NCBI RefSeq assembly: GCF_947499585.1
Contig: NZ_CANMOO010000001.1
Location: forward strand, 930,001 to 994,000
Source: an uncultured Allomuricauda sp.
Lineage (GTDB): Bacteria; Bacteroidota; Bacteroidia; Flavobacteriales; Flavobacteriaceae
Reading direction: 5' to 3'
Length of the DNA: 64,000 bases
Shown: positions 1 through 64,000 of the stretch, in pieces
Numbering within the stretch: position 1 is the stretch's first letter
Layout of the letters: each line of letters opens with the position of its first letter
The notes under the pieces: generated by a model
The model's input: the letters and a program-made list of their open reading frames with translations, nothing else
Told to the model about the DNA's origin: nothing
Database searches by the model: none
Position numbers and translations under genes: made by a program

Positions 1-754
1 TATGGGACTAATGAGCCAACGTCCTTTTAGAAATCCTCACCATACCATTAGTAGTGCTGCTTTGGTTGGCGGGGGTAGCTATCCGCAACCAGGTGAAATT
101 TCATTATCACACAACGGAGTTTTATTTTTGGATGAACTTCCAGAGTTTGAACGGCGTGTGCTCGAGGTGATGCGGCAACCTATGGAAGATAGAGAAGTAA
201 CCATTGCAAGAGCAAAATTTACAGTAACCTATCCCAGTAGTTTTATGTTGGTTGCTAGCATGAATCCCAGTCCTAGCGGGTATTTTAATGACCCTGATGC
301 TCCTGTAACCTCATCACCAATGGAGATGCAGCGATATTTGGGTAAAATTTCAGGTCCTTTATTGGACAGAATTGATATTCATATTGAAGTTACTCCGGTA
401 CCTTTTGAAAAGTTATCAGAAGAAAGAAAAGGGGAGAGTAGCGTTGAAATTCGAAAAAGAGTAATGGTTGCACGAGATGTTCAAACCAGAAGATTCTCTG
501 TTTTAGAATCCGTGCATTACAATGCACAAATGAATACCAAGCAGATCAGGGAGTTTTGCGTTTTGGACAAGGCTTCAAAAGAATTGCTCAAAAACGCTAT
601 GGAGCGATTGAATCTTTCTGCAAGAGCTTATGACAGAATTCTAAAAGTTGCAAGAACAATTGCTGATTTGCAGAATGCGCAAAATATTTCAACCACGCAT
701 ATTTCGGAAGCTATTCAATACAGAAGTTTGGATAGGGAAGGTTGGTTGGGATAG
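1..754 (+). CDS. ComM/YifB-family Mg-chelatase-like AAA+ ATPase (3' part)
   Basis: This is the C-terminal half of a YifB/ComM protein; the frame is open to the left edge, so the N-terminal Lon-like domain and the Walker A loop lie outside the window. Visible are the FLDELPEF Walker B segment, the VASMNPSPSGY sensor-type segment, the GPLLDRIDIHIEV arginine-finger region, and the Mg_chelatase_C helical domain ending in SLDREGW. The usual cysteines of the MNPCPCG segment are serines here. ComM is a hexameric branch-migration helicase that helps integrate incoming DNA in naturally transforming bacteria. The gene ends 6 bp before the convergent aminotransferase. The family call is firm; a role in transformation in this organism is inference. 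Confidence 0.93.
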   Translation, partial: MGLMSQRPFRNPHHTISSAALVGGGSYPQPGEISLSHNGVLFLDELPEFERRVLEVMRQPMEDREVTIARAKFTVTYPSSFMLVASMNPSPSGYFNDPDAPVTSSPMEMQRYLGKISGPLLDRIDIHIEVTPVPFEKLSEERKGESSVEIRKRVMVARDVQTRRFSVLESVHYNAQMNTKQIREFCVLDKASKELLKNAMERLNLSARAYDRILKVARTIADLQNAQNISTTHISEAIQYRSLDREGWLG

Positions 755-760
755 AGTAAA

Positions 761-1873
761 TTAGGCCATCACTTTCTTCAAGGCTTGAATAAAAACTTCC
801 ATTTCCTGCATTGTCCCAGTACTTATTCGAGCCCAATTGTACATTGGGGGGAAAGGTCTGCCAATAAGTACATTCTCCTTTTTCATAGCAGCATTGACCT
901 CGCGGATATCTCTACCGGTCTTAAAAAACACAAAATTGGTATGTGATGGTATATACTCTAGTCCCATTTCCGAGAAACTATTATATAAATAGTCTTTGGC
1001 TTCGGTGTTTTTTAAAATGCTAAACTTATAAAAATCATCATCTTTCAGCGCCATTTTAGCCGCTTCAATAGCTAATATATTTGTATTGGCCATTACACTG
1101 GCTTTCAATCTATCTGCTATATCAGGTCTGGCAACAAGATAGCCAATGCGAAGTCCAGCCATACCATATACTTTTGAAAAAGTTTTGGAAACAATAACAT
1201 TACGCCCTTTTTTAACCAATTCCACCATGGAGGGATAGTCCGGTTCTGTAATAAAATCATAGTAGGCCTCATCACTAAATATCATGGCTTTGTTATCCAT
1301 TGAGGTACAAAAATCCGATAACTCCGATTTGTTTAATAATGTACCCGTAGGATTATTGGGATTACAGATAAAAATAAGTCCGGTTCGATTGTTAACTCTT
1401 TTGGCCATTGCCTCTAGATCATGTTCCATATTGGTATTAACAGGTACACGATGCACGTGTGCCCCAAAATTTTCTGCATATCGCAACATTGCTTGAAAGG
1501 TTGGGTCAGCTGCAATGATTTCCCTTCCACCAAGGCCATAGGTAAGTCCTGTTGCATGAAGCCCTTCAGTAGAACCTCCAGTGACAACAATATGATTTTT
1601 GGGTACACCTTCCTTTTCTGCAATCATTTCAACCAGTTCTGACAATGCCTTAAAGGGGTAACGACATGCTACATCAAAAGCTTGGGTTATAGCTGCCCTA
1701 ACTTCTTTGGAAGGCCCAAAAGGATTTTCATTGGAATTTAGTTTCACTACACCATCTACCTTAAAAGGCCTTGCCTCAAGATCTCTAGCGATAATATCTA
1801 ATGGCCCCAAAAGAGCAAAACCACTTGATAACCCCACAGTCTTAAGCCAATGTCTTCTATCTATATTTTTCAT
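761..1873 (-). CDS. Tat-signal pyridoxal-phosphate aminotransferase, HisC-like
   Basis: Fold-type I aminotransferase of about 370 residues. The motifs NPNNPTG, FSDEAYYDF and SKTFSKVYGMAGLRIGY are visible; the last contains the predicted PLP-binding lysine. The N-terminus MKNIDRRHWLK followed by a hydrophobic stretch looks like a twin-arginine signal, so the enzyme may be exported, unlike cytosolic HisC. The ATG at 1873 is preferred over an in-frame TTG at 1879 because it gives the compact twin-arginine n-region. No other histidine genes are nearby. Substrate is unknown: histidinol phosphate is the closest family guess, but aromatic or other amino acids are equally possible. Confidence 0.85.
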   Translation of the reverse strand: MKNIDRRHWLKTVGLSSGFALLGPLDIIARDLEARPFKVDGVVKLNSNENPFGPSKEVRAAITQAFDVACRYPFKALSELVEMIAEKEGVPKNHIVVTGGSTEGLHATGLTYGLGGREIIAADPTFQAMLRYAENFGAHVHRVPVNTNMEHDLEAMAKRVNNRTGLIFICNPNNPTGTLLNKSELSDFCTSMDNKAMIFSDEAYYDFITEPDYPSMVELVKKGRNVIVSKTFSKVYGMAGLRIGYLVARPDIADRLKASVMANTNILAIEAAKMALKDDDFYKFSILKNTEAKDYLYNSFSEMGLEYIPSHTNFVFFKTGRDIREVNAAMKKENVLIGRPFPPMYNWARISTGTMQEMEVFIQALKKVMA

Positions 1874-2283
1874 AACCAATTATTTATGGTCAAAAAGGTA
1901 CAAAAAATAAATATTGAGAGCCTTAAAAACCACGTTGAATAATTAGGAGTATTAGCTTAACTAAGGAAGGTTGAACAGAGTGGCACCCGAAACTCTTTTT
2001 AAATATGTTGAAGCTTTGATTTCTTGCTACTGATAGCCACTCTCAAATAAATTTTCGAGTATTATTACATCATAGATGGCTGGGACTATGTGCTGTAAGT
2101 TTAGTATTATAGATAGAAGAGGATAGCATTATAATTTTTTTTTAAGTCTTTAATTCTCAATTTCTTAAGTAAACTATAAAATTGGATCTAAAACATCAAA
2201 AATTAAGTTAATTGTTTCATTTTCTGAACTTTAAGGACAGCTTTATTCTAATTTTGCACCCGTTTTCTGAAAAAGAATAGAGT
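1874..2283. other. Divergent intergenic region
   Basis: About 400 bp between the minus-strand aminotransferase and the plus-strand cupin gene. No convincing ORF was seen. It contains a consensus -7 box for the cupin gene (listed separately) and a weak 8-bp inverted repeat (1977-1984 with 2036-2043) with a long loop, for which no role can be assigned. Confidence 0.5.
2249..2256 (+). promoter_or_regulatory. Predicted -7 box of the cupin gene
   Basis: TAATTTTG matches the Bacteroidota -7 consensus TAnnTTTG exactly and lies 27 bp before the ATG at 2284, giving a predicted 5' UTR of roughly 20 nt. No clear -33 TTTG is present at the right distance, so this is a sequence-match prediction only. Confidence 0.5.
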
Positions 2284-2694
2284 ATGCAATGTGTGGAATT
2301 GAACCCCATAGGAAATTTTGATCCGTGGGAGCAAGATAAGATAGATGAATTGCTACATCAAGAGATAACCCATTCACTTGGGGAGCGATTGGTGTTTGAA
2401 AATGAGAGCGTAAAACTTTGGGATTTACATCTGGACCCTGGAGAACGCATACCATTTAGACACCATAACACCAATTACAGTTGGGTGTGCACCACGGGAG
2501 GTTTAGCATTGACCCGTAATGGAAATGGTAAAATAAACATGGTCAAACTAGACCCTGGAGACACCGAATATTGGGAGTTCAAGGGCAAGAATTACGTCAA
2601 TGATTTAGAAAATATTGGCGAAGACCTTATTGTTATCAATATTTTGGAATACAAGGAAAACAATGTTGGAAAACAGTTGTTGTTTTCTGATTAA
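2284..2694 (+). CDS. Small cupin-domain protein
   Basis: A 136-residue single-domain protein. The central part has the cupin pattern: a first motif around LDPGERIPFRHH, with adjacent histidines as likely metal ligands, and a second half ending in LDPGDTEYWEF before the IGEDLIVINIL strand. It resembles the short BauB-type cupins placed near amino-acid catabolism genes, but no catalytic role can be read from sequence. It has no signal peptide. The 3' end overlaps the convergent gene at 2691 by 4 bp, and a consensus -7 box sits just upstream. Confidence 0.7.
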   Translation: MQCVELNPIGNFDPWEQDKIDELLHQEITHSLGERLVFENESVKLWDLHLDPGERIPFRHHNTNYSWVCTTGGLALTRNGNGKINMVKLDPGDTEYWEFKGKNYVNDLENIGEDLIVINILEYKENNVGKQLLFSD

Positions 2695-3134
2695 ATTGCC
2701 TTGATATTCGCCTTTAAGCCAGTAATTATTCCTAAGATATTTTCTACCGTATCTTCTAAGTAGTATTTTATTGCCAAATGTGGAATTCTTACAGTTGTAA
2801 ATCCATTTTTAAAAGAGTGCATTGCTTCTTCTAAGTCATTTATTGCTTGTTCATGGGTAATCATGTTATAGTCCTTGTCAATTTCAATATTAAGTTTCAC
2901 CCTAGAAATTGCAATATCTACAGATTTTTTTCCATCCCACCATTCTAACATAGGATTAGCTCCAGCAACTTTTAGCGCGTAAAAAAGTTGAATGGCCTCA
3001 ACGGAAGTATTATTGTCAAGAATGATTTTTTTGATTAGTCGGGTATGCCTCTCACAGAGTTCAACGCCTAAAGAATCCATGGATTCCTTATGTTGTTGGT
3101 ACCCGATAGTTTTATCGCAGTCCTTACATGTCAT
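2691..3134 (-). CDS. Hypothetical protein: zinc knuckle plus PD-(D/E)XK-like fold
   Basis: 147 residues of unknown function. The N-terminus carries C3-x2-C6 and C27-x2-H30, a probable zinc knuckle. The second half has D73 followed by NIEID (E84, D86), then H94, a helix, and FTTVRIP. This order (Asp, E-x-D, helix, short strand) resembles the DUF559/Vsr-like branch of the PD-(D/E)XK nuclease fold. Nuclease activity is inference. It has no signal peptide and no obvious partner gene; it is monocistronic, with the 5-oxoprolinase operon diverging from its start side. Confidence 0.6.
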   Translation of the reverse strand: MTCKDCDKTIGYQQHKESMDSLGVELCERHTRLIKKIILDNNTSVEAIQLFYALKVAGANPMLEWWDGKKSVDIAISRVKLNIEIDKDYNMITHEQAINDLEEAMHSFKNGFTTVRIPHLAIKYYLEDTVENILGIITGLKANIKAI

Positions 3135-3238
3135 GAGTATCGGTCAAGTTTAAGTCAATTATTTGATTTGGGACTATTATAACTTTTACATTTTCAAATT
3201 CGTATAAAAAATCGATGTAAAACACTCAACTTTTAGAC

Positions 3239-3267
3239 GAAATGCATTTTTTTGGATGAAATGCATT
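3239..3267. promoter_or_regulatory. Tandem AATGCATT palindromes upstream of the transporter/pxp operon
   Basis: The 10-mer GAAATGCATT occurs at 3239-3248 and 3258-3267, each holding the palindrome AATGCATT, with 19 bp between centres. They sit just upstream of a near-consensus -7 box. Position and symmetry suggest an operator for the downstream 5-oxoprolinase operon; no regulator gene is adjacent. Confidence 0.35.
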
Positions 3268-3284
3268 ATTTCTAATAAAACCTT

Positions 3285-3292
3285 TTAATTTG
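3285..3292 (+). promoter_or_regulatory. Near-consensus -7 box of the 5-oxoprolinase operon
   Basis: TTAATTTG differs from TAnnTTTG at one position and lies 23 bp before the ATG at 3316, directly downstream of the paired AATGCATT palindromes. Prediction from sequence match and position only. Confidence 0.3.
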
Positions 3293-3315
3293 AAGAATGA
3301 AAAACAACAATAAAT

Positions 3316-4512
3316 ATGTTTAAGAAAATAGGTCCAGGAGTTTTGGTTGCTGCAGCTTTTGTTGGACCAGGTACAATAACGGTATGCACTTTGGCCGGAG
3401 TTCGTTTTGGATATACGCTTATTTGGGCAGTACTATTGTCCATCTTAGCCACAATAATACTTCAGGAAATGGCAGGTAGGATAGGAGTTGTTTCCCAAAA
3501 TGGTCTTGTTGATGTTATAAAAGAGGAACTAAAAACCAAATGGATAAAAAGCACGATAATAGGGATTGTTCTGGGAGCAATACTTATTGGTAATGCAGCA
3601 TATGAAGCTGGTAATATTGGGGGAGCGACCCTCGGACTTGAAGGTTTGTTTGGACAGCAGGGATTAACTCCTTTCTACCCGCTTATAATAGGTGGCTTTG
3701 CATTTCTTCTTTTATGGTTCAGTAGTTATAAAACATTAGAAAAGGTGTTCGTTGGTCTTGTAGGAGTTATGGGAGTTTGTTTTGTAGTCAGCGCAATTTT
3801 AACCAAGCCTTCTGTATCCGAAATTTTAAAGGGTATGTTTATTCCAGGATTGCCTGAGGATAGCCTTCTTACCGTAATCGCATTGGTAGGGACTACTGTG
3901 GTGCCCTACAACCTGTTTTTACATGCATCATTAGCAAAGGAAAAATGGAAATCTAAAAACGAGCTTAAAGCGGTAAAATGGGATACAATAATTTCAATTG
4001 CATTAGGGGGATTAGTGTCCATAGCAATACTTATTACTGCTTCAGCAGCGCCAATACAAGATGTTACCAATGCTATGGATATGGCAAAAGGTCTTGAGCC
4101 CTTATTTGGAAAATCTGCAATTTACTTTATGGGTATTGGTCTTTTGGCTGCGGGAATTACATCTGCAATAACGGCCCCCCTGGCGGCAGCTTTTGTGGCA
4201 AGTAGTTGTTTTGGTTGGGATGATGGAATGAGAAACAAAAAATTCAAGTTAGTATGGTCTGTGGTGTTGTTTTCTGGCGTTTTTTTCTTGTCGTTTGATA
4301 TAAAACCCATTCAGGTAATACAATTTGCCCAAGTAGCCAATGGAATCTTACTTCCTGTAATGGCGATGCTCCTGCTTTGGATTGTGAACAAGAAAACTGT
4401 TATGGGGAACCATAAGAATTCGTTTCTTCAAAATATCTTAGGGCTTATAATTGTTGGGTTCGCCATTTTCTTAGGGGTAAAAAGTATTTTAAAAGTAATT
4501 GGTTTGTTCTAG
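3316..4512 (+). CDS. NRAMP-related membrane transporter of the YcsG type
   Basis: 398 residues with about eleven hydrophobic segments. It has the NRAMP layout, but both metal-site signatures are changed: the first helix reads G17-P-G-T20 where metal transporters have DPGN, and the sixth has V196-P-Y-N where they have MPH-N. The gene abuts pxpA (the stop is followed directly by its ATG) and starts a four-gene operon with pxpABC. In Bacillus subtilis the NRAMP-like ycsG similarly neighbours ycsF (pxpA) and kipI/kipA (pxpB/C). Known family: NRAMP superfamily. Inference: it imports 5-oxoproline or a related organic substrate rather than Mn or Fe. Confidence 0.85.
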   Translation: MFKKIGPGVLVAAAFVGPGTITVCTLAGVRFGYTLIWAVLLSILATIILQEMAGRIGVVSQNGLVDVIKEELKTKWIKSTIIGIVLGAILIGNAAYEAGNIGGATLGLEGLFGQQGLTPFYPLIIGGFAFLLLWFSSYKTLEKVFVGLVGVMGVCFVVSAILTKPSVSEILKGMFIPGLPEDSLLTVIALVGTTVVPYNLFLHASLAKEKWKSKNELKAVKWDTIISIALGGLVSIAILITASAAPIQDVTNAMDMAKGLEPLFGKSAIYFMGIGLLAAGITSAITAPLAAAFVASSCFGWDDGMRNKKFKLVWSVVLFSGVFFLSFDIKPIQVIQFAQVANGILLPVMAMLLLWIVNKKTVMGNHKNSFLQNILGLIIVGFAIFLGVKSILKVIGLF

Positions 4513-5241
4513 ATGGAAGGTTGGACCATAAATATTAATTGTGATATTGGAGAAGGAGTAGGTAATGAAGCTGAACTGCTACCATTAATTAATTCATGCA
4601 ATATAGCTTGCGGAGGACATGCAGGTGACCTAGGTAGTATGACAGAGGTAGTTAAGTTGGCAAAAGCCCACAATGTAGAGGTAGGTGCTCACCCATCTTA
4701 CCCGGATAAGGCCAATTTTGGTAGAGAAGTGATGACGATTCCAGAGTCAGAATTAAGACAAAGCATATTAAGTCAATTAAGGATTTTTAATGAAGTTCTT
4801 AAAAAAGAAAAAATACAGCTTCACCATATTAAGGCACATGGCGCTTTATATAATGAGACAGCAAGGAATGCCAAGCTTGCTGAGTTTTATCTAGATACGA
4901 TAAAAGAATATAGAAGTAAAGCTTATTTATATGTCCCATATGGGTCAGTCATAGCAAGCATTGCAGCGGAAAAAGGATTTAAATTACTGTATGAAGCGTT
5001 TGGGGATAGAAATTATAACAAGGACCTAAGTCTTGTGTCAAGAAAACTAGATAATGCCCTTATTCAAGAACCTGAAAAAGTACTTCAACACATATTGCCA
5101 ATCATAAAAGAGGGAAAAGTGAAGGTAGTTACAGGAGAAAAAATAAAAATAAAAGCAGAAACTATATGCATTCATGGAGACACCTCTTCTGCATTGGAAA
5201 TATTGATGTATCTTTCTCAAGAATTACCCACACATAGGTAG
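4513..5241 (+). CDS. pxpA: 5-oxoprolinase subunit PxpA (LamB/YcsF family)
   Basis: 242 residues, full length for the family. The N-terminal signature NCDIGEGVGNEAELLPLINS and the following ACGGHAGD and GAHPSYPDK segments are typical of LamB/YcsF proteins. PxpA works with PxpB and PxpC in ATP-dependent opening of 5-oxoproline to glutamate in the cytosol, a damage-repair and salvage reaction since 5-oxoproline forms spontaneously from glutamine. The ATG follows the transporter stop with no gap, and pxpB begins 10 bp after its stop, so the genes are almost certainly co-transcribed and perhaps translationally coupled. Confidence 0.93.
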   Translation: MEGWTININCDIGEGVGNEAELLPLINSCNIACGGHAGDLGSMTEVVKLAKAHNVEVGAHPSYPDKANFGREVMTIPESELRQSILSQLRIFNEVLKKEKIQLHHIKAHGALYNETARNAKLAEFYLDTIKEYRSKAYLYVPYGSVIASIAAEKGFKLLYEAFGDRNYNKDLSLVSRKLDNALIQEPEKVLQHILPIIKEGKVKVVTGEKIKIKAETICIHGDTSSALEILMYLSQELPTHR

Positions 5242-5251
5242 AGTTGTAAAG

Positions 5252-5986
5252 GTGAAAAGTTACCCCATTAACATCAAACAATATGGTCAAAATTCAGTTC
5301 TTGTTGAATGGCCAAATATTGTAGACGAAGCTATATTAGAAGACATTCTTCAATTTGTTGAATCCTTTAAAAACTTGAATTTAGCCGGGTGGGAAATGTC
5401 TGCAGCATACAACTCATTAACATTGGTCAATTCCAAGGAAGAAGTTAACTTCGAAAATATTGAGAAGCTGATTTTGGAATGTTATTCAAAGCGAATGGAT
5501 TCCAAAGTTAAAAATGAGAGGTTTTTGTGGAAGATTCCAGTATGTTATGATGTTGATTTTGGGATTGATATTGAAGAAGTTTCTAAAACACTGAAGCTGT
5601 CTATTAAAGAATTAATAGAATTGCACACTTCTTTTAAATACACTGTTTATGGAATAGGTTTTTTGCCTGGTTTCATGTATTTGGGAGGATTGCCTGCAAC
5701 GTTGGAAATTCCAAGACGAAAAGAACCAAGGCTGGCTGTTGCCAAAGGTTCAGTAGGTCTGGCAAGCAAGCAAACAGGGATTTATCCGCAGGATTCACCT
5801 GGGGGCTGGAACATTATTGGGAGTTGTCCAATTCCCATCTTCAATCCTAAATTGGAAAAACCTTGTTTTGTAAATGTTGGAGATAAGATACAGTTCTATA
5901 AGATATCTAGAGCAGAGTATGATTTGCACAAGATTGAAGGCGAAGTTGGCATATACAAACCTGAAAAAATTGCTTTGAATGCTTAA
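5252..5986 (+). CDS. pxpB: 5-oxoprolinase subunit PxpB (KipI family)
   Basis: 244 residues. The family core YGIGFLPGFMYLGGLP, then PRRKEPRLAVAKGSVGLA and SPGGWNIIG, identifies the KipI/PxpB cyclophilin-like subunit, related to the allophanate hydrolase subunit 1 fold. The start is a GTG at 5252, 10 bp downstream of pxpA; no in-frame ATG lies nearby. It overlaps pxpC by 8 bp, as expected for subunits made together. In Bacillus the homologue was first named as an inhibitor of the KinA kinase; the 5-oxoprolinase role is the one supported by gene context here. Confidence 0.93.
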   Translation: MKSYPINIKQYGQNSVLVEWPNIVDEAILEDILQFVESFKNLNLAGWEMSAAYNSLTLVNSKEEVNFENIEKLILECYSKRMDSKVKNERFLWKIPVCYDVDFGIDIEEVSKTLKLSIKELIELHTSFKYTVYGIGFLPGFMYLGGLPATLEIPRRKEPRLAVAKGSVGLASKQTGIYPQDSPGGWNIIGSCPIPIFNPKLEKPCFVNVGDKIQFYKISRAEYDLHKIEGEVGIYKPEKIALNA

Positions 5987-6818
5987 GGTTTTAAAATCAG
6001 GATTTTTTACTAGTATACAAGATTTAGGAAGGCTTGGCTATAGAGATATGGGAGTTCCTGTTTCTGGGGCAATGGACAGTCATTCGGTAAAAAAAGCGAA
6101 TTTACTTTTAGATAATGATCCAGATGCTGCCGTTTTGGAAATCACAATGACAGGGCCTACTTTATTATTTGAAACCCCAACATTTATCTGTCTATCAGGA
6201 GCCAATTTATCTCCAGCACTAAATAATGAACCCATTGAGAACTATAAGGTCATTAAAGTTTTAAAAGGAGATATTCTTTCCTATGGTAAATTAGAAAATG
6301 GATTTAGAACCTATCTGGCTATAAAAGGAGGTTTCCATACTACTAAAGTTTTAGGGAGCCGTTCCCAGTATTTTCCTGTAACAAAATACAGATGTCTTAA
6401 GGACAGAAACGAAATTGATTATGAAGAAACAGCTTCTTTTAGTCCTATAATTTCAGGAATTAAAATGGACAGCCATTTTGATATGGATTATTTGGAAGTT
6501 TATAAGGGACCGGAATTCTCCATTTTATCAGACAATCAATTGGCCTCTCTTTTTTCAAAATCTTTTTCTGTATCTAAAGCAAATAACCGAATGGCGTATC
6601 AGCTTTCTGAACTTATTGAGGGGCACAAAAATTCCATGCTAACCTCTGGAACACTGCCAGGAACAGTTCAGTTAACATCAGCCGGAAGGCTAATTATTTT
6701 AATGAAAGACAGTCAAACAACAGGTGGTTATCCAAGAATATTGCAGCTTTCTATGGCTTCTATAAATGTATTGGCACAAAAAAAATCTGGAGACACCTTT
6801 TCCTTTAAACTTTTATAA
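5979..6818 (+). CDS. pxpC: 5-oxoprolinase subunit PxpC (KipA family)
   Basis: 279 residues. GFFTSIQDLGRLGYRDMGVP at the start, GAMD and LLDNDPDAAVLEIT are the biotin-dependent carboxyltransferase-like signature of KipA/PxpC and allophanate hydrolase subunit 2. The C-terminal TGGYPRILQL motif is also conserved. It is the last gene of the transporter-pxpABC operon; the start overlaps pxpB by 8 bp. It ends 3 bp before the convergent nitroreductase, with no terminator hairpin evident between them. Confidence 0.93.
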   Translation: MLKVLKSGFFTSIQDLGRLGYRDMGVPVSGAMDSHSVKKANLLLDNDPDAAVLEITMTGPTLLFETPTFICLSGANLSPALNNEPIENYKVIKVLKGDILSYGKLENGFRTYLAIKGGFHTTKVLGSRSQYFPVTKYRCLKDRNEIDYEETASFSPIISGIKMDSHFDMDYLEVYKGPEFSILSDNQLASLFSKSFSVSKANNRMAYQLSELIEGHKNSMLTSGTLPGTVQLTSAGRLIILMKDSQTTGGYPRILQLSMASINVLAQKKSGDTFSFKLL

Positions 6819-6821
6819 CAG

Positions 6822-7550
6822 TTAGACCAGTTTGTAAACCTCTTCAAATGGGATTCTAAAACGGGGGCCGTATACTCCTTTTTCATCACGTACCCCACAA
6901 CCTATGACCATATTTATTTCTGAACTTCGCGGCAAACCTAAAGCACGTTTTACCAATAACGTGTCACTGCCTTCCATGGGACAAGTATCATAACCTTTGG
7001 ATGCCATACTTATCATGAAATTTTGAGCGGCCAATCCTGCGCTTTTATGTGCAACTATGCGCATGTCGGACGCTCTAACTTGACGATAGGTAGGCTTAAA
7101 AAAACCAACAATTTGAAAAATTAGATACTTCAACCATCCAAAAATTCCCATAAAATCAAAATAGATAGAAGGAATAAGTTTTTTATAGTAAGCAAGAGCA
7201 AACTTTTCTCTAGAGGTATATTCCTTTTTGGGCTTCTTGCCATATGCCGATTCCAGAAAGGTAAGATTAGACCTGACTCTTTTGCGCCATAAATCTTTTC
7301 GGGTTACAACTACAACCATTTGTTGAGCTGTTTTAGCTGCATTTTGGCCCAAGCAGGCCTTTACCATTTTATTTAAAACATCTTTATTGGTGATATGATA
7401 AAACTCCCAAAGCTGCATATTACTGCTAGTAGGGGCTAAAATGGCATTTTCAATACATTGTCGAACCGTATTGACATCTAATTCAACATCACTTTTAAAA
7501 ATACGGACGGATCTTCTGTATTGAATAGCTTGGGTAACTGTTTTTTCCAT
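6822..7550 (-). CDS. Nitroreductase-family flavoprotein
   Basis: 242 residues. The N-terminal RRSVRIF motif, the SSNMQLWEF segment and the C-terminal GLPRSSEINMVIGCG are characteristic of FMN-dependent nitroreductases. It has an insert of about 60 residues around 95-150 including aromatic, hydrophobic stretches (IYFDFMGIFGWLKYLIF), longer than minimal nitroreductases, which may form a membrane-facing or substrate-lid helix. It has no signal peptide. It is monocistronic, transcribed away from the ilv leader region. The physiological electron acceptor cannot be inferred. Confidence 0.83.
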   Translation of the reverse strand: MEKTVTQAIQYRRSVRIFKSDVELDVNTVRQCIENAILAPTSSNMQLWEFYHITNKDVLNKMVKACLGQNAAKTAQQMVVVVTRKDLWRKRVRSNLTFLESAYGKKPKKEYTSREKFALAYYKKLIPSIYFDFMGIFGWLKYLIFQIVGFFKPTYRQVRASDMRIVAHKSAGLAAQNFMISMASKGYDTCPMEGSDTLLVKRALGLPRSSEINMVIGCGVRDEKGVYGPRFRIPFEEVYKLV

Positions 7551-7606
7551 GTCGTTAAAGATACCTAAATGTACTTTCCGTTAAATATTTTTTGTATTAT
7601 TGAATT

Positions 7607-7663
7607 GTGAAAGCAAAAAATCTAATTAATGGTGTCGTCATTATTATTCCAAATTTGGAATGA
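7607..7663 (+). CDS. Branched-chain leader peptide of the ilv operon
   Basis: An 18-codon reading frame starting with GTG at 7607 and ending with TGA at 7661-7663. Eight of the codons are Leu, Ile or Val, including an unbroken Val-Val-Ile-Ile-Ile run at 7634-7648. It is followed 21 nt later by a strong intrinsic terminator and then ilvD. This is the layout of a transcription-attenuation leader peptide: ribosome stalling at the Val/Ile run when charged tRNA is low would favour the antiterminator. No ATG is available; a TGA lies directly upstream in frame, so the GTG is the natural start. Not experimentally known; inferred from codon content and structure. Confidence 0.65.
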   Translation: MKAKNLINGVVIIIPNLE

Positions 7664-7699
7664 TACAGCTATACTATTAATTTAAAAAAGCCTGTATCA
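7661..7699 (+). promoter_or_regulatory. Predicted ilv antiterminator
   Basis: TGATACAG at 7661-7668, covering the leader stop codon, is complementary to CTGTATCA at 7692-7699, the left arm of the terminator. Pairing here (8 bp) excludes the terminator stem. A ribosome that finishes the leader peptide would cover 7661-7668 and so favour termination; one stalled upstream at the Val/Ile codons would leave it free. A perfect 16-bp palindrome (7646-7661) overlaps the end of the leader frame and could act as a pause or protector hairpin. Confidence 0.55.
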
Positions 7700-7720
7700 A
7701 AAACGATACAGGCTTTTTTT
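7684..7720 (+). terminator. Attenuator terminator of the ilv operon
   Basis: GCCTGTATC (7690-7698), loop AAAAAC, GATACAGGC (7705-7713), then seven T residues; the flanking A run can extend the stem by pairing with the T tract. It lies between two divergently oriented genes, where an ordinary 3'-end terminator is not expected, and 195 bp upstream of ilvD behind a Val/Ile-rich leader frame. The terminator call is firm; its role as attenuator is inference. Confidence 0.85.
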
Positions 7721-7857
7721 ATGCAGTCAATAAAACTAAATGGATATGGGATTTTAAATTGGTATAACTATCTGAAAAACAAATGAATATGTTGATATTT
7801 TTTTAAATGAATTTAGAACACATCTAACTGTTAAAATTATTGAGTTTTTGAAACATC

Positions 7858-7865
7858 TATCTTTG
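7858..7865 (+). promoter_or_regulatory. Possible second -7 box just before ilvD
   Basis: TATCTTTG fits TAnnTTTG exactly and lies 50 bp before the ilvD ATG, downstream of the attenuator terminator. If used, it would give basal expression that bypasses attenuation. No clear -33 element is seen, so this could be a chance match in AT-rich DNA. Confidence 0.3.
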
Positions 7866-7914
7866 ATTATAAGAGTAAATTCAACAAAAAACCGGATTCG
7901 AAAGAAATATATTA

Positions 7915-9591
7915 ATGGAATTGAATAAGTATAGTAAAAATGTTACCCAAGACCCAACGCAACCTGCAGCACAGGCTATGTTGCACGCCATAGGATTAAC
8001 GGAAGAAGATTTAAAAAAACCGTTGATCGGTATAGGAAGCACAGGGTATGAGGGGAATCCATGTAACATGCACCTAAATGAGTTAGCTACCTATGTTAAA
8101 GAAGGCACGCAACAAGGAAATCTTGTTGGCTTAATTTTTAACACCATTGGCGTCAGTGATGGTATTTCAATGGGAACTTATGGCATGCGCTATTCACTTC
8201 CATCAAGAGATATTATTGCCGATTCTATGGAGACCGTAGTTCAGGCAATGAATTATGACGGTTTGGCAACTGTTGTTGGATGTGACAAGAATATGCCTGG
8301 CGCACTTATGGCAATGATTCGTTTAGATAGACCTTCTATTTTAGTCTATGGGGGGACAATTGCATCTGGATGTCTAAAAGACAGAAAACTGGATGTAGTA
8401 TCTGCATTTGAAGCTTGGGGAGAGAAAGTCGCGGGGACCATTAATGAAGAAGAATACAAAAGTGTAATTCAAAACGCTTGCCCAGGTGCAGGAGCATGTG
8501 GCGGAATGTATACTGCAAACACTATGGCTTCTGCCATTGAGGCTTTGGGAATGGCGTTGCCTTACAATTCATCAAACCCTGCTGTTGGTGATAAAAAGAA
8601 GCAAGACTGTATTGATTCAGGAAAAGCGCTAAGACACTTATTGGAAAACGATATCAAACCAAGTGATATCATCTCTAAAAAATCATTGGAAAATGCAGTA
8701 CGGTTAATAACGATACTTGGCGGTTCTACAAATGCTGTACTTCATTTCTTGGCAATCGCAAGAGCTGCTGAAATAGATTTTGGTTTGGCAGATTTTCAAA
8801 GGATTAGTGATACCACACCTTTCTTGGCAGATTTAAAGCCAAGTGGAAAATATTTAATGGAAGACCTACACCATGTAGGAGGAGTTCCTGCTGTTATGAA
8901 GTTCATGCTAAAACATAACATGTTGCATGGAGACTGTCTTACCGTTACAGGAAAAACAATAGCCGAAAATCTAGCTGATGTTGCTGATTTAACAGAGGGG
9001 CAACAAGTTGTAAAGGATTTAGAGAACCCAATCAAAGAAACAGGGCACCTTAGAATACTTCATGGCAATCTTGCTATTGAAGGAGCGGTTGCAAAAATCA
9101 CAGGAAAAGAAGGATTGCATTTCTCAGGACCGGCAAAAGTTTTTGAGGGCGAGTTTGATGCGAATGACGGTATTCGTGATGGATTGGTGAAAAAGGGAGA
9201 TGTTGTAGTCATTAGGTATGAAGGACCAAAAGGAGGCCCAGGAATGCCAGAAATGCTAAAACCTACTGCTGCTATTATGGGAGTAGGATTGGGTAAAGAT
9301 GTGGCTTTGATTACTGACGGTAGGTTCTCTGGAGGAACCCATGGCTTTGTGGTGGGTCACATTGCACCAGAAGCGCAAGATGGTGGAGCTATAGGATTGG
9401 TGAAGGATGGAGACATTATTACCATTGATGCAGAGAAAAATAGTATTTCCATGGCTGTTTCAGATGAAGAATTGGCAAGCAGAAAGGAAAAATGGGTACA
9501 GCCACCATTAAAGGTTAAAAAAGGAAGTTTATACAAATATGCCAAAACAGTTTCATCTGCCTCGAAAGGCTGCGTAACTGATTTGATTTAA
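7915..9591 (+). CDS. ilvD: Dihydroxy-acid dehydratase
   Basis: 558 residues, full length for IlvD. It dehydrates 2,3-dihydroxy-isovalerate and 2,3-dihydroxy-3-methylvalerate to the 2-oxo acids in valine and isoleucine synthesis. The iron-sulfur cysteines are present in GNPCNM (Cys50), GCDKNMPG (about 123) and CPGAGACGG (about 190-196). The C-terminal [29 protein letters not shown] segment is the ILVD_EDD family signature. First structural gene of the ilv operon, behind a leader-peptide attenuator; ilvB follows after 49 bp, with a possible hairpin between them. Confidence 0.97.
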
Positions 9592-9597
9592 TAACAA

Positions 9598-9629
9598 TTT
9601 GGGGTTTTAAGGAAACTTTATTCCCCAAA
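9598..9629 (+). other. Intercistronic hairpin between ilvD and ilvB
   Basis: TTTGGGG (9598-9604) pairs with CCCCAAA (9623-9629), and inside the loop AAG-GAAA-CTT can form a small tetraloop stem. It has no T tract, so it is not a classical terminator. It ends 11 bp before the ilvB ATG and could affect mRNA stability or relative translation of the two cistrons. Structural reading only. Confidence 0.35.
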
Positions 9630-9640
9630 ACATTACGCTT

Positions 9641-11374
9641 ATGGAAACACTAAAAGCACAAAAGAAAGATTCTGAAAAAGACACCGTTATGCGAATAAGT
9701 GGTGCTGAAGCTATAATACATTGTTTGTTGGCTGAAGGAGTAGATTTAATCTATGGATATCCAGGTGGAGCAATTATGCCCGTTTATGATGAGCTATACA
9801 AGTTTCAGGATAAACTAACGCACATCTTAACTAGACATGAGCAAGGTGCTACCCATGCGGCACAAGGCTATGCAAGAGTTAGCGGAAAAGTAGGGGTTGC
9901 TATGGCAACGTCAGGTCCCGGTGCTACCAATTTGGTTACTGGATTGGCAGATGCCCAAATAGATTCAACGCCAATGGTGTGCATAACAGGTCAAGTACCA
10001 AGACATTTGTTGGGTTCAGACGCCTTTCAAGAGACAGATATTGTTGGGATTTCTACGCCCGTCACTAAATGGAACTATCAAGTTACCAAGGCTAGCGAGA
10101 TTCCCGAGATTATGGCAAAAGCTTTTTATATCGCAAGATCTGGGAGACCTGGGCCTGTATTGATAGATATTACCAAAAACGCTCAGTTTGATGAGTTGGA
10201 TTTTACATATGAAAAATGTAAAGGAGTTCGGAGTTACAAACCTGTTCCCGAACCAGACTTAAAAGCAATTGAAGAAGCTGCCGAGCTTATCAACAATGCA
10301 AAAAAGCCATTTATAGTTTTTGGACAAGGAGTAATATTAGGAGAAGCGGAGGAAGAACTCAAGGCATTGGTGGAAAAGGCAGGAATTCCAGCTGCTTGGA
10401 CTATTTTGGGACTATCGGCAATGGACACTGCCCACCCTTTGAATGTGGGAATGGTAGGTATGCACGGCAATTATGGTCCAAATGTGTTGACCAATGAATG
10501 CGATCTACTCATTGCCATAGGAATGCGCTTTGATGATAGAGTAACAGGTAGCTTGGACACCTATGCAAAACAGGCAAAAGTGATTCATTTTGAAATTGAC
10601 CCAGCAGAAATTAATAAAAATGTAAAAGCAGATGTAGCAGTCTTAGGAAATGCTAGACAGACTTTGGATTTGTTATTGCCTTTGGTTAATAAAAACGAAC
10701 ATGCAGCATGGAAGGCTGAATTCGACAAAAAATATCAAATAGAATACGATACTGTTATCAAAAATGATATAACGCCTACTAAAGATGGTTTAACTATGGG
10801 TGAGGTCATTGAGCAAATCAATATTTCTTCAGAACATAAGGCCGTTATTGTTACAGATGTAGGACAACACCAGATGATTGCCTGCAGATATGCCAAGTTT
10901 AAACAATCTAAGAGCAATATAACTTCAGGAGGATTGGGAACTATGGGATTTGCATTGCCTGCAGCCATAGGGGCTAAAATGGGAGCAATGAACCGCGAAG
11001 TGGTTGCTGTTATTGGTGATGGGGGCTATCAAATGACAATTCAAGAGCTGGGGGTAATCTTTCAGCATAAAGTTCCGGTTAAAATTGTGGTGCTGAACAA
11101 TGACCATTTGGGTATGGTTCGTCAATGGCAAGAACTTTTCTTTGAGAGCAGGTATGCTTCAACGGTAATGGTTAACCCAGATTTTGTGAAGATTGCAGAG
11201 GGTTATCACATCAAATCAAGAAGAGTTTCGGTTCGTTCAGAATTAAAGGATGCAGTTGCAGAAATGATTGCATCCAAGGATTCATACTTTTTAGAGGTTA
11301 AAGTGGAGAAAGAAGATAATGTATTTCCAATGATTCCTTCAGGAGCATCTGTTTCAGATATTAGACTTAAGTAG
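9641..11374 (+). CDS. ilvB: Acetolactate synthase, large (catalytic) subunit
   Basis: 577 residues with the three thiamine-diphosphate enzyme domains. The N-terminal domain has YPGGAIMPVYDEL and the catalytic glutamate in RHEQGATHAAQGYAR. The C-terminal cofactor domain has VIGDGGYQMTIQEL followed about 26 residues later by NNDHLGMVRQWQELFF, the Mg-diphosphate motif. The enzyme condenses pyruvate with pyruvate or 2-oxobutyrate in the first common step of valine, leucine and isoleucine synthesis. It needs the IlvN regulatory subunit, encoded in the same operon one gene downstream. The stop is 2 bp before the next gene. Confidence 0.97.
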   Translation: METLKAQKKDSEKDTVMRISGAEAIIHCLLAEGVDLIYGYPGGAIMPVYDELYKFQDKLTHILTRHEQGATHAAQGYARVSGKVGVAMATSGPGATNLVTGLADAQIDSTPMVCITGQVPRHLLGSDAFQETDIVGISTPVTKWNYQVTKASEIPEIMAKAFYIARSGRPGPVLIDITKNAQFDELDFTYEKCKGVRSYKPVPEPDLKAIEEAAELINNAKKPFIVFGQGVILGEAEEELKALVEKAGIPAAWTILGLSAMDTAHPLNVGMVGMHGNYGPNVLTNECDLLIAIGMRFDDRVTGSLDTYAKQAKVIHFEIDPAEINKNVKADVAVLGNARQTLDLLLPLVNKNEHAAWKAEFDKKYQIEYDTVIKNDITPTKDGLTMGEVIEQINISSEHKAVIVTDVGQHQMIACRYAKFKQSKSNITSGGLGTMGFALPAAIGAKMGAMNREVVAVIGDGGYQMTIQELGVIFQHKVPVKIVVLNNDHLGMVRQWQELFFESRYASTVMVNPDFVKIAEGYHIKSRRVSVRSELKDAVAEMIASKDSYFLEVKVEKEDNVFPMIPSGASVSDIRLK

Positions 11375-11376
11375 AG

Positions 11377-11958
11377 ATGGATCAAACTAATATTTTAGAT
11401 ACACCACAAGTGTATCCAGAGTTACTTGCTAAATCTAAGGAGATAGGATTTACTATGCCTTCAGACATGTATATCGGAACATTTCTTAAAACCTTGGTCT
11501 CTTCTAAACCAAATGGGAACTTTTTGGAGTTAGGTACCGGTATGAGTCTATCTCTAGCTTGGATGCTGGAAGGAATGGACATGAGTTCAAAACTTATTAG
11601 TATTGACAATGATGAAGAACTTATTCAAATAGCGAAGGATTTTTTTGCCGATGACCAGAGACTTCAATTGGTTTGCGCTGATGGAGATGTATGGTTGTCT
11701 CAATATAATGGAGAAAAGTTTGATTTAATCTTTGCGGATGCATGGCCAGGAAAGTACAGTTGTTTGGATGAAGTGTTGAAACTGATTAAGGTTGGAGGGT
11801 TTTATGTGATTGATGATATGAGAAAACAAGCCAATTGGCCGGTAGGTCATGAGTACAATGCATCTTCATTAATTAAGGTATTGGAAGCAAAGGAAGATTT
11901 TACAATTACAAAAATGGACTGGTCAACAGGAGTTATAGTTGCCGTGAAAACAAAATAA
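11377..11958 (+). CDS. Class I SAM-dependent methyltransferase inside the ilv operon
   Basis: 193 residues. FLELGTGMSLSL (glycine loop, 51-55) with ISIDNDEEL (acidic residue D77) is the SAM-binding signature; LIFADAWPGKYS and GGFYVIDDM follow at the positions seen in O-methyltransferase-like Rossmann proteins such as the YrrM/catechol type. It lies between ilvB and ilvN with 2-bp gaps on both sides, so it is translated as part of the operon. The substrate is unknown. A methylation role linked to branched-chain synthesis is only suggested by position. Confidence 0.8.
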   Translation: MDQTNILDTPQVYPELLAKSKEIGFTMPSDMYIGTFLKTLVSSKPNGNFLELGTGMSLSLAWMLEGMDMSSKLISIDNDEELIQIAKDFFADDQRLQLVCADGDVWLSQYNGEKFDLIFADAWPGKYSCLDEVLKLIKVGGFYVIDDMRKQANWPVGHEYNASSLIKVLEAKEDFTITKMDWSTGVIVAVKTK

Positions 11959-11960
11959 GT

Positions 11961-12488
11961 ATGGAAAAACAGTGGTACACCATCTCAGTTTATTCAGAGA
12001 ACAATGTTGGATTACTAAATAGAATATCTGGAATATTCTTAAAGAGACACATTAACATAGAGAGTTTAAATGTCTCTAAATCAGAAATTGATAATGTCTC
12101 AAAATTCACAATAGTTGTTGTGGCTCCGGAAGAATCGGTCAGAAAAATTGTGGGACAGATAGAGAAACAGGTAGAAGTGATAAAAGCTTACTATCATACA
12201 GACGATGAGACCATTTATCAAGAATCTGCCTTGTTCAAAATATCATCAGATTTATTGTTTGATGAGAGACAGATTCAAAACATTATCAAAGAAAGTAATT
12301 CACAAATTGTAACCGTGGCTAGAGACTTTTTTGTTTTGGCCAAAACAGGACGCAGGCATGAAATAGACGAAATGCACGATGCCTTTGAACCCTATGGTAT
12401 AATGCAGTTTGTACGTTCAGGAAGGATTGCAGTAAGTAAAGCAGCAATGCCAATAACCAGTATTTTAGCAGAATTTCAAAATCAATAA
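11961..12488 (+). CDS. ilvN: Acetolactate synthase, small (regulatory) subunit
   Basis: 175 residues. The N-terminal 75 residues form an ACT domain (ISVYSENNVGLLNRISGIF, then INIESLNV) that binds valine for feedback inhibition. The C-terminal half (ARDFFVLAKTGRRHEIDEM, then GRIAVSK) is the ALS_ss_C domain that activates the catalytic subunit. It is longer than E. coli IlvN and close to the IlvH length. It follows the methyltransferase after 2 bp and precedes ilvC by 24 bp. Confidence 0.95.
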   Translation: MEKQWYTISVYSENNVGLLNRISGIFLKRHINIESLNVSKSEIDNVSKFTIVVVAPEESVRKIVGQIEKQVEVIKAYYHTDDETIYQESALFKISSDLLFDERQIQNIIKESNSQIVTVARDFFVLAKTGRRHEIDEMHDAFEPYGIMQFVRSGRIAVSKAAMPITSILAEFQNQ

Positions 12489-12512
12489 ATAGCACAAAAT
12501 CAAAAACTAAAA

Positions 12513-13988
12513 ATGACAAATTATTTTAATACGCTATCACTTCGAGATAAATTAGAACAGTTAGGAAAATGCAGATTTATGGATGCCAGTGAATTTGCTG
12601 ATGGCGTTACTGCGTTAAAAGGAATGAAGATTGTAATTGTAGGCTGTGGTGCCCAGGGTTTAAACCAGGGTTTAAATATGAGGGATTCAGGTTTGGATAT
12701 TTCATATACCTTAAGGGAGGCTGCGATTAAAGAGCAAAGGCAATCCTATAAAAATGCCAAGGAGAACAACTTTAATGTGGGAACCTATGAAGAGTTGATT
12801 CCTAGCGCAGATTTGGTTATCAATTTAACTCCTGATAAGCAGCATACCAATGTGGTAAGCACTGTAATGCCTTTAATGAAAAAAGGAGCTACACTTTCCT
12901 ATTCCCATGGCTTTAATATTGTAGAAGAGGGAATGCAAATCCGAAAGGACCTTACGGTAATTATGGTGGCTCCAAAGAGTCCAGGTTCTGAAGTTCGTGA
13001 AGAATATAAGAGAGGTTTTGGAGTGCCTACGCTGATTGCCGTACATCCAGAAAACGATCCTGAAGGTAAAGGTTTGGCACAAGCAAAAGCCTATGCAGCC
13101 GGAACTGGCGGGCACAAAGCAGGAGTATTGGAATCTTCTTTTGTCGCTGAAGTAAAATCAGATTTGATGGGAGAGCAAACCATTCTTTGTGGGTTGTTGC
13201 AAACAGGTTCCATTTTATCTTTCAATAAAATGTTGGAAAAAGGAATTGACGCTGGGTATGCTTCAAAGTTAATTCAATATGGATGGGAAACCATCACAGA
13301 AGGATTAAAGCATGGAGGAATCACCAATATGATGGACAGATTATCTAACCCTGCCAAAATAAAAGCGTTTGACCTAGCGGAAGAATTAAAAGATATTATG
13401 CGTCCTCTTTTTCAAAAACATATGGACGATATCATGAGCGGTCACTTTTCTAAAACCATGATGGAAGATTGGGACAATGATGATAAGAATTTATTGGATT
13501 GGAGGTCAGCGACTGGTGAAACAGCTTTTGAGAAGACCCCAGCCAGTAACGATGCTATTTCAGAACAAGAGTTCTATGACAATGGAGTGTTAATGGTTGC
13601 TTTTGTAAAATCTGGAGTAGAGTTGGCATTTGAAACGATGACAGAATCAGGAATTATAGATGAATCGGCATACTACGAATCCTTACACGAAACACCTTTG
13701 ATTGCTAATACCATTGCAAGAAAAAAGTTGTTTGAGATGAATCGTGTAATATCTGACACGGCAGAATATGGTTGTTATTTATTTGATCATGCCTGTAAGC
13801 CTTTATTGACAGATTTCATGAAAACTGTCGAGACTGATATTATTGGCGAAAAGTATGGAGAAGGAAAAGACAATGGTGTTGACAATGTTAAGCTTATCAC
13901 GGTGAACAAGGCACTGCGCGAACATCCTGTGGAAGTGGTAGGTGCTAGATTGAGAGAATCAATGACCGCTATGAAGCCCATAGCTTAG
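12513..13988 (+). CDS. ilvC: Ketol-acid reductoisomerase, class II (long form)
   Basis: 491 residues, the class II length known from E. coli IlvC, with a duplicated C-terminal knotted domain. The dinucleotide site is [20 protein letters not shown] near residue 38; the Mg-binding C-terminal region has [11 protein letters not shown] with conserved Asp and Glu residues, repeated later in the second domain. It converts acetolactate and acetohydroxybutyrate to the dihydroxy acids using NADPH. It sits between ilvN and ilvA in the ilv operon. Confidence 0.97.
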
Positions 13989-14006
13989 ACTTGAGTTTCT
14001 TATAAA

Positions 14007-15290
14007 TTGGAAATAAATAACCTGATGAAAGAAACGGCAGCTACATATTTTCCGCAAATAGCTGATATCTATGAAGCTGCCAATACTATTAAGCAGGTTG
14101 CTGGAGAAACACCTTTACAGCAAAGTATTCGTTACTCGAAGAAGTATGATGCCGATATCTTGCTAAAGAGAGAAGATTTACAGCGGGTAAGAAGTTATAA
14201 AATTCGCGGTGCTTTCAATAAAATCAGTTCCCTTACCAAAGAAGAACTAAAAAATGGTGTGGTTTGCGCTAGCGCTGGAAACCATGCTCAAGGAGTTGCG
14301 TTTGCTTGCAATCACTTAGGGGTTAAAGGAACTATTTATATGCCTGCGGTTACTCCAAAACAAAAGATTGACCAAACCAGAATGTTTGGTGGAGACTGGA
14401 TAAAAGTGGTGTTGGAAGGGGATACTTTTGATGATTCCCAAAAGGCGGCCAAATTGTTTTGCAGCCAAAAAGATAAAACTTTTGTTCATCCTTTTGATGA
14501 TGCAAAAACCATTGAAGGCCAAGCCACAATTGGGCTAGAGTTATTAAACCAGTCTAAGGAGCCTATAGATTATATTTTTGTCGCAGTAGGTGGGGGAGGA
14601 TTGGCGGCTGGATTATGCGGTACATTTCGAGCGTTGTCTCCTAAAACCAAAATCATTGGTATAGAACCAGAAGGTGCTCCCTCTATGAAAATATCCATAG
14701 AAAAAGGGGAATTGGTTGAACTGCCCCAAATTGATAAATTTATAGATGGTGCTGCCGTTCAAAAAGTTGGAGAATATACTTTTCCAATTTGTAAGGACTA
14801 TCTGCACAAAATGGAAACTGTGCCAGAAGGGAAAGTATGTCAGACCATTTTGGATTTATATAATAGAGATGCTATTGTTGTTGAACCCGCTGGAGCTTTA
14901 ACCATTGCTGCTCTAGATGATTTTAAAAACGAAATAAAAGGCAAAACTGTTGTGTGCATTGTTAGCGGCAGTAACAATGATATTACGCGTACTGCAGAAA
15001 TAAAAGAAAGAGCTTTATTATATGGTAACTTAAAACATTATTTTATCGTTCGTTTTCCACAGCGTCCAGGAGCCCTCAAAGAATTTGTGGCTGATATTTT
15101 AGGTCCAGATGATGATATCACACATTTTGAATACTCTAAAAAATCGAGTAGGGAAAATGCACCAGCGGTCGTTGGTATTGAATTAAAATCTTCCCAGGAT
15201 TTGGATCCATTGATTGAACGAATGAAAACCAATAACTTTTTCGGTGATTACCTCAATAACAAGCCTGACCTTTTTCAATATTTGGTGTAA
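14007..15290 (+). CDS. ilvA: Threonine dehydratase (biosynthetic, single ACT-like domain)
   Basis: 427 residues. PLP lysine K65 lies in RSYKIRGAF; SAGNHAQGVAF, the glycine-rich phosphate loop VGGGGLAAG and SGSNNDITR follow. The last 85 residues (HYFIVRFPQRPGALKEF onward) form one ACT-like regulatory domain, so this is the shorter allosteric form rather than the two-domain E. coli form. It makes 2-oxobutyrate for isoleucine. The start is a TTG at 14007; an ATG at 14025 is an alternative and would shorten the protein by six residues. Last gene of the ilv operon; no clear terminator hairpin follows. Confidence 0.95.
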   Translation: MEINNLMKETAATYFPQIADIYEAANTIKQVAGETPLQQSIRYSKKYDADILLKREDLQRVRSYKIRGAFNKISSLTKEELKNGVVCASAGNHAQGVAFACNHLGVKGTIYMPAVTPKQKIDQTRMFGGDWIKVVLEGDTFDDSQKAAKLFCSQKDKTFVHPFDDAKTIEGQATIGLELLNQSKEPIDYIFVAVGGGGLAAGLCGTFRALSPKTKIIGIEPEGAPSMKISIEKGELVELPQIDKFIDGAAVQKVGEYTFPICKDYLHKMETVPEGKVCQTILDLYNRDAIVVEPAGALTIAALDDFKNEIKGKTVVCIVSGSNNDITRTAEIKERALLYGNLKHYFIVRFPQRPGALKEFVADILGPDDDITHFEYSKKSSRENAPAVVGIELKSSQDLDPLIERMKTNNFFGDYLNNKPDLFQYLV

Positions 15291-15452
15291 TCTGCATAAC
15301 AATTTTAAAACCTTTTCTGATAAAGGCCCTACTAAAACGTTTTCGTAGCTAAACCATTGAAAATAAAGGGTTTTTCAATCTTTTTTATGTTAACTTTATT
15401 CGATATTTAAGCTAGTAAATAGAAATTAATTCTAATTAAAAAGCATAGGATT

Positions 15453-17042
15453 ATGCCAATTAAAACAGCAATACCAGAAGAATTCCAAATTACCTCGGAA
15501 ATACATCAAAAAACCTATTTGGTCAATGGTGAGTTGAAAGAATGGAAAGGGAATAACACAACAGTAATTTCAACAATCTCGTCAACGGAGAAATACGAGC
15601 ATACCGTTTTAGGAAGTATTCCGGATATGGGAGAAGCTGAAGCGTTAGAAGCGTTGGATGCAGCGGTAGGGGCATATGACCAAGGTCAAGGGGTATGGCC
15701 GACCATGAAAGTAAAAGACCGTATTGAATGTATGGAGTCCTTTGTAAAAAAAATGGAGGAGAAGCGAGAGGAAGTGGTAAAGCTCTTAATGTGGGAAATT
15801 GGCAAATCGCTACCGGACTCACAAAAGGAGTTTGATCGTACCGTTGAATACATTTATGATACCATTGAAGACTATAAAAAATTGGATCGTGATTCTGCGA
15901 AGTTCCAAAAACATGATGGGGTATATGCCCATATCCGTAGGGGACCCTTGGGTGTAGTTTTATGTTTAGGGCCTTATAACTACCCCTTAAACGAGACCTT
16001 TGCTTTGTTGATTCCAGCAATTATTATGGGGAATACAACGGTATTTAAACCAGCCAAGCATGGGGTTTTGTTAATAACGCCGTTATTGGAGGCCTTCCAG
16101 AGTAGTTTTCCAAAAGGCGTTGTCAATATTTTGTTCGGAAGGGGCAGGGCAGTGGCGGCACCTATTATGAAAACTGGCAAGGTAGATGTATTGGCGTTAA
16201 TAGGAAACAGTAAATCTGCCAATGCATTACAGGACCAACATCCAAAAAGTAACCGATTAAGGTTGGTGTTGGGGCTTGAAGCTAAAAATCCGGCTATTAT
16301 TTTACCAGATGCAGATTTGGATTTAACCATAAATGAATGTTTAGCTGGTACACTTTCTTTTAATGGACAGCGATGTACTGCCTTGAAAGTGGTTTATGTG
16401 CACGAAGATGTAAAGGATGAGTTTTTAAAACGATTCTCAGAAAAAGTAGACGCCTTAAAATTTGGAAATCCTTGGGATGATGGTGTAAAACTCACACCGT
16501 TGCCAGAGCCAGGTAAGCCTGCTTATATTCAAGAATTATTGGATGATGCCAAGGCAAAAGGTGCTAAAATCAAAAACAAAAAAGGAGGGAAACAATCCGA
16601 TAATTATATCTGGCCAGCAGTTTTGCACCCAGTTTCTAAAGACATGCGAGTGTATGAAGAAGAACAGTTTGGGCCTATAATTCCTGTGGTTTCTTTTAAA
16701 GATATAGAAGAACCTTTAGATGATATGGCGGAGTCCAACTACGGGCAGCAAGTAAGTTTGTTTGGTAAGGATGTGTATACCCTATCTCCATTGATTGATT
16801 CGCTTGCCAATTTAGTGTGTAGAGTAAATTTAAACAGTTCTTGTCAACGAGGTCCAGATGTTTACCCATTTACAGGAAGAAAAGATTCTGCTCAATCTAC
16901 TCTAAGTGTTCATGATGCACTACGTTCTTTCTCTATTAGAACCTTTGTTGCTTTTAAGGACAATGATTTGAACAATGAAACCATTGAACAACTGTTAGAA
17001 GCTAAAGTGAGCAATTTTTTAAGCACGGATTACATTTTGTAG
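15453..17042 (+). CDS. gapN: NADP-dependent non-phosphorylating glyceraldehyde-3-phosphate dehydrogenase (GapN type)
   Basis: 529-residue aldehyde dehydrogenase. The catalytic Cys308 is in FNGQRCTA, the general-base Glu276 in LGLEAKNPA, and the oxyanion Asn176 in [10 protein letters not shown]. The C-terminal segment [16 protein letters not shown] is typical of the GapN subgroup and is thought to recognise the phosphate of the substrate. The enzyme oxidises glyceraldehyde-3-phosphate directly to 3-phosphoglycerate, giving NADPH at the expense of one ATP. It is monocistronic, 162 bp after ilvA. The NADP preference is inferred from the subgroup. Confidence 0.87.
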
Positions 17043-17060
17043 TAGTCTTTTGGAATGTGA

Positions 17061-17534
17061 TCAGGAATCGGGAATGGTAATTATTTCATATTTCCAATCT
17101 TTTTTTGTTTTATGACCTTTTAAGAGGTTTGGTGGTTTTATGCCTCCATAGATAAAAGTAGTGGCAGGTATGGATAATAGAATTGCAGCTGAATTTTGAG
17201 TGATAACATAAATAAGAAACCCCACTGTAAGTGCCGTAGCAGCATTATAATAGAAAAATCCACTGATAATAATAGAAGCAAGCAGAGGATTCCGTTTCAG
17301 TTTTATAATTTCATCGATTGCTACTTTTCTATGTTTTATTAGAATATAGTTTTTGTCCAAAATTGCAAACCTACCCGATAAGCGTTCTCCATTTTTAGTC
17401 TTTAGTCTTATCCGTTTATGTTCTTTTATAATTATTTGTTTTTGTAGGGTAGAATTTGTGATTTTGAGAGCTTTTTTTTGTGAAAAAATCATAGTAGTAA
17501 AAAGCAAGCCAACTAATAGTAGGTATATTTTCAT
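17061..17534 (-). CDS. Hypothetical exported/membrane protein
   Basis: 157 residues, not recognised. A signal peptide is evident (MKIYLLLVGLLFTTMIFSQ). Residues about 35-80 (RLKTKNGERLSGRFAILDKN...AIDEIIKLKR) read like a small beta-barrel of the Sm/SH3-like kind, seen in short Bacteroidota membrane proteins; two hydrophobic segments follow (about 88-130). Faces the end of gapN; the next upstream gene on its strand is a lipoprotein 50 bp away, so the two may be one transcript. Function unknown. Confidence 0.65.
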   Translation of the reverse strand: MKIYLLLVGLLFTTMIFSQKKALKITNSTLQKQIIIKEHKRIRLKTKNGERLSGRFAILDKNYILIKHRKVAIDEIIKLKRNPLLASIIISGFFYYNAATALTVGFLIYVITQNSAAILLSIPATTFIYGGIKPPNLLKGHKTKKDWKYEIITIPDS

Positions 17535-17584
17535 TACAAGAAGGGTTTACGGTTTCTGATAAAAGCATATGGGAAGTATGAACC

Positions 17585-18064
17585 TTATTTGCAGTCACCA
17601 TTGCAAGGTTCTGCACTCTCATAATCAGTATCTGTTATCTGAAAAAGGAATTGATCTTTTCCAATAGATATGTAGTCCGTATCCCTTAATAAATTTCTAT
17701 TGGCTGGGTCAAAAGCAGGCACTCCCGTTTGCATGAATTCAATTGTGTACGTTGCTTTTTTTTCATTATTGAAAACTGCAATTATAGAATCTGCTTCAAG
17801 AGATGCCACAGGTAATCTTAAGTTATTGCTTTCAGGTAAATTTTCCCACGTCCCCCCGCTCCTAGTAAGCACTGAGCCTTCCAATTGGTTGGATGTATTT
17901 AATAAAGTCTCATTATACCTGCTGGGTTCGCCATTTTTATAGAATTGTAGGACAATTTGAAAAGAACAACTGTTTTGAACAACATATTGCCTATCAAACC
18001 TAGGAGCCTCGGGACCACAAGCCATAACTAAAAATAGTAGGGTAATTAGAGTTGTGTTTTTCAT
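17585..18064 (-). CDS. Hypothetical lipoprotein
   Basis: 159 residues, not recognised. The start MKNTTLITLLFLVMACG gives a clear lipobox with Cys16, so the mature protein should be lipid-anchored. The mature part is rich in beta-prone, polar sequence and includes four more cysteines (for example NSCSF and the C-terminal EPCNGDC), which could form disulfides in the periplasm or at the surface. No catalytic motif was seen. It lies between another exported protein and a very small lipoprotein on the same strand. Confidence 0.65.
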   Translation of the reverse strand: MKNTTLITLLFLVMACGPEAPRFDRQYVVQNSCSFQIVLQFYKNGEPSRYNETLLNTSNQLEGSVLTRSGGTWENLPESNNLRLPVASLEADSIIAVFNNEKKATYTIEFMQTGVPAFDPANRNLLRDTDYISIGKDQFLFQITDTDYESAEPCNGDCK

Positions 18065-18173
18065 AGTATTGTATATAAACTAGTTAGACCAATTGTTAAA
18101 CAATTCGTCTAAATGTTTCTCTGTTGGATTATTGAATCTAGCTTTAATGTTACTTTTCCATTTTATCCTCTAA

Positions 18174-18305
18174 CTACTCATCTATGACTTTTGTCTTTTC
18201 AGAAATATTTGGTCTTTTAGGATGATACTCCTCTTTTTGACAGGAGAGAATTAAAAACATTGAAAGAACAAAAAATGTCAAATGGATTTTGCAGGCTTGT
18301 TTCAT
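18174..18305 (-). CDS. Very small putative lipoprotein (43 aa)
   Basis: ATG at 18303-18305, stop TAG at 18174-18176. The frame encodes MKQACKIHLTFF followed by a hydrophobic run and LILSC, a good lipobox with Cys22; the mature peptide would be about 22 residues, rich in charged residues (QKEEYHPKRPN). It lies on the same strand as, and 109 bp upstream of, the 17585-18064 lipoprotein. Such tiny lipoproteins are common in this family but usually missed. Coding status is inferred from the signal alone. Confidence 0.5.
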   Translation of the reverse strand: MKQACKIHLTFFVLSMFLILSCQKEEYHPKRPNISEKTKVIDE

Positions 18306-18475
18306 GTTGTAGCATAGATTTGGTTAAACAATTGGGGCGCTGCTATAAATCCAAATTGAACTGTATCCCATGAAACTAGGAAAAGCTTACATTTTTAACT
18401 TTAAGAATTGATGAATAGACTATTTGAATTGATGAATCTGTAGGTGTGAGAAAAATATTTTTCTAGAGATCAAAT

Positions 18476-18513
18476 AAAAAAGGGGGCATTTTGTTAAAAA
18501 TGCCCCCTTTTTT
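18476..18513 (-). terminator. Intrinsic terminator after leuB
   Basis: AAAAAAGGGGGCATT (18476-18490) pairs with AATGCCCCCTTTTTT (18499-18513) around an 8-nt loop. A strong G-C core with A and T tracts on both sides makes it effective in either direction. It lies 16 bp beyond the leuB stop, closing the leu operon. Confidence 0.9.
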
Positions 18514-18528
18514 ATTCCTGATGTATTT

Positions 18529-19584
18529 TTATAAATTCTTAGCCAACCAGTCTCCAACTTCGCTAGTTTTATAAGCTGTTCCACCTTCGGAAAGATCTTC
18601 AGTGACAACACCTTCAGCTAAGGACTTATTTACTACAGTTCTTATTGCTTCAGCTTCATTCTTTAAATCAAAATCTTCAAAAAGCATAGCTGCGGATAAA
18701 ACGGTAGCCAGCGGATTGGCAATATCCTTACCTGCGGCCTGTGGATAAGATCCATGAATAGGTTCGTACAATCTGGCTTTTTCTCCCACCGAAGCCGAAG
18801 GCATCAACCCCATGGAACCTGAAATCACGGAAGCTTCATCAGTTAAAATATCACCAAAAAGGTTTTCGGTGATAATAACATCATAGTCACTTGGCCATTG
18901 CACCAAACGCATGGCAACGGCATCAACAAATTCATAAGAAACTTCTACCTCTGGATAGTCTTTCTCCATAGCTTGGACAGTTTCCCTCCATAGACGAGAA
19001 GATTCCAGTACGTTGGCTTTGTCTACACAACAAAGTCTTTTTGAGCGAGTCATGGCCATTTCAAAACCTTTTTTTGCCAAACGTTGAATCTCAGCACGGG
19101 TATATGTCATGGTATCAAAAGCGGTATTTCCATTATCTTTTCTACCTCTTTCACCAAAATAAACACCGCCTGTTAATTCTCTCAATATAATCAGGTCGGT
19201 ACCCTCAATGCGCTCCCTTTTTAATGGAGACTTATCGATTAATGATGGAAAGGTAAACGTGGGTCTAACGTTAGCAAAAAGCCCCAGTTTTTTACGCATT
19301 TTAAGAAGACCTTGTTCCGGACGTACTTTAGCAGAAGGGTCATTGTCAAAACGAGGATGCCCAATAGCGCCAAACAACACTGCATCTGCAGCTTCACATA
19401 TTGCATGGGTTTCATCGGGGTAAGGTTCGCCAACCGAATCAATAGCTGCAGCACCAGTCAATGCAGGTGTCCAGTTTATTTCATGATTAAATTTCGCAGC
19501 GACTGCATTAGATACTTTTACGGCTTGATCTATCACTTCTGGACCAATCCCATCTCCTGCCAATAAGGCTATGTTTAATTTCAT
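18529..19584 (-). CDS. leuB: 3-isopropylmalate dehydrogenase
   Basis: 351 residues, full length. [11 protein letters not shown] at the start, the substrate-arginine loop [35 protein letters not shown] with the metal-binding aspartates, and the nucleotide loop [20 protein letters not shown] identify LeuB. It oxidises and decarboxylates 3-isopropylmalate to 2-oxoisocaproate with NAD. Last gene of the leuC-leuD-leuA-like-leuB operon, followed by a strong terminator. Confidence 0.97.
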
Positions 19585-19608
19585 GTATACTTTTTATAGG
19601 TTGTTTTC

Positions 19609-21126
19609 TCAAATTAAATTGAGCATTTTTTCTGTGGCTTTTATAGCAGATACCGTTTGATCTGAATCTAGGCCTCTGGTGGTAAAATCATTTTCTTTGG
19701 TTTGCCAGGTTATGATGGTCTCACAAAGCGCATCTGATGTACTTCCTGGAGGAATACGAACTGCATAATCCACCAATTTTGGTAATTCCGTTTTTTCTTT
19801 TTGATATACTTTATGAAGGGCATTTATAAAAGCATCAAACTGCCCATCGCCTTGCGCATTTTCCTCATAAGATTTTCCATCTATTTCAATAGAAAGGGTA
19901 GTGGAAGGTTTTAAGCCTTTAGAATGAGTCAGAACATAGGACCTAACAAAAACGCGTTGTTGATGCAATTCACTGTTTAAAACATCAGAAATAATATAGG
20001 GAAGGTCCTCTTTTGTGACACGCTCCTTTTTGTCGCCTAGTTCTATAATACGTTCTGTTACCTTTTTAAGTTCATCATCGTTAAGTGTTAGCCCTAACTC
20101 TTGAAGATTCTTTTGAATATTTGATTTGCCAGATGTTTTTCCTAGTGCGTATTTACGTTTTCTACCAAAACGCTCTGGCAATAAATCATTAAAGTAAAGA
20201 TTCTTTTTACTGTCTCCATCTGCATGTATTCCAGCCGTTTGAGTGAAAACATTGTCTCCAACTATAGGTTTGTTGTCTGGAATGCCAAAACCAGTAAATG
20301 CCGAAACCAATTTACTCACTTTATATAGTGATGATTCCTTTACTCCAATCGAAATCTCGGGCAAAAAATCATTGATTACCGCAACAGCACTTGCTAAAGG
20401 AGCGTTCCCTGCCCGCTCTCCCATACCGTTAACGGTTAGGTGCAACCCATGGCAACCAGCTTTCAAAGCTTCCATAATGTTGGCAACACTTAAATCATAG
20501 TCATTATGACCGTGAAAATCAAAATGTGAATTTGGATATCGCTTAATGATTTGACCTAAAAAATCAGAAGTTTCATGATACGTGAGTATGCCCAAAGTAT
20601 CTGGAAGAAGTATGCGTTTTATAGGTTGGGTTGTTAGAAAATCTAAAAACTGAAATACATATTGAGGTGAATTTCGCATTCCATTGCTCCAATCTTCTAG
20701 GTATACATTGGTTTCTATTCCCAAAGTTTTAGCCTTGGAAACAACCGCTTCAATGTCTTTGAAGTGTTGTTCAGGTGTTTTCTTTAATTGATGGGTTAAA
20801 TGGTTAAGAGATCCTTTGGTCAATAAGTTTTGCACTTTTGCACCGGTTTCTACCATCCAATCCAATGAAATTCCTTTGTCTACGAAAGTAAGAACCTCTA
20901 TCCGAGATAGATAACCTTCGGTTTTTGCCCAATCCGTAATGCTTTTGACCGCCTTAAACTCTCCATCTGAGACTCTAGCCGAAGCTACTTCTATTCGGTC
21001 CACTTTGAGTTCTTCCAACAGCAGTTTGGCCAGTGTAAGCTTTTCTGATGAAGAAAAGGACACACCTGAGGTTTGTTCACCATCCCTAAGGGTGGTATCC
21101 ATTATTTCAACAGTACGTGTTTTCAT
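19609..21126 (-). CDS. LeuA/CimA-type acyltransferase, probably 2-isopropylmalate synthase
   Basis: 505 residues. The HMGL-like TIM barrel begins DTTLRDGEQTSGVSFS; the metal-binding HGHNDYDLSVAN and the NGMGERAGNAPL loops follow, and the last 130 residues form a LeuA-type allosteric dimerisation domain ending with PPGSTSDALCETI. It condenses acetyl-CoA with a 2-oxo acid: 2-oxoisovalerate if isopropylmalate synthase, pyruvate if citramalate synthase. Position between leuD and leuB, and ilvA supplying 2-oxobutyrate in the adjacent operon, argue for the leucine reaction. Sequence alone does not settle the substrate, so no symbol is given. Confidence 0.85.
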   Translation of the reverse strand: MKTRTVEIMDTTLRDGEQTSGVSFSSSEKLTLAKLLLEELKVDRIEVASARVSDGEFKAVKSITDWAKTEGYLSRIEVLTFVDKGISLDWMVETGAKVQNLLTKGSLNHLTHQLKKTPEQHFKDIEAVVSKAKTLGIETNVYLEDWSNGMRNSPQYVFQFLDFLTTQPIKRILLPDTLGILTYHETSDFLGQIIKRYPNSHFDFHGHNDYDLSVANIMEALKAGCHGLHLTVNGMGERAGNAPLASAVAVINDFLPEISIGVKESSLYKVSKLVSAFTGFGIPDNKPIVGDNVFTQTAGIHADGDSKKNLYFNDLLPERFGRKRKYALGKTSGKSNIQKNLQELGLTLNDDELKKVTERIIELGDKKERVTKEDLPYIISDVLNSELHQQRVFVRSYVLTHSKGLKPSTTLSIEIDGKSYEENAQGDGQFDAFINALHKVYQKEKTELPKLVDYAVRIPPGSTSDALCETIITWQTKENDFTTRGLDSDQTVSAIKATEKMLNLI

Positions 21127-21161
21127 TTTAGATATAGTGGTCTTAAGGCATAAAAGCTGCC

Positions 21162-21758
21162 CTATAAAGGAGTGTCCTCAGCAAACTCTCGTATTTCTTT
21201 CTCGATGTTCAAAAGGAAATCAATATCGTCAAAACCATTTAGCATATTTTCCTTTTTATAATCATTGATGGCAAAACCCTCATTTTCATTGGTTTCCAAA
21301 ATGGTAATGGTTTGCTCGGGAAGACTGATTTCCAATTCAGTATTTGGATTTTTCTCAACAGCCCTGAAGATTTTATCCAAAAACTCTGGGCTTACCTGCA
21401 CTGGTAAAACACCAATGTTTAAGCAGTTGTTTCTGAAGATATCAGCAAAAAAACTAGATACCACGCAACGGAACCCATAATCATAAACGGCCCATGCTGC
21501 ATGCTCCCTGGAAGAACCGGAGCCAAAATTTTTACCCCCAACCAATATTTTTCCTTTGTAAATGGGATTGTTCAATACAAATTGCTCCTTAGGTGTATTA
21601 TCTGGATGGTATCTCCAGTCTCTGAACAAATTGTCTCCAAAACCTTTTCGTTCAGTTGCTTTTAAAAACCGAGCTGGGATAATCTGATCAGTATCCACAT
21701 TTTCTATTGGCAATGGGACTGCTGAACTTTTAAGTATATTGAATTTATCGTAAGCCAT
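21162..21758 (-). CDS. leuD: 3-isopropylmalate dehydratase, small subunit
   Basis: 198 residues, the normal length. Signature segments are PIENVDTDQIIPARFLK, the swivelling-domain loop GGKNFGSGSSREHAAWA and FFADIFRNNCLNIGVLPV. With LeuC it isomerises 2-isopropylmalate to 3-isopropylmalate. It lies 15 bp after leuC and 35 bp before the leuA-like gene on the same strand. Confidence 0.97.
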   Translation of the reverse strand: MAYDKFNILKSSAVPLPIENVDTDQIIPARFLKATERKGFGDNLFRDWRYHPDNTPKEQFVLNNPIYKGKILVGGKNFGSGSSREHAAWAVYDYGFRCVVSSFFADIFRNNCLNIGVLPVQVSPEFLDKIFRAVEKNPNTELEISLPEQTITILETNENEGFAINDYKKENMLNGFDDIDFLLNIEKEIREFAEDTPL

Positions 21759-21773
21759 TTTGTGTTCTTTTAT

Positions 21774-23183
21774 TTAAGCGATTACTTCCTGCATTAATTC
21801 TCGTGGATCTGTTACTTTTCCCGTAACTGCCGCTGCCGCTGCAACTAGTGGGCTGGCCAATAATGTTCTGGATCCTGGACCCTGTCTACCTTCAAAATTT
21901 CTGTTTGATGTACTCACGGCGTATTTACCAGCAGGAATTTTATCATCGTTCATTGCCAGACAAGCTGAACAGCCAGGCTCTCTTAGTTCAAACCCTGCTT
22001 CATGTAAAAGATCAAGAATACCTTCAGTTTTGATGGCTTCTTCAACTCGGTGTGAACCTGGAACTAGCCATGCAGTGACATTATCCGCTTTTTTTCGTCC
22101 TTTTATGATGGAAGCAAAAGCTCTAAAATCTTCAATTCTACCATTGGTACAGCTTCCTAAGAATACGAAGTCTATAGGTTTTCCTATCATAGCTTCCCCT
22201 TCATTAAAAGCCATGTATTCCAATGATTTCTTATAGGTGGCATTTCCTCCTTCCACAGCATTTGCCAGTGGAATACCATTTTGAATCCCCATACCCATAC
22301 CAGGGTTTGTACCATAAGTAATCATTGGTTCTATTTCCGAAGCGGTAAAAGCAATCTCTTTGTCAAAAACGGCATCTTCATCAGAATAAAGTGTTTGCCA
22401 ATAATCCATGGCCTTATCCCATGCTGCACCTTTAGGAGTATACTCCCTTCCTTTTATATAGTCAAAAGTTTTCTCGTCTGGAGCTATCATTCCGCCTCTA
22501 GCTCCCATTTCTATACTCAAATTGCAGACAGTCATACGTCCTTCCATAGACATATCTCTAAAAACCTGTCCTGAGTACTCCACAAAATATCCGGTGGCAC
22601 CGGAAGTGGTAAGTTTGGAAATAATAAAAAGTGCTACGTCTTTTGGTGTCACCCCAATATTTAAATCTCCGTCTATATTTATGCGCATACTTTTTGCTTT
22701 GGGCTGCATAATACATTGGGTGGAAAGCACCATTTCAACTTCGCTGGTACCAATGCCAAAAGCAATTGCACCGAACGCTCCATGCGTGGAGGTATGAGAA
22801 TCTCCACAAACAATAGTTGCCCCAGGAAGTGTAATTCCATTTTCAGGACCTATAACGTGTACAATTCCGTTTTTCTCATGCCCAAGGCCCCAATAGGGAA
22901 TGTTATGGGCTTTGGAATTTTCTTCCAAGGCTTTCAATTGATTTGCGGACAGTTTGTCTTTAACGGGTAAATGCTGGTTCAGTGTTGGGGTATTATGGTC
23001 TGCAGTGGCAAAGGTGCGTTCTGGATACAGCACTTTAACGCCTCTATTTTTTAGCCCCAAAAAAGCTACGGGACTTGTTACTTCATGCACCAAATGTCTA
23101 TCAATAAAAATCACATCAGGGCCATTTTCAATGCGCTGCACTGTATGCGAATCCCATACCTTATCAAATAGTGTCTTACTCAT
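21774..23183 (-). CDS. leuC: 3-isopropylmalate dehydratase, large subunit
   Basis: 469 residues, aconitase superfamily. The cluster-binding cysteines are in [13 protein letters not shown] and in [28 protein letters not shown] is the substrate-side motif. The ATG at 23183 is preferred over the upstream in-frame TTG at 23195 because it yields the usual [13 protein letters not shown] start. First gene of the leucine operon; the divergent gene upstream encodes a DUF2911 protein. No leucine-rich leader peptide was found in front of it, in contrast to the ilv operon. Confidence 0.96.
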
Positions 23184-23601
23184 AGTTGTGTTCAATAATT
23201 AATAAGCTGGTAAATTTAAAATATGTAAAAAAAAGTGGTGGTATTTTGTTGCGAAAATTACGATGTTCAAGGATGGTTTTAAAATCGATTTGCCTCTTTA
23301 CTCATGATTTTAGGGGATTTCAAACAAAAAACATTTTAATTGTTATCCGCTTAAAGACGATTCTTAAAGAACTGATTTTAAGAAAATGCGCTTAAAGGGA
23401 AATTCCCGATAAATGTTTACTTTTTGATTAAGGAATACGTTAGGATTTACGTATTGATTTTGAATACATTATGCCTAATCTGTTGAAATTTAACATGTTT
23501 AGTTCTATTTTAACATTGCTGTAACGCTATGGAGACATTGCGCTTTCTACTTTAGAGGATCGACCTAAAAGTTTATTCATTAACACATCAAAAACGAACA
23601 A
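23184..23601. other. Divergent regulatory region between leuC and the DUF2911 gene
   Basis: About 420 bp without a convincing gene. It holds an 8-bp inverted repeat TTCTTAAA/TTTAAGAA (23361-23384), the heptamer CTTAAAG three times (23350, 23363, 23391), and the palindrome GGGAA-A-TTCCC (23397-23407). One or more may be operators for leu expression, but AT-rich background makes this uncertain. On the leu side no attenuator-like hairpin with T tract was seen. Confidence 0.35.
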
Positions 23602-24714
23602 ATGAAAAAAAGTTACTCGGCCATTTCGGCCATGATGCTTATTGCGATTTTTTTTATTTCCAATAGCACTTTTGCCCAATTAGATTTTCTACCACGTGGT
23701 AGTCAAACGGCAAAAGTATCTCAGCGCATTGGAAACACAGATGTTACCATTGTTTATTCTAGACCTAGCGTAAATGATAGAGAAGTTTGGGGGGCATTGG
23801 TTCCTTACGGTATGAACAATTTGGGGTTTGGTACTGCTACCGAATCTCCATGGCGAGCTGGTGCCAATGAAAATACCATCTTCAAGACTTCAGATGACCT
23901 AACCATTGGTGGGAAAACATTGCCCGCAGGTAAATATGGTCTACATATGATTGTGAATGAAGATAATACCGCTACTGTTATCTTTTCTAAAAACTATGAT
24001 GCTTGGGGTAGTTATTTTTATGAGCCAAGTGAAGATGCACTCCGTGTAGATGTTGAAGCTAAAGAAATTGCTCATGTGGAACAACTTACGTACACTTTTA
24101 ATGAAGTTGATGCCACTTCTGCAGTAGCTTCATTAAACTGGGAAAAAAAGCAGATTCCATTTAAAGTAGAAACAGACGTCACGAACAATGTTCTTGCAGA
24201 CATACGTCAAAAATTGCAAACCTCTCCTGGCTTTAATAGACAGACATGGGAACAGGCGGCAAATTACGCCCAGAACAATGGTGGTGATTTAGATGAAGCC
24301 CTAGGTTGGGTAGATGCTGCAATTGCCGGACAGTTTTTTAGCCAAAAAACCTTCAATAACCTGAGCATAAAATCTCAGATTTTGACAAAGCAAGGAAAAA
24401 CTGCAGAAGCAGAAGCATTGATGAAGGAAGCACTACCTCTAGGAACAGTTTTTCAGGTACATGGCTATGGCAGACAACTTATTGGTCAAGGAAAAAATGC
24501 TGAAGCTCTGGAGATTTTTAAATGGAATGTAAAAAACCATAAGGACACATGGCCTGTACATTATGGTTTGGCAAGAGGTTATTCCGCCGTGGGGGATAAT
24601 AAGTCAACAATAAAACATTTGAAAATAGCTATGGAAAATGCGCCAGCACAAGCCAACAAGGATAGAGTTGCGGCTAACATTGCTAAAGCGGAAAAAGGAG
24701 AAGCAATCAACTAA
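23602..24714 (+). CDS. DUF2911 exported protein with helical repeat tail
   Basis: 370 residues. A signal peptide ends at FAQ (about residue 26). Residues about 27-180 form a DUF2911 domain, recognisable from VSQRIGNTDVTIVYSRPSVNDREVWG, the WRAGANENT segment and LPAGKYGLHMI. The C-terminal half is helical and TPR-like, with residue pairs such as GKTAEAEALMKEAL and GKNAEALEIFKWNVKNH. DUF2911 proteins are common in the Bacteroidota periplasm; function is unknown. It faces a bidirectional terminator shared with recG. Confidence 0.85.
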   Translation: MKKSYSAISAMMLIAIFFISNSTFAQLDFLPRGSQTAKVSQRIGNTDVTIVYSRPSVNDREVWGALVPYGMNNLGFGTATESPWRAGANENTIFKTSDDLTIGGKTLPAGKYGLHMIVNEDNTATVIFSKNYDAWGSYFYEPSEDALRVDVEAKEIAHVEQLTYTFNEVDATSAVASLNWEKKQIPFKVETDVTNNVLADIRQKLQTSPGFNRQTWEQAANYAQNNGGDLDEALGWVDAAIAGQFFSQKTFNNLSIKSQILTKQGKTAEAEALMKEALPLGTVFQVHGYGRQLIGQGKNAEALEIFKWNVKNHKDTWPVHYGLARGYSAVGDNKSTIKHLKIAMENAPAQANKDRVAANIAKAEKGEAIN

Positions 24715-24735
24715 ATATAACCACTACTCATAGGC

Positions 24736-24764
24736 AAAAAGCCCAGTGAAAAGCTGGGCTTTTT
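24736..24764. terminator. Bidirectional intrinsic terminator between the DUF2911 gene and recG
   Basis: AAAAAGCCCAG (24736-24746) pairs with CTGGGCTTTTT (24754-24764) around a 7-nt loop. It lies 21 bp after the DUF2911 stop and touches the recG stop, so it can end both convergent transcripts. Confidence 0.88.
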
Positions 24765-26868
24765 AACTTATATAATTCCAAATTGTTTTTTGTTGCATCA
24801 TTTTGGTATAGGCAAAAAGGATGGAACGATTCCCTTCTCTTTCTAGTTTGGGGTCATCTTTCAACAACTGCAAAGCATAATATCTTGCTGTTTTTAATAT
24901 TTGGTTATCCTTTACAATATCTGCTATTTTAAGATTGAGAATACCACTTTGTTGCGTTCCCATTAAATCTCCTGGACCGCGTAGTTTTAAATCAACCTCA
25001 GCAATTTCAAAACCGTCGTTGGTACGTACCATAGTTTCTAAACGTGTTTTGGCATCTTCAGATAACTTATGGCTCGTCATAAGAATGCAAAAGCTTTGTT
25101 CGGCACCGCGGCCTACACGCCCACGCAATTGATGCAACTGGGAAAGCCCAAACCGTTCCGCACTTTCAATGATCATTACCGAAGCGTTGGGAACATTCAC
25201 TCCAACTTCAATAACAGTGGTAGCGACCATGATTTGAGTTTCTCCTTTTACAAAACGCTCCATTTCGTAATCTTTATCACTTGGCTTCATTTTCCCATGT
25301 ACAATAGATATCTGATAGTCAGGTAGGGGAAAATCTCTGGCAACACTCTCATAACCATCCATTAAATCCTTATAGTCCAATGCTTCGGATTCTTTAATCA
25401 ACGGGTATACCATATAGATTTGTCTTCCCTTTTTTATTTCATCCCTGATGAATTGAAAGACTTTTAATCTATTACTGTCAAATCTGTGGACGGTCTTTAT
25501 GGGTTTACGTCCCGGCGGCAGCTCATCGATAACAGAAATATCTAAATCGCCATAGAGGCTCATGGCCAAAGTTCTAGGGATTGGGGTAGCGGTCATGACC
25601 AAAATATGGGGAGGGACTTCATTTTTGTGCCATAATTTTGAACGTTGGGCCACGCCGAATCTGTGCTGTTCATCTATAATGGCCAACCCAAGGTTTTTAA
25701 ACTGGACCTTATCCTCTAGAACTGCATGAGTACCCACTAGAATATTTAACTCCCCATTTTCTAACTGTTCATGAATGATGTTCCTAGCTGATTTTTTTGT
25801 TGAGCCAGTCAATAATGATATGTTGATATTCATATCTCCTAAGAGCTCTTTAAGCCCATTAAAGTGCTGATTGGCCAAAATCTCGGTTGGCGCCATTAAA
25901 CAGGTTTGAAATCCATTATCAATAGCCAACAGCATGCACATTAAGCCTACAATGGTCTTTCCAGAACCAACATCACCTTGAAGAAGCCGATTCATTTGAG
26001 CATTACTGCCCATATCATTTCTAATTTCCTTAATTACCTTTTTTTGGGCGTTGGTAAGTTCAAATGGTAAGTGCTCCTTAAAAAAAGTATTAAAATTTTC
26101 CCCCACATTGTCAAAGGGCAATCCTTTTATTTTTTGTTTTCGAAGGAGCTTTTTGGAAATTAATTGGAGCTGTACATAAAACAATTCTTCAAACTTGAGT
26201 CTGAACTGTGCTTTTGCAAGCAAATCCTGGTTTTTAGGAAAATGGATATTAAAAAGCGCTTCGCTTTTGGGAATTAGTTTTAGTTCATCCAAAATAGCAG
26301 TTGATAAAGATTCTGGAAATTGTCCTTTACATTCCAAAAACAACTGTTGCATCATTTTGGCAATAACACGATTTGTAATCCCCTTGGCACTAAGTTTTTC
26401 AGTAGAAGGATAAATAGGCTGCATTGCAATTTTTAAACCTTTCTGATGTTCAGATAGCAACTCCATTTCTGGGTGGGGCATAGAAAATGTGCTGCCATAG
26501 CGGGTAGTTCTGCCAAAAACAACATAGGGTTCATTCAGCTTCAGGTTTTCCCTGATCCATTTATGACTACGGAACCAAACAAGTTCCATTTCTCCTGTTT
26601 CATCCACAAAACTGGCTACCAAACGCTTTCCCCGTTTCTGTTCAACAGTTTTAATACGGATAATTTTTCCGACCACTTGAACATCGGCTCCACTGGGTTG
26701 AAGTTGATTTATCTTATAATAGCTGGTCTTGTCAAGATATCTGTTTGGAAATAAGTGTAGCAAATCCCGATAGGTTTGAATACCCAACTCAGACCCTAAG
26801 GTATCAGCCCTATTTGGCCCTACACCTTTTAAATATGGAATGGGAGTTTCAAGAAAATTGGGATTCAT
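24763..26868 (-). CDS. recG: ATP-dependent DNA helicase RecG
   Basis: About 701 residues, full length. The N-terminal wedge domain starts with PIPYLKGVGPNRADTL. Superfamily 2 helicase motifs follow: GDVGSGKTIVG (Walker A), IDEQHRFGVAQR (a DEQH box), TATPIPRTLAMS, and the motif VI region RGRVGRG. RecG remodels stalled forks and Holliday junctions. The ATG at 26868 is taken as start; a TTG one codon upstream is the other option. Its 5' end is divergent from the M1 aminopeptidase with a very short gap. Confidence 0.97.
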   Translation of the reverse strand: MNPNFLETPIPYLKGVGPNRADTLGSELGIQTYRDLLHLFPNRYLDKTSYYKINQLQPSGADVQVVGKIIRIKTVEQKRGKRLVASFVDETGEMELVWFRSHKWIRENLKLNEPYVVFGRTTRYGSTFSMPHPEMELLSEHQKGLKIAMQPIYPSTEKLSAKGITNRVIAKMMQQLFLECKGQFPESLSTAILDELKLIPKSEALFNIHFPKNQDLLAKAQFRLKFEELFYVQLQLISKKLLRKQKIKGLPFDNVGENFNTFFKEHLPFELTNAQKKVIKEIRNDMGSNAQMNRLLQGDVGSGKTIVGLMCMLLAIDNGFQTCLMAPTEILANQHFNGLKELLGDMNINISLLTGSTKKSARNIIHEQLENGELNILVGTHAVLEDKVQFKNLGLAIIDEQHRFGVAQRSKLWHKNEVPPHILVMTATPIPRTLAMSLYGDLDISVIDELPPGRKPIKTVHRFDSNRLKVFQFIRDEIKKGRQIYMVYPLIKESEALDYKDLMDGYESVARDFPLPDYQISIVHGKMKPSDKDYEMERFVKGETQIMVATTVIEVGVNVPNASVMIIESAERFGLSQLHQLRGRVGRGAEQSFCILMTSHKLSEDAKTRLETMVRTNDGFEIAEVDLKLRGPGDLMGTQQSGILNLKIADIVKDNQILKTARYYALQLLKDDPKLEREGNRSILFAYTKMMQQKTIWNYIS

Positions 26869-26914
26869 CAAACTAAAATATGTAATTTGGAAAGACTTTT
26901 GCTATTTACAAATC

Positions 26915-29002
26915 ATGAAGCTACGCCCCATCGTTCTTTTTTTTCTTTTTGGACATATGTTATTGTCCCAAATACAGGATAAAGTGGATTTTATCAGAGC
27001 TGGGGTTTCTGTTGAAGCATTTCCAGAGGAAAAACGGATTGATGGCACTGTAGCATATGAATTTCAAGTTCTTAAAGATGTGGATTCCATTTTTTTGGAT
27101 GCTGTCAACATAGATTTACTTTCTGTTTTGTTAGACATGGAGAAAGTCAAATTTGTCAATGATGGAAAAACAATTTCCATCAAAAGAAAATTTAAGAAAG
27201 GAGGCTCACACATTATAAAACTGGAATATACTACTAAGCCCAAACAAACGGTTTATTTTTTAGGTTGGGAAGATGAAAATCCTTCAAACGATCAAATATG
27301 GACACAAGGTCAAGGGAAATATACAAGCCATTGGTTACCAAGTTTTGATGATATGAACGAGAAGGTGGAGTTTGATATGCACATCACAGCAAAAAATGGG
27401 TTATCTGTTTTTTCTAATGGAAAATTGGTAGAAAAAAATGTCGTAAAAGAAAACAAAGAGGTATGGACTTTTAACATGGACAAACCTATGAGCAGCTATT
27501 TGGTAGCTTTTGTTATAGGCGATTTTGAAAAAAGGACCACAGCTTCAACTTCTAAGATTCCAATAGAATTATATTATGAGCCTAAGGACAGTTTAAAAGC
27601 CGAACCAACCTATCGATATACGAAAGAAATTTTTGACTTTTTAGAAAAGGAAATAGGGATTCCATATCCTTGGCAGAACTACAAGCAGATACCGGTACAA
27701 GACTTTCTATATGCCGGTATGGAGAATACAGGAGCCACTATTTTTTCCAACACTTTTATGGTGGATTCCATTGCTTTTGCTGATAAAAATTATGTCAATG
27801 TAAATGCCCATGAACTGGCACACCAATGGTTTGGAAATTTGGTCACGGAACAAAGCGGGGAACACCATTGGTTACATGAAGGTTTTGCAACATATTATGC
27901 TTACTTGGCTGAAAAAAAGATTTTTGGGGAGGAATACTTTTATTGGCGTTTATTGGAGACAGCTGAGGCGCTTAACAATTTCTCAGGAGATGGAAATGGA
28001 GAAGCGTTGACCAATTCTAGTGCCGGCAGTCTTACTTTTTATGAAAAAGGAGCTTGGGCCTTAGTAATGCTCAAGAAAAGAGTAGGGGAACATAGTTTTC
28101 AACAGGGAGTCCAAAACTATCTGTCTCAATATGCATACAAAAATGTTACAATTTCAGATTTTATCTGGGAAATAGAGAAAGCATCTGGGATGAAACTTTC
28201 CGATTTTGAAGAAACCTGGTTACAAGAATCTGAGTTCCCTTTTGAAAAGGTGAAGGATTTTTTGATTGATAAAAGCACTTCTATTTGCACCTACTTTGAT
28301 ATTCAAAACAATATCAAAAAGAAAACAGATTCAACAGGAACCATTATAACAGATAAATGGGATGCGCTGCAGTCGGATGATTTAAAATACCGATTGATTT
28401 TGGATTATGGCAACGACTTATCGGTAGATTTTCTAAAAAAAATACTGAATGAAGAAAGCCTTAAAGTTAGACAGGCAGTAGCACTTTCACTTGGGAAAAC
28501 ACCTTTACTGCTAAAAGAGGAATTTGAAAGTCTTTTGCTGGATAGGAGCTACAAAACTATGGAGGCCACACTTTATCGACTCTGGACAGATTTCCCAAAT
28601 AATCAAAAAACATATTTGGATAAGACAAGGAAGGTTATTGGTTTGCCCAATAAGAATGTAAGGTTGCTTTGGTTGACCCTTGCGTTGGTAAGCCCGGAAT
28701 ATAATACCAATCTAAAGCCAGGTTATTTTGATGAACTAAGCAGTTACACAGGTTCAGCGTATCATTTTGAAGTAAGACTTTTGGCATTCCAATATTTGAA
28801 AAATATTGGAGGATTTAATGATGAAACTCTTAAAAATCTCGTTGAAGCTTGTAGTCATCATGTTTGGCATTTTAAGAAATCTTCCCGCAATATTTTAAAG
28901 GAATTTTTGAAAGGAGAAGGAAGCATTGCCCGACTTAAATCAATATACCCATCTTTGGGTCAAGAACAACAACAATATTTAGACAAAGCATTGAGTAAAT
29001 GA
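26915..29002 (+). CDS. M1-family zinc aminopeptidase, exported
   Basis: About 695 residues from the ATG at 26915, chosen because it gives a good signal peptide (MKLRPIVLFFLFGHMLLSQ); the frame is open further upstream but would overlap the recG 5' end. The exopeptidase loop YAGMENTGA replaces GAMEN, and the zinc site HELAHQW (about 299) with HEGFATYYA and its Glu about 19 residues later is intact. A HEAT-like C-terminal region of about 200 residues follows. Likely a periplasmic or surface aminopeptidase for peptide scavenging. It overlaps the next gene by 4 bp (ATGA), implying translational coupling. Confidence 0.93.
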   Translation: MKLRPIVLFFLFGHMLLSQIQDKVDFIRAGVSVEAFPEEKRIDGTVAYEFQVLKDVDSIFLDAVNIDLLSVLLDMEKVKFVNDGKTISIKRKFKKGGSHIIKLEYTTKPKQTVYFLGWEDENPSNDQIWTQGQGKYTSHWLPSFDDMNEKVEFDMHITAKNGLSVFSNGKLVEKNVVKENKEVWTFNMDKPMSSYLVAFVIGDFEKRTTASTSKIPIELYYEPKDSLKAEPTYRYTKEIFDFLEKEIGIPYPWQNYKQIPVQDFLYAGMENTGATIFSNTFMVDSIAFADKNYVNVNAHELAHQWFGNLVTEQSGEHHWLHEGFATYYAYLAEKKIFGEEYFYWRLLETAEALNNFSGDGNGEALTNSSAGSLTFYEKGAWALVMLKKRVGEHSFQQGVQNYLSQYAYKNVTISDFIWEIEKASGMKLSDFEETWLQESEFPFEKVKDFLIDKSTSICTYFDIQNNIKKKTDSTGTIITDKWDALQSDDLKYRLILDYGNDLSVDFLKKILNEESLKVRQAVALSLGKTPLLLKEEFESLLLDRSYKTMEATLYRLWTDFPNNQKTYLDKTRKVIGLPNKNVRLLWLTLALVSPEYNTNLKPGYFDELSSYTGSAYHFEVRLLAFQYLKNIGGFNDETLKNLVEACSHHVWHFKKSSRNILKEFLKGEGSIARLKSIYPSLGQEQQQYLDKALSK

Positions 29003-29913
29003 GAGCATTGGTGATTTCTGGTGGTGGGAGCAAAGGGGCATTTGCAGGCGGAGTTGCTCAATTTTTAATACAAGAGGCCAAGCATGAATACGATTTATTT
29101 GTTGGCACCTCTACGGGAAGTTTGTTGATTTCCCATTTGGCCCTAAACAAGTTGGATAAGATTAAACAAATTTACTCTTCGGTGAACCAAAAGAGTATTT
29201 TTAATAATTGCCCATTTCTGATTAAGAAAAAACATGGTGTTGAAGTAATTTCCATTAACCACTGGAACGTGGTAAAAAACTTCATAAAGGGTAAAAAGAC
29301 ATTCGGAGAGAGCGAGAACCTTCGGCATTTAATAAGGGAATCCGTAACACCGGAAGAATTTAATACCTTAAAACAGGGCATAACAGATGTAGTGGTTACC
29401 GTATCCAATCTATCGTTGAATCAAGTGGAATATAAGTCCGTTAATGATTGCACGTATGAGGAGTTTTGTGATTGGATTTGGATCTCTTCCAACTATACAC
29501 CATTTATGAGTCTTGCAAAACGAAATGGTTGCGAATATGCAGATGGTGGACTGGGTAGCTTAGTTCCTATTGAAGAGGCTTTAAAAAGAGGTGCCACAGA
29601 AGTAGATGTTGTGGTGCTGCATACAGAGGTGAATTATTTAAACAGAATGCCAGTTAGAAACCCGTTTGAGCTAATGACCACAACCTTTAGCTTTATGTTG
29701 GATAGAATTGAGAATCAGAACATCAGGATAGGTAAACTGGTTGCCAACCAAAAGGATGCAATCATAAATCTCTACTATACGCCAACAGTATTAACTACAA
29801 ATTCCCTTATTTTTAATAAAGAACGGATGACTTTGTGGTGGAAACGAGGTTATTTATATGCAAAAAATAAAAATGAAGAAACTAGTCCTATAAACCCTGA
29901 ACATCAGGAGTAG
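28999..29913 (+). CDS. Patatin-like phospholipase
   Basis: 304 residues. SGGGSKGAFAGGV (9-20) is the oxyanion loop, GTSTG holds the catalytic Ser38, and ADGG holds the catalytic Asp182: the Ser-Asp dyad of patatin lipases is complete. It has no signal peptide, so it probably acts in the cytosol or at the inner membrane. Translation is coupled to the M1 aminopeptidase through a 4-bp overlap. It faces a convergent small membrane protein 3 bp away. Substrate (phospholipid or other acyl ester) cannot be read. Confidence 0.9.
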   Translation: MRALVISGGGSKGAFAGGVAQFLIQEAKHEYDLFVGTSTGSLLISHLALNKLDKIKQIYSSVNQKSIFNNCPFLIKKKHGVEVISINHWNVVKNFIKGKKTFGESENLRHLIRESVTPEEFNTLKQGITDVVVTVSNLSLNQVEYKSVNDCTYEEFCDWIWISSNYTPFMSLAKRNGCEYADGGLGSLVPIEEALKRGATEVDVVVLHTEVNYLNRMPVRNPFELMTTTFSFMLDRIENQNIRIGKLVANQKDAIINLYYTPTVLTTNSLIFNKERMTLWWKRGYLYAKNKNEETSPINPEHQE

Positions 29914-29916
29914 GGA

Positions 29917-30435
29917 TTACCAAAGTTCACCTACTTCTTTCTTTACAAAACTTAGTGCGGTGGTTGATGGAGATTGTTTTTCCATGGTTTGGTTTAAGAT
30001 ATCCTCTCTAAGTTTATCTGGGGAATCCGTCGCGCTCATACCCGCAGACCTTATAATTTGAATAGTAGCGTTTTTTGCCGCTTTTATGATGTTCCAACAT
30101 TCCTCAGACATATAAATTTGTTGAGAAAGATTATGTTCAAATTCTGTTTCAACCTGTTTTATGAGCAAATTTTCGTAATCGTTCTTATCCTTCCCTTTTG
30201 GAGCAACACGCACCACCAAACTGTTGATTGAAATTCTTTCCAAGAAAAGAACCATTCTTTCATAAGCTTGCAATCGAACAGGCAGTGTGTCTTTTTGGGA
30301 GTCTTTATGAAGTAGAAAGCGTCTTCGGCCTTCTTCATTTCGTGTATGTAATCTAAAAAAGTAAAAGGCAATGGCTCCGGTTACTACAGCAGGCAATAAA
30401 TAAGCAAAAAGTTGAAAGATGTTATCTCCAGTCAT
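29917..30435 (-). CDS. Hypothetical membrane-anchored protein
   Basis: 172 residues. One N-terminal transmembrane helix (about residues 8-28, FAYLLPAVVTGAIAFYFF) followed by a basic, helical cytosolic-like domain (RLQAYERMVLFLERISINSLVVRV, then NLSQQIYMSEECWNIIKAAK). The pattern is a family common in Flavobacteriia without known function. It is monocistronic and convergent with the patatin gene. Confidence 0.7.
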   Translation of the reverse strand: MTGDNIFQLFAYLLPAVVTGAIAFYFFRLHTRNEEGRRRFLLHKDSQKDTLPVRLQAYERMVLFLERISINSLVVRVAPKGKDKNDYENLLIKQVETEFEHNLSQQIYMSEECWNIIKAAKNATIQIIRSAGMSATDSPDKLREDILNQTMEKQSPSTTALSFVKKEVGELW

Positions 30436-30543
30436 GGAATAGTTGGTTTTTTTGATTTTATAGAGATAAAACGCAGTAAAGTTTTAAATAGTATGAAAGC
30501 TTAATAATCAAAGTAATTGTTGCCTCAACATTTTTTGCCCCTA

Positions 30544-31317
30544 TCAGTTACCAGCTTTCATATCTTCTTTAACCTTATCATAGAAACCTTTATAATCTGG
30601 TTGTAGTCTGATGGCGATACCTTCTTTAAAATTTCCATCTTTAACGGAAATACCAATATTTTCAGTGGAAACTTCAAAAGAGTCCACTAATTCTTTTGAA
30701 ATGGCATTTACCTGATCAAAGGTTACTCCAAATTCCCCAGTGATATTCAATCCTTCTATTTTCGTTTTTAAGGTTGGATTGGCTATAATCACTTTTGCCA
30801 CATTTTCTAGCCAAGTTTTTCCTAAATCAGTTAATTCAGAAGAAGTGTCAGAACCAAATAATGTGTTTAAGCTGTTGGATATTACAATGTCCCCATCTAC
30901 AAAATCAGCTTTAGCTTCGCTGCCCATGGTCTGCTTTACTCTTCCCAATAAAACAATAGCTGTGGAATCATTTGATGCTATCATTTCATTGATGCCACTG
31001 AGCTGCTTTTCTTTTCTTTCTAAAGCCGCTAAGGTAGCATTGACATTATCACTGCTCTTTTTTGAAAGTTCTGAAAAACTACTTAAATTTTTAAGGAGAG
31101 TGCCATTAGCATCACGGAGGCTTATATTTTCATTTTCTAAAGTTTGTGCTTTTGCCTCGCTTGAAGAGATTTTTCGCTTTGACTGTGCAAGTTCATCCTC
31201 AACATTTCTTATTTCGGTTTTTAAGCTCTCTATTTCCGCAAAAAGCTCGCTTTTTTTCTGGGAAAGTCCTGCAGCTGTAAACAATAGCGCAAGTAAAATA
31301 GGTAAATGTCTTTTCAT
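30544..31317 (-). CDS. Exported coiled-coil protein, OmpA-like domain without the peptidoglycan motif
   Basis: 257 residues. A signal peptide (ends near LSQ, residue 20) precedes a long coiled coil (about 22-115), then a domain aligning with the start of an OmpA-like fold: DGDIVISNSLNTLFGSDTSSELTDLG. It parallels the lipoprotein at 39567-40439 in layout and local sequence (coiled coil, then EISVEKGVVFVSISDKLLFRSGS), but lacks the GHTDN peptidoglycan-binding motif and the final basic segment. It therefore looks like a divergent paralogue that no longer binds peptidoglycan. It lies 38 bp downstream of the glutamate-synthase-like gene on the same strand. Confidence 0.75.
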   Translation of the reverse strand: MKRHLPILLALLFTAAGLSQKKSELFAEIESLKTEIRNVEDELAQSKRKISSSEAKAQTLENENISLRDANGTLLKNLSSFSELSKKSSDNVNATLAALERKEKQLSGINEMIASNDSTAIVLLGRVKQTMGSEAKADFVDGDIVISNSLNTLFGSDTSSELTDLGKTWLENVAKVIIANPTLKTKIEGLNITGEFGVTFDQVNAISKELVDSFEVSTENIGISVKDGNFKEGIAIRLQPDYKGFYDKVKEDMKAGN

Positions 31318-31355
31318 AGATTCGTATTTATTGTTTTTTGATTTTGAAGGCTAAA

Positions 31356-32930
31356 TTATGATGTTTTTTCCAAAGCAGTTTTTCCACCAAGATATTCGCA
31401 GTCATAAAGCTCTTGCATGGAACTAAATGGCACTGCTGTCTTTTTATAATTATAAACAGTTTCCAGATCACTGCTTAGATAATCATCATCCACATTTACT
31501 TGTATGTCGTTCATAGTAAACTGGCTTGGGTGCTCATAGCCTGCAGCATGTGTAATTTCTATAAACTCTTTTCTAAAGGTTTTAAAATATTGAGCTAATC
31601 TGTCTGACTTTAAAGGAACATTGATGCCATTTTGCAACCATTTACTTTGGGTTGCCACTCCCGTTGGGCATCTGTTGGTATGGCAAACTTGTGCCTGAAT
31701 GCACCCAATACTCATCATAGCTTCACGAGCCACATTAATACAATCAACACCCATGGCAAACGCCATGGCCGCTTTGGCAGGGAAACCTAGTTTTCCACTC
31801 CCGATAAAAACAATACGATCCGTAAGATTTCTATCCTTGAATGTTTTGTAAACCGATGCAAACCCATAGACCCAAGGTAAAGAAACATGATCAGCAAAAC
31901 TTGGAGGAGCCGCACCAGTGCCACCTTCACCACCATCAATGGTAATAAAATCAGGTCCTTTTCTAGTTTTTTTCATTAAATCAGCCAATTCTTCCCATTG
32001 TTCCATTTTTCCAATAGCAGCTTTAATACCAACGGGAAGTCCAGTTTCCTGCGCTATGGCTTCAATAAGTTCTAAGAGTTCTGGAATGGAACTAAATGCT
32101 TTGTGTGTGGCAGGGGAGAGGACATCTTTTCCAACTTCAACACCTCGTATGTTAGCAATTTCAGAGGTAATCTTCGTCCCCGGCAAAACACCTCCTTTAC
32201 CTGGTTTTGCTCCTTGTGACAGTTTTATCTCTATGGCTTTGATACACGGATTTTCATCTACCAAAATTTTCATTTTTTCCATGGAAAAATTACCTTCTCT
32301 AGACCTGACACCGAAATACCCTGTGCCAAAATGGAATATGACATCACCACCCTGTTTATGATAGGGTGACAGGCCTCCCTCACCTGTATTATGGTAGGCA
32401 TGACACTTTTTAACACCATTGTTCATTGCCTCTACGGCAGCTGCGGATAGTGACCCAAAACTCATAGCTGAAATGTTAATAACAGAACCTGGTCTATACG
32501 GTTTTTTACGTTTGTTGTGCGCTCCAATTACTTTTGCATAGGGAAGAAAGTATGGGTTCTCAATATTTGGATGATTGGACCTCATTTGATACCCAATCAT
32601 GGCATTTTTTATAAAAATGTGCTGATGAGAATAGATATCCCTATCAGTACCAAACCCTTCATAATTGTTTTCCTTTTTGGCTGAAGCATAAATCCAACCT
32701 CTTTCTATTCTATTGAAGGGCAGTTCTTCTCGGTTATTGGCAACAAAGTATTGGCGCATTTCTGGGCCAATACTTTCCAACCAATATCTTAAATGCCCTA
32801 CTATTGGGAAATTATGGCTTATGGTATGCGCTTTTTGAAAAAAGATGTCACGTATTGCCACAAACAGTAGAAATATGAGAATCCATGCCCACCAAGGAAC
32901 ATTCGCCAAAAAATCCAATAAGATATCCAT
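31356..32930 (-). CDS. Membrane-anchored FMN-binding glutamate synthase family protein
   Basis: 524 residues. One N-terminal transmembrane helix (WWAWILIFLLFVAIRDIFF) precedes a GltS_FMN-like barrel: GSVINISAMSFGSLSAAAVEAM, GEGGLSPYHKQGGD, TIDGGEGGTGAAPPSF, and the 3Fe-4S-type cysteine region CIQAQVCHTNRCPTGVATQ. The glutaminase and central domains of true glutamate synthase are absent, so it is an archaeal-like or stand-alone synthase-domain protein. Its partner and real reaction are unclear. It follows the M20 gene with a 1-bp gap, suggesting an operon with the M20 and DsrE genes. Confidence 0.87.
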   Translation of the reverse strand: MDILLDFLANVPWWAWILIFLLFVAIRDIFFQKAHTISHNFPIVGHLRYWLESIGPEMRQYFVANNREELPFNRIERGWIYASAKKENNYEGFGTDRDIYSHQHIFIKNAMIGYQMRSNHPNIENPYFLPYAKVIGAHNKRKKPYRPGSVINISAMSFGSLSAAAVEAMNNGVKKCHAYHNTGEGGLSPYHKQGGDVIFHFGTGYFGVRSREGNFSMEKMKILVDENPCIKAIEIKLSQGAKPGKGGVLPGTKITSEIANIRGVEVGKDVLSPATHKAFSSIPELLELIEAIAQETGLPVGIKAAIGKMEQWEELADLMKKTRKGPDFITIDGGEGGTGAAPPSFADHVSLPWVYGFASVYKTFKDRNLTDRIVFIGSGKLGFPAKAAMAFAMGVDCINVAREAMMSIGCIQAQVCHTNRCPTGVATQSKWLQNGINVPLKSDRLAQYFKTFRKEFIEITHAAGYEHPSQFTMNDIQVNVDDDYLSSDLETVYNYKKTAVPFSSMQELYDCEYLGGKTALEKTS

Positions 32931-32931
32931 T

Positions 32932-34206
32932 TTACATATTCAGATAATCCAATGCCAGTTGGGTCATGGTTTTTACACCTAATAACAAGCCACTGTCATC
33001 AATTTTAAAGTCTGGAGTATGATGTGGAAAAGATTCAGTACTTCCGGGTGTCATACCTCCAAGGAAAAAATAAAACCCTGGGACCTTTTCTTGAAAATAG
33101 CTAAAATCTTCAGCGCCGGTAATGGCTTTATGAATGGTAACATTTTCTTCTCCCGCTACCTTTTTAAGGGTAGGGGCCATCTGAGCGGTCAAATCCAAAT
33201 CATTGTATGTGATAGCTGTAGAGGTATGGATATCTATAGTAGCATCACCTCCATAAACTTTCGCGATGGCAGGTACCATTTCTTCCATACGTTTATTAAT
33301 GAATTTCTGCATTTCATAGTCCAAAGTTCTTATGGTACCAATCATTTCAGCACTTTCAGGAATAATATTGGAACGAACCCCACTGGTTATTTTACCAACG
33401 GATATAACAGCAGCTTCGTTAATCAATTCAGTTTCCCTACTTATAATAGTTTGCAGACCATCAATAATTTTAGCACTTATTAAAATTGGATCAACTCCTC
33501 CCCATGGCTGAGAGCCGTGTGTCTGCTTTCCTTTTACATTGATTACGAAACGTTGAGCCGAAGCCATACTACCCCCTGGCTTGTATTTTACAGTTCCTAC
33601 TGGGGTTTGTGAGTTAATATGAAGACCAAAAATGGCATCAACATTTGGATTTGTGAGTACACCTTCTTTTACCATTAGCAATGCTCCACCTTCTTCACCT
33701 GGTGGTGGTCCTTCTTCAGCTGGTTGAAATATAAATTTTACTGTTCCTTTGATTTTGTCTTTGTTTTTGGAAAGTACTTCGGCAACTCCCATTAAAATGG
33801 CAGTATGGGTATCGTGTCCACATGCATGCATGACACCTACGCTTTTACCTAAAAATTCTGATTTTACCTCCGATTTATATGCAAGATCATTACGTTCGGT
33901 GACAGGTAGTGCATCAATATCTGCTCTTAGCGCTACCACTTTACCAGGTTGGTTGCCTTTAAGTAAGCCAACAACGCCGGTTACAGCTACTCCGGTCTGT
34001 ACTTCAATACCAAGAGATTTTAGATGTTTTGCAATTTTCTCGGCAGTTTTAAACTCCCTATTGCTTAATTCAGGATTTTGATGGATATCTCGTCTCCATT
34101 CAATTACTTTGCTTTCAACCGCTGAATAATCTTTTTCCAGATTGGGGCCTTGTGCCCAAATGGATAAACTTGTTAATAGGAAAGTAAGTGTGAAAATTTT
34201 GTTCAT
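32932..34206 (-). CDS. Exported M20-family amidohydrolase/peptidase
   Basis: 424 residues with a signal peptide ending at WAQ (19). The metal-site segment GVMHACGHDTHTAILMGVA, the catalytic EEGPPPGEEGG region and the dimerisation domain starting KGKQTHGSQPWGGVDP are those of the IAA-Leu-hydrolase/hippurate hydrolase branch of M20. Predicted to hydrolyse N-acyl amino acids in the periplasm. Gene order on the minus strand is DsrE, M20 (11-bp gap), then the glutamate-synthase-like gene (1-bp gap). Confidence 0.92.
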   Translation of the reverse strand: MNKIFTLTFLLTSLSIWAQGPNLEKDYSAVESKVIEWRRDIHQNPELSNREFKTAEKIAKHLKSLGIEVQTGVAVTGVVGLLKGNQPGKVVALRADIDALPVTERNDLAYKSEVKSEFLGKSVGVMHACGHDTHTAILMGVAEVLSKNKDKIKGTVKFIFQPAEEGPPPGEEGGALLMVKEGVLTNPNVDAIFGLHINSQTPVGTVKYKPGGSMASAQRFVINVKGKQTHGSQPWGGVDPILISAKIIDGLQTIISRETELINEAAVISVGKITSGVRSNIIPESAEMIGTIRTLDYEMQKFINKRMEEMVPAIAKVYGGDATIDIHTSTAITYNDLDLTAQMAPTLKKVAGEENVTIHKAITGAEDFSYFQEKVPGFYFFLGGMTPGSTESFPHHTPDFKIDDSGLLLGVKTMTQLALDYLNM

Positions 34207-34217
34207 GTATGTTGGAT

Positions 34218-34757
34218 TTAAAATTTTATAAGTCGATAACCTTCATTTTGAAGCTGAATCAGTGCAGTCATTGCAGAAAGCGAAATTTTGGTTCCGGAAA
34301 TAAGTTCATTTTTAGGATATTTCCGTGAATTTGAAGACTGGCCGCAAAGAATAACTTCTACCCCAGAATCCATCAACGTTTTTACCATATCATAATTTGG
34401 GTTGGGAACGCCAAACCTGGACTTGTACGCCTCATTATCAATAACATCCTTAGAAGCTTTATTGTGTACCACTAAAGTTACTTTAAGTTGTGACTGGGGA
34501 ACACCGCCTTGAACGTGCATGTTCAGGAATCGGGCGGCAGTTTCAATGCTTCTGTTAATTTCAGTGTGAGATTCAGGGCTGTTCATGATATCAAAAACTG
34601 CTTTGAACTCTGCATCTACATCCGTTTTAAAATCTGGATTTTCTACAGACCAAACTTCACCATAATTCTCTATTACTGGGCCGGCTTGCTTCTTTTGAGC
34701 ACTTCCGACTAAACAAATCAAACCAAAAAATAAAGGGAAAAAATAATTATGTCGCAT
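34218..34757 (-). CDS. Exported DsrE-family protein
   Basis: 179 residues. A signal peptide (MRHNYFFPLFFGLICLVGSAQ) is followed by a DsrE/F-like fold; KVTLVVHNKASKDVIDN, then MDSGVEVILCGQSSNS carries the conserved cysteine of the DsrE sulfur-relay family. The C-terminus ends SAMTALIQLQNEGYRLIKF, also typical. DsrE proteins move sulfane sulfur; a secreted member is probably periplasmic with an unknown partner. First gene of the predicted three-gene operon. Confidence 0.85.
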   Translation of the reverse strand: MRHNYFFPLFFGLICLVGSAQKKQAGPVIENYGEVWSVENPDFKTDVDAEFKAVFDIMNSPESHTEINRSIETAARFLNMHVQGGVPQSQLKVTLVVHNKASKDVIDNEAYKSRFGVPNPNYDMVKTLMDSGVEVILCGQSSNSRKYPKNELISGTKISLSAMTALIQLQNEGYRLIKF

Positions 34758-34890
34758 TATTCACTATTGAGCGTCTAAATATATTCAAAATCAAATTAAA
34801 ACTACTTTCGTGTTTATAAGTATTCAAAGGATGATTTTAGCATGAAACCATTATTGGCTAATTTCACGTTTACTTAAAATACTTTAGCAT

Positions 34891-37221
34891 TTGAATACTT
34901 TTTTGGATGAATTGAATGATGCGCAGCGAGCCCCTGTACTGCACAAAGATGGCCCCCTTATGGTTATTGCTGGCGCAGGTTCCGGAAAGACCCGTGTTTT
35001 GACCTACCGGATTGCACATTTGATGGATCAAGGCGTGGATTCCTTTAATATTCTGGCATTAACCTTTACCAACAAGGCTGCTCGTGAAATGAAAAAGAGA
35101 ATTGCCACGATCGTTGGTAGTTCTGAAGCAAAGAATTTGTGGATGGGAACGTTTCACTCGGTTTTTGCAAAATTGCTGCGTTTTGATGGAGATAAACTTG
35201 GCTACCCGAGCAATTTTACAATTTATGATACCCAAGATTCTCAACGATTGATTGCTTCTATCATAAAAGAGATGGGTCTTGACAAGGATATTTACAAATA
35301 CAAACAAATACAAAATAGGATATCTTCTTATAAGAACAGTTTGGTTACTGTGAAGGCTTATTTCCAAAACCCGGAATTAGTTGAGGCCGATGCCATGGCC
35401 AAGCGACCCAGACTTGGAGAAATCTACCAAAATTATGTGGACCGTTGTTTTAAGGCAGGCGCAATGGATTTTGATGACCTTTTATTACGGACCAATGAGT
35501 TGTTGACGCGTTTTCCAGAGGTTTTGATGAAATACCAGGACAGGTTTAGATATATACTGGTAGATGAGTACCAGGATACCAATCATTCCCAATACCTCAT
35601 AGTAAAGGCATTGTCCGATCGCTACCAGAACATTTGTGTAGTTGGGGACGATGCCCAGAGCATCTATTCGTTTAGGGGCGCTAATATCAGTAATATCTTG
35701 AATTTTCAGCGAGATTATGATGATGTGGGAATGTATCGTTTGGAACAAAATTATCGATCTACAAAGAATATTGTAAATGCTGCCAATTCTATTATCGCCA
35801 AGAATAAAAATCAACTGGAAAAAGTAGTTTGGACTTCCAATGATGAAGGGAGTAAAATAAAAATACATAGAAGTATTACTGATGCAGAAGAGGGTAGGTA
35901 TGTAGCCAGTTCAATTTTTGAGAATAAAATGCAGCAGCAAATGCAAAATGGAGAGTTTGCCGTTTTGTACCGAACCAACTCTCAATCAAGAGCTATAGAA
36001 GATGCTTTACGGAAGCGGGACATTCCATACAGAATCTACGGAGGTCTTTCGTTTTATCAACGAAAGGAAATCAAAGATGTACTGGCTTATTTGCGAATAG
36101 TTATTAATCCAAAGGATGAAGAAGCTTTAAAACGGGTGATTAACTTTCCTGCAAGGGGCATTGGTCAAACCACCATTGATAAACTGGTTGTAGCTGCCAA
36201 TCACTATGGCCGTTCCATTTTTGAAGTGATGGAACACATGGAAAAACTCGATTTGAAAATCAATACGGGAACCAAGCGTAAGCTGGGCGATTTTGTAACG
36301 ATGATCAAGAGTTTTCAGATTATGAACGAAGGTTCTGATGCTTTTACTCTTGCAGAACATGTTACTAAAAAGACTGGATTATTATTGGAATTCAAAAAAG
36401 ATGGCACTCCTGAAGGCATTGCCAGAATGGAGAATATTGAAGAGCTTTTGAATGGAATAAAAGATTTTGTAGAAGGACAGAAAGAATTGGCAGATGCTAC
36501 TGGAGCGATATCAGAGTTTTTGGAAGATGTAGCCTTGGCAACAGATTTAGATAAGGATACAGGAGATGATGATCGTGTGGCATTAATGACCATTCATTTG
36601 GCCAAAGGACTGGAATTTCCTTATGTCTATGTTGTTGGGATGGAAGAAGATCTGTTCCCTTCTGCGATGAGCATGAACACAAGAAGTGAGTTGGAAGAAG
36701 AACGAAGATTGTTCTATGTGGCATTGACCAGGGCTGAAAAACAAGCATTTCTTACCTATACACAAAATCGATACAGGTGGGGAAAACTTATTGATGCAGA
36801 GCCCAGTAGGTTTTTAGAAGAGATTGATGAGCAATATGTTGAGAATCTTACTCCCGTTAATGATGGCTATCGATATAAATCCATGATTGATGTTGATATT
36901 TTTGGTGATGTGGATAAAAGCAAGTTACGTCAAATAAAACCAAAGAACGGAGCACCTCCAGCTGTACATAAACCAAATGAAAATCAACTACGAAAACTTA
37001 GAAAACTAAAACCTGAACTAGCAGCTCCAGCGAACAATACAGGTTCTATTGACCCTAATTTGGTTGAAGGTTCTTTGGTAAACCATACCCGTTTTGGAAA
37101 AGGAAAGGTTTTAAAAATTGAAGGAATTGGTAATGATAAAAAAGCTGAGATTCAATTTGAAAGAGGAGATATTAAAAAACTACTGCTCCGCTTTGCCAAG
37201 TTAGAGATTTTAGAAGGGTAA
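34891..37221 (+). CDS. UvrD/PcrA-type superfamily 1 DNA helicase
   Basis: 776 residues. AGAGSGKTRVLTYRI (motif I), VDEYQDTNHSQYLI (II), VGDDAQSIYSFRGA (III), YRSTKNI, LMTIHLAKGLEFPYVYVVG and RRLFYVALTRAEKQ (VI) complete the set. The C-terminal 55 residues (NHTRFGKGKVLKIEG) form the Tudor-like domain that binds RNA polymerase in PcrA. Translation begins at a TTG: a TAG lies two codons upstream in frame and no ATG occurs before the motif I region, so TTG at 34891 is the only start that keeps the N-terminus. Involved in repair and transcription-coupled processes. Confidence 0.95.
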   Translation: MNTFLDELNDAQRAPVLHKDGPLMVIAGAGSGKTRVLTYRIAHLMDQGVDSFNILALTFTNKAAREMKKRIATIVGSSEAKNLWMGTFHSVFAKLLRFDGDKLGYPSNFTIYDTQDSQRLIASIIKEMGLDKDIYKYKQIQNRISSYKNSLVTVKAYFQNPELVEADAMAKRPRLGEIYQNYVDRCFKAGAMDFDDLLLRTNELLTRFPEVLMKYQDRFRYILVDEYQDTNHSQYLIVKALSDRYQNICVVGDDAQSIYSFRGANISNILNFQRDYDDVGMYRLEQNYRSTKNIVNAANSIIAKNKNQLEKVVWTSNDEGSKIKIHRSITDAEEGRYVASSIFENKMQQQMQNGEFAVLYRTNSQSRAIEDALRKRDIPYRIYGGLSFYQRKEIKDVLAYLRIVINPKDEEALKRVINFPARGIGQTTIDKLVVAANHYGRSIFEVMEHMEKLDLKINTGTKRKLGDFVTMIKSFQIMNEGSDAFTLAEHVTKKTGLLLEFKKDGTPEGIARMENIEELLNGIKDFVEGQKELADATGAISEFLEDVALATDLDKDTGDDDRVALMTIHLAKGLEFPYVYVVGMEEDLFPSAMSMNTRSELEEERRLFYVALTRAEKQAFLTYTQNRYRWGKLIDAEPSRFLEEIDEQYVENLTPVNDGYRYKSMIDVDIFGDVDKSKLRQIKPKNGAPPAVHKPNENQLRKLRKLKPELAAPANNTGSIDPNLVEGSLVNHTRFGKGKVLKIEGIGNDKKAEIQFERGDIKKLLLRFAKLEILEG

Positions 37222-37272
37222 AGGATTAAAAGGCTTGTGTGAGTACTCCAAAATTCATTTTGAATGATTCAA

Positions 37273-38613
37273 CTATTGCACGTATCCACAAAATACCTGA
37301 TCAGTGAATTCCACAATGGGGTTTTCTTTGTTAAAAGGAAACGTATAAATATTGAAATATCCTTTTTGATCTCCATAATCTAGATTACAGTCAATTTCTC
37401 TAATATCATTATTGCTTGTAGCATCTACCAATTCTGCAAATAGAATTTCCCGCTTTTTTATTAGGGCTTTCGCCATGTGTTTGGATAGAACATGTTTTTC
37501 ACTTTCCATATTATAAATGAGCAAAGGCCAATTCTCTGAGGCGCCACTACCCGAAAAGAAAAGAAATTCGTTCTTTTTTCCAATCAAACTAGCTACATCT
37601 TTTAAGTTAAACGTTAGGGAATCAATACTTGATGAATAAATAGAAACCTCTGTATTTTTCTTTTTATAATTATTGGTCACTTGTATTTCCAATAGGTCAT
37701 TAAATTTATAGATATCTGTTTCTCCTTCTTTATTTTTAGATAGTGGAAGCTCTGAACCATTTAAAAAATTAAAGGAATTTCTTTGCTCAAAATCCTTTTC
37801 TTTTGACACATTACTTAAGTCTATTTCTTCTCTTAAATGTTTATTATCATAGGTCTTTCCATTGAATGTCATAGGTCTATACACAACGGTTGAACCCCAA
37901 GCTTCTGGTTTTAAAATTAATGACCCATCTTTTTCTATATTAAAATCCATTTGAGATTCAAAACCCAAATCCTCAATGCTATAGTAAGAAGCCATGGAGC
38001 TTTTGTTATTTGGAAATATATTGGACTCTTCTAAACCTTCATTAACAGAAGTATATGCATCTACCTTGTAATAATATTCCATTGCGGAATACTTCCCCCA
38101 CCCGTGAAAGAGGTATAGAGGGTGTTTTCCTTCTGTTTTTAAAGTATAAATTTCATTGTAGCATGCCGGATTCCCGCTTAGTGATGTAGGGATAATCTTT
38201 TTGTTTACAGTAAACAGTACAATGTTTTTATAATTTATCAAAGACTCACCGATTCTGGTATCCCAAGAGAATATCCCTATCTTTTGATTATCTGATATAG
38301 CGAAAGTAAAATCATGTTTTTTGTAATAGTATGATGTACTTATCTCAGACAAGACTTTTGGAGATTTCACTTTTTCTATTGTCTTTCTGATATGCTCGTT
38401 GACAAGAATTGCAGATTCTGAAAATGAAGAGTTATCTGGGGCAATACTTGATAGTCTTTGTAGTAATACATCTAAACTATCAATTACTTGTTTCCCATTA
38501 TCAAAGCTAAAATTTTTAGCATATAATTTGTTCTCTATTTTTTGATTAGAGCAGCTTAATGAAACCAATAGGAGAAAAAAAGTCAAGGCTTTAATGTAGG
38601 GGCTAAGCATCAT
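37273..38613 (-). CDS. Hypothetical lipoprotein
   Basis: 446 residues, not recognised. It begins with a hydrophobic leader and lipobox (LLVSLSCSNQ, Cys21). The mature sequence is beta-rich with no repeats, cysteine pairs or catalytic motif that I can name. A second ATG one codon downstream (38610) gives the same leader. It is monocistronic, convergent with the UvrD helicase gene. Function unknown. Confidence 0.65.
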   Translation of the reverse strand: MMLSPYIKALTFFLLLVSLSCSNQKIENKLYAKNFSFDNGKQVIDSLDVLLQRLSSIAPDNSSFSESAILVNEHIRKTIEKVKSPKVLSEISTSYYYKKHDFTFAISDNQKIGIFSWDTRIGESLINYKNIVLFTVNKKIIPTSLSGNPACYNEIYTLKTEGKHPLYLFHGWGKYSAMEYYYKVDAYTSVNEGLEESNIFPNNKSSMASYYSIEDLGFESQMDFNIEKDGSLILKPEAWGSTVVYRPMTFNGKTYDNKHLREEIDLSNVSKEKDFEQRNSFNFLNGSELPLSKNKEGETDIYKFNDLLEIQVTNNYKKKNTEVSIYSSSIDSLTFNLKDVASLIGKKNEFLFFSGSGASENWPLLIYNMESEKHVLSKHMAKALIKKREILFAELVDATSNNDIREIDCNLDYGDQKGYFNIYTFPFNKENPIVEFTDQVFCGYVQ

Positions 38614-38883
38614 GATTTATGCTGATTAGATTAAAATCAAAATAAAATTGGTCATTTTTTTAGTGTGGTACTGGGAGAAATGGATTCATGACCTTTTTCA
38701 TTTGATAAACAGCGTATTTGACCAAAGGGATGCACTAAAGGTTAAAAATTAGGATTTTGACAACCCTTGCTTGGACTCAAACATAAGTTTTGCCCATAAT
38801 CTTTGTTTCTTTGTATACAATTTGATTGCTAGAGATTATTGCATTTCAAATTTTTAAAATGATTTTATTTAAACGGAACTCAC

Positions 38884-39504
38884 ATGGCGGAGCTGATAAA
38901 GCTTTATGAAGAAAACCCAAACCCTAAACAAGTAGAGAAAATTGGGAAGGTGCTACGAAAAGGCGGGTTGATTATTTATCCCACTGATACCGTATATGGT
39001 CTGGGGTGCGACATCACGAACTCTAGAGCTTTGGCAAAAATTGCCCGTATAAAAGGTATAAAGTTGGAAAAAGCGAACTGGTCTTTTATCTGTGCAGATT
39101 TAAGCAACCTTTCAGATTTTGTAAGACAAATAGATTCGGTAACGTTCAAAATTTTAAAGAGAGCCCTTCCCGGCCCCTATACTTTTATTCTCCCGGGCAA
39201 TAACAGCCTTCCGAAGGACTTTAAAAAAAAGAAAACCGTAGGGATAAGAGTGCCTGATAATGAGATTGTAAAGGCCTTGGTCAAAGAATTGGGAAATCCT
39301 ATTGTTTCTACTTCTATCTATGATGAAGATGATATTTTAGAATACACAACCGACCCAGAACTTATATTTGAGAAATGGGAGAATTTGGTGGATATAGTTA
39401 TTGATGGAGGATATGGCGGAAACATAGCCTCCACAGTTATTGATCTATCCACTGGGCAGCCTGAAGTTATAAGGGAAGGTAAAGGTAGTCTGGATATTTT
39501 TTAA
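38884..39504 (+). CDS. YrdC/Sua5/YciO-family L-threonylcarbamoyladenylate synthase-like protein
   Basis: 206 residues. The single YrdC domain is clear: GGLIIYPTDTVYGLGCDI, then KRALPGPYTFILPGN and VGIRVPDN, PIVSTSIYDEDD. It is a YciO-like length without the Sua5 C-terminal domain. Sua5/YrdC makes threonylcarbamoyl-AMP for the t6A modification of tRNAs; YciO members are related and less well understood. It is monocistronic and followed by a strong terminator. Confidence 0.88.
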   Translation: MAELIKLYEENPNPKQVEKIGKVLRKGGLIIYPTDTVYGLGCDITNSRALAKIARIKGIKLEKANWSFICADLSNLSDFVRQIDSVTFKILKRALPGPYTFILPGNNSLPKDFKKKKTVGIRVPDNEIVKALVKELGNPIVSTSIYDEDDILEYTTDPELIFEKWENLVDIVIDGGYGGNIASTVIDLSTGQPEVIREGKGSLDIF

Positions 39505-39521
39505 GAAAGCTTCTAAAAACA

Positions 39522-39545
39522 AAAAGCGGCCCTAAGGCCGCTTTT
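39522..39545. terminator. Bidirectional intrinsic terminator
   Basis: AAAAGCGGCC (39522-39531), loop CTAA, GGCCGCTTTT (39536-39545). It lies 17 bp after the YrdC-family stop and 21 bp from the convergent OmpA lipoprotein stop, and can serve both. Confidence 0.88.
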
Positions 39546-39566
39546 AAATTTACTTTATAATATAAA

Positions 39567-40439
39567 TTATTTTCCAGACCCACCAATTGCAGGATCTTTC
39601 ATTCCTTCTTCTATCATGTTATAGAATTGGTCAATTTTTGGAAGAACAACAATACGCGTTCTTCTATTTTTTGCCCTTTCAGCTGCAGTATCGTTTGATG
39701 CCAATGGAACATAAAAACTTCTTCCGGCAGCGGTCATACGTTCAGGAGCCACGTTAAAATCTTTTTGCAATGTTCTTACAATAGCTGTTGCTCTTTTTGC
39801 ACTTAAGTCCCAGTTGTCTACCAAAACACCACTAGAATAAGGAACGTTGTCCGTATGCCCTTCTACTAAAAATTCGAAATCTGGTTTGTTGTTTACAACT
39901 TTAGCAACTTTGCCTAAGACTCCTTTGGCAGCATTGGTTATGTTGTAACTTCCGCTTCTGAACAACAATTTATCAGAAATAGAAACAAAGACCACACCTT
40001 TCTCAACACTTATTTCAATGTCTTCATCATCCAAATTGCCCAGAACTCCTTTTAAACTTTGTACCAAAGAAAGATTTACAGAATCTCTTCTTGTAACAGC
40101 ATCTTGCAACTTTCTAATGGTTAAGTCTTTTTCTTGCAGACTTTCAAGAGATTTTTCAAGATTTTCAGCACCTTTTGTGGTTAATGTAGTCAAATTACCC
40201 ATGTTGTTGATCAACTCTTGGTTGTTTGCTTTCAAAAACGCGTTTTGATCTTCTAGGGTTTGCAATTTTGAAGTTGCAGACGCTTTCTCCTCTAAACAAT
40301 CGTTAAGTTTAACAGTTGCCGAGTTCAAAAGATCTTGGGTTTCTTTTTGCTGTGCTTCTAGCTCAGCATATTTTTTTTGTGATACACATGATGACAATAA
40401 AATTGCCATTGTTAATGTTCCTAGGAAAACTTTTTTCAT
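39567..40439 (-). CDS. OmpA-family lipoprotein
   Basis: 290 residues. A lipobox (LLSSC, Cys18) is followed by a coiled coil of about 100 residues, then an OmpA C-terminal domain: FLVEGHTDNVPYSSG with the peptidoglycan-binding Asp and Arg pattern, WDLSAKRATAIVRTL, and the terminal NRRTRIVVLP. The protein should tether the outer membrane to peptidoglycan as Pal/OmpA proteins do. A consensus -7 box stands 47 bp upstream of the predicted 5' end. It resembles the degenerate protein at 30544-31317. Confidence 0.9.
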   Translation of the reverse strand: MKKVFLGTLTMAILLSSCVSQKKYAELEAQQKETQDLLNSATVKLNDCLEEKASATSKLQTLEDQNAFLKANNQELINNMGNLTTLTTKGAENLEKSLESLQEKDLTIRKLQDAVTRRDSVNLSLVQSLKGVLGNLDDEDIEISVEKGVVFVSISDKLLFRSGSYNITNAAKGVLGKVAKVVNNKPDFEFLVEGHTDNVPYSSGVLVDNWDLSAKRATAIVRTLQKDFNVAPERMTAAGRSFYVPLASNDTAAERAKNRRTRIVVLPKIDQFYNMIEEGMKDPAIGGSGK

Positions 40440-40492
40440 AATCTGAATGTATAAATTAAGGATTGTTAAATATCAATGCTAAAATGGTCAGG

Positions 40493-40500
40493 CAAAATTA
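40493..40500 (-). promoter_or_regulatory. Predicted -7 box of the OmpA lipoprotein gene
   Basis: On the minus strand this reads TAATTTTG, an exact TAnnTTTG match, 53 bp before the ATG at 40439. No clear -33 TTTG at the proper spacing; the call rests on the -7 match and position. Confidence 0.45.
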
Positions 40501-40533
40501 GATAAAAATGAAATTTTAAATATTTCGCCATCG

Positions 40534-41535
40534 TTAATCTTTTACTAAAATGTTAAAATTCTTTATTTGATGTACGAAATGAGACCAGACTATGGATGTT
40601 GTTGAATAGTACTTTAATATAAAATTAGCTTTTTCTCTTTTTTTGTAAAACCTCTTAAAGTTAGCATAAAAACTTAGATGTGCGCGCAGAATGGCAAAGC
40701 AATGGTTAAACCTAAATTGAAAAACAAAACGTAAAGCGGCTATACCATCTAATATCAGTCGCAAAAAAATTATGGATAATGCCTTTTTTCTTGGCAGGTT
40801 TTTGGTGATGGAATACAGAGAGTTCCTGAAATTAAGAAATGTCTTTTTTGGGTTCATATTCTTTAAGGTAGAACCCCCTAAATGATATACTTGGCTCTCT
40901 CCTACATAATATACCTTGTGATTTGAATTTTTGGCCCTCCAGCAAAGGTCGATTTCTTCTTGATGGGCAAAATAATCTTCATCAAATCCTTTAAGGGCTT
41001 TAAAAACATCACTCTTAATAAACATGCAGGCACCAGTAGCCCAAAAGACTTCTTTTATATCATCGTATTGACCTTCATCCTTTTCCAAAGCTTGAAATAT
41101 TCTACCACGACAAAACGGATACCCCAATTTATCAATAAAGCCACCTGCTGCACCAGCATACTCAAAATATTCCTTTCGTTTTAAATCCAATATCTTGGGC
41201 TGTATGATGGCTGCTTCGGGGATTTTGTTAAAAGCCTTGAGTATAGGGTTCAACCAATTGGCGGTGACTTCAACATCAGAATTTAAAAGGCAAAAAATAT
41301 CAGCCTCGATGTTCTTTAATCCATCATTGTATCCTTTTGCAAACCCACCGTTTGTAGCATTTTGGACAATACCTATAGTTGGGTAGGTATCTTTTATAAA
41401 TGCAACAGAATCATCTGTACTGGCATTGTCAACAACATATATACTTGCTCCATGTGAATGGGCAATAACCGAGGGAAGAAATTTTTCTAGCAATGTCTTC
41501 CCGTTCCAATTTAGTATGACAACGGCGACTTTCAA
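40534..41535 (-). CDS. Glycosyltransferase family 2 protein
   Basis: 333 residues. The GT-A start VVILNWNGKTLLEKFLPSV, VVDNASTDDS, LNSDVEVT (a DXD-like acidic site) and ATGACMFIKSDVFKALKGFD are typical of family 2 glycosyltransferases of the rhamnosyltransferase kind. There is a basic, hydrophobic C-terminal part that may associate with the membrane. Translation starts at a TTG (41535); no upstream ATG is available. Acceptor unknown. It is 12 bp downstream of the HsdR_N-like gene on the same strand. Confidence 0.9.
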   Translation of the reverse strand: MKVAVVILNWNGKTLLEKFLPSVIAHSHGASIYVVDNASTDDSVAFIKDTYPTIGIVQNATNGGFAKGYNDGLKNIEADIFCLLNSDVEVTANWLNPILKAFNKIPEAAIIQPKILDLKRKEYFEYAGAAGGFIDKLGYPFCRGRIFQALEKDEGQYDDIKEVFWATGACMFIKSDVFKALKGFDEDYFAHQEEIDLCWRAKNSNHKVYYVGESQVYHLGGSTLKNMNPKKTFLNFRNSLYSITKNLPRKKALSIIFLRLILDGIAALRFVFQFRFNHCFAILRAHLSFYANFKRFYKKREKANFILKYYSTTSIVWSHFVHQIKNFNILVKD

Positions 41536-41547
41536 AACGGGAGCAAA

Positions 41548-41994
41548 TTAACGGCTAAAATCAGGAAATTCCTTCAAAAACCTATATTTTTCATTTTCAA
41601 GATCCATTTCGCAATAATAATGGTCAATACCATTGGTCACCATTAGGTAGTTGGATTTTAAAAGATAATTGTACTGTGCAATCTGATCAAACGTGGTTTG
41701 ATCAATTTTTATATCTGGTGATTTGCACTCTACCAAGATTTCTATAGCTCCATTTGGTTTAAAAACGACAATGTCATAACGCTTTTTTAGATTGTTGACA
41801 ACCAGTTGCTTTTCTATATTGATAAGACTCTTGGGGTATTTTTTTGTTGAAATTAAATAGTGAATTACGTGTTGACGCACCCATTCCTCCGGTTGTAGTA
41901 CCACAAATTTTTTACGAATCACATCAAAGATATGGAGCCTATTTTCGCTATTTTTGATTCTAAACGAATACTTGGGAAAGTTCAACGCTTGCAT
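41548..41994 (-). CDS. Free-standing HsdR_N-like PD-(D/E)XK protein
   Basis: 148 residues. RYDIVVF holds D74 and ILVECKSPD holds E89 and K91: the PD-(D/E)XK triad of the type I restriction HsdR N-terminal nuclease domain, here without the helicase part. HVIHYLISTKKYP and FDQIAQYNYLL give the flanking conserved helices. Similar proteins stand next to holA in many Bacteroidota; their role is unknown. It is divergent from holA, 26 bp between starts, with the glycosyltransferase downstream. Confidence 0.8.
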   Translation of the reverse strand: MQALNFPKYSFRIKNSENRLHIFDVIRKKFVVLQPEEWVRQHVIHYLISTKKYPKSLINIEKQLVVNNLKKRYDIVVFKPNGAIEILVECKSPDIKIDQTTFDQIAQYNYLLKSNYLMVTNGIDHYYCEMDLENEKYRFLKEFPDFSR

Positions 41995-42020
41995 TGGACA
42001 AATTTGATGATTTTTTCTGA

Positions 42021-43022
42021 ATGGATAGGATAAAGGAAATTGTTGCGAACATTAATCAAGGGACACCAAAACCTATTTATTTTTTGATGGGTGATGAACC
42101 CTATTATATTGATAAGATTTCAAAATACATTTCGGATAATGTATTGACGGAAGAAGAGAAAGGATTTAATCAAATGGTTCTTTATGGAAGGGAAACCAGC
42201 GTAGATGACGTAATTTCAAATGCCAAACGCTTCCCTATGATGGCCCAATATCAGGTTGTCATTGTAAAAGAAGCGCAGCATCTCTCTCGTAACATTGAAA
42301 ACTTTAGTGCTTACGTTGAGAATCCGCAACCTACTACCATACTTGTAATTTGCTATAAATACAAAAAGCTGGACAAGCGAAAAAAGCTGTATAAAACCAT
42401 TCAAAAAAATGGCGAACTTTTTGAAAGTAAAAAACTGTATGAGAATCAGGTTTCCGAATGGATACGGAGGACATTAAGCGGAAGAAAACGCAAGATTTCC
42501 CCAAAAGCCTGTATGTTGCTTGTGGAGTTTTTAGGGACTGATTTAAGTAAAATCAGTAACGAATTAGATAAGTTGGCCATAGTTGTGCCGGAAACAATAG
42601 AAATTACACCAGAGCTGATTGAGCAGCATATTGGATTCAGTAAAGACTTCAATAATTTTGAACTTAAAAAAGCTATTGGAGAAAGGAATGTGGGTAAGGC
42701 CACCCGTATTATTAATTATTTTTCGCAAAACCCCAAGGATAATCCATTTGTGGTTACCATTACCTTGTTGAACACTTTTTTCACCCAACTTTTGCAATAT
42801 CATGGGCTTAATGACCATTCTCCCGGCAACGTGGCCAAAGTACTTGGTATAAATCCATATTTTGTAAATGAATTTACCGTTGCAGCAAAAAATTATCCTA
42901 TGAAAAGTGTGAGTGGGATAATCTCAAGTTTACGACAACTGGATTTAAAAAGTAAAGGAGTTGGCGCAAACAATATCGCACAGGCCGATCTTCTAAAAGA
43001 ACTGCTTATAAAAATTGCATAG
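42021..43022 (+). CDS. holA: DNA polymerase III delta subunit
   Basis: 333 residues. The three-domain clamp-loader delta is recognised from PIYFLMGDEPYYIDKI at the start, RFPMMAQYQVVIVKEAQ, LVEFLGTDLSKISNELDKLA and the C-terminal collar region (LRQLDLKSKGVG...LLKELLIKI). No P-loop is expected in delta. It opens the beta clamp during replication. It ends 2 bp before the convergent DoxX gene. Confidence 0.93.
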   Translation: MDRIKEIVANINQGTPKPIYFLMGDEPYYIDKISKYISDNVLTEEEKGFNQMVLYGRETSVDDVISNAKRFPMMAQYQVVIVKEAQHLSRNIENFSAYVENPQPTTILVICYKYKKLDKRKKLYKTIQKNGELFESKKLYENQVSEWIRRTLSGRKRKISPKACMLLVEFLGTDLSKISNELDKLAIVVPETIEITPELIEQHIGFSKDFNNFELKKAIGERNVGKATRIINYFSQNPKDNPFVVTITLLNTFFTQLLQYHGLNDHSPGNVAKVLGINPYFVNEFTVAAKNYPMKSVSGIISSLRQLDLKSKGVGANNIAQADLLKELLIKIA

Positions 43023-43024
43023 AC

Positions 43025-43402
43025 CTATTTCTTGTCTACACTATATTTTCCAGGTCCCAATAGGAAAACAACAATAAAAATTGTAGCATAAAGCAATGCC
43101 AATTCTTTCTTCCCAAAAGGGTCAGCTCCATGAACTACTATGGCCGCAACAAGCATTGTAATTGTTGTGGGGACAGCGGCCCAACGAGTTTTAAAGCCAA
43201 TGATTATAAGGATAGGACATATAAACTCACCAATTACAGTCAAGAAGAGGGTAGGAGCCTGGCCAATCCCCAATGGATTGGGAAAATCAGTATTACCACT
43301 TATAAGATTCTGAAATTTTGGGTAACCATGGGTCAACATAAAAGCAGAAGGGACAATCCTAAGAAGAGCAAGTCCCAAATGTATTAGAATATTGTTTTTC
43401 AT
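43025..43402 (-). CDS. DoxX-family membrane protein
   Basis: 125 residues, four predicted transmembrane helices. The family start ALLRIVPSAFMLTHGYPKF and the NPLGIG and GEFICPILIIIGFKTRWAA segments identify a DoxX/quinol-oxidase-subunit-like protein. Most family members have no known role; some act in redox stress. Convergent with holA. Confidence 0.87.
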   Translation of the reverse strand: MKNNILIHLGLALLRIVPSAFMLTHGYPKFQNLISGNTDFPNPLGIGQAPTLFLTVIGEFICPILIIIGFKTRWAAVPTTITMLVAAIVVHGADPFGKKELALLYATIFIVVFLLGPGKYSVDKK

Positions 43403-43524
43403 TGAAAGGGGGAATTTAATTTTCGTGAAAGTATAAATTATGTCTTAATGAAAACAATAATTATTTATTAAAAAAAATGTTAAGTCGAAAGCCAAGTAGA
43501 TTTCAATATTGAAGTTATTACGAT

Positions 43525-45936
43525 TTAACCCATTGCAGGATAAGATTGGGGATCAACTTCATTCATGATTTCATACACCTTTTCAAACATATCTTCTGCA
43601 TTTGGTTTTGAAAAATAATCACCATCTGAAGCATATGCAGGACGATGAGCTTTTGCAGTAAGTGTTTGTGGTGCACTATCTAAATATTTATAAGCTCCTT
43701 GTTTTTCAATAATTTCTTGAAGCAAATATGCAGAACACCCGCCAGGCACATCCTCATCTATTATAAGAAGTCTATTTGTCTTTTTCAAACTCTTTGTCAA
43801 GTCATGTTCAAGATCAAAGGGGAGAAGAGACTGGGCATCTATGACCTCGGCATCAATACCAACCTCTATTAATTCTTGCGCAACTTTTTCAACAATCCTT
43901 AATGTAGATCCATAAGAAAGTAGCGTAATATCCTGGCCTTCTTTTATGGTTTCCACTTTTCCGATAGGAGTACAGAATTCACCAAGATTCTCAGGCTTTT
44001 TCTCTTTTAGGCGATAACCATTAAGGCTTTCAATAACCAGCGCAGGTTCATCACTTTTCATTAATGTATTGTAAAATCCAGCAGCTTGGGTCATATTTCT
44101 AGGCACCAAAATGTACATTCCCCTAAGAAGGTGAATTAATCCGCCCATTTGCGATCCAGAATGCCAGATACCTTCTAATCTGTGCCCGCGAGTTCTTACA
44201 ATTAAAGGCGCTTTTTGTTTTCCGGCGGTACGGTATAATAATGTTGCCAAATCGTCACTAAGGGTTTGCAGCGCGTATAGGATATAATCTAAGTATTGAA
44301 TTTCTGCAATGGGTCTTAATCCTCTTAGAGCAAGCCCTATACCTTGGCCAATAATGGTCGTCTCACGAATTCCTGTATCTGTAACTCGAAGCGGCCCATA
44401 TTTTTTTTGTAATCCTTCAAGTCCTTGGTTTACATCACCAATATTTCCGGTATCCTCTCCAAAAACCAATGCTTCTGGGTATTTTTCAAAAAGTGCATCA
44501 AAATTATCACGCAGAATTACTCTTCCATCCACTTGCTCTGCATCATTTAAGTATGATGGTTCAAAAACTTCAACGCTAAGGGCGCTATTGGCCTGTTCGC
44601 TATAGAGGTGAGAACTAAATCTAGGCTGTGTTGCAGCCATAAAGTTTTCAGTCCATTGTTGAAGTGCTAATTTTTCTTGTGTTGTTTCTCCTAGGAGATA
44701 CCTTAAAGCCCTTCTTGATTTTACCGCTAAATCTTTTTTTAGTGGTTCTTCAATGGCTATTAGATCATTCTTCAATTTTGATATAAAACTACGATTGGCA
44801 CTTTTTTGAGCAGCATTTTCAAGTAGCTGGACCAGTTGTTTTTTTGCATCAAGATGTGGTCTTAGAAATTCTGCCCACGCTTCTTTTTTTGCAGCACGCA
44901 CCTTTTGTTTTATTTCCCTTTCCAAGCTTTTCAGCTCTTCCTCGGTATAAATACCATTTTCAAGAATCCATTCTCGAAAGCGCTTATTACAATCATTCTC
45001 ACGTTCCCATAATAGTCGCTCTTCAGATTTGTAACGTTCATGTGAACCTGAAGTGGAATGGCCTTGCGGTTGGGTAAGTTCCGTTACATGAATCAAAACC
45101 GGCACATGATTTTCCCTTGCTATTTCTGATGCATTTTCAAAAGCATGGATGAGCGCAGTATAATCCCATCCAGCAACTTTTAAAATTTCATATCCATCAT
45201 TGTTATCATCACGTTGTAACCCTTTTAAAACTTCGGATATATCTCCTTTTGTTGTATGAAATTCTGCAGGAACAGAAATGCCATAAGCATCATCCCAAAC
45301 ACACATTACCAAAGGTACTTGAAGAACCCCCGCCGCATTGATGGTTTCAAAAAAATGCCCTTCACTTGTACTTGCATTGCCAATAGTCCCCCAAGCTACT
45401 TCATTACCATTAATGGAGAAATTGGTTTGTTCAATATCCTTAAGGTTGCGGTAAATTTTAGATGCTTGTGCCAAGCCTAATAGCCGTGGCATTTGACCGG
45501 CGGTGCATGAAATGTCTGCACTGCTGTTCTTTTGTTTTGTTAAATCTTTCCAGGTACCATCTTCATTTAGACTATGTGTTGCAAAATGGCCACCCATTTG
45601 TCGGCCAGCGCTCATGGGTTCTTTTGCTATATCCGTAGTAGCGTAAAGTCCATGAAAAAACTCTTTTGGGCTGAGATACCCAAGGGCCATCATAAATGTT
45701 TGATCACGGTAATAACCGCTCCTAAAGTCTCCATCTTGGAAGGCTCTGGCCATGGCCAATTGTGGCAATTCTTTGCCATCCCCAAAAATTCCAAATTTGG
45801 CCTTACCGGAGAGTACTTCCCGTCTACCCAATAAACTACATTCCCTACTGGTAACAGCCAATTCATAATCGTTTAAGATTTGAGACTGAAAATCATCAAA
45901 GGAAATATCGTTTCTAGTGCTGGAATCTGGCTTCAT
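43525..45936 (-). CDS. Branched-chain 2-oxoacid dehydrogenase E1, fused alpha and beta
   Basis: About 803 residues from the ATG at 45936 (a TTG at 45948 would add four). The N-terminal half is E1-alpha: GRQMGGHFATHS, GTIGNASTSEGHFFETINAAGV (thiamine diphosphate and Mg region), SVPAEFHTTKGDI. The C-terminal half is E1-beta: FGEDTGNIGDVNQGL, EIQYLDYILYALQ, HSGSQMGGLIHLL and a transketolase C-terminal domain with LLSYGSTLRIV. It oxidatively decarboxylates the 2-oxo acids of valine, leucine and isoleucine. E2 and E3 are not in this window. The fusion is common in Bacteroidota. Confidence 0.92.
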   Translation of the reverse strand: MKPDSSTRNDISFDDFQSQILNDYELAVTSRECSLLGRREVLSGKAKFGIFGDGKELPQLAMARAFQDGDFRSGYYRDQTFMMALGYLSPKEFFHGLYATTDIAKEPMSAGRQMGGHFATHSLNEDGTWKDLTKQKNSSADISCTAGQMPRLLGLAQASKIYRNLKDIEQTNFSINGNEVAWGTIGNASTSEGHFFETINAAGVLQVPLVMCVWDDAYGISVPAEFHTTKGDISEVLKGLQRDDNNDGYEILKVAGWDYTALIHAFENASEIARENHVPVLIHVTELTQPQGHSTSGSHERYKSEERLLWERENDCNKRFREWILENGIYTEEELKSLEREIKQKVRAAKKEAWAEFLRPHLDAKKQLVQLLENAAQKSANRSFISKLKNDLIAIEEPLKKDLAVKSRRALRYLLGETTQEKLALQQWTENFMAATQPRFSSHLYSEQANSALSVEVFEPSYLNDAEQVDGRVILRDNFDALFEKYPEALVFGEDTGNIGDVNQGLEGLQKKYGPLRVTDTGIRETTIIGQGIGLALRGLRPIAEIQYLDYILYALQTLSDDLATLLYRTAGKQKAPLIVRTRGHRLEGIWHSGSQMGGLIHLLRGMYILVPRNMTQAAGFYNTLMKSDEPALVIESLNGYRLKEKKPENLGEFCTPIGKVETIKEGQDITLLSYGSTLRIVEKVAQELIEVGIDAEVIDAQSLLPFDLEHDLTKSLKKTNRLLIIDEDVPGGCSAYLLQEIIEKQGAYKYLDSAPQTLTAKAHRPAYASDGDYFSKPNAEDMFEKVYEIMNEVDPQSYPAMG

Positions 45937-46094
45937 AGACGGTTGCAAATTTCTGCAAATTTACGAAAATCAGTTCAGAAAAGCAATGAGTAGTCTTGTT
46001 AATAAAGTAACAATTTTGTAAAAAATGTTTAAAATAATAAAGAATTATTCAGTCATGACTTGTTAAAACGCTATTTCGTTGCGAATATTTTAAA

Positions 46095-48935
46095 CTAAAA
46101 CCACTTTCTGGTAAAAAGACGTATAAGCGTTTTTGGACTCAACGTTACCACAAACCGGATGCGCTCTCCATAATTGGGTTGGGCAATTTCATATCCGTTA
46201 TTGGAGTATACTGGAAAGTATAGTTCGAAGAAATCAGTGACAAAATTCAAGCGTACCCCAGAATCGTATTTAAATCTCGCATTTTCACCACGATTTTTAA
46301 TAGCACCGATATCGCCATATAACTCAATCCACTGCCATAAATTAAAACTGAGGTTACCGGTTAGAATCCAATCGTTTCCAAAGCGGTCATCAAAAATAGA
46401 TTTAAAACCACCTTCTGATAGAATGAATTGCTGACTGGTAAGACCTGTAGCATTTTGGGATCTGTTCAAATAATTTAAATCAAAAAGATAATCTGTAGGT
46501 CTGTCCAATGCAAAGCTGAAAAAGTCCGAATCGCTGGTATTGCTGATGAATTTTCCAGCATAGAGCCTTAGATTCAATTGACGGTTATTGTCGAACAGCG
46601 TGCGCTGCTCCCATTCGAAGGATAATTTTGAAAAATTTCCTGACACTTGACCATCAAGCACCCAAGATCTGTATCTGAGAATATTGTTGTCAATATCACC
46701 ATATCTAATGTTGAATACGCTGAAATCAGGCTCAGTGTCGATTTGATCAATGATACTTTCATCGATGGTCCTAAACACATTTCTGAGTCTTGCAAAAAGA
46801 AATTGCCTACGATTTGAAATGAAATCATTGGGTCGCCAAATAAAATTAACAGCTGGCGTAATTGTTGTAAACCGAGAATTTATATCAAAGAAGGCCGTAC
46901 TGGCGTTCATGGTGTAATTAATGGAGTTCAATTTGCCTTCATCGAAAAAATCACGTATTCTAAAACCAACACTTCCAACCAAAGATTTTTCTTTCATTGA
47001 ATATCTTGGTTTAATATCAAAAGAGAAAGGTTGATTGATAATCGGTCTGTTGTTTAAACTGATACCTGCGGAAAGACCGTTATTGACATCGAACTTAAAT
47101 TCAGGCACCCAAAACAATTGATTATAATATGGATTTTCAACATCCTTTAAAAAGCGTAATTGTAATTTCTTATTGCTTGAAAAAAAGCCATTTAGACTTT
47201 TCCAGTTATTTCTCTGGTTAACCTCAGGAATCTTTTTATCGTAATTTAAAACCAACCGTGTTTCCTTGTTTCTTGGTATGGTAAACGTACGGGAAGTGTC
47301 AATTTCCTTAAACCAATACTTCGATACCACAGAATCTTTTTGAAGTCCAAATAGGGATATTGGAACATTGGAACCGGTTCTATTTTTAATCGTAAATGAA
47401 ATGGAATCTTCAGTCTTGGTTACTTTCCTTATTTTAAAATCGATGTTGGTTCTAAGTGCAACATATTCATCAAAAAACCAACTAATATCTTTTGTCGACT
47501 TTTTTCTCAACATCGTCTCTAGCGTTTTGGCCTCTAGATTTGGGTGTAGCTTAAACTGGTCATAGAACTCCAGAATGGTACTGTCAATTTTGTCGTAACC
47601 AATGTACTCGCCCAAATATGCCATGCCCAGACCGGCCTTGTAACTATTTGCTATTCTTTGATTGAATCGTGTTAGGGAATCGCTGGGAGTAGCTAATGCC
47701 TGATGGTCATTTCTTCGCACAGATAACATCTGTAACAGGTAGTACTGTTCGTTGAAGTCGGTTTTGGCGAGGTTATAAGAGCGAAAACCCCATAAGCGTG
47801 ATAGTTTTCCTGTAAGTTTTTGGTCAGGATAATACTCGTCAACATATTTGATCAACAAATAATAAACAATACCATCCATAACCCATTTTTCCTTGCGCTC
47901 ATCTAAAAATAATGTTTCTTTTAGGATACTGCTTAGGGCCGTTTTAAGGAACTTCATTTCAAACTGAAACTGTTCTCTATAGGGTCGTATAAAATTCGGT
48001 AACTGATTAATTCCATACAGCGGGCTTCTGTTATAATCCACTTCAGCTACCAAAAGGTTTTTATGTGGGTATTCTCCCAAATTGTCTCTGATGAACTTAG
48101 CAATTTTATTTATCGAGATTCCTTGGGAAATTTCATCATACTTGGAAGTTTCGATATCGGAAGTAACGGTTAAATAATTTGTTATGTGTGTAGTGAAATC
48201 CTTTAAGGGTGTGAGCAGGATTTGGCTGTTTTTTTGTTGTTTTCCAATTAAATGTGCTTCGTTTCCAATTGAAAAATCAGTATTTGAATTCACTTCGAAG
48301 TTAGTGGCCAAATGCAATCCTTTGGGATAGGTAATACGTATTTCAGTATTTGTGACATCGGTAATTTGATCGTTCAAATCTTTATTGGAGTATAGATGCC
48401 ATTTGTCATCAAAAACTGCAGGTGTAAGATACCAATCCCGTAAATAATAACCTCTTCTGTAACCATGGCCATAATCAGTATATCGGCTACTTGGCAAATC
48501 AATCCGGTAGGTTAAAAATAGCTCCACAGATGCTCCTGGCTCCACAGGTTTGTTTAGTATTACCTTGATGATATCAATGGCTTTTGTCCTTTCCCATTTC
48601 AATCCCATGTATTCACTATCAACAATGCTGGCAACTTTTGTAAATCCTCTATTTTTATCTTTTGCAAGGTGAAGGCTCTTGTTGAATTCTTCACCAAACT
48701 TTTTAGCCAAAGCTGTTTTTTTACTGGAATATGCGTGGTTCCAGTCATTGAAGTAAAGCGTGACAAGGCCTCGGTCAGAATTATTGACATAGGTAAATTT
48801 TTGTCTTATCTGAATTTCTTTGGTTGTCCCATTCAAAATAGCGCTTATCTCATTCTTATGTTGGCCCAAAGCAATTAGGTTGATAAACAAGAAAGATAAC
48901 AGTGGAATTTTCTGAATGAAACGTTTTTTTACCAA
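46095..48935 (-). CDS. M1-like pseudopeptidase fused to an outer-membrane beta-barrel
   Basis: About 946 residues from a TTG at 48935, chosen because it gives MVKKRFIQKIPLL, a compact signal peptide ending in ALGQ, and sits 10 nt after the upstream stop; the ATG at 48986 would overlap the LOG gene and give a 24-residue n-region. The N-terminal two thirds follow the gluzincin/M1 plan, but no HEXXH is found and the second-ligand region reads WVMDGIVYY (about 352) in place of W-HEG-A, so zinc catalysis is unlikely. From about residue 620 alternating aromatic strands and a final Phe (RKWF) indicate an outer-membrane barrel. Confidence 0.75.
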   Translation of the reverse strand: MVKKRFIQKIPLLSFLFINLIALGQHKNEISAILNGTTKEIQIRQKFTYVNNSDRGLVTLYFNDWNHAYSSKKTALAKKFGEEFNKSLHLAKDKNRGFTKVASIVDSEYMGLKWERTKAIDIIKVILNKPVEPGASVELFLTYRIDLPSSRYTDYGHGYRRGYYLRDWYLTPAVFDDKWHLYSNKDLNDQITDVTNTEIRITYPKGLHLATNFEVNSNTDFSIGNEAHLIGKQQKNSQILLTPLKDFTTHITNYLTVTSDIETSKYDEISQGISINKIAKFIRDNLGEYPHKNLLVAEVDYNRSPLYGINQLPNFIRPYREQFQFEMKFLKTALSSILKETLFLDERKEKWVMDGIVYYLLIKYVDEYYPDQKLTGKLSRLWGFRSYNLAKTDFNEQYYLLQMLSVRRNDHQALATPSDSLTRFNQRIANSYKAGLGMAYLGEYIGYDKIDSTILEFYDQFKLHPNLEAKTLETMLRKKSTKDISWFFDEYVALRTNIDFKIRKVTKTEDSISFTIKNRTGSNVPISLFGLQKDSVVSKYWFKEIDTSRTFTIPRNKETRLVLNYDKKIPEVNQRNNWKSLNGFFSSNKKLQLRFLKDVENPYYNQLFWVPEFKFDVNNGLSAGISLNNRPIINQPFSFDIKPRYSMKEKSLVGSVGFRIRDFFDEGKLNSINYTMNASTAFFDINSRFTTITPAVNFIWRPNDFISNRRQFLFARLRNVFRTIDESIIDQIDTEPDFSVFNIRYGDIDNNILRYRSWVLDGQVSGNFSKLSFEWEQRTLFDNNRQLNLRLYAGKFISNTSDSDFFSFALDRPTDYLFDLNYLNRSQNATGLTSQQFILSEGGFKSIFDDRFGNDWILTGNLSFNLWQWIELYGDIGAIKNRGENARFKYDSGVRLNFVTDFFELYFPVYSNNGYEIAQPNYGERIRFVVTLSPKTLIRLFTRKWF

Positions 48936-48945
48936 AGGTGATATA

Positions 48946-49632
48946 TTAGAAATTAGGGCTAAAAGTTCGTCCCTTATAGAATGCATCAATAATTTTTACG
49001 ACCTCGTCTTCCGTATCCACAATTTTTATAAGGTCAAGGTCTTTGGCGCTTATATTCCCTTCTCCCAGCATGGTGTCTTTAACCCAGTCTATGAGTCCGC
49101 TCCAAAATTTGGATCCAACTAAAATAATTGGAAATTTGTGAATTTTATTGGTTTGAATAAGTGTAATGGCTTCAAATAGCTCATCCAAGGTTCCAAAACC
49201 ACCTGGCATTACCACAAAGCCTTGAGAGTATTTTACAAACATTACTTTTCGTACAAAGAAATAGTCAAAATCTAGGCTTTTGTCACTGTCAATATAGGGG
49301 TTGTCATGTTGTTCAAAGGGGAGTTCAATATTAAGTCCTACCGAAGTTCCACCGGCTAAATGAGCTCCTTTATTTCCGGCTTCCATAATACCTGGGCCAC
49401 CTCCTGTAATAACCCCATAACCAGCATCTGCAATGCTCTTGGCAACATTCACCGCCAACTCATAGTAAGGTTCTCCTGGTTTAATACGGGCGGAACCAAA
49501 TATTGATACACAAGGACCTATGGCACTCATTTTTTCAAAACCGTTGACAAATTCACCCATAATTTTAAATATGGCCCATGAATCATTTGTTTTTATTTCA
49601 TTCCATCCTTTATGATGTTGTTCTTTCCGCAT
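48946..49632 (-). CDS. LOG-family protein (TIGR00730 type)
   Basis: About 228 residues from the ATG at 49632, chosen since an earlier in-frame start would overlap uvrA. GGGPGIMEAGNKGAH and PGGFGTLDELFEAITL are the lysine-decarboxylase-like Rossmann motifs of the LOG family (PGGxGTxxE). Family members hydrolyse nucleoside monophosphates at the N-glycosidic bond; in plants they activate cytokinins. It lies 16 bp downstream of uvrA on the same strand. Bacterial substrate probably a purine nucleotide; not certain. Confidence 0.9.
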   Translation of the reverse strand: MRKEQHHKGWNEIKTNDSWAIFKIMGEFVNGFEKMSAIGPCVSIFGSARIKPGEPYYELAVNVAKSIADAGYGVITGGGPGIMEAGNKGAHLAGGTSVGLNIELPFEQHDNPYIDSDKSLDFDYFFVRKVMFVKYSQGFVVMPGGFGTLDELFEAITLIQTNKIHKFPIILVGSKFWSGLIDWVKDTMLGEGNISAKDLDLIKIVDTEDEVVKIIDAFYKGRTFSPNF

Positions 49633-49648
49633 GTGTGTACTTTTTTTA

Positions 49649-52510
49649 TTAAACTGCCGACGCAATTTTGCGTTTGGCACTGTCCAGCTCCTTTTTCAAA
49701 AACTTAGCTGTGTAACTTTTATTGTCTTTGGCAACCTGTTCTGGCGTTCCTTTTGCCACTATCATTCCACCTCCTCGACCACCTTCGTAGCCTATATCAA
49801 TAATATGATCCATCATTTTAATCACGTCCATATTATGCTCTATTACCAAAATGGTATTCCCTTTGTCCACCAATTGATTTAAAACTTCCATAAGCACCCT
49901 AATATCTTCAAAATGTAGTCCTGTAGTGGGCTCATCAAGTATGTAAAAGGTATTTCCAGTGTCCCGTTTAGAAAGTTCTGTGGCCAATTTTACTCGTTGT
50001 GCTTCTCCGCCAGAAAGCGTAGTGGATTGTTGCCCCAAGGATATATAACCTAGACCAACATCTTTTATAGTTTTTAGTTTTCTGTGGATTTTAGGGATAT
50101 TTTCAAAGAAATCAACGGCTTCATTGATAGTCATTTCCAAAACGTCCGCTATTGATTTCCCTTTATATCTAATTTCTAAGGTCTCTCTATTAAAACGTTT
50201 GCCATTGCATGTTTCGCATTCAACATAAACATCTGGCAAAAAATTCATTTCAATAACCTTCAAACCACCTCCTTGGCACGTTTCGCAACGGCCACCAGCT
50301 ACATTAAAACTGAATCGACCTGGTTTGTACCCTCTGATTGTTGCTTCTGTCGTTTTTGCAAATAAAGCCCGAACCTCACTAAACGTGCCCGTATACGTTG
50401 CCGGGTTGGAGCGTGGTGTTCGCCCAATTGGTGATTGATTTATATCTATGACCTTATCTACATGGTCCAATCCAGTAATCTTTTTATAGGGCATGGGTTT
50501 TTTAACGCCATTGAAATAATGGGCATTCATTATGGGGTAAAGGGTCTCGTTAACCAAAGTTGATTTTCCGCTCCCTGAAACTCCCGTAACACCTACCAAT
50601 TTACCCAAAGGAAACTCAGCTGTGACATTTTTAAGATTATTTCCTGTACATCCAGAAATTACAATCTTTTTTCCAGTTCCTTTTCTTCGATTATGTGGAA
50701 CAGCGATTTCACGTTTTCCAGTAATATAATCCGCTGTTAGTGTATCGTACAATTTTAAATCTTCTGGTTTTCCTTCGGAAATAATATAGCCACCATGTCT
50801 GCCAGCTTTTGGGCCAATATCAATAACATGATCTGCATGTTCAATCATATCTCTATCATGTTCCACAACAATAACGGAATTACCAATATCCCGAAGGGAC
50901 ACCAAGGAATTGATTAGGCGTTCATTGTCACGTTGATGCAAGCCTATGCTTGGTTCATCTAGAATATAAAGGACCCCTACCAGTTGCGAACCTATCTGGG
51001 TTGCCAAGCGGATACGCTGTGCTTCACCTCCTGAAAGGGATTTAGAGCTTCTGTTAAGTGATAAATAATCCAAGCCAACATCCAATAAAAACTGAATACG
51101 GGTCTTGATTTCCTTTATGATTTCCTCCGCAATTTTCTTTTGATTTCCTTCAAGGGAATCCTCTAGTTTTTCAAAAAAGCTAGCTAATTCTGCAATATCC
51201 AATTGCGCCAGTTCGGCAATATTTTTTTCTCCTATTTTAAAATAAAGGGATTCCTTTCTTAGTCGCGCTCCATTACAACTTGAACAAGAAACTCTATCCA
51301 TATATTCTTTAGCCCATCGTTTTATAGAAGTGGAATTGGCTTCTTCAAATTGAGTTTTAATAAAGTTGGAAATGCCTTCGTAGTCAATTTTGTACTGTCT
51401 TTTTACCCCTAAGGTTTTGGAATTTATTTCAAAACTGTCTTTACCACCATTTAGTATGATATCCATCGCTTCAGCAGGAATCTTATCCAATGGGTCTGTC
51501 AATTCAAAATTGTACCGTTGCGCAATGGTTTCCAGTTGTTTAAAAGCCCAAGAGTTTTTGTATTCTCCCAGAGGTGCAATGCCTCCTGTTTTTATGGAAA
51601 GCTTTTTATTTGGAAATATCTTTTGTTCGTTCACTTCATGCACATGCCCCAAACCATTGCATTTTGGACACATGCCTTTTGGGGAATTAAATGAAAATGT
51701 ATTGGGCTCAGGAGTAGGGTAAGAGATGCCTGAAGATGGGCACATAAGGTCACGGCTAAAGTAGCGCGGTATTTTTTCGCCTTCTTCCAAAGCCATGAGT
51801 ACGTTATTACCGCTGTACATGGCGGTATTTATAGATTCATTAAGTCTTTTGTGGAAATCCTCGCTCTCTACCACTTTCAAGCGATCAATAACAATCTCAA
51901 TATCGTGGGTTTTATAGCGATCTACTTTCATTCCTTTGGTGATATCCAAGATTTCACCATCAACTCTAACTTTTACAAAGCCTTGCTTGGCAATTTGTTC
52001 AAAAAGCTCCCTGTAATGCCCCTTTCTAGATCTAACCACTGGGGCTAGAATGTTTATTTTTTTATCGCGGTAAGAATCTATTATGAGGTTTTTTATTTGC
52101 TCATCACTATAACTCACCATTTTTTCACCTGTGTTATAACTGTAAGCATCTCCAGCTCTTGCAAAGAGAAGTCTTAAAAAATCATAAACCTCTGTAATGG
52201 TACCCACAGTGGAACGAGGGGATTTTGATGTTGTTTTTTGCTCAATGGCAATCACAGGAGAAAGACCATCTATTTTATCAACATCTGGGCGTTCAAGTCC
52301 TCCCAAAAATTGACGGGCATATGCGGAAAACGTTTCAATATAACGACGTTGTCCTTCGGCATAAATAGTATCAAAAGCCAAAGAGGATTTTCCACTACCG
52401 GATAGACCGGTAATGACGACTAATTTTTCCCGAGGAATGGTAACATCTATATTTTTTAAGTTGTGGACCCTTGCCCCTTGAACTTCAATATTTTCTTCGT
52501 AGTTGATCAT
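49649..52510 (-). CDS. uvrA: Excinuclease ABC subunit A
   Basis: 953 residues. Two ABC ATPase modules: [15 protein letters not shown] and [17 protein letters not shown] in the first, [15 protein letters not shown] and [17 protein letters not shown] in the second. Zinc sites are seen as CPKCNGLG with [14 protein letters not shown], and CETCQGGG with CETCNGKR. It recognises bulky DNA lesions with UvrB. It is followed by the LOG-family gene at 16 bp. Confidence 0.98.
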
Positions 52511-52645
52511 AGCACAAGATGCTAAAATACGGTTTTGGATTTTAAAAAGGAAGTGACTTCTTGTTTCGTTTTTGTTAATTGATGCCTTATTTTTGAGGAA
52601 CGAATGTTATGTTGAACCTGTTGAACCTTAAGTTGTATTGTTGCC

Positions 52646-52668
52646 GCTTCGACAGGCTCAGCGTGACA
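52646..52668. repeat. Dispersed repeat copy, CTTCGACAGGCTCAG type
   Basis: CTTCGACAGGCTCAGCGTGACA matches ACTTCGACACGCTCAGTATGACA at 58041-58063 with three differences. Both lie in intergenic DNA. The element looks like a short interspersed palindromic-type repeat; its right neighbour here is a perfect inverted repeat (52682-52741). Confidence 0.55.
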
Positions 52669-52681
52669 AAAAAGTGTGGCC

Positions 52682-52741
52682 TCGAGCGCAGTCGAGAGGT
52701 CTTTTAAAATTTAACCTAAAATTGGTCTCGACTGCGCTCGA
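52682..52741. repeat. 16-bp perfect inverted repeat
   Basis: TCGAGCGCAGTCGAGA at 52682-52697 is the exact reverse complement of TCTCGACTGCGCTCGA at 52726-52741, separated by 28 nt. It can form a cruciform or RNA stem-loop between uvrA and the following gene. A partial copy (TCTCGACTACGCTCTA) lies at 57964-57979. Confidence 0.7.
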
Positions 52742-52765
52742 CCTGACATTATTGAAATTTAACTT

Positions 52766-53290
52766 ATGAAACTATTAGGCATAGGCTCACGTATAGACCA
52801 TCCAGAATATGGAAAGGGTGTGGTTACAAATGTATCCTCTAAACATTATTGGGTTACTTTTTTGGAAAATGGATTGGAAACCATTGATATTGACTCAGAA
52901 TTTGAAGTAATTGATGGGGTAGAGGACGAGGTGGACAGCGTCAGTTTTTTTGATGTGGAACGTTCTTTGGTCGCAATTCTACAAAAGTGGAGCGATACCT
53001 CTGAGAAAGTGGCAATAGCTGATAAATGGAGGGGTGGAAAACTTATTTTGGAACCAGGGGATGATTTGACCAACAAAGAAATGCCTATTGATACGTTCTT
53101 TCACAAGATTGTTATGGTACGGGACCGCATTCGGGTAATGGAACAGAAGATTAATAGCAGCAGTAATTTGGATGACCAAGAAAAGGTAGACCTACAACAA
53201 TACATTACCCGTATTTATGGAAGCTTGACCACGTTCAATGTGTTATTTAAAAACAAGAGCGATCAGTTTATAGGGGAGCGGAGTAAGTGA
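52766..53290 (+). CDS. Hypothetical protein with a Tudor/KOW-like N-terminus
   Basis: 174 residues, not recognised as a known family. The first 50 residues, GIGSRIDHPEYGKGVVTNVSS then YWVTFLENGLETI, resemble the PcrA/UvrD C-terminal Tudor-like domain (NHTRFGKGKVLKIEG in the helicase at 34891). The rest is helical and acidic, with no catalytic motif. No signal peptide. It is monocistronic, downstream of the inverted repeats. A role with RNA polymerase or a helicase is only an analogy. Confidence 0.65.
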   Translation: MKLLGIGSRIDHPEYGKGVVTNVSSKHYWVTFLENGLETIDIDSEFEVIDGVEDEVDSVSFFDVERSLVAILQKWSDTSEKVAIADKWRGGKLILEPGDDLTNKEMPIDTFFHKIVMVRDRIRVMEQKINSSSNLDDQEKVDLQQYITRIYGSLTTFNVLFKNKSDQFIGERSK

Positions 53291-53375
53291 CTTAAACTTT
53301 AGGCACTGTATTTCAATTCCTAAACATTACTATAGAATAATACCTGAGGTTTTGGTATCGGTTTTATACAGGTGG

Positions 53376-54236
53376 TTAGGTACTGCTCTTGTTTCTGTCA
53401 ACATGTCTAGAAATGGCTTCTTTTAATTCGTGATAGTTTGTTTGTATTAACCAATGACCTGAATCTAATTCTATAAACTCATAATCACTTTTCATGTATT
53501 GATGACCTTCTCTTACAGAATAAGAACCTATCGCAATGTCCTTATTTCCCCAAATAAATAAAGTTGGAACATTAATATCTCCAAGTATTTGAGCCCTAGC
53601 AGCTTTCTTTAATAACTTATAATTGCTACGGTAATAATTTATTGATGCAGTCATTTGTTTTGGGTTCCTGAAAACCTCTAAATAATCATCAATTTCATTT
53701 GACTCACTATTCTTCCATAATCTTTTTAATATTTTAAAATCATCTTTTCTAATTCGCTTTTCTGGAAGATATGGCAACTGAAAGTTTTTTATGTATTGAC
53801 TCATTTCCCTTTGCTCCCCATCAACTACAATTGCTTTTCCAAAAGCTTGCAGATGTGGAACAGAGATTCCAGTCCAACTTAAAATTCTGTCTTGATAATC
53901 ATGAACTACTTTCCAACCAATGACTGCCCCCCAATCATGGCCGACAAGATGAAATTTTGGTTTATTTAGAAACTTGGAAATGTCTAAAATGTCCTTGGCC
54001 AATTTATTTAAACGATAATGTTTTTTACCCTTGGGACAAGCATTTTTACTATATCCTCTTAAATTAGGTGCGACACAATAAAATCCGTTTTCGGAAAAAC
54101 TGGACATTAACTTTTTCCACATATAAGAAGTTTCGGGCCAGCCATGTAAAAAAATCACTAACTCGTTTTCTTTATCACCATCAGTTCGGCAATCGAATAT
54201 AAAATTGTCAATCTTTACTTCAATAGTTTCTTGCAT
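53376..54236 (-). CDS. Alpha/beta hydrolase, epoxide hydrolase-like
   Basis: 286 residues. HGWPETSYMW (31-40) carries the HGxP oxyanion motif, GHDWGAVIGW gives nucleophile Asp101, and the late DSGHWLIQTN gives the catalytic His, so it belongs to the Asp-nucleophile epoxide hydrolase/haloalkane dehalogenase group. Substrate unknown. No signal peptide. It is monocistronic, with the 50-bp repeat copy A upstream. Confidence 0.88.
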   Translation of the reverse strand: MQETIEVKIDNFIFDCRTDGDKENELVIFLHGWPETSYMWKKLMSSFSENGFYCVAPNLRGYSKNACPKGKKHYRLNKLAKDILDISKFLNKPKFHLVGHDWGAVIGWKVVHDYQDRILSWTGISVPHLQAFGKAIVVDGEQREMSQYIKNFQLPYLPEKRIRKDDFKILKRLWKNSESNEIDDYLEVFRNPKQMTASINYYRSNYKLLKKAARAQILGDINVPTLFIWGNKDIAIGSYSVREGHQYMKSDYEFIELDSGHWLIQTNYHELKEAISRHVDRNKSST

Positions 54237-54285
54237 AGTTTAGAGTTGTACCTAAATATAGCTAGGAAGAGTTTCAATTTCTATT

Positions 54286-54335
54286 TAGCGAGCGATAACG
54301 AAGTTCGTTGATTTTTCTTTTAGAATCAAGAGGTT
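54286..54335. repeat. 50-bp dispersed repeat, copy A
   Basis: TAGCGAGCGATAACGAAGTT begins a 50-bp stretch repeated at 56213-56262 with only a few substitutions. It lies between the hydrolase and amidohydrolase genes. The core TGATTTTTC...AATCA can form a small hairpin in both copies. Confidence 0.6.
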
Positions 54336-54458
54336 TTACGATAGGTTGTTGTTAATTTTTCAGCACCCTACCTATTGTCATTTCGAGCCTAATATAATGA
54401 GTATAATAAATCTGGATTTCTCATATCCGCTCCAAATGACATGGTTTTCTATTCTAAT

Positions 54459-56021
54459 TTAATCAGCAAATTGTTTTCTTATTAAAGGGCTCCCCAATAG
54501 GCTAAAGATAAATTTGACGTTCATATGAAACGATGAAGCTAGAGATGCTGTATTGTCTTTATATGTTTCCAGTCTTTCCTTATCATAATGAACTCCATTC
54601 AAAATTACGCTGGAAATGGAGGTTGTATTGTTGATATCATCCAATGGGTTTCCTTCAAGAACTAACAAGTCCGCAATCTTACCCTTATCAATACTGCCAA
54701 GCTCATTTTCCACATTGCTATAGGTTGCGGGAATAATAGTAGCTGCTCTCAATGCTTCTAAATTTGTTAGACCACATGCGGTAAATTCTTTTATTTCTGT
54801 GTGAAGCGCAAAACCTGGAAAAGCATAGGAATCAGTAACATCCGTTCCTGCCATAATGGGAACCCCTTTTTTATGGGCCATACCAACTTGAAATTTGGCA
54901 GATTCATACAACTTCATATTTATTCCTTTTCCTTCATCGGATACGTTGTATTTAGCAGCTCTTCCAACATCTGGATTCCACCATAGTTTCTTTCTAAGTG
55001 TGGGTATATATTTAAGATTGGGATTTTCTATATAGTTCTGGTTATTGGCAAACGCAGATATTTTCAACATTTGTAGGGTAGGAACCCAATGCGCATTTCT
55101 TTCTTGCATTAAACCCATCAAGCGATTCGCTTTTATAGTATCAAAATTTTCGCTCATAGATTTTTTAGACTCATAATACATGGCTTTTTTATCCTGGGCA
55201 GTTAATAACTGGTCCGCTCCGGGAAAACAATCGAACAGGAATATTCTTCCGTGTTCAAAACTGCGTTGCCCTAAACCAATTGCTTCTTCTAACGATACGC
55301 CCAAAGGTTTGTGTCCTGCTATATGTAAACCATACTTTGGAGCTTCTTTTGCAATTTGTTTATAGGAGGCAATAGGAATATCCGAGTATACCTTAATAAA
55401 ATCAGCTCCTTCTTTTTGATAATGCCCCAATAACTTGGGCACATCTTTTACATCTTCCACACTAAAAAATTCGGGGTATCCAGAGGGTACGGAATTGCTG
55501 CCGTTTATTTGATAGCTGCTCTGCTGAATATACCTAGGCATAACTTGCTCATGACTTTCAAGTTTTTGATTCCAATTAAGCCTGTCTTTGGTACCTGCCC
55601 AATAGCTATCTTCCTCGCCCATTTGACCAGATAAATCCCTAATGGAAGTAACGCCGTTAGCAATATAGAGCGGATGGTGAAGCCATTTGGAATGTTGTGT
55701 TGAATGGGTATGCATATCCCAAAGCCCGGGAATTAGATATTTTCCATGTCCATCTATTGTAAAAGCATCTCCATAGTTTTTATCTGTTATAATGCTATCT
55801 ATGGATTGAATCCTGTTTTCCTTAATCCAGACATTTCTATTTTCAAGAATGCCCCCGGTATGTACATCAACAACATGAATGGATTTTATTAGAATGCTTT
55901 CGTGTTTTTCTGGTAGTACTATTTCTGGCATAGGCCATTTAAGCGCTGCAATAATAATTAGACTAAACACAGCCAGTGAAATCAACACAAATTTTAAAGT
56001 TTTAAAAACTTTCCTCTTCAT
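54459..56021 (-). CDS. Membrane-anchored amidohydrolase
   Basis: 520 residues. One N-terminal transmembrane helix (about 12-28) anchors a metal-dependent amidohydrolase: WDMHTHS gives the H104-x-H106 pair, then IAGHKPLG, FEHGRIF and MAGTDVTD supply the further histidines and the aspartate; IDKGKIADLLVLEGNP is the family C-terminal signature. Probably exported to the periplasmic face. Substrate unknown. The 50-bp repeat copies flank it on both sides. Confidence 0.9.
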   Translation of the reverse strand: MKRKVFKTLKFVLISLAVFSLIIIAALKWPMPEIVLPEKHESILIKSIHVVDVHTGGILENRNVWIKENRIQSIDSIITDKNYGDAFTIDGHGKYLIPGLWDMHTHSTQHSKWLHHPLYIANGVTSIRDLSGQMGEEDSYWAGTKDRLNWNQKLESHEQVMPRYIQQSSYQINGSNSVPSGYPEFFSVEDVKDVPKLLGHYQKEGADFIKVYSDIPIASYKQIAKEAPKYGLHIAGHKPLGVSLEEAIGLGQRSFEHGRIFLFDCFPGADQLLTAQDKKAMYYESKKSMSENFDTIKANRLMGLMQERNAHWVPTLQMLKISAFANNQNYIENPNLKYIPTLRKKLWWNPDVGRAAKYNVSDEGKGINMKLYESAKFQVGMAHKKGVPIMAGTDVTDSYAFPGFALHTEIKEFTACGLTNLEALRAATIIPATYSNVENELGSIDKGKIADLLVLEGNPLDDINNTTSISSVILNGVHYDKERLETYKDNTASLASSFHMNVKFIFSLLGSPLIRKQFAD

Positions 56022-56212
56022 CTTTAAGTTTTATAGGTTCTTAAGGGACGACGATGCTATGATGTTTATGTTACCCGATTAAAAGAAAATAATAAAGTGA
56101 AGTAAGTGATTTTAAACCTTGGAGAAGCACTTTAAAATATTAATGGCAGCGACAAAAATAATGTGATAGGTTTTGTTATCACTATTAGCTAAGAGGAGTT
56201 TTTATTCCTCCT

Positions 56213-56262
56213 TAGCGACCGATAACGAAGTTCGCTGATTTTTCTTTCAAAATCAAGAGGTT
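56213..56262. repeat. 50-bp dispersed repeat, copy B
   Basis: TAGCGACCGATAACGAAGTT begins the second copy of the element at 54286-54335. It is preceded by a partly self-complementary stretch (GCTAAGAGGAG with CTCCTTAGC, about 56188-56217). It lies downstream of the AlkC-like gene. Confidence 0.6.
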
Positions 56263-56302
56263 ATATCAGGTTATTACCTATTTTTCAACAATAACAGCAC
56301 CT

Positions 56303-57073
56303 TTACTTTATTATTCCTAAAGCCCACACATCTTTGGCCTTCACCAAATTTCGTAGTGCATGTTTAATAATCCATTTCCTTTCTTTGGTGGCATTGGGAG
56401 CCCAAGCTGCAACTAAGGCTTTGGCAGTTTCTGGATTGTCCTTTAAAATATCATTAATGCAATTGGCTACAGATGTTTGCACATATTTGCTTGTGTCATC
56501 TTTTAAATTTTCCAAAATGGGTAGGATAGGAGCAGGGTCTTTAATAAAGATATCCAGTTTGGTGGCCCAAGGCAATCGGGGTCGCACCCCTTCGCTACTT
56601 AAACGGCGTACATGCTTGTTCTTATCTACAGACCAGGTTTCCATTATTTTTAAAGTACGTTCTGGATAGGTTTCCAAATAGGGGCGAATGGTGTATTCCC
56701 CCGTATTCCGTTTGGTAATTTCTTGAACGGCATTCATAGAAAGGTCAAAATCCATCAAGCCATATTTCTCTACATATTTGGCTATTGGCATGACCCAATA
56801 ATACTCCTTGAACATGCCCGTTTCCTTTTCGTTTTCGGGACCAAGAATTTTTATCAGCTGCGAGATAGCGGTGGGATAATCACTGGATAGATGTGCTTTT
56901 AAAGCATCGGCAATCCATTCTACCCGATCCTTAAGTTCTAAGTCATCCACTTTGCCGGCTACAGTTTGTACAAAAGAGCTTTTGTCCAATGCAACTCCCT
57001 GTTCCATGAGTTTGTCCGCCAGCAGGTTTGCCAAATCTGCATCAAACCAAAGTTTTAATTGTTTAAAGGCCAT
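56303..57073 (-). CDS. AlkC/AlkD-like DNA alkylation repair protein (HEAT-like)
   Basis: 256 residues of HEAT-like helical repeats. The segment SEGVRPRLPWA and the repeated helices match the DNA alkylation repair (AlkC-like) family, which removes bulky or charged N-alkyl bases without base flipping. No extra Ig-like domain is present. It is the last gene of the predicted repair operon, 3 bp after the TIGR03915-type gene, so it is very likely co-expressed with it. Glycosylase activity is inferred from the family only. Confidence 0.83.
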   Translation of the reverse strand: MAFKQLKLWFDADLANLLADKLMEQGVALDKSSFVQTVAGKVDDLELKDRVEWIADALKAHLSSDYPTAISQLIKILGPENEKETGMFKEYYWVMPIAKYVEKYGLMDFDLSMNAVQEITKRNTGEYTIRPYLETYPERTLKIMETWSVDKNKHVRRLSSEGVRPRLPWATKLDIFIKDPAPILPILENLKDDTSKYVQTSVANCINDILKDNPETAKALVAAWAPNATKERKWIIKHALRNLVKAKDVWALGIIK

Positions 57074-57076
57074 TAT

Positions 57077-57853
57077 CTATGCTGTTTCTTTCTTTTCACT
57101 AAGATACTTCCAATACCGTTTTGGCACATGTTGTGTGTGCAATTTTCTATTGATTCGCGACTTAATGTTGGTGCTTTTAAAATAGTCGTTCCATAAGGTT
57201 TGGTAATCGTATTCATCATTTAAAAAAGCATCGCTTTTATGGATTTTATTAAAATGAACCTGTTTAAGATTGAGGGAGACCAGCTCTACGTGTTCCAGAT
57301 TATAGAAAATACCATATTTGCGCTTTACATCATAGATCAACCATTGTTGGTCAGCATAACGGTTACGAAAATGTTTTGAAATCAAGGGCAAGACATCAAA
57401 ATCAGGTTCTATATTGGCAAAATAGATATCATCCTTGGTCAATTGAAAGCGAACAAAGGCTTCCATACGGTGTTTTTCACGCCCAACAGAACGTGCCAAT
57501 TGGCTAATGCGAAGCACAATACCATCTGAGTAATCCAGTTGTTTCCCATTTTTGGAGGTGATTAGCTTTTGAATATAGGTATAGAGGATAAGTTCTATGC
57601 CATCTGCTTCACTCAAAAAGGCAAAATATACATTGGTAATGGCATTATGACTTTTGCTGCGTATGCCGTTCCATACACGTTTGGCCTTTTCCACATTGGT
57701 AAATATGGTTTCTGTCTCAGAAAAGAGTCCGCTTTGGCCTTTGGTGTTGCGTTGAATGTCCACCACATCTATTTTTTCTTCAAAGGCCACAAAGACAGTG
57801 GTGAGGAAGCCATTAAAGCTTCCGTCGTAAATGAGGGTTTTTGAGTTTTTCAT
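57077..57853 (-). CDS. TIGR03915-type putative DNA metabolism protein
   Basis: 258 residues. The N-terminus MKNSKTLIYDGSFNGFLTTVFVAFE and the central FVRFQLTKDDIYFANIEPDFDVLPLISKHFRNRYADQQWLIYD-type region (cited by its ends, about residues 129-170) are those of the TIGR03915 (SAM_7_link) family, normally placed next to a TIGR03916 radical SAM protein; in some bacteria the protein is fused to a UdgX-like uracil-DNA glycosylase. That extra domain is absent here. Predicted to act with the radical SAM protein in DNA repair; mechanism unknown. Confidence 0.82.
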   Translation of the reverse strand: MKNSKTLIYDGSFNGFLTTVFVAFEEKIDVVDIQRNTKGQSGLFSETETIFTNVEKAKRVWNGIRSKSHNAITNVYFAFLSEADGIELILYTYIQKLITSKNGKQLDYSDGIVLRISQLARSVGREKHRMEAFVRFQLTKDDIYFANIEPDFDVLPLISKHFRNRYADQQWLIYDVKRKYGIFYNLEHVELVSLNLKQVHFNKIHKSDAFLNDEYDYQTLWNDYFKSTNIKSRINRKLHTQHVPKRYWKYLSEKKETA

Positions 57854-57863
57854 TAGTAATAAA

Positions 57864-58016
57864 TTATGGGTGAAACGAAGTAATCTGCTTTTTTAAAGTA
57901 GCAAGTGATTTCTTGGCCTTGCTTTTGAAAACAATGAGGTCATAGCCTAGACTTAGGATAGTATCTCGACTACGCTCTATAAAATCTGGATTTTCTTGGG
58001 TTTGTAAAGTATTCAT
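57864..58016 (-). CDS. Candidate 50-residue small ORF in the repair operon
   Basis: ATG at 58014-58016, stop TAA at 57864-57866. The 50-residue product is basic and includes GYDLIVFKSKAKKSL. It lies between the radical SAM gene and the TIGR03915-type gene, with 10 bp to the next start. The stretch contains part of the dispersed palindromic repeat (57964-57979), so it may be repeat-derived rather than a real gene. No known family. Confidence 0.35.
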   Translation of the reverse strand: MNTLQTQENPDFIERSRDTILSLGYDLIVFKSKAKKSLATLKKQITSFHP

Positions 58017-58040
58017 GGTGTTCTTTTTTCTATTGTTTAT

Positions 58041-58063
58041 ACTTCGACACGCTCAGTATGACA
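58041..58063. repeat. Dispersed repeat copy, CTTCGACACGCTCAG type
   Basis: ACTTCGACACGCTCAGTATGACA, the second copy of the element at 52646-52668. It lies 8 bp from the stop of the radical SAM gene, inside the predicted repair operon. Confidence 0.5.
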
Positions 58064-58070
58064 ATATCAA

Positions 58071-59333
58071 TTAATTAAATAATGACAATTGTGTACTGTA
58101 CTGATTCCGAAACTTTCCGGTGGATTGTTGTAGAATCATTCCTTTAATTTTCTCCGCATCCAAATCCTTACGTTCCCAATTTCTAGAATCGCAAATCATA
58201 AAATATTTGGCACGGTTAAGGGCCACTCCAATTTTTTTGAGGTGGTCCCAGTTCAATTTTTTAAATCGTCTGGCATTTAAAATCTTTTCAACAGATTGCA
58301 TACCCATTCCAGGAATACGGGCTAGCATACGCTTATCTGCAGTATTGATATCCACAGGAAAATGATGCATATTCCGTAAGGCCCAAGAAAGTTTTGGGTC
58401 TACATCTATATCTAGATTAGGATGGTCATTGTTCAATATTTCATTTACGGCAAAACCATAAAAGCGTAACAACCAATCAGTCTGGTACAACCTATTTTCC
58501 CTTAACATGGGTACTTGTGAGCCAATTGAGGGCAAGCGACTATCATCTGCAACAGGCACGTAACCAGAATAATACACCCGTTTCATATTGTACTGTTTGT
58601 AGTAATAGGTGGCAGAATACATAATGTCCTTATCTGTTTCCCCTGTTGCACCCACAATCATTTGGGTACTTTGACCTGCAGGGGCATATTTTGGAGTGCT
58701 TTTAATGACTTTTCGTTCATTTTTAAAGCGAATCAATTCATTTTTAACCTTTAGCATGGGTTTGGTAAAATCTGCATGCTTTTTATCTGGAGCCAATAGT
58801 TTAAGGCCAGAAATGGTGGGAATTTCAATATTTATCGAGAGGCGGTCCGCGTACAGTCCAGCTTCATACATAAGCTCATCACTGGCATCTGGAATAGATT
58901 TTAAGTGGATGTATCCATTAAAGTTCTCTTCTAGCCGTAATTTTTTAGCTACTGCAATGAGGCGTTCCATGGTATAGTCGGCATTTTTGAAAATACCAGA
59001 ACTTAAAAACAATCCTTCAATATAATTTCTTCTATAAAAGTTGATGGTTAAATCCACCACTTCTTGAATCTTAAAGGCGGCACGTTTTACATCGTTGCTC
59101 TTGCGTGTTACACAATAGGCGCAATCAAAAATACAGTGGTTGGTCAATAATATTTTTAAAAGAGATACACATCTACCATCTTCGGTATAGCTATGACAGA
59201 TACCCATTTTAGTGGTATTGCCCAGACCTTTGTCCTTATTGGTCCTATCACTACCACTACTGGCGCAAGAAACATCGTATTTGGCTGCGTCGGCCAGAAT
59301 ATTCAATTTTTCTTGTATTCGATTAAAATCCAT
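58071..59333 (-). CDS. TIGR03916-type radical SAM protein, putative DNA repair/modification
   Basis: 420 residues. The radical SAM cluster motif is CIFDCAYC (Cys67, Cys71, Cys74); further conserved cysteines occur at 23, 46 and 55. The C-terminal region (about 325-360, INTADKRMLARIPGMGMQ) contains a helix-hairpin-helix DNA-binding element. These two features define the TIGR03916 putative DNA modification/repair family. First gene of the minus-strand repair operon. Its start is 100 bp from that of a divergent S24-type repressor, with shared operators between. Confidence 0.88.
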   Translation of the reverse strand: MDFNRIQEKLNILADAAKYDVSCASSGSDRTNKDKGLGNTTKMGICHSYTEDGRCVSLLKILLTNHCIFDCAYCVTRKSNDVKRAAFKIQEVVDLTINFYRRNYIEGLFLSSGIFKNADYTMERLIAVAKKLRLEENFNGYIHLKSIPDASDELMYEAGLYADRLSINIEIPTISGLKLLAPDKKHADFTKPMLKVKNELIRFKNERKVIKSTPKYAPAGQSTQMIVGATGETDKDIMYSATYYYKQYNMKRVYYSGYVPVADDSRLPSIGSQVPMLRENRLYQTDWLLRFYGFAVNEILNNDHPNLDIDVDPKLSWALRNMHHFPVDINTADKRMLARIPGMGMQSVEKILNARRFKKLNWDHLKKIGVALNRAKYFMICDSRNWERKDLDAEKIKGMILQQSTGKFRNQYSTQLSLFN

Positions 59334-59351
59334 TGTGTTTTGTAATTAATC

Positions 59352-59359
59352 CAAAATTA
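59352..59359 (-). promoter_or_regulatory. Predicted -7 box of the repair operon
   Basis: Minus strand reads TAATTTTG, an exact TAnnTTTG match, 19 bp before the radical SAM ATG at 59333. Operator 1 (59361-59371) lies immediately upstream, where -33/-7 spacer DNA is expected. Confidence 0.6.
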
Positions 59360-59360
59360 T

Positions 59361-59412
59361 GGAAATATTCCTAAAAATGGAAATATTCCAAATTATTTTT
59401 TGGAAATATTCC
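59361..59412. promoter_or_regulatory. Three GGAAATATTCC operators between S24 repressor and repair operon
   Basis: The perfect palindrome GGAAATATTCC occurs at 59361-59371, 59379-59389 and 59402-59412; the last two are extended to TGGAAATATTCCA. Site 1 overlaps the repair-operon promoter spacer and site 3 overlaps that of the repressor. Three near-identical sites covering both promoters are what an autoregulating repressor needs. The binding protein is inferred to be the adjacent S24/XRE regulator. Confidence 0.75.
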
Positions 59413-59428
59413 AAATTTGTTATATTTG
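59399..59428 (+). promoter_or_regulatory. Promoter of the S24 regulator with near-leaderless start
   Basis: TTTG at 59399-59402 (-33) and TATATTTG at 59421-59428 (-7, exact TAnnTTTG) are 18 bp apart. Transcription would start about 5-7 nt after the -7 box, at about the ATG at 59433, so the mRNA may be leaderless. Operator 3 fills the spacer. Prediction from sequence; start site not measured. Confidence 0.65.
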
Positions 59429-59432
59429 AGGT

Positions 59433-60194
59433 ATGGAGAATGAGTTGACACTAAAACGTTTTATTGATATTCGAAGAGATTTGGGGCATACACAGGCCGA
59501 ATTTGCCAAGTTGTTGGGTATTTCCAGTACTACGGCAGATATTGAACGGGGACGCACCAAATTATCGGGTAAAGTAGTGGCTGAGTTGTTGAAACAATTC
59601 AATATTAACCCGCTTTGGTTGTTTGGCGAAAGTGAAGAAAAACATTTGGAGACTTCCAGAACCAGTGTAATTCCGAAGGTAGTGACCGTAGATAGTGCCG
59701 ATAATGACAATATGGTTTTGGTAAATGCGAAAGCTGCTGCTGGATACCCCCAAAATATTGCGGATACTAGTTGGTACCATCAATTACCAGCGTTTGATTT
59801 GCCCATTCCTGAGTTTAGAAATGCCACCTACCGAGGTTTTCAGGTGGAAGGTGATAGTATGTTGCCCAATCTAAGACCTAACGATTGGGTATTGGCCAAA
59901 TCTGTTGAGCATATTGATCACATAAGCGCAAATAAAATGTACGTTGTGGTGTTGCAAGATGCAGTATTGGTCAAGAAGATTGAAAAGCGACCAAACTCCA
60001 ATAATATTACATTAGTTTCTTTGAATGAAACCTACCCACCATACGACATAAAACCCTTCCAGATACAGGAAATCTGGGAAGTGAGCAGTAAATTGACCTT
60101 TAATGTTGATGCCACTACTGACACGGGGCTGTTAAGACAACTTCATCAATCTATGGAGGAGTTGAAACAGCAAATGGGGACTGTAAAAAACTAG
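59433..60194 (+). CDS. LexA-like XRE/S24 transcriptional regulator
   Basis: 253 residues. The N-terminal XRE helix-turn-helix (LGHTQAEFAKLLGISSTTAD, about 18-36) is followed by a linker and an S24/LexA-like domain. A103-G104 in AKAAAGYPQ could be the self-cleavage site, S142 in EGDSMLP is the nucleophile and K181 in VLVKKIEKR the general base; spacings (38 and 39 residues) are close to LexA's (34 and 37). A coiled-coil tail (about 235-250) follows. Divergent from the repair operon, with three palindromes between. Predicted to be a damage-responsive repressor; cleavage is inferred from motif retention. Confidence 0.87.
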   Translation: MENELTLKRFIDIRRDLGHTQAEFAKLLGISSTTADIERGRTKLSGKVVAELLKQFNINPLWLFGESEEKHLETSRTSVIPKVVTVDSADNDNMVLVNAKAAAGYPQNIADTSWYHQLPAFDLPIPEFRNATYRGFQVEGDSMLPNLRPNDWVLAKSVEHIDHISANKMYVVVLQDAVLVKKIEKRPNSNNITLVSLNETYPPYDIKPFQIQEIWEVSSKLTFNVDATTDTGLLRQLHQSMEELKQQMGTVKN

Positions 60195-60218
60195 GGGATA
60201 CTTATGAATACCCCCTAG
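60191..60218 (+). terminator. Weak hairpin after the S24 regulator
   Basis: CTAGGGGATA (60191-60200) pairs with TACCCCCTAG (60209-60218), one mismatch, across an 8-nt loop; it includes the stop codon. It has no T tract, so termination efficiency is doubtful. Confidence 0.35.
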
Positions 60219-60240
60219 CAACCAACCTTACTTATGAAGG

Positions 60241-60690
60241 CTACTTCCAAAATCCCTTGCTGCGTTTATTAGCCCAAAATGGTCTAAGATACTCGTCTCG
60301 TAATACTAACTCATCATCATTGTATATGAGCTCTTTAGCAATATAATGGTCTTTTGGGAGTTTTTCTGTCCTAAAAGCGATGATTTCAATTTCATCGTTT
60401 ATACTATTGTCAACAAATTCAGAAACCTTTTTTGTAGGTCCTAAATGCACATTCAAAACAACTTCATGGGCTGTATTGATTATCAAATGAGTACCAGATG
60501 TAGATTTGCCCGTAGTATATGTACAAGGGCCTTTTTTTATTTCTTGTATCACCCCTTTTAAAGTAACAAGTTCTGGAGTTATCCCTTTACTAGCTACACC
60601 TTTTGATTCCCCCATTCCTTTTTGGGAATGTCCTGTGGCAAATACACTCAACAGACATATTAAAACCACAGACTTAACTACTCTTTTCAT
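60241..60690 (-). CDS. Hypothetical exported protein
   Basis: 149 residues, not recognised. A signal peptide (ending near SQ, residue 23) precedes a beta-rich domain with an OB-fold-like pattern (LVTLKGVIQEIKKGPCTY, then HLIINTAHEVVLNVHLGPTKKV). The C-terminal segment is basic and aromatic (RPFWANKRSKGFWK). It faces the S24 regulator across a short gap but is convergent, so it is not in its operon. Function unknown. Confidence 0.6.
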   Translation of the reverse strand: MKRVVKSVVLICLLSVFATGHSQKGMGESKGVASKGITPELVTLKGVIQEIKKGPCTYTTGKSTSGTHLIINTAHEVVLNVHLGPTKKVSEFVDNSINDEIEIIAFRTEKLPKDHYIAKELIYNDDELVLRDEYLRPFWANKRSKGFWK

Positions 60691-60845
60691 CTTTAACTAA
60701 TTTTATTTTAATGAAAGTAGTTCGTATTCAATATCTTTCCTATGACCTGCATCATTGTTGTCCATTCAATCTATTTCCCAAAATTTTAAAGCTCTTTTAG
60801 CATTTCTTGATTATATTAGTCACTTAACCAACCTCTTTACTTTCA

Positions 60846-61919
60846 TTGAAAAAGCTACTTTTAATTATACTCTTTCTGAGTAATTTTTCATTTTCACTTG
60901 CCCAAGTAGAGAGAGATACTTTGTTAGTTGGATATACAACAGCCGCTCCATTTATTATTCAAGAAGGGGAGTTGTTGGAAGGCATTAATATGTGGTTATG
61001 GAACCGTGTAGCAGAAGAACTTGATTTGGAGTATAAAATGGTTCAAATGGATTTTAGTACTATGCTGGATTCTTTAAGACAGGGAAATATAGACGTAAGT
61101 ATAAATCCACTCACTATAACAGGAGCGCGCAGTAAGGAGATGGAGTTTACCCATTCCTTTTTTGCTTCGCACTCTACCATTGCTGTTGCTAAAAGCTCAT
61201 CCCTACAAAAACTGAAGAATTTTTTGGATGCTTTTTTCCATGTTAATTTTCTCAGAGGGTTTTTGGTTCTCTTTTTTATCTTACTATTTTTTGGCACCCT
61301 GATTTGGCTCTTTGAAAAACGCAGTAATCCCGAACATTTTCGCACTAGCCTTAAGGGAATCTGGGATGGTCTTTGGTGGTCTATGGTTACAGTTACCACA
61401 GTAGGATATGGAGATAAAGCTCCTAAAACAAGATTGGGCAAGATTGCAGCCTTGGGGCTAATGTTCAGTGGTTTGTTGTTTGTCTCAGGGCTTACTGCCA
61501 GTATAGCCTCAAGTCTTACGGTAAATCAACTTGCAGATAATACCGATAGTTTTGATGCTTTTAAAAAGCGCGGTGTGGGAACAGTTAATAGGTCAAGTGC
61601 AAATGACTTTTTAAAGGCACATTTCTTTAAAGATATTTCTCTTTACAATGGAGTCATCCCTGGGTTAACAGATTTAAGGGAGGAAAAGATAGACGCTTTT
61701 ATCTATGATGAGCCAATTTTGCGATATCGAATTAAAAAGGATTCAAGTTTAAATGAGCTGGAATTATTGCCGATTAAATTTGATGTTCAATTTTATGCCT
61801 TCGGAATAGCAAAAAACAATGTTGAGCTAGAACAAAAAATTTCTCAGGCCATTTTAGAGATTATGGAGACCCAAGAGTGGGGGGTAGTACTAGCTGAATA
61901 CGGATTGAGCGAAATATGA
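60846..61919 (+). CDS. GluR0-type prokaryotic glutamate-receptor-like potassium channel
   Basis: 357 residues in the order signal peptide (1-20), first ligand half, membrane segment M1 (about 137-156), pore loop, M2 (about 197-222), second ligand half: the arrangement of bacterial GluR0. The pore carries TVTTVGYGD (T185-V-G-Y-G-D190), the potassium selectivity filter. In the ligand halves, R95 in ITGARSKE and D288 in YDEPILRY match the carboxylate- and amino-binding residues of amino-acid binders. The start is a TTG at 60846. It is monocistronic. Ligand (glutamate or another amino acid) is not determined. Confidence 0.88.
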   Translation: MKKLLLIILFLSNFSFSLAQVERDTLLVGYTTAAPFIIQEGELLEGINMWLWNRVAEELDLEYKMVQMDFSTMLDSLRQGNIDVSINPLTITGARSKEMEFTHSFFASHSTIAVAKSSSLQKLKNFLDAFFHVNFLRGFLVLFFILLFFGTLIWLFEKRSNPEHFRTSLKGIWDGLWWSMVTVTTVGYGDKAPKTRLGKIAALGLMFSGLLFVSGLTASIASSLTVNQLADNTDSFDAFKKRGVGTVNRSSANDFLKAHFFKDISLYNGVIPGLTDLREEKIDAFIYDEPILRYRIKKDSSLNELELLPIKFDVQFYAFGIAKNNVELEQKISQAILEIMETQEWGVVLAEYGLSEI

Positions 61920-61925
61920 TTGAAA

Positions 61926-62615
61926 TTAGTTATACCCTTTAATGTTTCCCATATCCAGAGTCAAAGGCCCCAGTTTATGAGTTTTTGGCAGATAGGCACC
62001 GCTTTCCATTATTTTCCAATCGTTCCAAGTGGCTTCAATTCCACCAATGGGAATAATTTTGACCCACATTTTAAAACTACTGGGAAATCCGTCTGGCTTC
62101 AATTTCCATAAGTAGTGGTCACCTGGAGTTGTGCCACCTTGCGAATATGAAACCAATAAACCTTGAGAACCATCGTCAAGCACTACAATACTTCTCGCTG
62201 TACCTTTATCAAAAACCTTATAGGGTGCAACCAACCAAAAGGAATCATTATTGAACATTTTTAGGGCTTTGGCAATAGCTTTGTTTTCTTTTTGATGTGA
62301 AATACGCTTCTCTGATTTTGTCACCTTGCTATTTTCCATATTGACTTGGTCTAACTGCACCAGATAGTTATCCCATTTTACATCAACGACTCCCTTTTTT
62401 CTATCCCATTTATATTGATTTGCGCCATTCCTGTATGACCATTCTAAAAAACGGGTCTCCTTATAGTTCTGATGATTAAGAGCATTTAGCATCTTATGTG
62501 CAAGCATATCTGCTTCTACACTTGGATTTCCTTTGGGTAAGGGTTCATGAACAAACCATAAGAAAAGTAGTAGCCCTAAAGCCAATACCCCTATAATTTT
62601 GAAAGCGCGATTCAT
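61926..62615 (-). CDS. Hypothetical membrane-anchored protein
   Basis: 229 residues. An N-terminal hydrophobic anchor (about 5-24, KIIGVLALGLLLFLWFV) is followed by a beta-rich periplasmic domain with WSYRNGANQYKWDRKKG and DGSQGLLVSYSQGGTTPGDHYLW. Not recognised. Its start overlaps the ATP-grasp stop by 1 bp, so the two are translated together. It is convergent with the GluR0-type channel. Confidence 0.7.
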   Translation of the reverse strand: MNRAFKIIGVLALGLLLFLWFVHEPLPKGNPSVEADMLAHKMLNALNHQNYKETRFLEWSYRNGANQYKWDRKKGVVDVKWDNYLVQLDQVNMENSKVTKSEKRISHQKENKAIAKALKMFNNDSFWLVAPYKVFDKGTARSIVVLDDGSQGLLVSYSQGGTTPGDHYLWKLKPDGFPSSFKMWVKIIPIGGIEATWNDWKIMESGAYLPKTHKLGPLTLDMGNIKGYN

Positions 62616-63538
62616 TAAAAAAGCCTTTCTTTTATGGAAGTAGCAAGGGTATCTGCCGCTTTGGGATAAAGCCTAAACCAAAGTTCTGGTTCAAAGATTT
62701 CCAGTTCTGCCAAAGCCCAATTACCGTCATTGTCTTTAAAAATATCCACTCGGGCATAAATTGGAAGCTCTGGAGCTGCTATAACCACTTTTTCTGCAAA
62801 TTTGATTTCCTCTTCTGAAGGCGTGTATTCTTGAACACTCCCGCCAAAATCATCCTGTACCCTAAAATCGCCAGGTTTGGCTATTTTTAAAACAGCATTG
62901 GTGAACTTTCCGTTGAATACCATCATTGATATTTCCCCTTGTTCCACTATATTTTGTTGAAACTCTTGAAGCATCATAGCCTCATTTGCAATCAATTCTT
63001 GAAAAACAACTTCATGTTGAATGATTTCTTCCGGTAGAATTTTATAGGTGTGTCTTGCCCCGCCAGAAAAACAAGGTTTTAGGACAAAAGCTTTAGAACT
63101 GAAATTATGATTTTCAATTGCGTTGTCATACGCTTCTTTTAAACTGGTCAGCGTCCCTTTTTCAATAAACAAAGTTTTGGGAATAGTAATTCCAGCGCTA
63201 GCCATATCCTGCATATAATGCTTGTCTATGTTCCAGCCAATTAAATTTTCAGAATTAATGAGTTGTGTCTTGCTAGAGACATTTTTTAGCCAAAGTGAAA
63301 ATTCCGGAAAGCGTTCAAAACAGTCCCATGTGCTTCTGAACAAGGCATATTTGGTAGATGTCCAATCAAATTCAGCATCATCCCAAGATTTTCTTGTTAC
63401 CCTAAGCCCGTTGTTCTTCAAAGCATCCGATACCAACGTATCTTCTATCAGCACAGTGGCAACAGATTTTTCATTACTTTCAGTATTTGCGTATTTGCGG
63501 TCTGTGAGAATTACAACATCGTATGCCATTCTAACCAT
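62615..63538 (-). CDS. ATP-grasp domain protein
   Basis: 307 residues. The ATP-grasp fold is recognisable from the central KAFVLKPCFSGGARHTY loop, the MMLQEFQ strand with its adjoining glutamates, and the distal ARVDIFKDNDGNWALAELEIFEPELWF region carrying the Mg-binding acidic residues. Family members ligate amino acids or similar acids using ATP. Two ATGs (63538 and 63529) are possible. It follows the ggt gene by 2 bp and overlaps the next gene by 1 bp, suggesting a single transcript. Substrate unknown. Confidence 0.83.
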   Translation of the reverse strand: MVRMAYDVVILTDRKYANTESNEKSVATVLIEDTLVSDALKNNGLRVTRKSWDDAEFDWTSTKYALFRSTWDCFERFPEFSLWLKNVSSKTQLINSENLIGWNIDKHYMQDMASAGITIPKTLFIEKGTLTSLKEAYDNAIENHNFSSKAFVLKPCFSGGARHTYKILPEEIIQHEVVFQELIANEAMMLQEFQQNIVEQGEISMMVFNGKFTNAVLKIAKPGDFRVQDDFGGSVQEYTPSEEEIKFAEKVVIAAPELPIYARVDIFKDNDGNWALAELEIFEPELWFRLYPKAADTLATSIKERLF

Positions 63539-63540
63539 TT

Positions 63541-64000
63541 TTAATACCCTACCGCAGTATCATCTCCTCTTTTGTCTGCGCCACCTTCCAACCTTCCATC
63601 TTTCAGCACGCGTATAGCATCTACTTTTCCTATAATAGGAGTACGTTCCTCGTTAATGATATATCCTTTGGATTTCATTTCACTTTTTAACTCATCAGAA
63701 AATCCTTCAGGTTCAAAAATAACCATGTCGGGTAACCATTGATGATGAAAACGTGGTGCATTCACGGCCTCTTGCATACTCAGGTTGTACTCATAAACAT
63801 TAAGAATTGTTTGTGCCACTGCAGTTATTATTGTAGAACCGCCAGGAGTGCCCACTACCATATAAAGTTTTCCGTCTTTTTCCACCAATGTTGGAGTCAT
63901 GCTGCTTAGCATACGTTTTTCGGGTGCTATGCTGTTTGCTTCGGCCCCAATAAGACCAAACATATTTGGGACACCGGCTTTGGAACTAAAATCATCCATT
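63541..64000 (-). CDS. Gamma-glutamyltransferase, C-terminal part
   Basis: 153 residues to the right window edge; the beginning is outside. MTPTLVEKDGKLYMVVGTPGGSTIITAV-type substrate-loop region (about 35-65), then QEAVNAPRFHHQWLP and the C-terminal GRLEGGADKRGDDTAVGY identify the small subunit of gamma-glutamyltransferase. It transfers or hydrolyses the gamma-glutamyl group of glutathione and similar peptides in the periplasm. It is transcribed into the ATP-grasp gene 2 bp away. With 5-oxoprolinase elsewhere in the window, the cell can recycle gamma-glutamyl compounds. Confidence 0.92.
   Translation of the reverse strand, partial: MDDFSSKAGVPNMFGLIGAEANSIAPEKRMLSSMTPTLVEKDGKLYMVVGTPGGSTIITAVAQTILNVYEYNLSMQEAVNAPRFHHQWLPDMVIFEPEGFSDELKSEMKSKGYIINEERTPIIGKVDAIRVLKDGRLEGGADKRGDDTAVGY

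Follow-up and report, generated by a model that had tools for sequence, protein, structure and literature searches.

A phage-like S24 repressor of the non-canonical LexA type and its predicted SOS regulon in an uncultured Allomuricauda

A repressor gene divergent from a three-gene repair operon

The window, a 64,000-nucleotide stretch of contig NZ_CANMOO010000001.1 from an uncultured Allomuricauda sp., ends with a divergent pair formed by an XRE/S24 repressor gene and an operon that contains TIGR03916, TIGR03915 and AlkC-like genes. The gap between the repressor and the TIGR03916 operon is 99 bp, and three predicted operators and a likely promoter element lie within it (Table 1). Open reading frames together with domain and family searches confirm the gene positions and family assignments given in an earlier note on this DNA.

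Table 1. Features of the divergent locus, with positions counted from the first letter of the window
Feature	Position	Strand	Evidence or remarks
Divergent repressor, XRE/S24, 253 aa, non-canonical LexA (GGA-N5-TCC group)	59433..60194	+	HTH_3 N-terminal, S24 C-terminal; A103-G104, S142, K181
TIGR03916 radical SAM protein, putative DNA repair/modification, operon gene 1	58071..59333	-	672 bits (cut-off 343.5)
TIGR03915/DUF4130 protein, stand-alone	57077..57853	-	TIGR03915 269 bits (cut-off 112.25)
AlkC-like alkylpurine DNA glycosylase (predicted), HEAT-like part only, 256 aa	56303..57073	-	PF08713 29.2 bits (cut-off 21)
Operator 1 (predicted), GGAAATATTCC	59361..59371	.	Motif search
Operator 2 (predicted), GGAAATATTCC	59379..59389	.	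Motif search
Operator 3 (predicted), GGAAATATTCC	59402..59412	.	Motif search; between -33-like TTTG and -7-like box of repressor promoter
Likely repressor -7 box, TATATTTG	59421..59428	+	18 nt after TTTG at 59399-59402

Both domains of the repressor score over their cut-offs: HTH_3 (PF01381) with an E-value of 7.3e-8 and Peptidase_S24 with an E-value of 2.7e-13. The self-cleavage residues described as intact in the earlier note, A103, G104, S142 and K181, are invariant in a 15-sequence alignment that combines the window copy with 14 of 80 loci, and also in a 30-row alignment. LexA_DNA_bind (PF01726) has no match in the repressor itself and was not found in the genome, in a search whose positive control matched in 10 of 14 genomes, 9 of them over cut-off. 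We therefore rejected the identity of the repressor as canonical LexA, as the PF01726 winged helix is absent from both searches. Canonical LexA of Escherichia coli shares the self-cleaving S24 domain and the SOS function predicted here, whereas its DNA-binding domain is different. Only one other S24 match is present in the genome, in a UmuD-like protein. The closest named relatives of the repressor belong to Flagellimonas/Muricauda species, with identities of up to 96%. An AlphaFold model of the repressor was too poor (mean pLDDT 36) and was set aside.

Tandem operators and the predicted regulon

The operators at the locus were overlooked in the earlier note. Three TGGAAATATTCC boxes start at 59361, 59379 and 59402 in the divergent promoter, with spacings of 18 and 23 bp. 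We take TATATTTG to be a Bacteroidetes -7 element of the TAnnTTTG type, which marks the likely repressor promoter. Since operator 3 lies between TTTG and TATATTTG, a repressor bound at it would be expected to shut off transcription of its own gene. In 30 of 30 same-genus loci, a TAnnTTTG box stands within 30 bp after the last operator, and a sigma-70 promoter scan gave no excess over shuffled sequences (16 vs 15.5).

The operators are conserved. At least two GGA-W5-TCC boxes, mostly three or four, are found in the region upstream of the repressor in all 30 same-genus loci (own locus included), and at least two in all 80 named-genome loci, the two sets being overlapping. Two to four boxes lie within 400 bp in 79 of the named-genome loci, and locus L096 carries four boxes further upstream than that. 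The conservation of operators in the divergent promoter supports the earlier prediction that the repressor regulates itself and controls the divergent repair operon. The switch is real and conserved in sequence, and the early reading of it is nearly correct.

Tandem boxes occur at three promoters only in the own genome. The repressor/operon promoter holds the most boxes of any. The second tandem site lies upstream of a DinB-type polymerase gene (dinB2), which is followed by a DnaE-type gene (only 92 aa of it examined) and has a divergent SRAP gene. The third immediately precedes a PA0069-family radical SAM gene of the SplB-like class (482 bits, cut-off 360). The regions upstream of recA, umuCD and the other dinB in the own genome gave no tandem operator, and the umuDC regulation that PMC8565304, in the parts used here, predicts for several species is thus not seen here.

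Searches with a single box, either GGAAATATTCC or GGAAATAATCC, returned matches mostly within ORFs of at least 90 aa. Outside the repressor promoter, this was the case for 6 of 6 matches in one search and 6 of 7 in another, the seventh being one box of the PA0069 pair. The counts of single boxes are close to those of the control (9 real vs 5 in the control for GGAAATATTCC, 7 vs 4 for GGAAATAATCC), and all 7 single TGGAW5TCCA sites beyond the three promoters overlap an ORF. The informative feature of these operators is their tandem arrangement, single boxes being mostly intra-ORF.

The same arrangement was followed in 14 same-genus genomes. Leaving aside the repressor promoter, these genomes have 29 tandem sites, of which 12 lie at PA0069-type radical SAM genes, 16 at dinB2 (accompanied by SRAP or not) and one at a UmuC gene. 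The UmuC gene at the tandem boxes (locus L254) has a product 51% identical to the own-genome UmuC over 416 aa. Under the longest-ORF rule, an ORF crossed the site in L253, L255 and L259, and an extra ORF did so in L228. In L253, L255 and L259, dinB2 begins beside the tandem site (split over two frames in L255), and L256 has a full-length PA0069 match. One genome (G007) has no tandem site beyond the repressor promoter, and another (G003; 270 contigs, 92% complete) has two tandem sites despite no repressor match being found. Control searches for the tandem pattern in backwards sequence gave 0 matches in 15 of 15 genomes, so that the pattern can be used to list regulon members across the genus with precision.

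The tandem boxes at dinB2-dnaE/SRAP and the PA0069 gene, and at like genes in relatives, suggest a dispersed SOS regulon and not a one-cassette switch. This regulon was overlooked in the earlier note, whose view of a switch local to one cassette does not agree with the same tandem operators standing at two further promoters.

Relation to published repressors and alternative readings

The distribution of the repressor was surveyed across the family in 199 genomes, with each genus represented once. A repressor match is present in 134 of them, and in 72 (own genome included) the identity is at least 45%. All 29 loci at 72-87% identity have GGA-N5-TCC boxes upstream, as do 19 of 20 at 45-68%, against 0 of 20 at 36% or below, where the second set was hand-picked from 42 loci and the third from the matches in its range; in letter-shuffled upstream regions, a box occurs in about 4-6% of cases. 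Locus L174, of the 45-68% group, has no box within 500 bp. Box presence tracks the identity class (at least 45% vs at most 36%), so operator and repressor group go together. In the distant group, the expected CTAA-N5-TTAG has exact matches in 0 of 20 loci, and CTAC-N5-GTAG dyads, which resemble diverged motifs described in the parts of PMC8565304 used here, are present in 9 of 20. The gene neighborhood is also retained, with TIGR03915 and/or TIGR03916 within the 1.5-kb flank in 28 of 29 loci at 72-87% identity.

For comparison with published regulons, we take COG4277 to be TIGR03916 and COG1573 to be the TIGR03915 partner. According to the sections of a 2021 study on which we draw (PMC8565304), a Bacteroidetes repressor family with HTH_3 and S24 domains replaces LexA, and one of its groups, found mainly in Flavobacteriaceae, binds GGA-N5-TCC and has a regulon of DinB-DnaE, SplB, COG1573-COG4277, SRAP and umuDC. 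The experiments in those sections include EMSA with altered (mutagenised) sites and RT-qPCR after mitomycin C in Salegentibacter agarivorans (WP_075324850.1), where recA was not induced; the main text of the study mentions neither Muricauda nor Maribacter (PMC8565304). The remark in the earlier note that no characterised example was known is superseded by this work.

Our repressor is like the published group in its HTH_3 and S24 domains, Ala-Gly and Ser-Lys residues, GGA-N5-TCC boxes, predicted autoregulation and occurrence in Flavobacteriaceae, and also in the association with DinB-DnaE, SplB, SRAP and a COG4277 operon (the last under the equivalence assumed above) and the absence of canonical LexA. 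It differs in the added AlkC-like gene, in a TIGR03915 partner without a UDG domain, and in that no tandem box was found at recA or umuCD. The repressor thus matches this group by operator, domains, residues, regulon and family distribution, and the putative orthology is based on these rather than on a direct alignment with WP_075324850.1. The earlier idea of an SOS-like switch independent of canonical LexA holds in its independence, for which the missing LexA_DNA_bind, the UmuD-like identity of the sole other S24 protein and the conserved operators speak; its description as uncharacterised and as a local cassette does not hold.

Taken together, we consider it very probable that a non-canonical LexA of the GGA-N5-TCC group represses three promoter regions, which are opened by DNA damage through RecA-triggered self-cleavage. 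Dimers of the repressor would bind the tandem TGGA-W5-TCC boxes, whose spacing amounts to roughly two helical turns. They would repress their own promoter with that of the TIGR03916-TIGR03915-AlkC operon, the dinB2-dnaE promoter with the divergent SRAP gene, and the promoter of the SplB-like PA0069 radical SAM gene. Upon DNA damage, RecA filaments would prompt the Ser142/Lys181 dyad to cut the repressor's own Ala103-Gly104 bond, and all three promoter regions would then open. AlkC would be co-transcribed as part of the induced transcript and is presumably active. The genes, residues, operators, predicted regulon and conservation are established here, and GGA-N5-TCC binding and mitomycin C induction have been demonstrated in a relative, as the sections used here describe (PMC8565304). 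Bacteria of this group would therefore have no LexA, yet an SOS system under a phage-like repressor, whose operators can be read straight from sequence.

An alternative is that the repressor senses alkylation, in line with the AlkC and radical SAM content of the operon, or another signal, rather than RecA filaments. It gains some room from PMC8565304, which itself states, in the sections used here, that no non-cleavable repressor mutant was tried in the published relatives. We nevertheless regard it as improbable: in 63 of 80 loci, a search of the 5-kb flank turned up no AlkC while operators and cleavage residues are kept, the remaining regulon of error-prone polymerase, SRAP and SplB-like genes is typical of SOS, and relatives respond to mitomycin C (PMC8565304, same sections).

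Somewhat less plausible still is a local switch, with the repressor acting on nothing beyond its own gene and the divergent operon. HdiR of Lactococcus lactis and FddR of Francisella, as far as the sources used here describe them, are likewise phage-like, autoregulated S24 repressors of a damage response, from other clades and with small regulons, and FddR has a GTG-N11-CAC operator (PMC13148647). The divergent, self-contained layout at our locus is typical of such minimal modules (PMC13148647, in the parts used), and the repressor promoter is the richest in boxes. However, the own genome has like tandem boxes at dinB2-dnaE/SRAP and the PA0069 gene, and 29 of 29 non-repressor tandem sites in relatives stand at like genes or UmuC.

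That the protein is a CI-type repressor of a prophage or mobile element, placed beside repair genes by chance, is hardly credible: a match to a phage repressor family (phrog_4, E 1.2e-25, residues 8-207), a DicA repressor model as top NCBIfam match (below cut-off) and the phage ancestry proposed for the non-canonical LexA family in the sections used of PMC8565304 would fit it, but repressors of 84-96% identity adjoin the same operon genes in Flagellimonas, Muricauda, Maribacter and Croceitalea, and five neighbouring proteins that were scanned had no phage-family match.

The TIGR03916, TIGR03915 and AlkC-like genes of the operon

Of the 80 named-genome loci, 79 have TIGR03916, TIGR03915 or both beside the repressor. 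The literature collection searched contained nothing by name on TIGR03915/TIGR03916, and nothing on UdgX with radical SAM and SOS. The earlier note had proposed that AlkC takes the place of the UdgX glycosylase. The UdgX domain TIGR03914 was not found in the own genome (the control scored over cut-off in 1 of 14 genomes), and the TIGR03915 neighbor is a single protein of 238-259 aa in 74 of 74 measured cases (79 loci had a match, 5 of them unmeasured). These results argue that AlkC is not a stand-in for UdgX, and with AlkC present at 17 of 80 loci, the replacement was rejected.

DUF4130 is the only domain found in the TIGR03915 gene of the window. If the COG equivalence holds, the reading of COG1573 as a 'uracil-DNA glycosylase' in the sections used of PMC8565304 would be inapplicable here. 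DUF4130 is described as a predicted mutagenesis-related enzyme in the part of PMC3765255 used here. A structural model, built from an alignment of the window copy with 34 of 74 long copies (mean pLDDT 72), is nearest to RecJ, Cdc45/DHH and PAP phosphatase chains, with VIA Z values that reach 7.9 over the greater part of the model, although VIA's own note says that such Z values may reflect just a common arrangement. Foldseek returned no match to the model at E <= 0.001, and sequence and profile comparisons gave no support for a RecJ/Cdc45/DHH likeness. For these reasons, a RecJ/Cdc45-like fold of DUF4130 may be kept as a weak lead. A fuller reading of the operon as SOS-inducible repair, which combines the TIGR03916 radical SAM protein with a degenerate RecJ/Cdc45-like (DHH/DHHA1-fold) TIGR03915/DUF4130 protein, is speculative and in our view rather doubtful; it would have a minimal AlkC added in some Flagellimonas/Muricauda, and alkylation repair would thereby come under a phage-derived SOS repressor.

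The name AlkC-like, given earlier to the third gene, is correct. Its profile, built from 17 sequences (the window copy plus 16 of 17 detected copies, with one truncated by a contig end excluded), matches the solved AlkC chains 5vi0/5vhv with an E-value of 2.6e-51 over residues 6-255, compared with 1.3e-11 for the next three matches, one of which is an AlkD2 chain. The window protein has 256 aa versus 369 in solved AlkC, and the C-terminal third of the solved chain, which we take to be the Ig-like domain, is uncovered. In the 17 named-genome loci that have it, the AlkC-like gene lies on the operon strand beside TIGR03915. AlkC is therefore an occasional third gene of the operon, and the locally new element is modest: judging from gene content and operators, a system that is already published and wider than the cassette appears here to control an extra alkylation-repair enzyme as well. 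In a sample of 40 genomes of the genus (own genome included), AlkC copies of at least 67% identity are present in 10 genomes, and 6 more genomes contain only distant AlkC relatives of about 40% identity.

Repressor start and operators

In the window, only 4 bases separate the putative -7 box from the ATG of the repressor gene, and therefore the repressor mRNA may be nearly leaderless. Of 30 loci compared within the genus, 11 show this spacing, and the remainder have 6 to 147 bases between box and start codon. Among 80 loci from named genomes, L103 (Maribacter sp. ACAM166) is the only one that has operator boxes at the repressor and no match to TIGR03916 or TIGR03915 nearby.

At the 20 loci examined for distant repressor homologues (≤36% identity, L194-L213), no exact CTAA-N5-TTAG, the box expected for this group, was found. 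CTAC-N5-GTAG dyads are present at 9 of them, possibly representing a diverged operator of the second repressor group. The dyad observation concerns L200-L213.

Fold of the TIGR03915/DUF4130 protein

Structure comparison of the predicted model of this protein showed a likeness to DHH proteins of the RecJ/Cdc45 type, with Z values reaching 7.9, and sequence comparisons detected no link to these proteins. Near the N-terminus, YDGSFNG may represent DHH motif I in degenerate form.

A short repeat between operon genes

The repeat CTTCGACACGCTCAGTATGACA looks like a REP-type dispersed repeat, and similar sequences sit between the operator and the repressor start in some relatives.

Coordinates of features in the window
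Feature	Position	Remark
CTTCGACACGCTCAGTATGACA repeat	58042-58063	between operon genes
Second copy	52647-52668	3 mismatches
TIGR03915/DUF4130 gene	57077-57853	
Putative -7 box to repressor ATG	59421-59435
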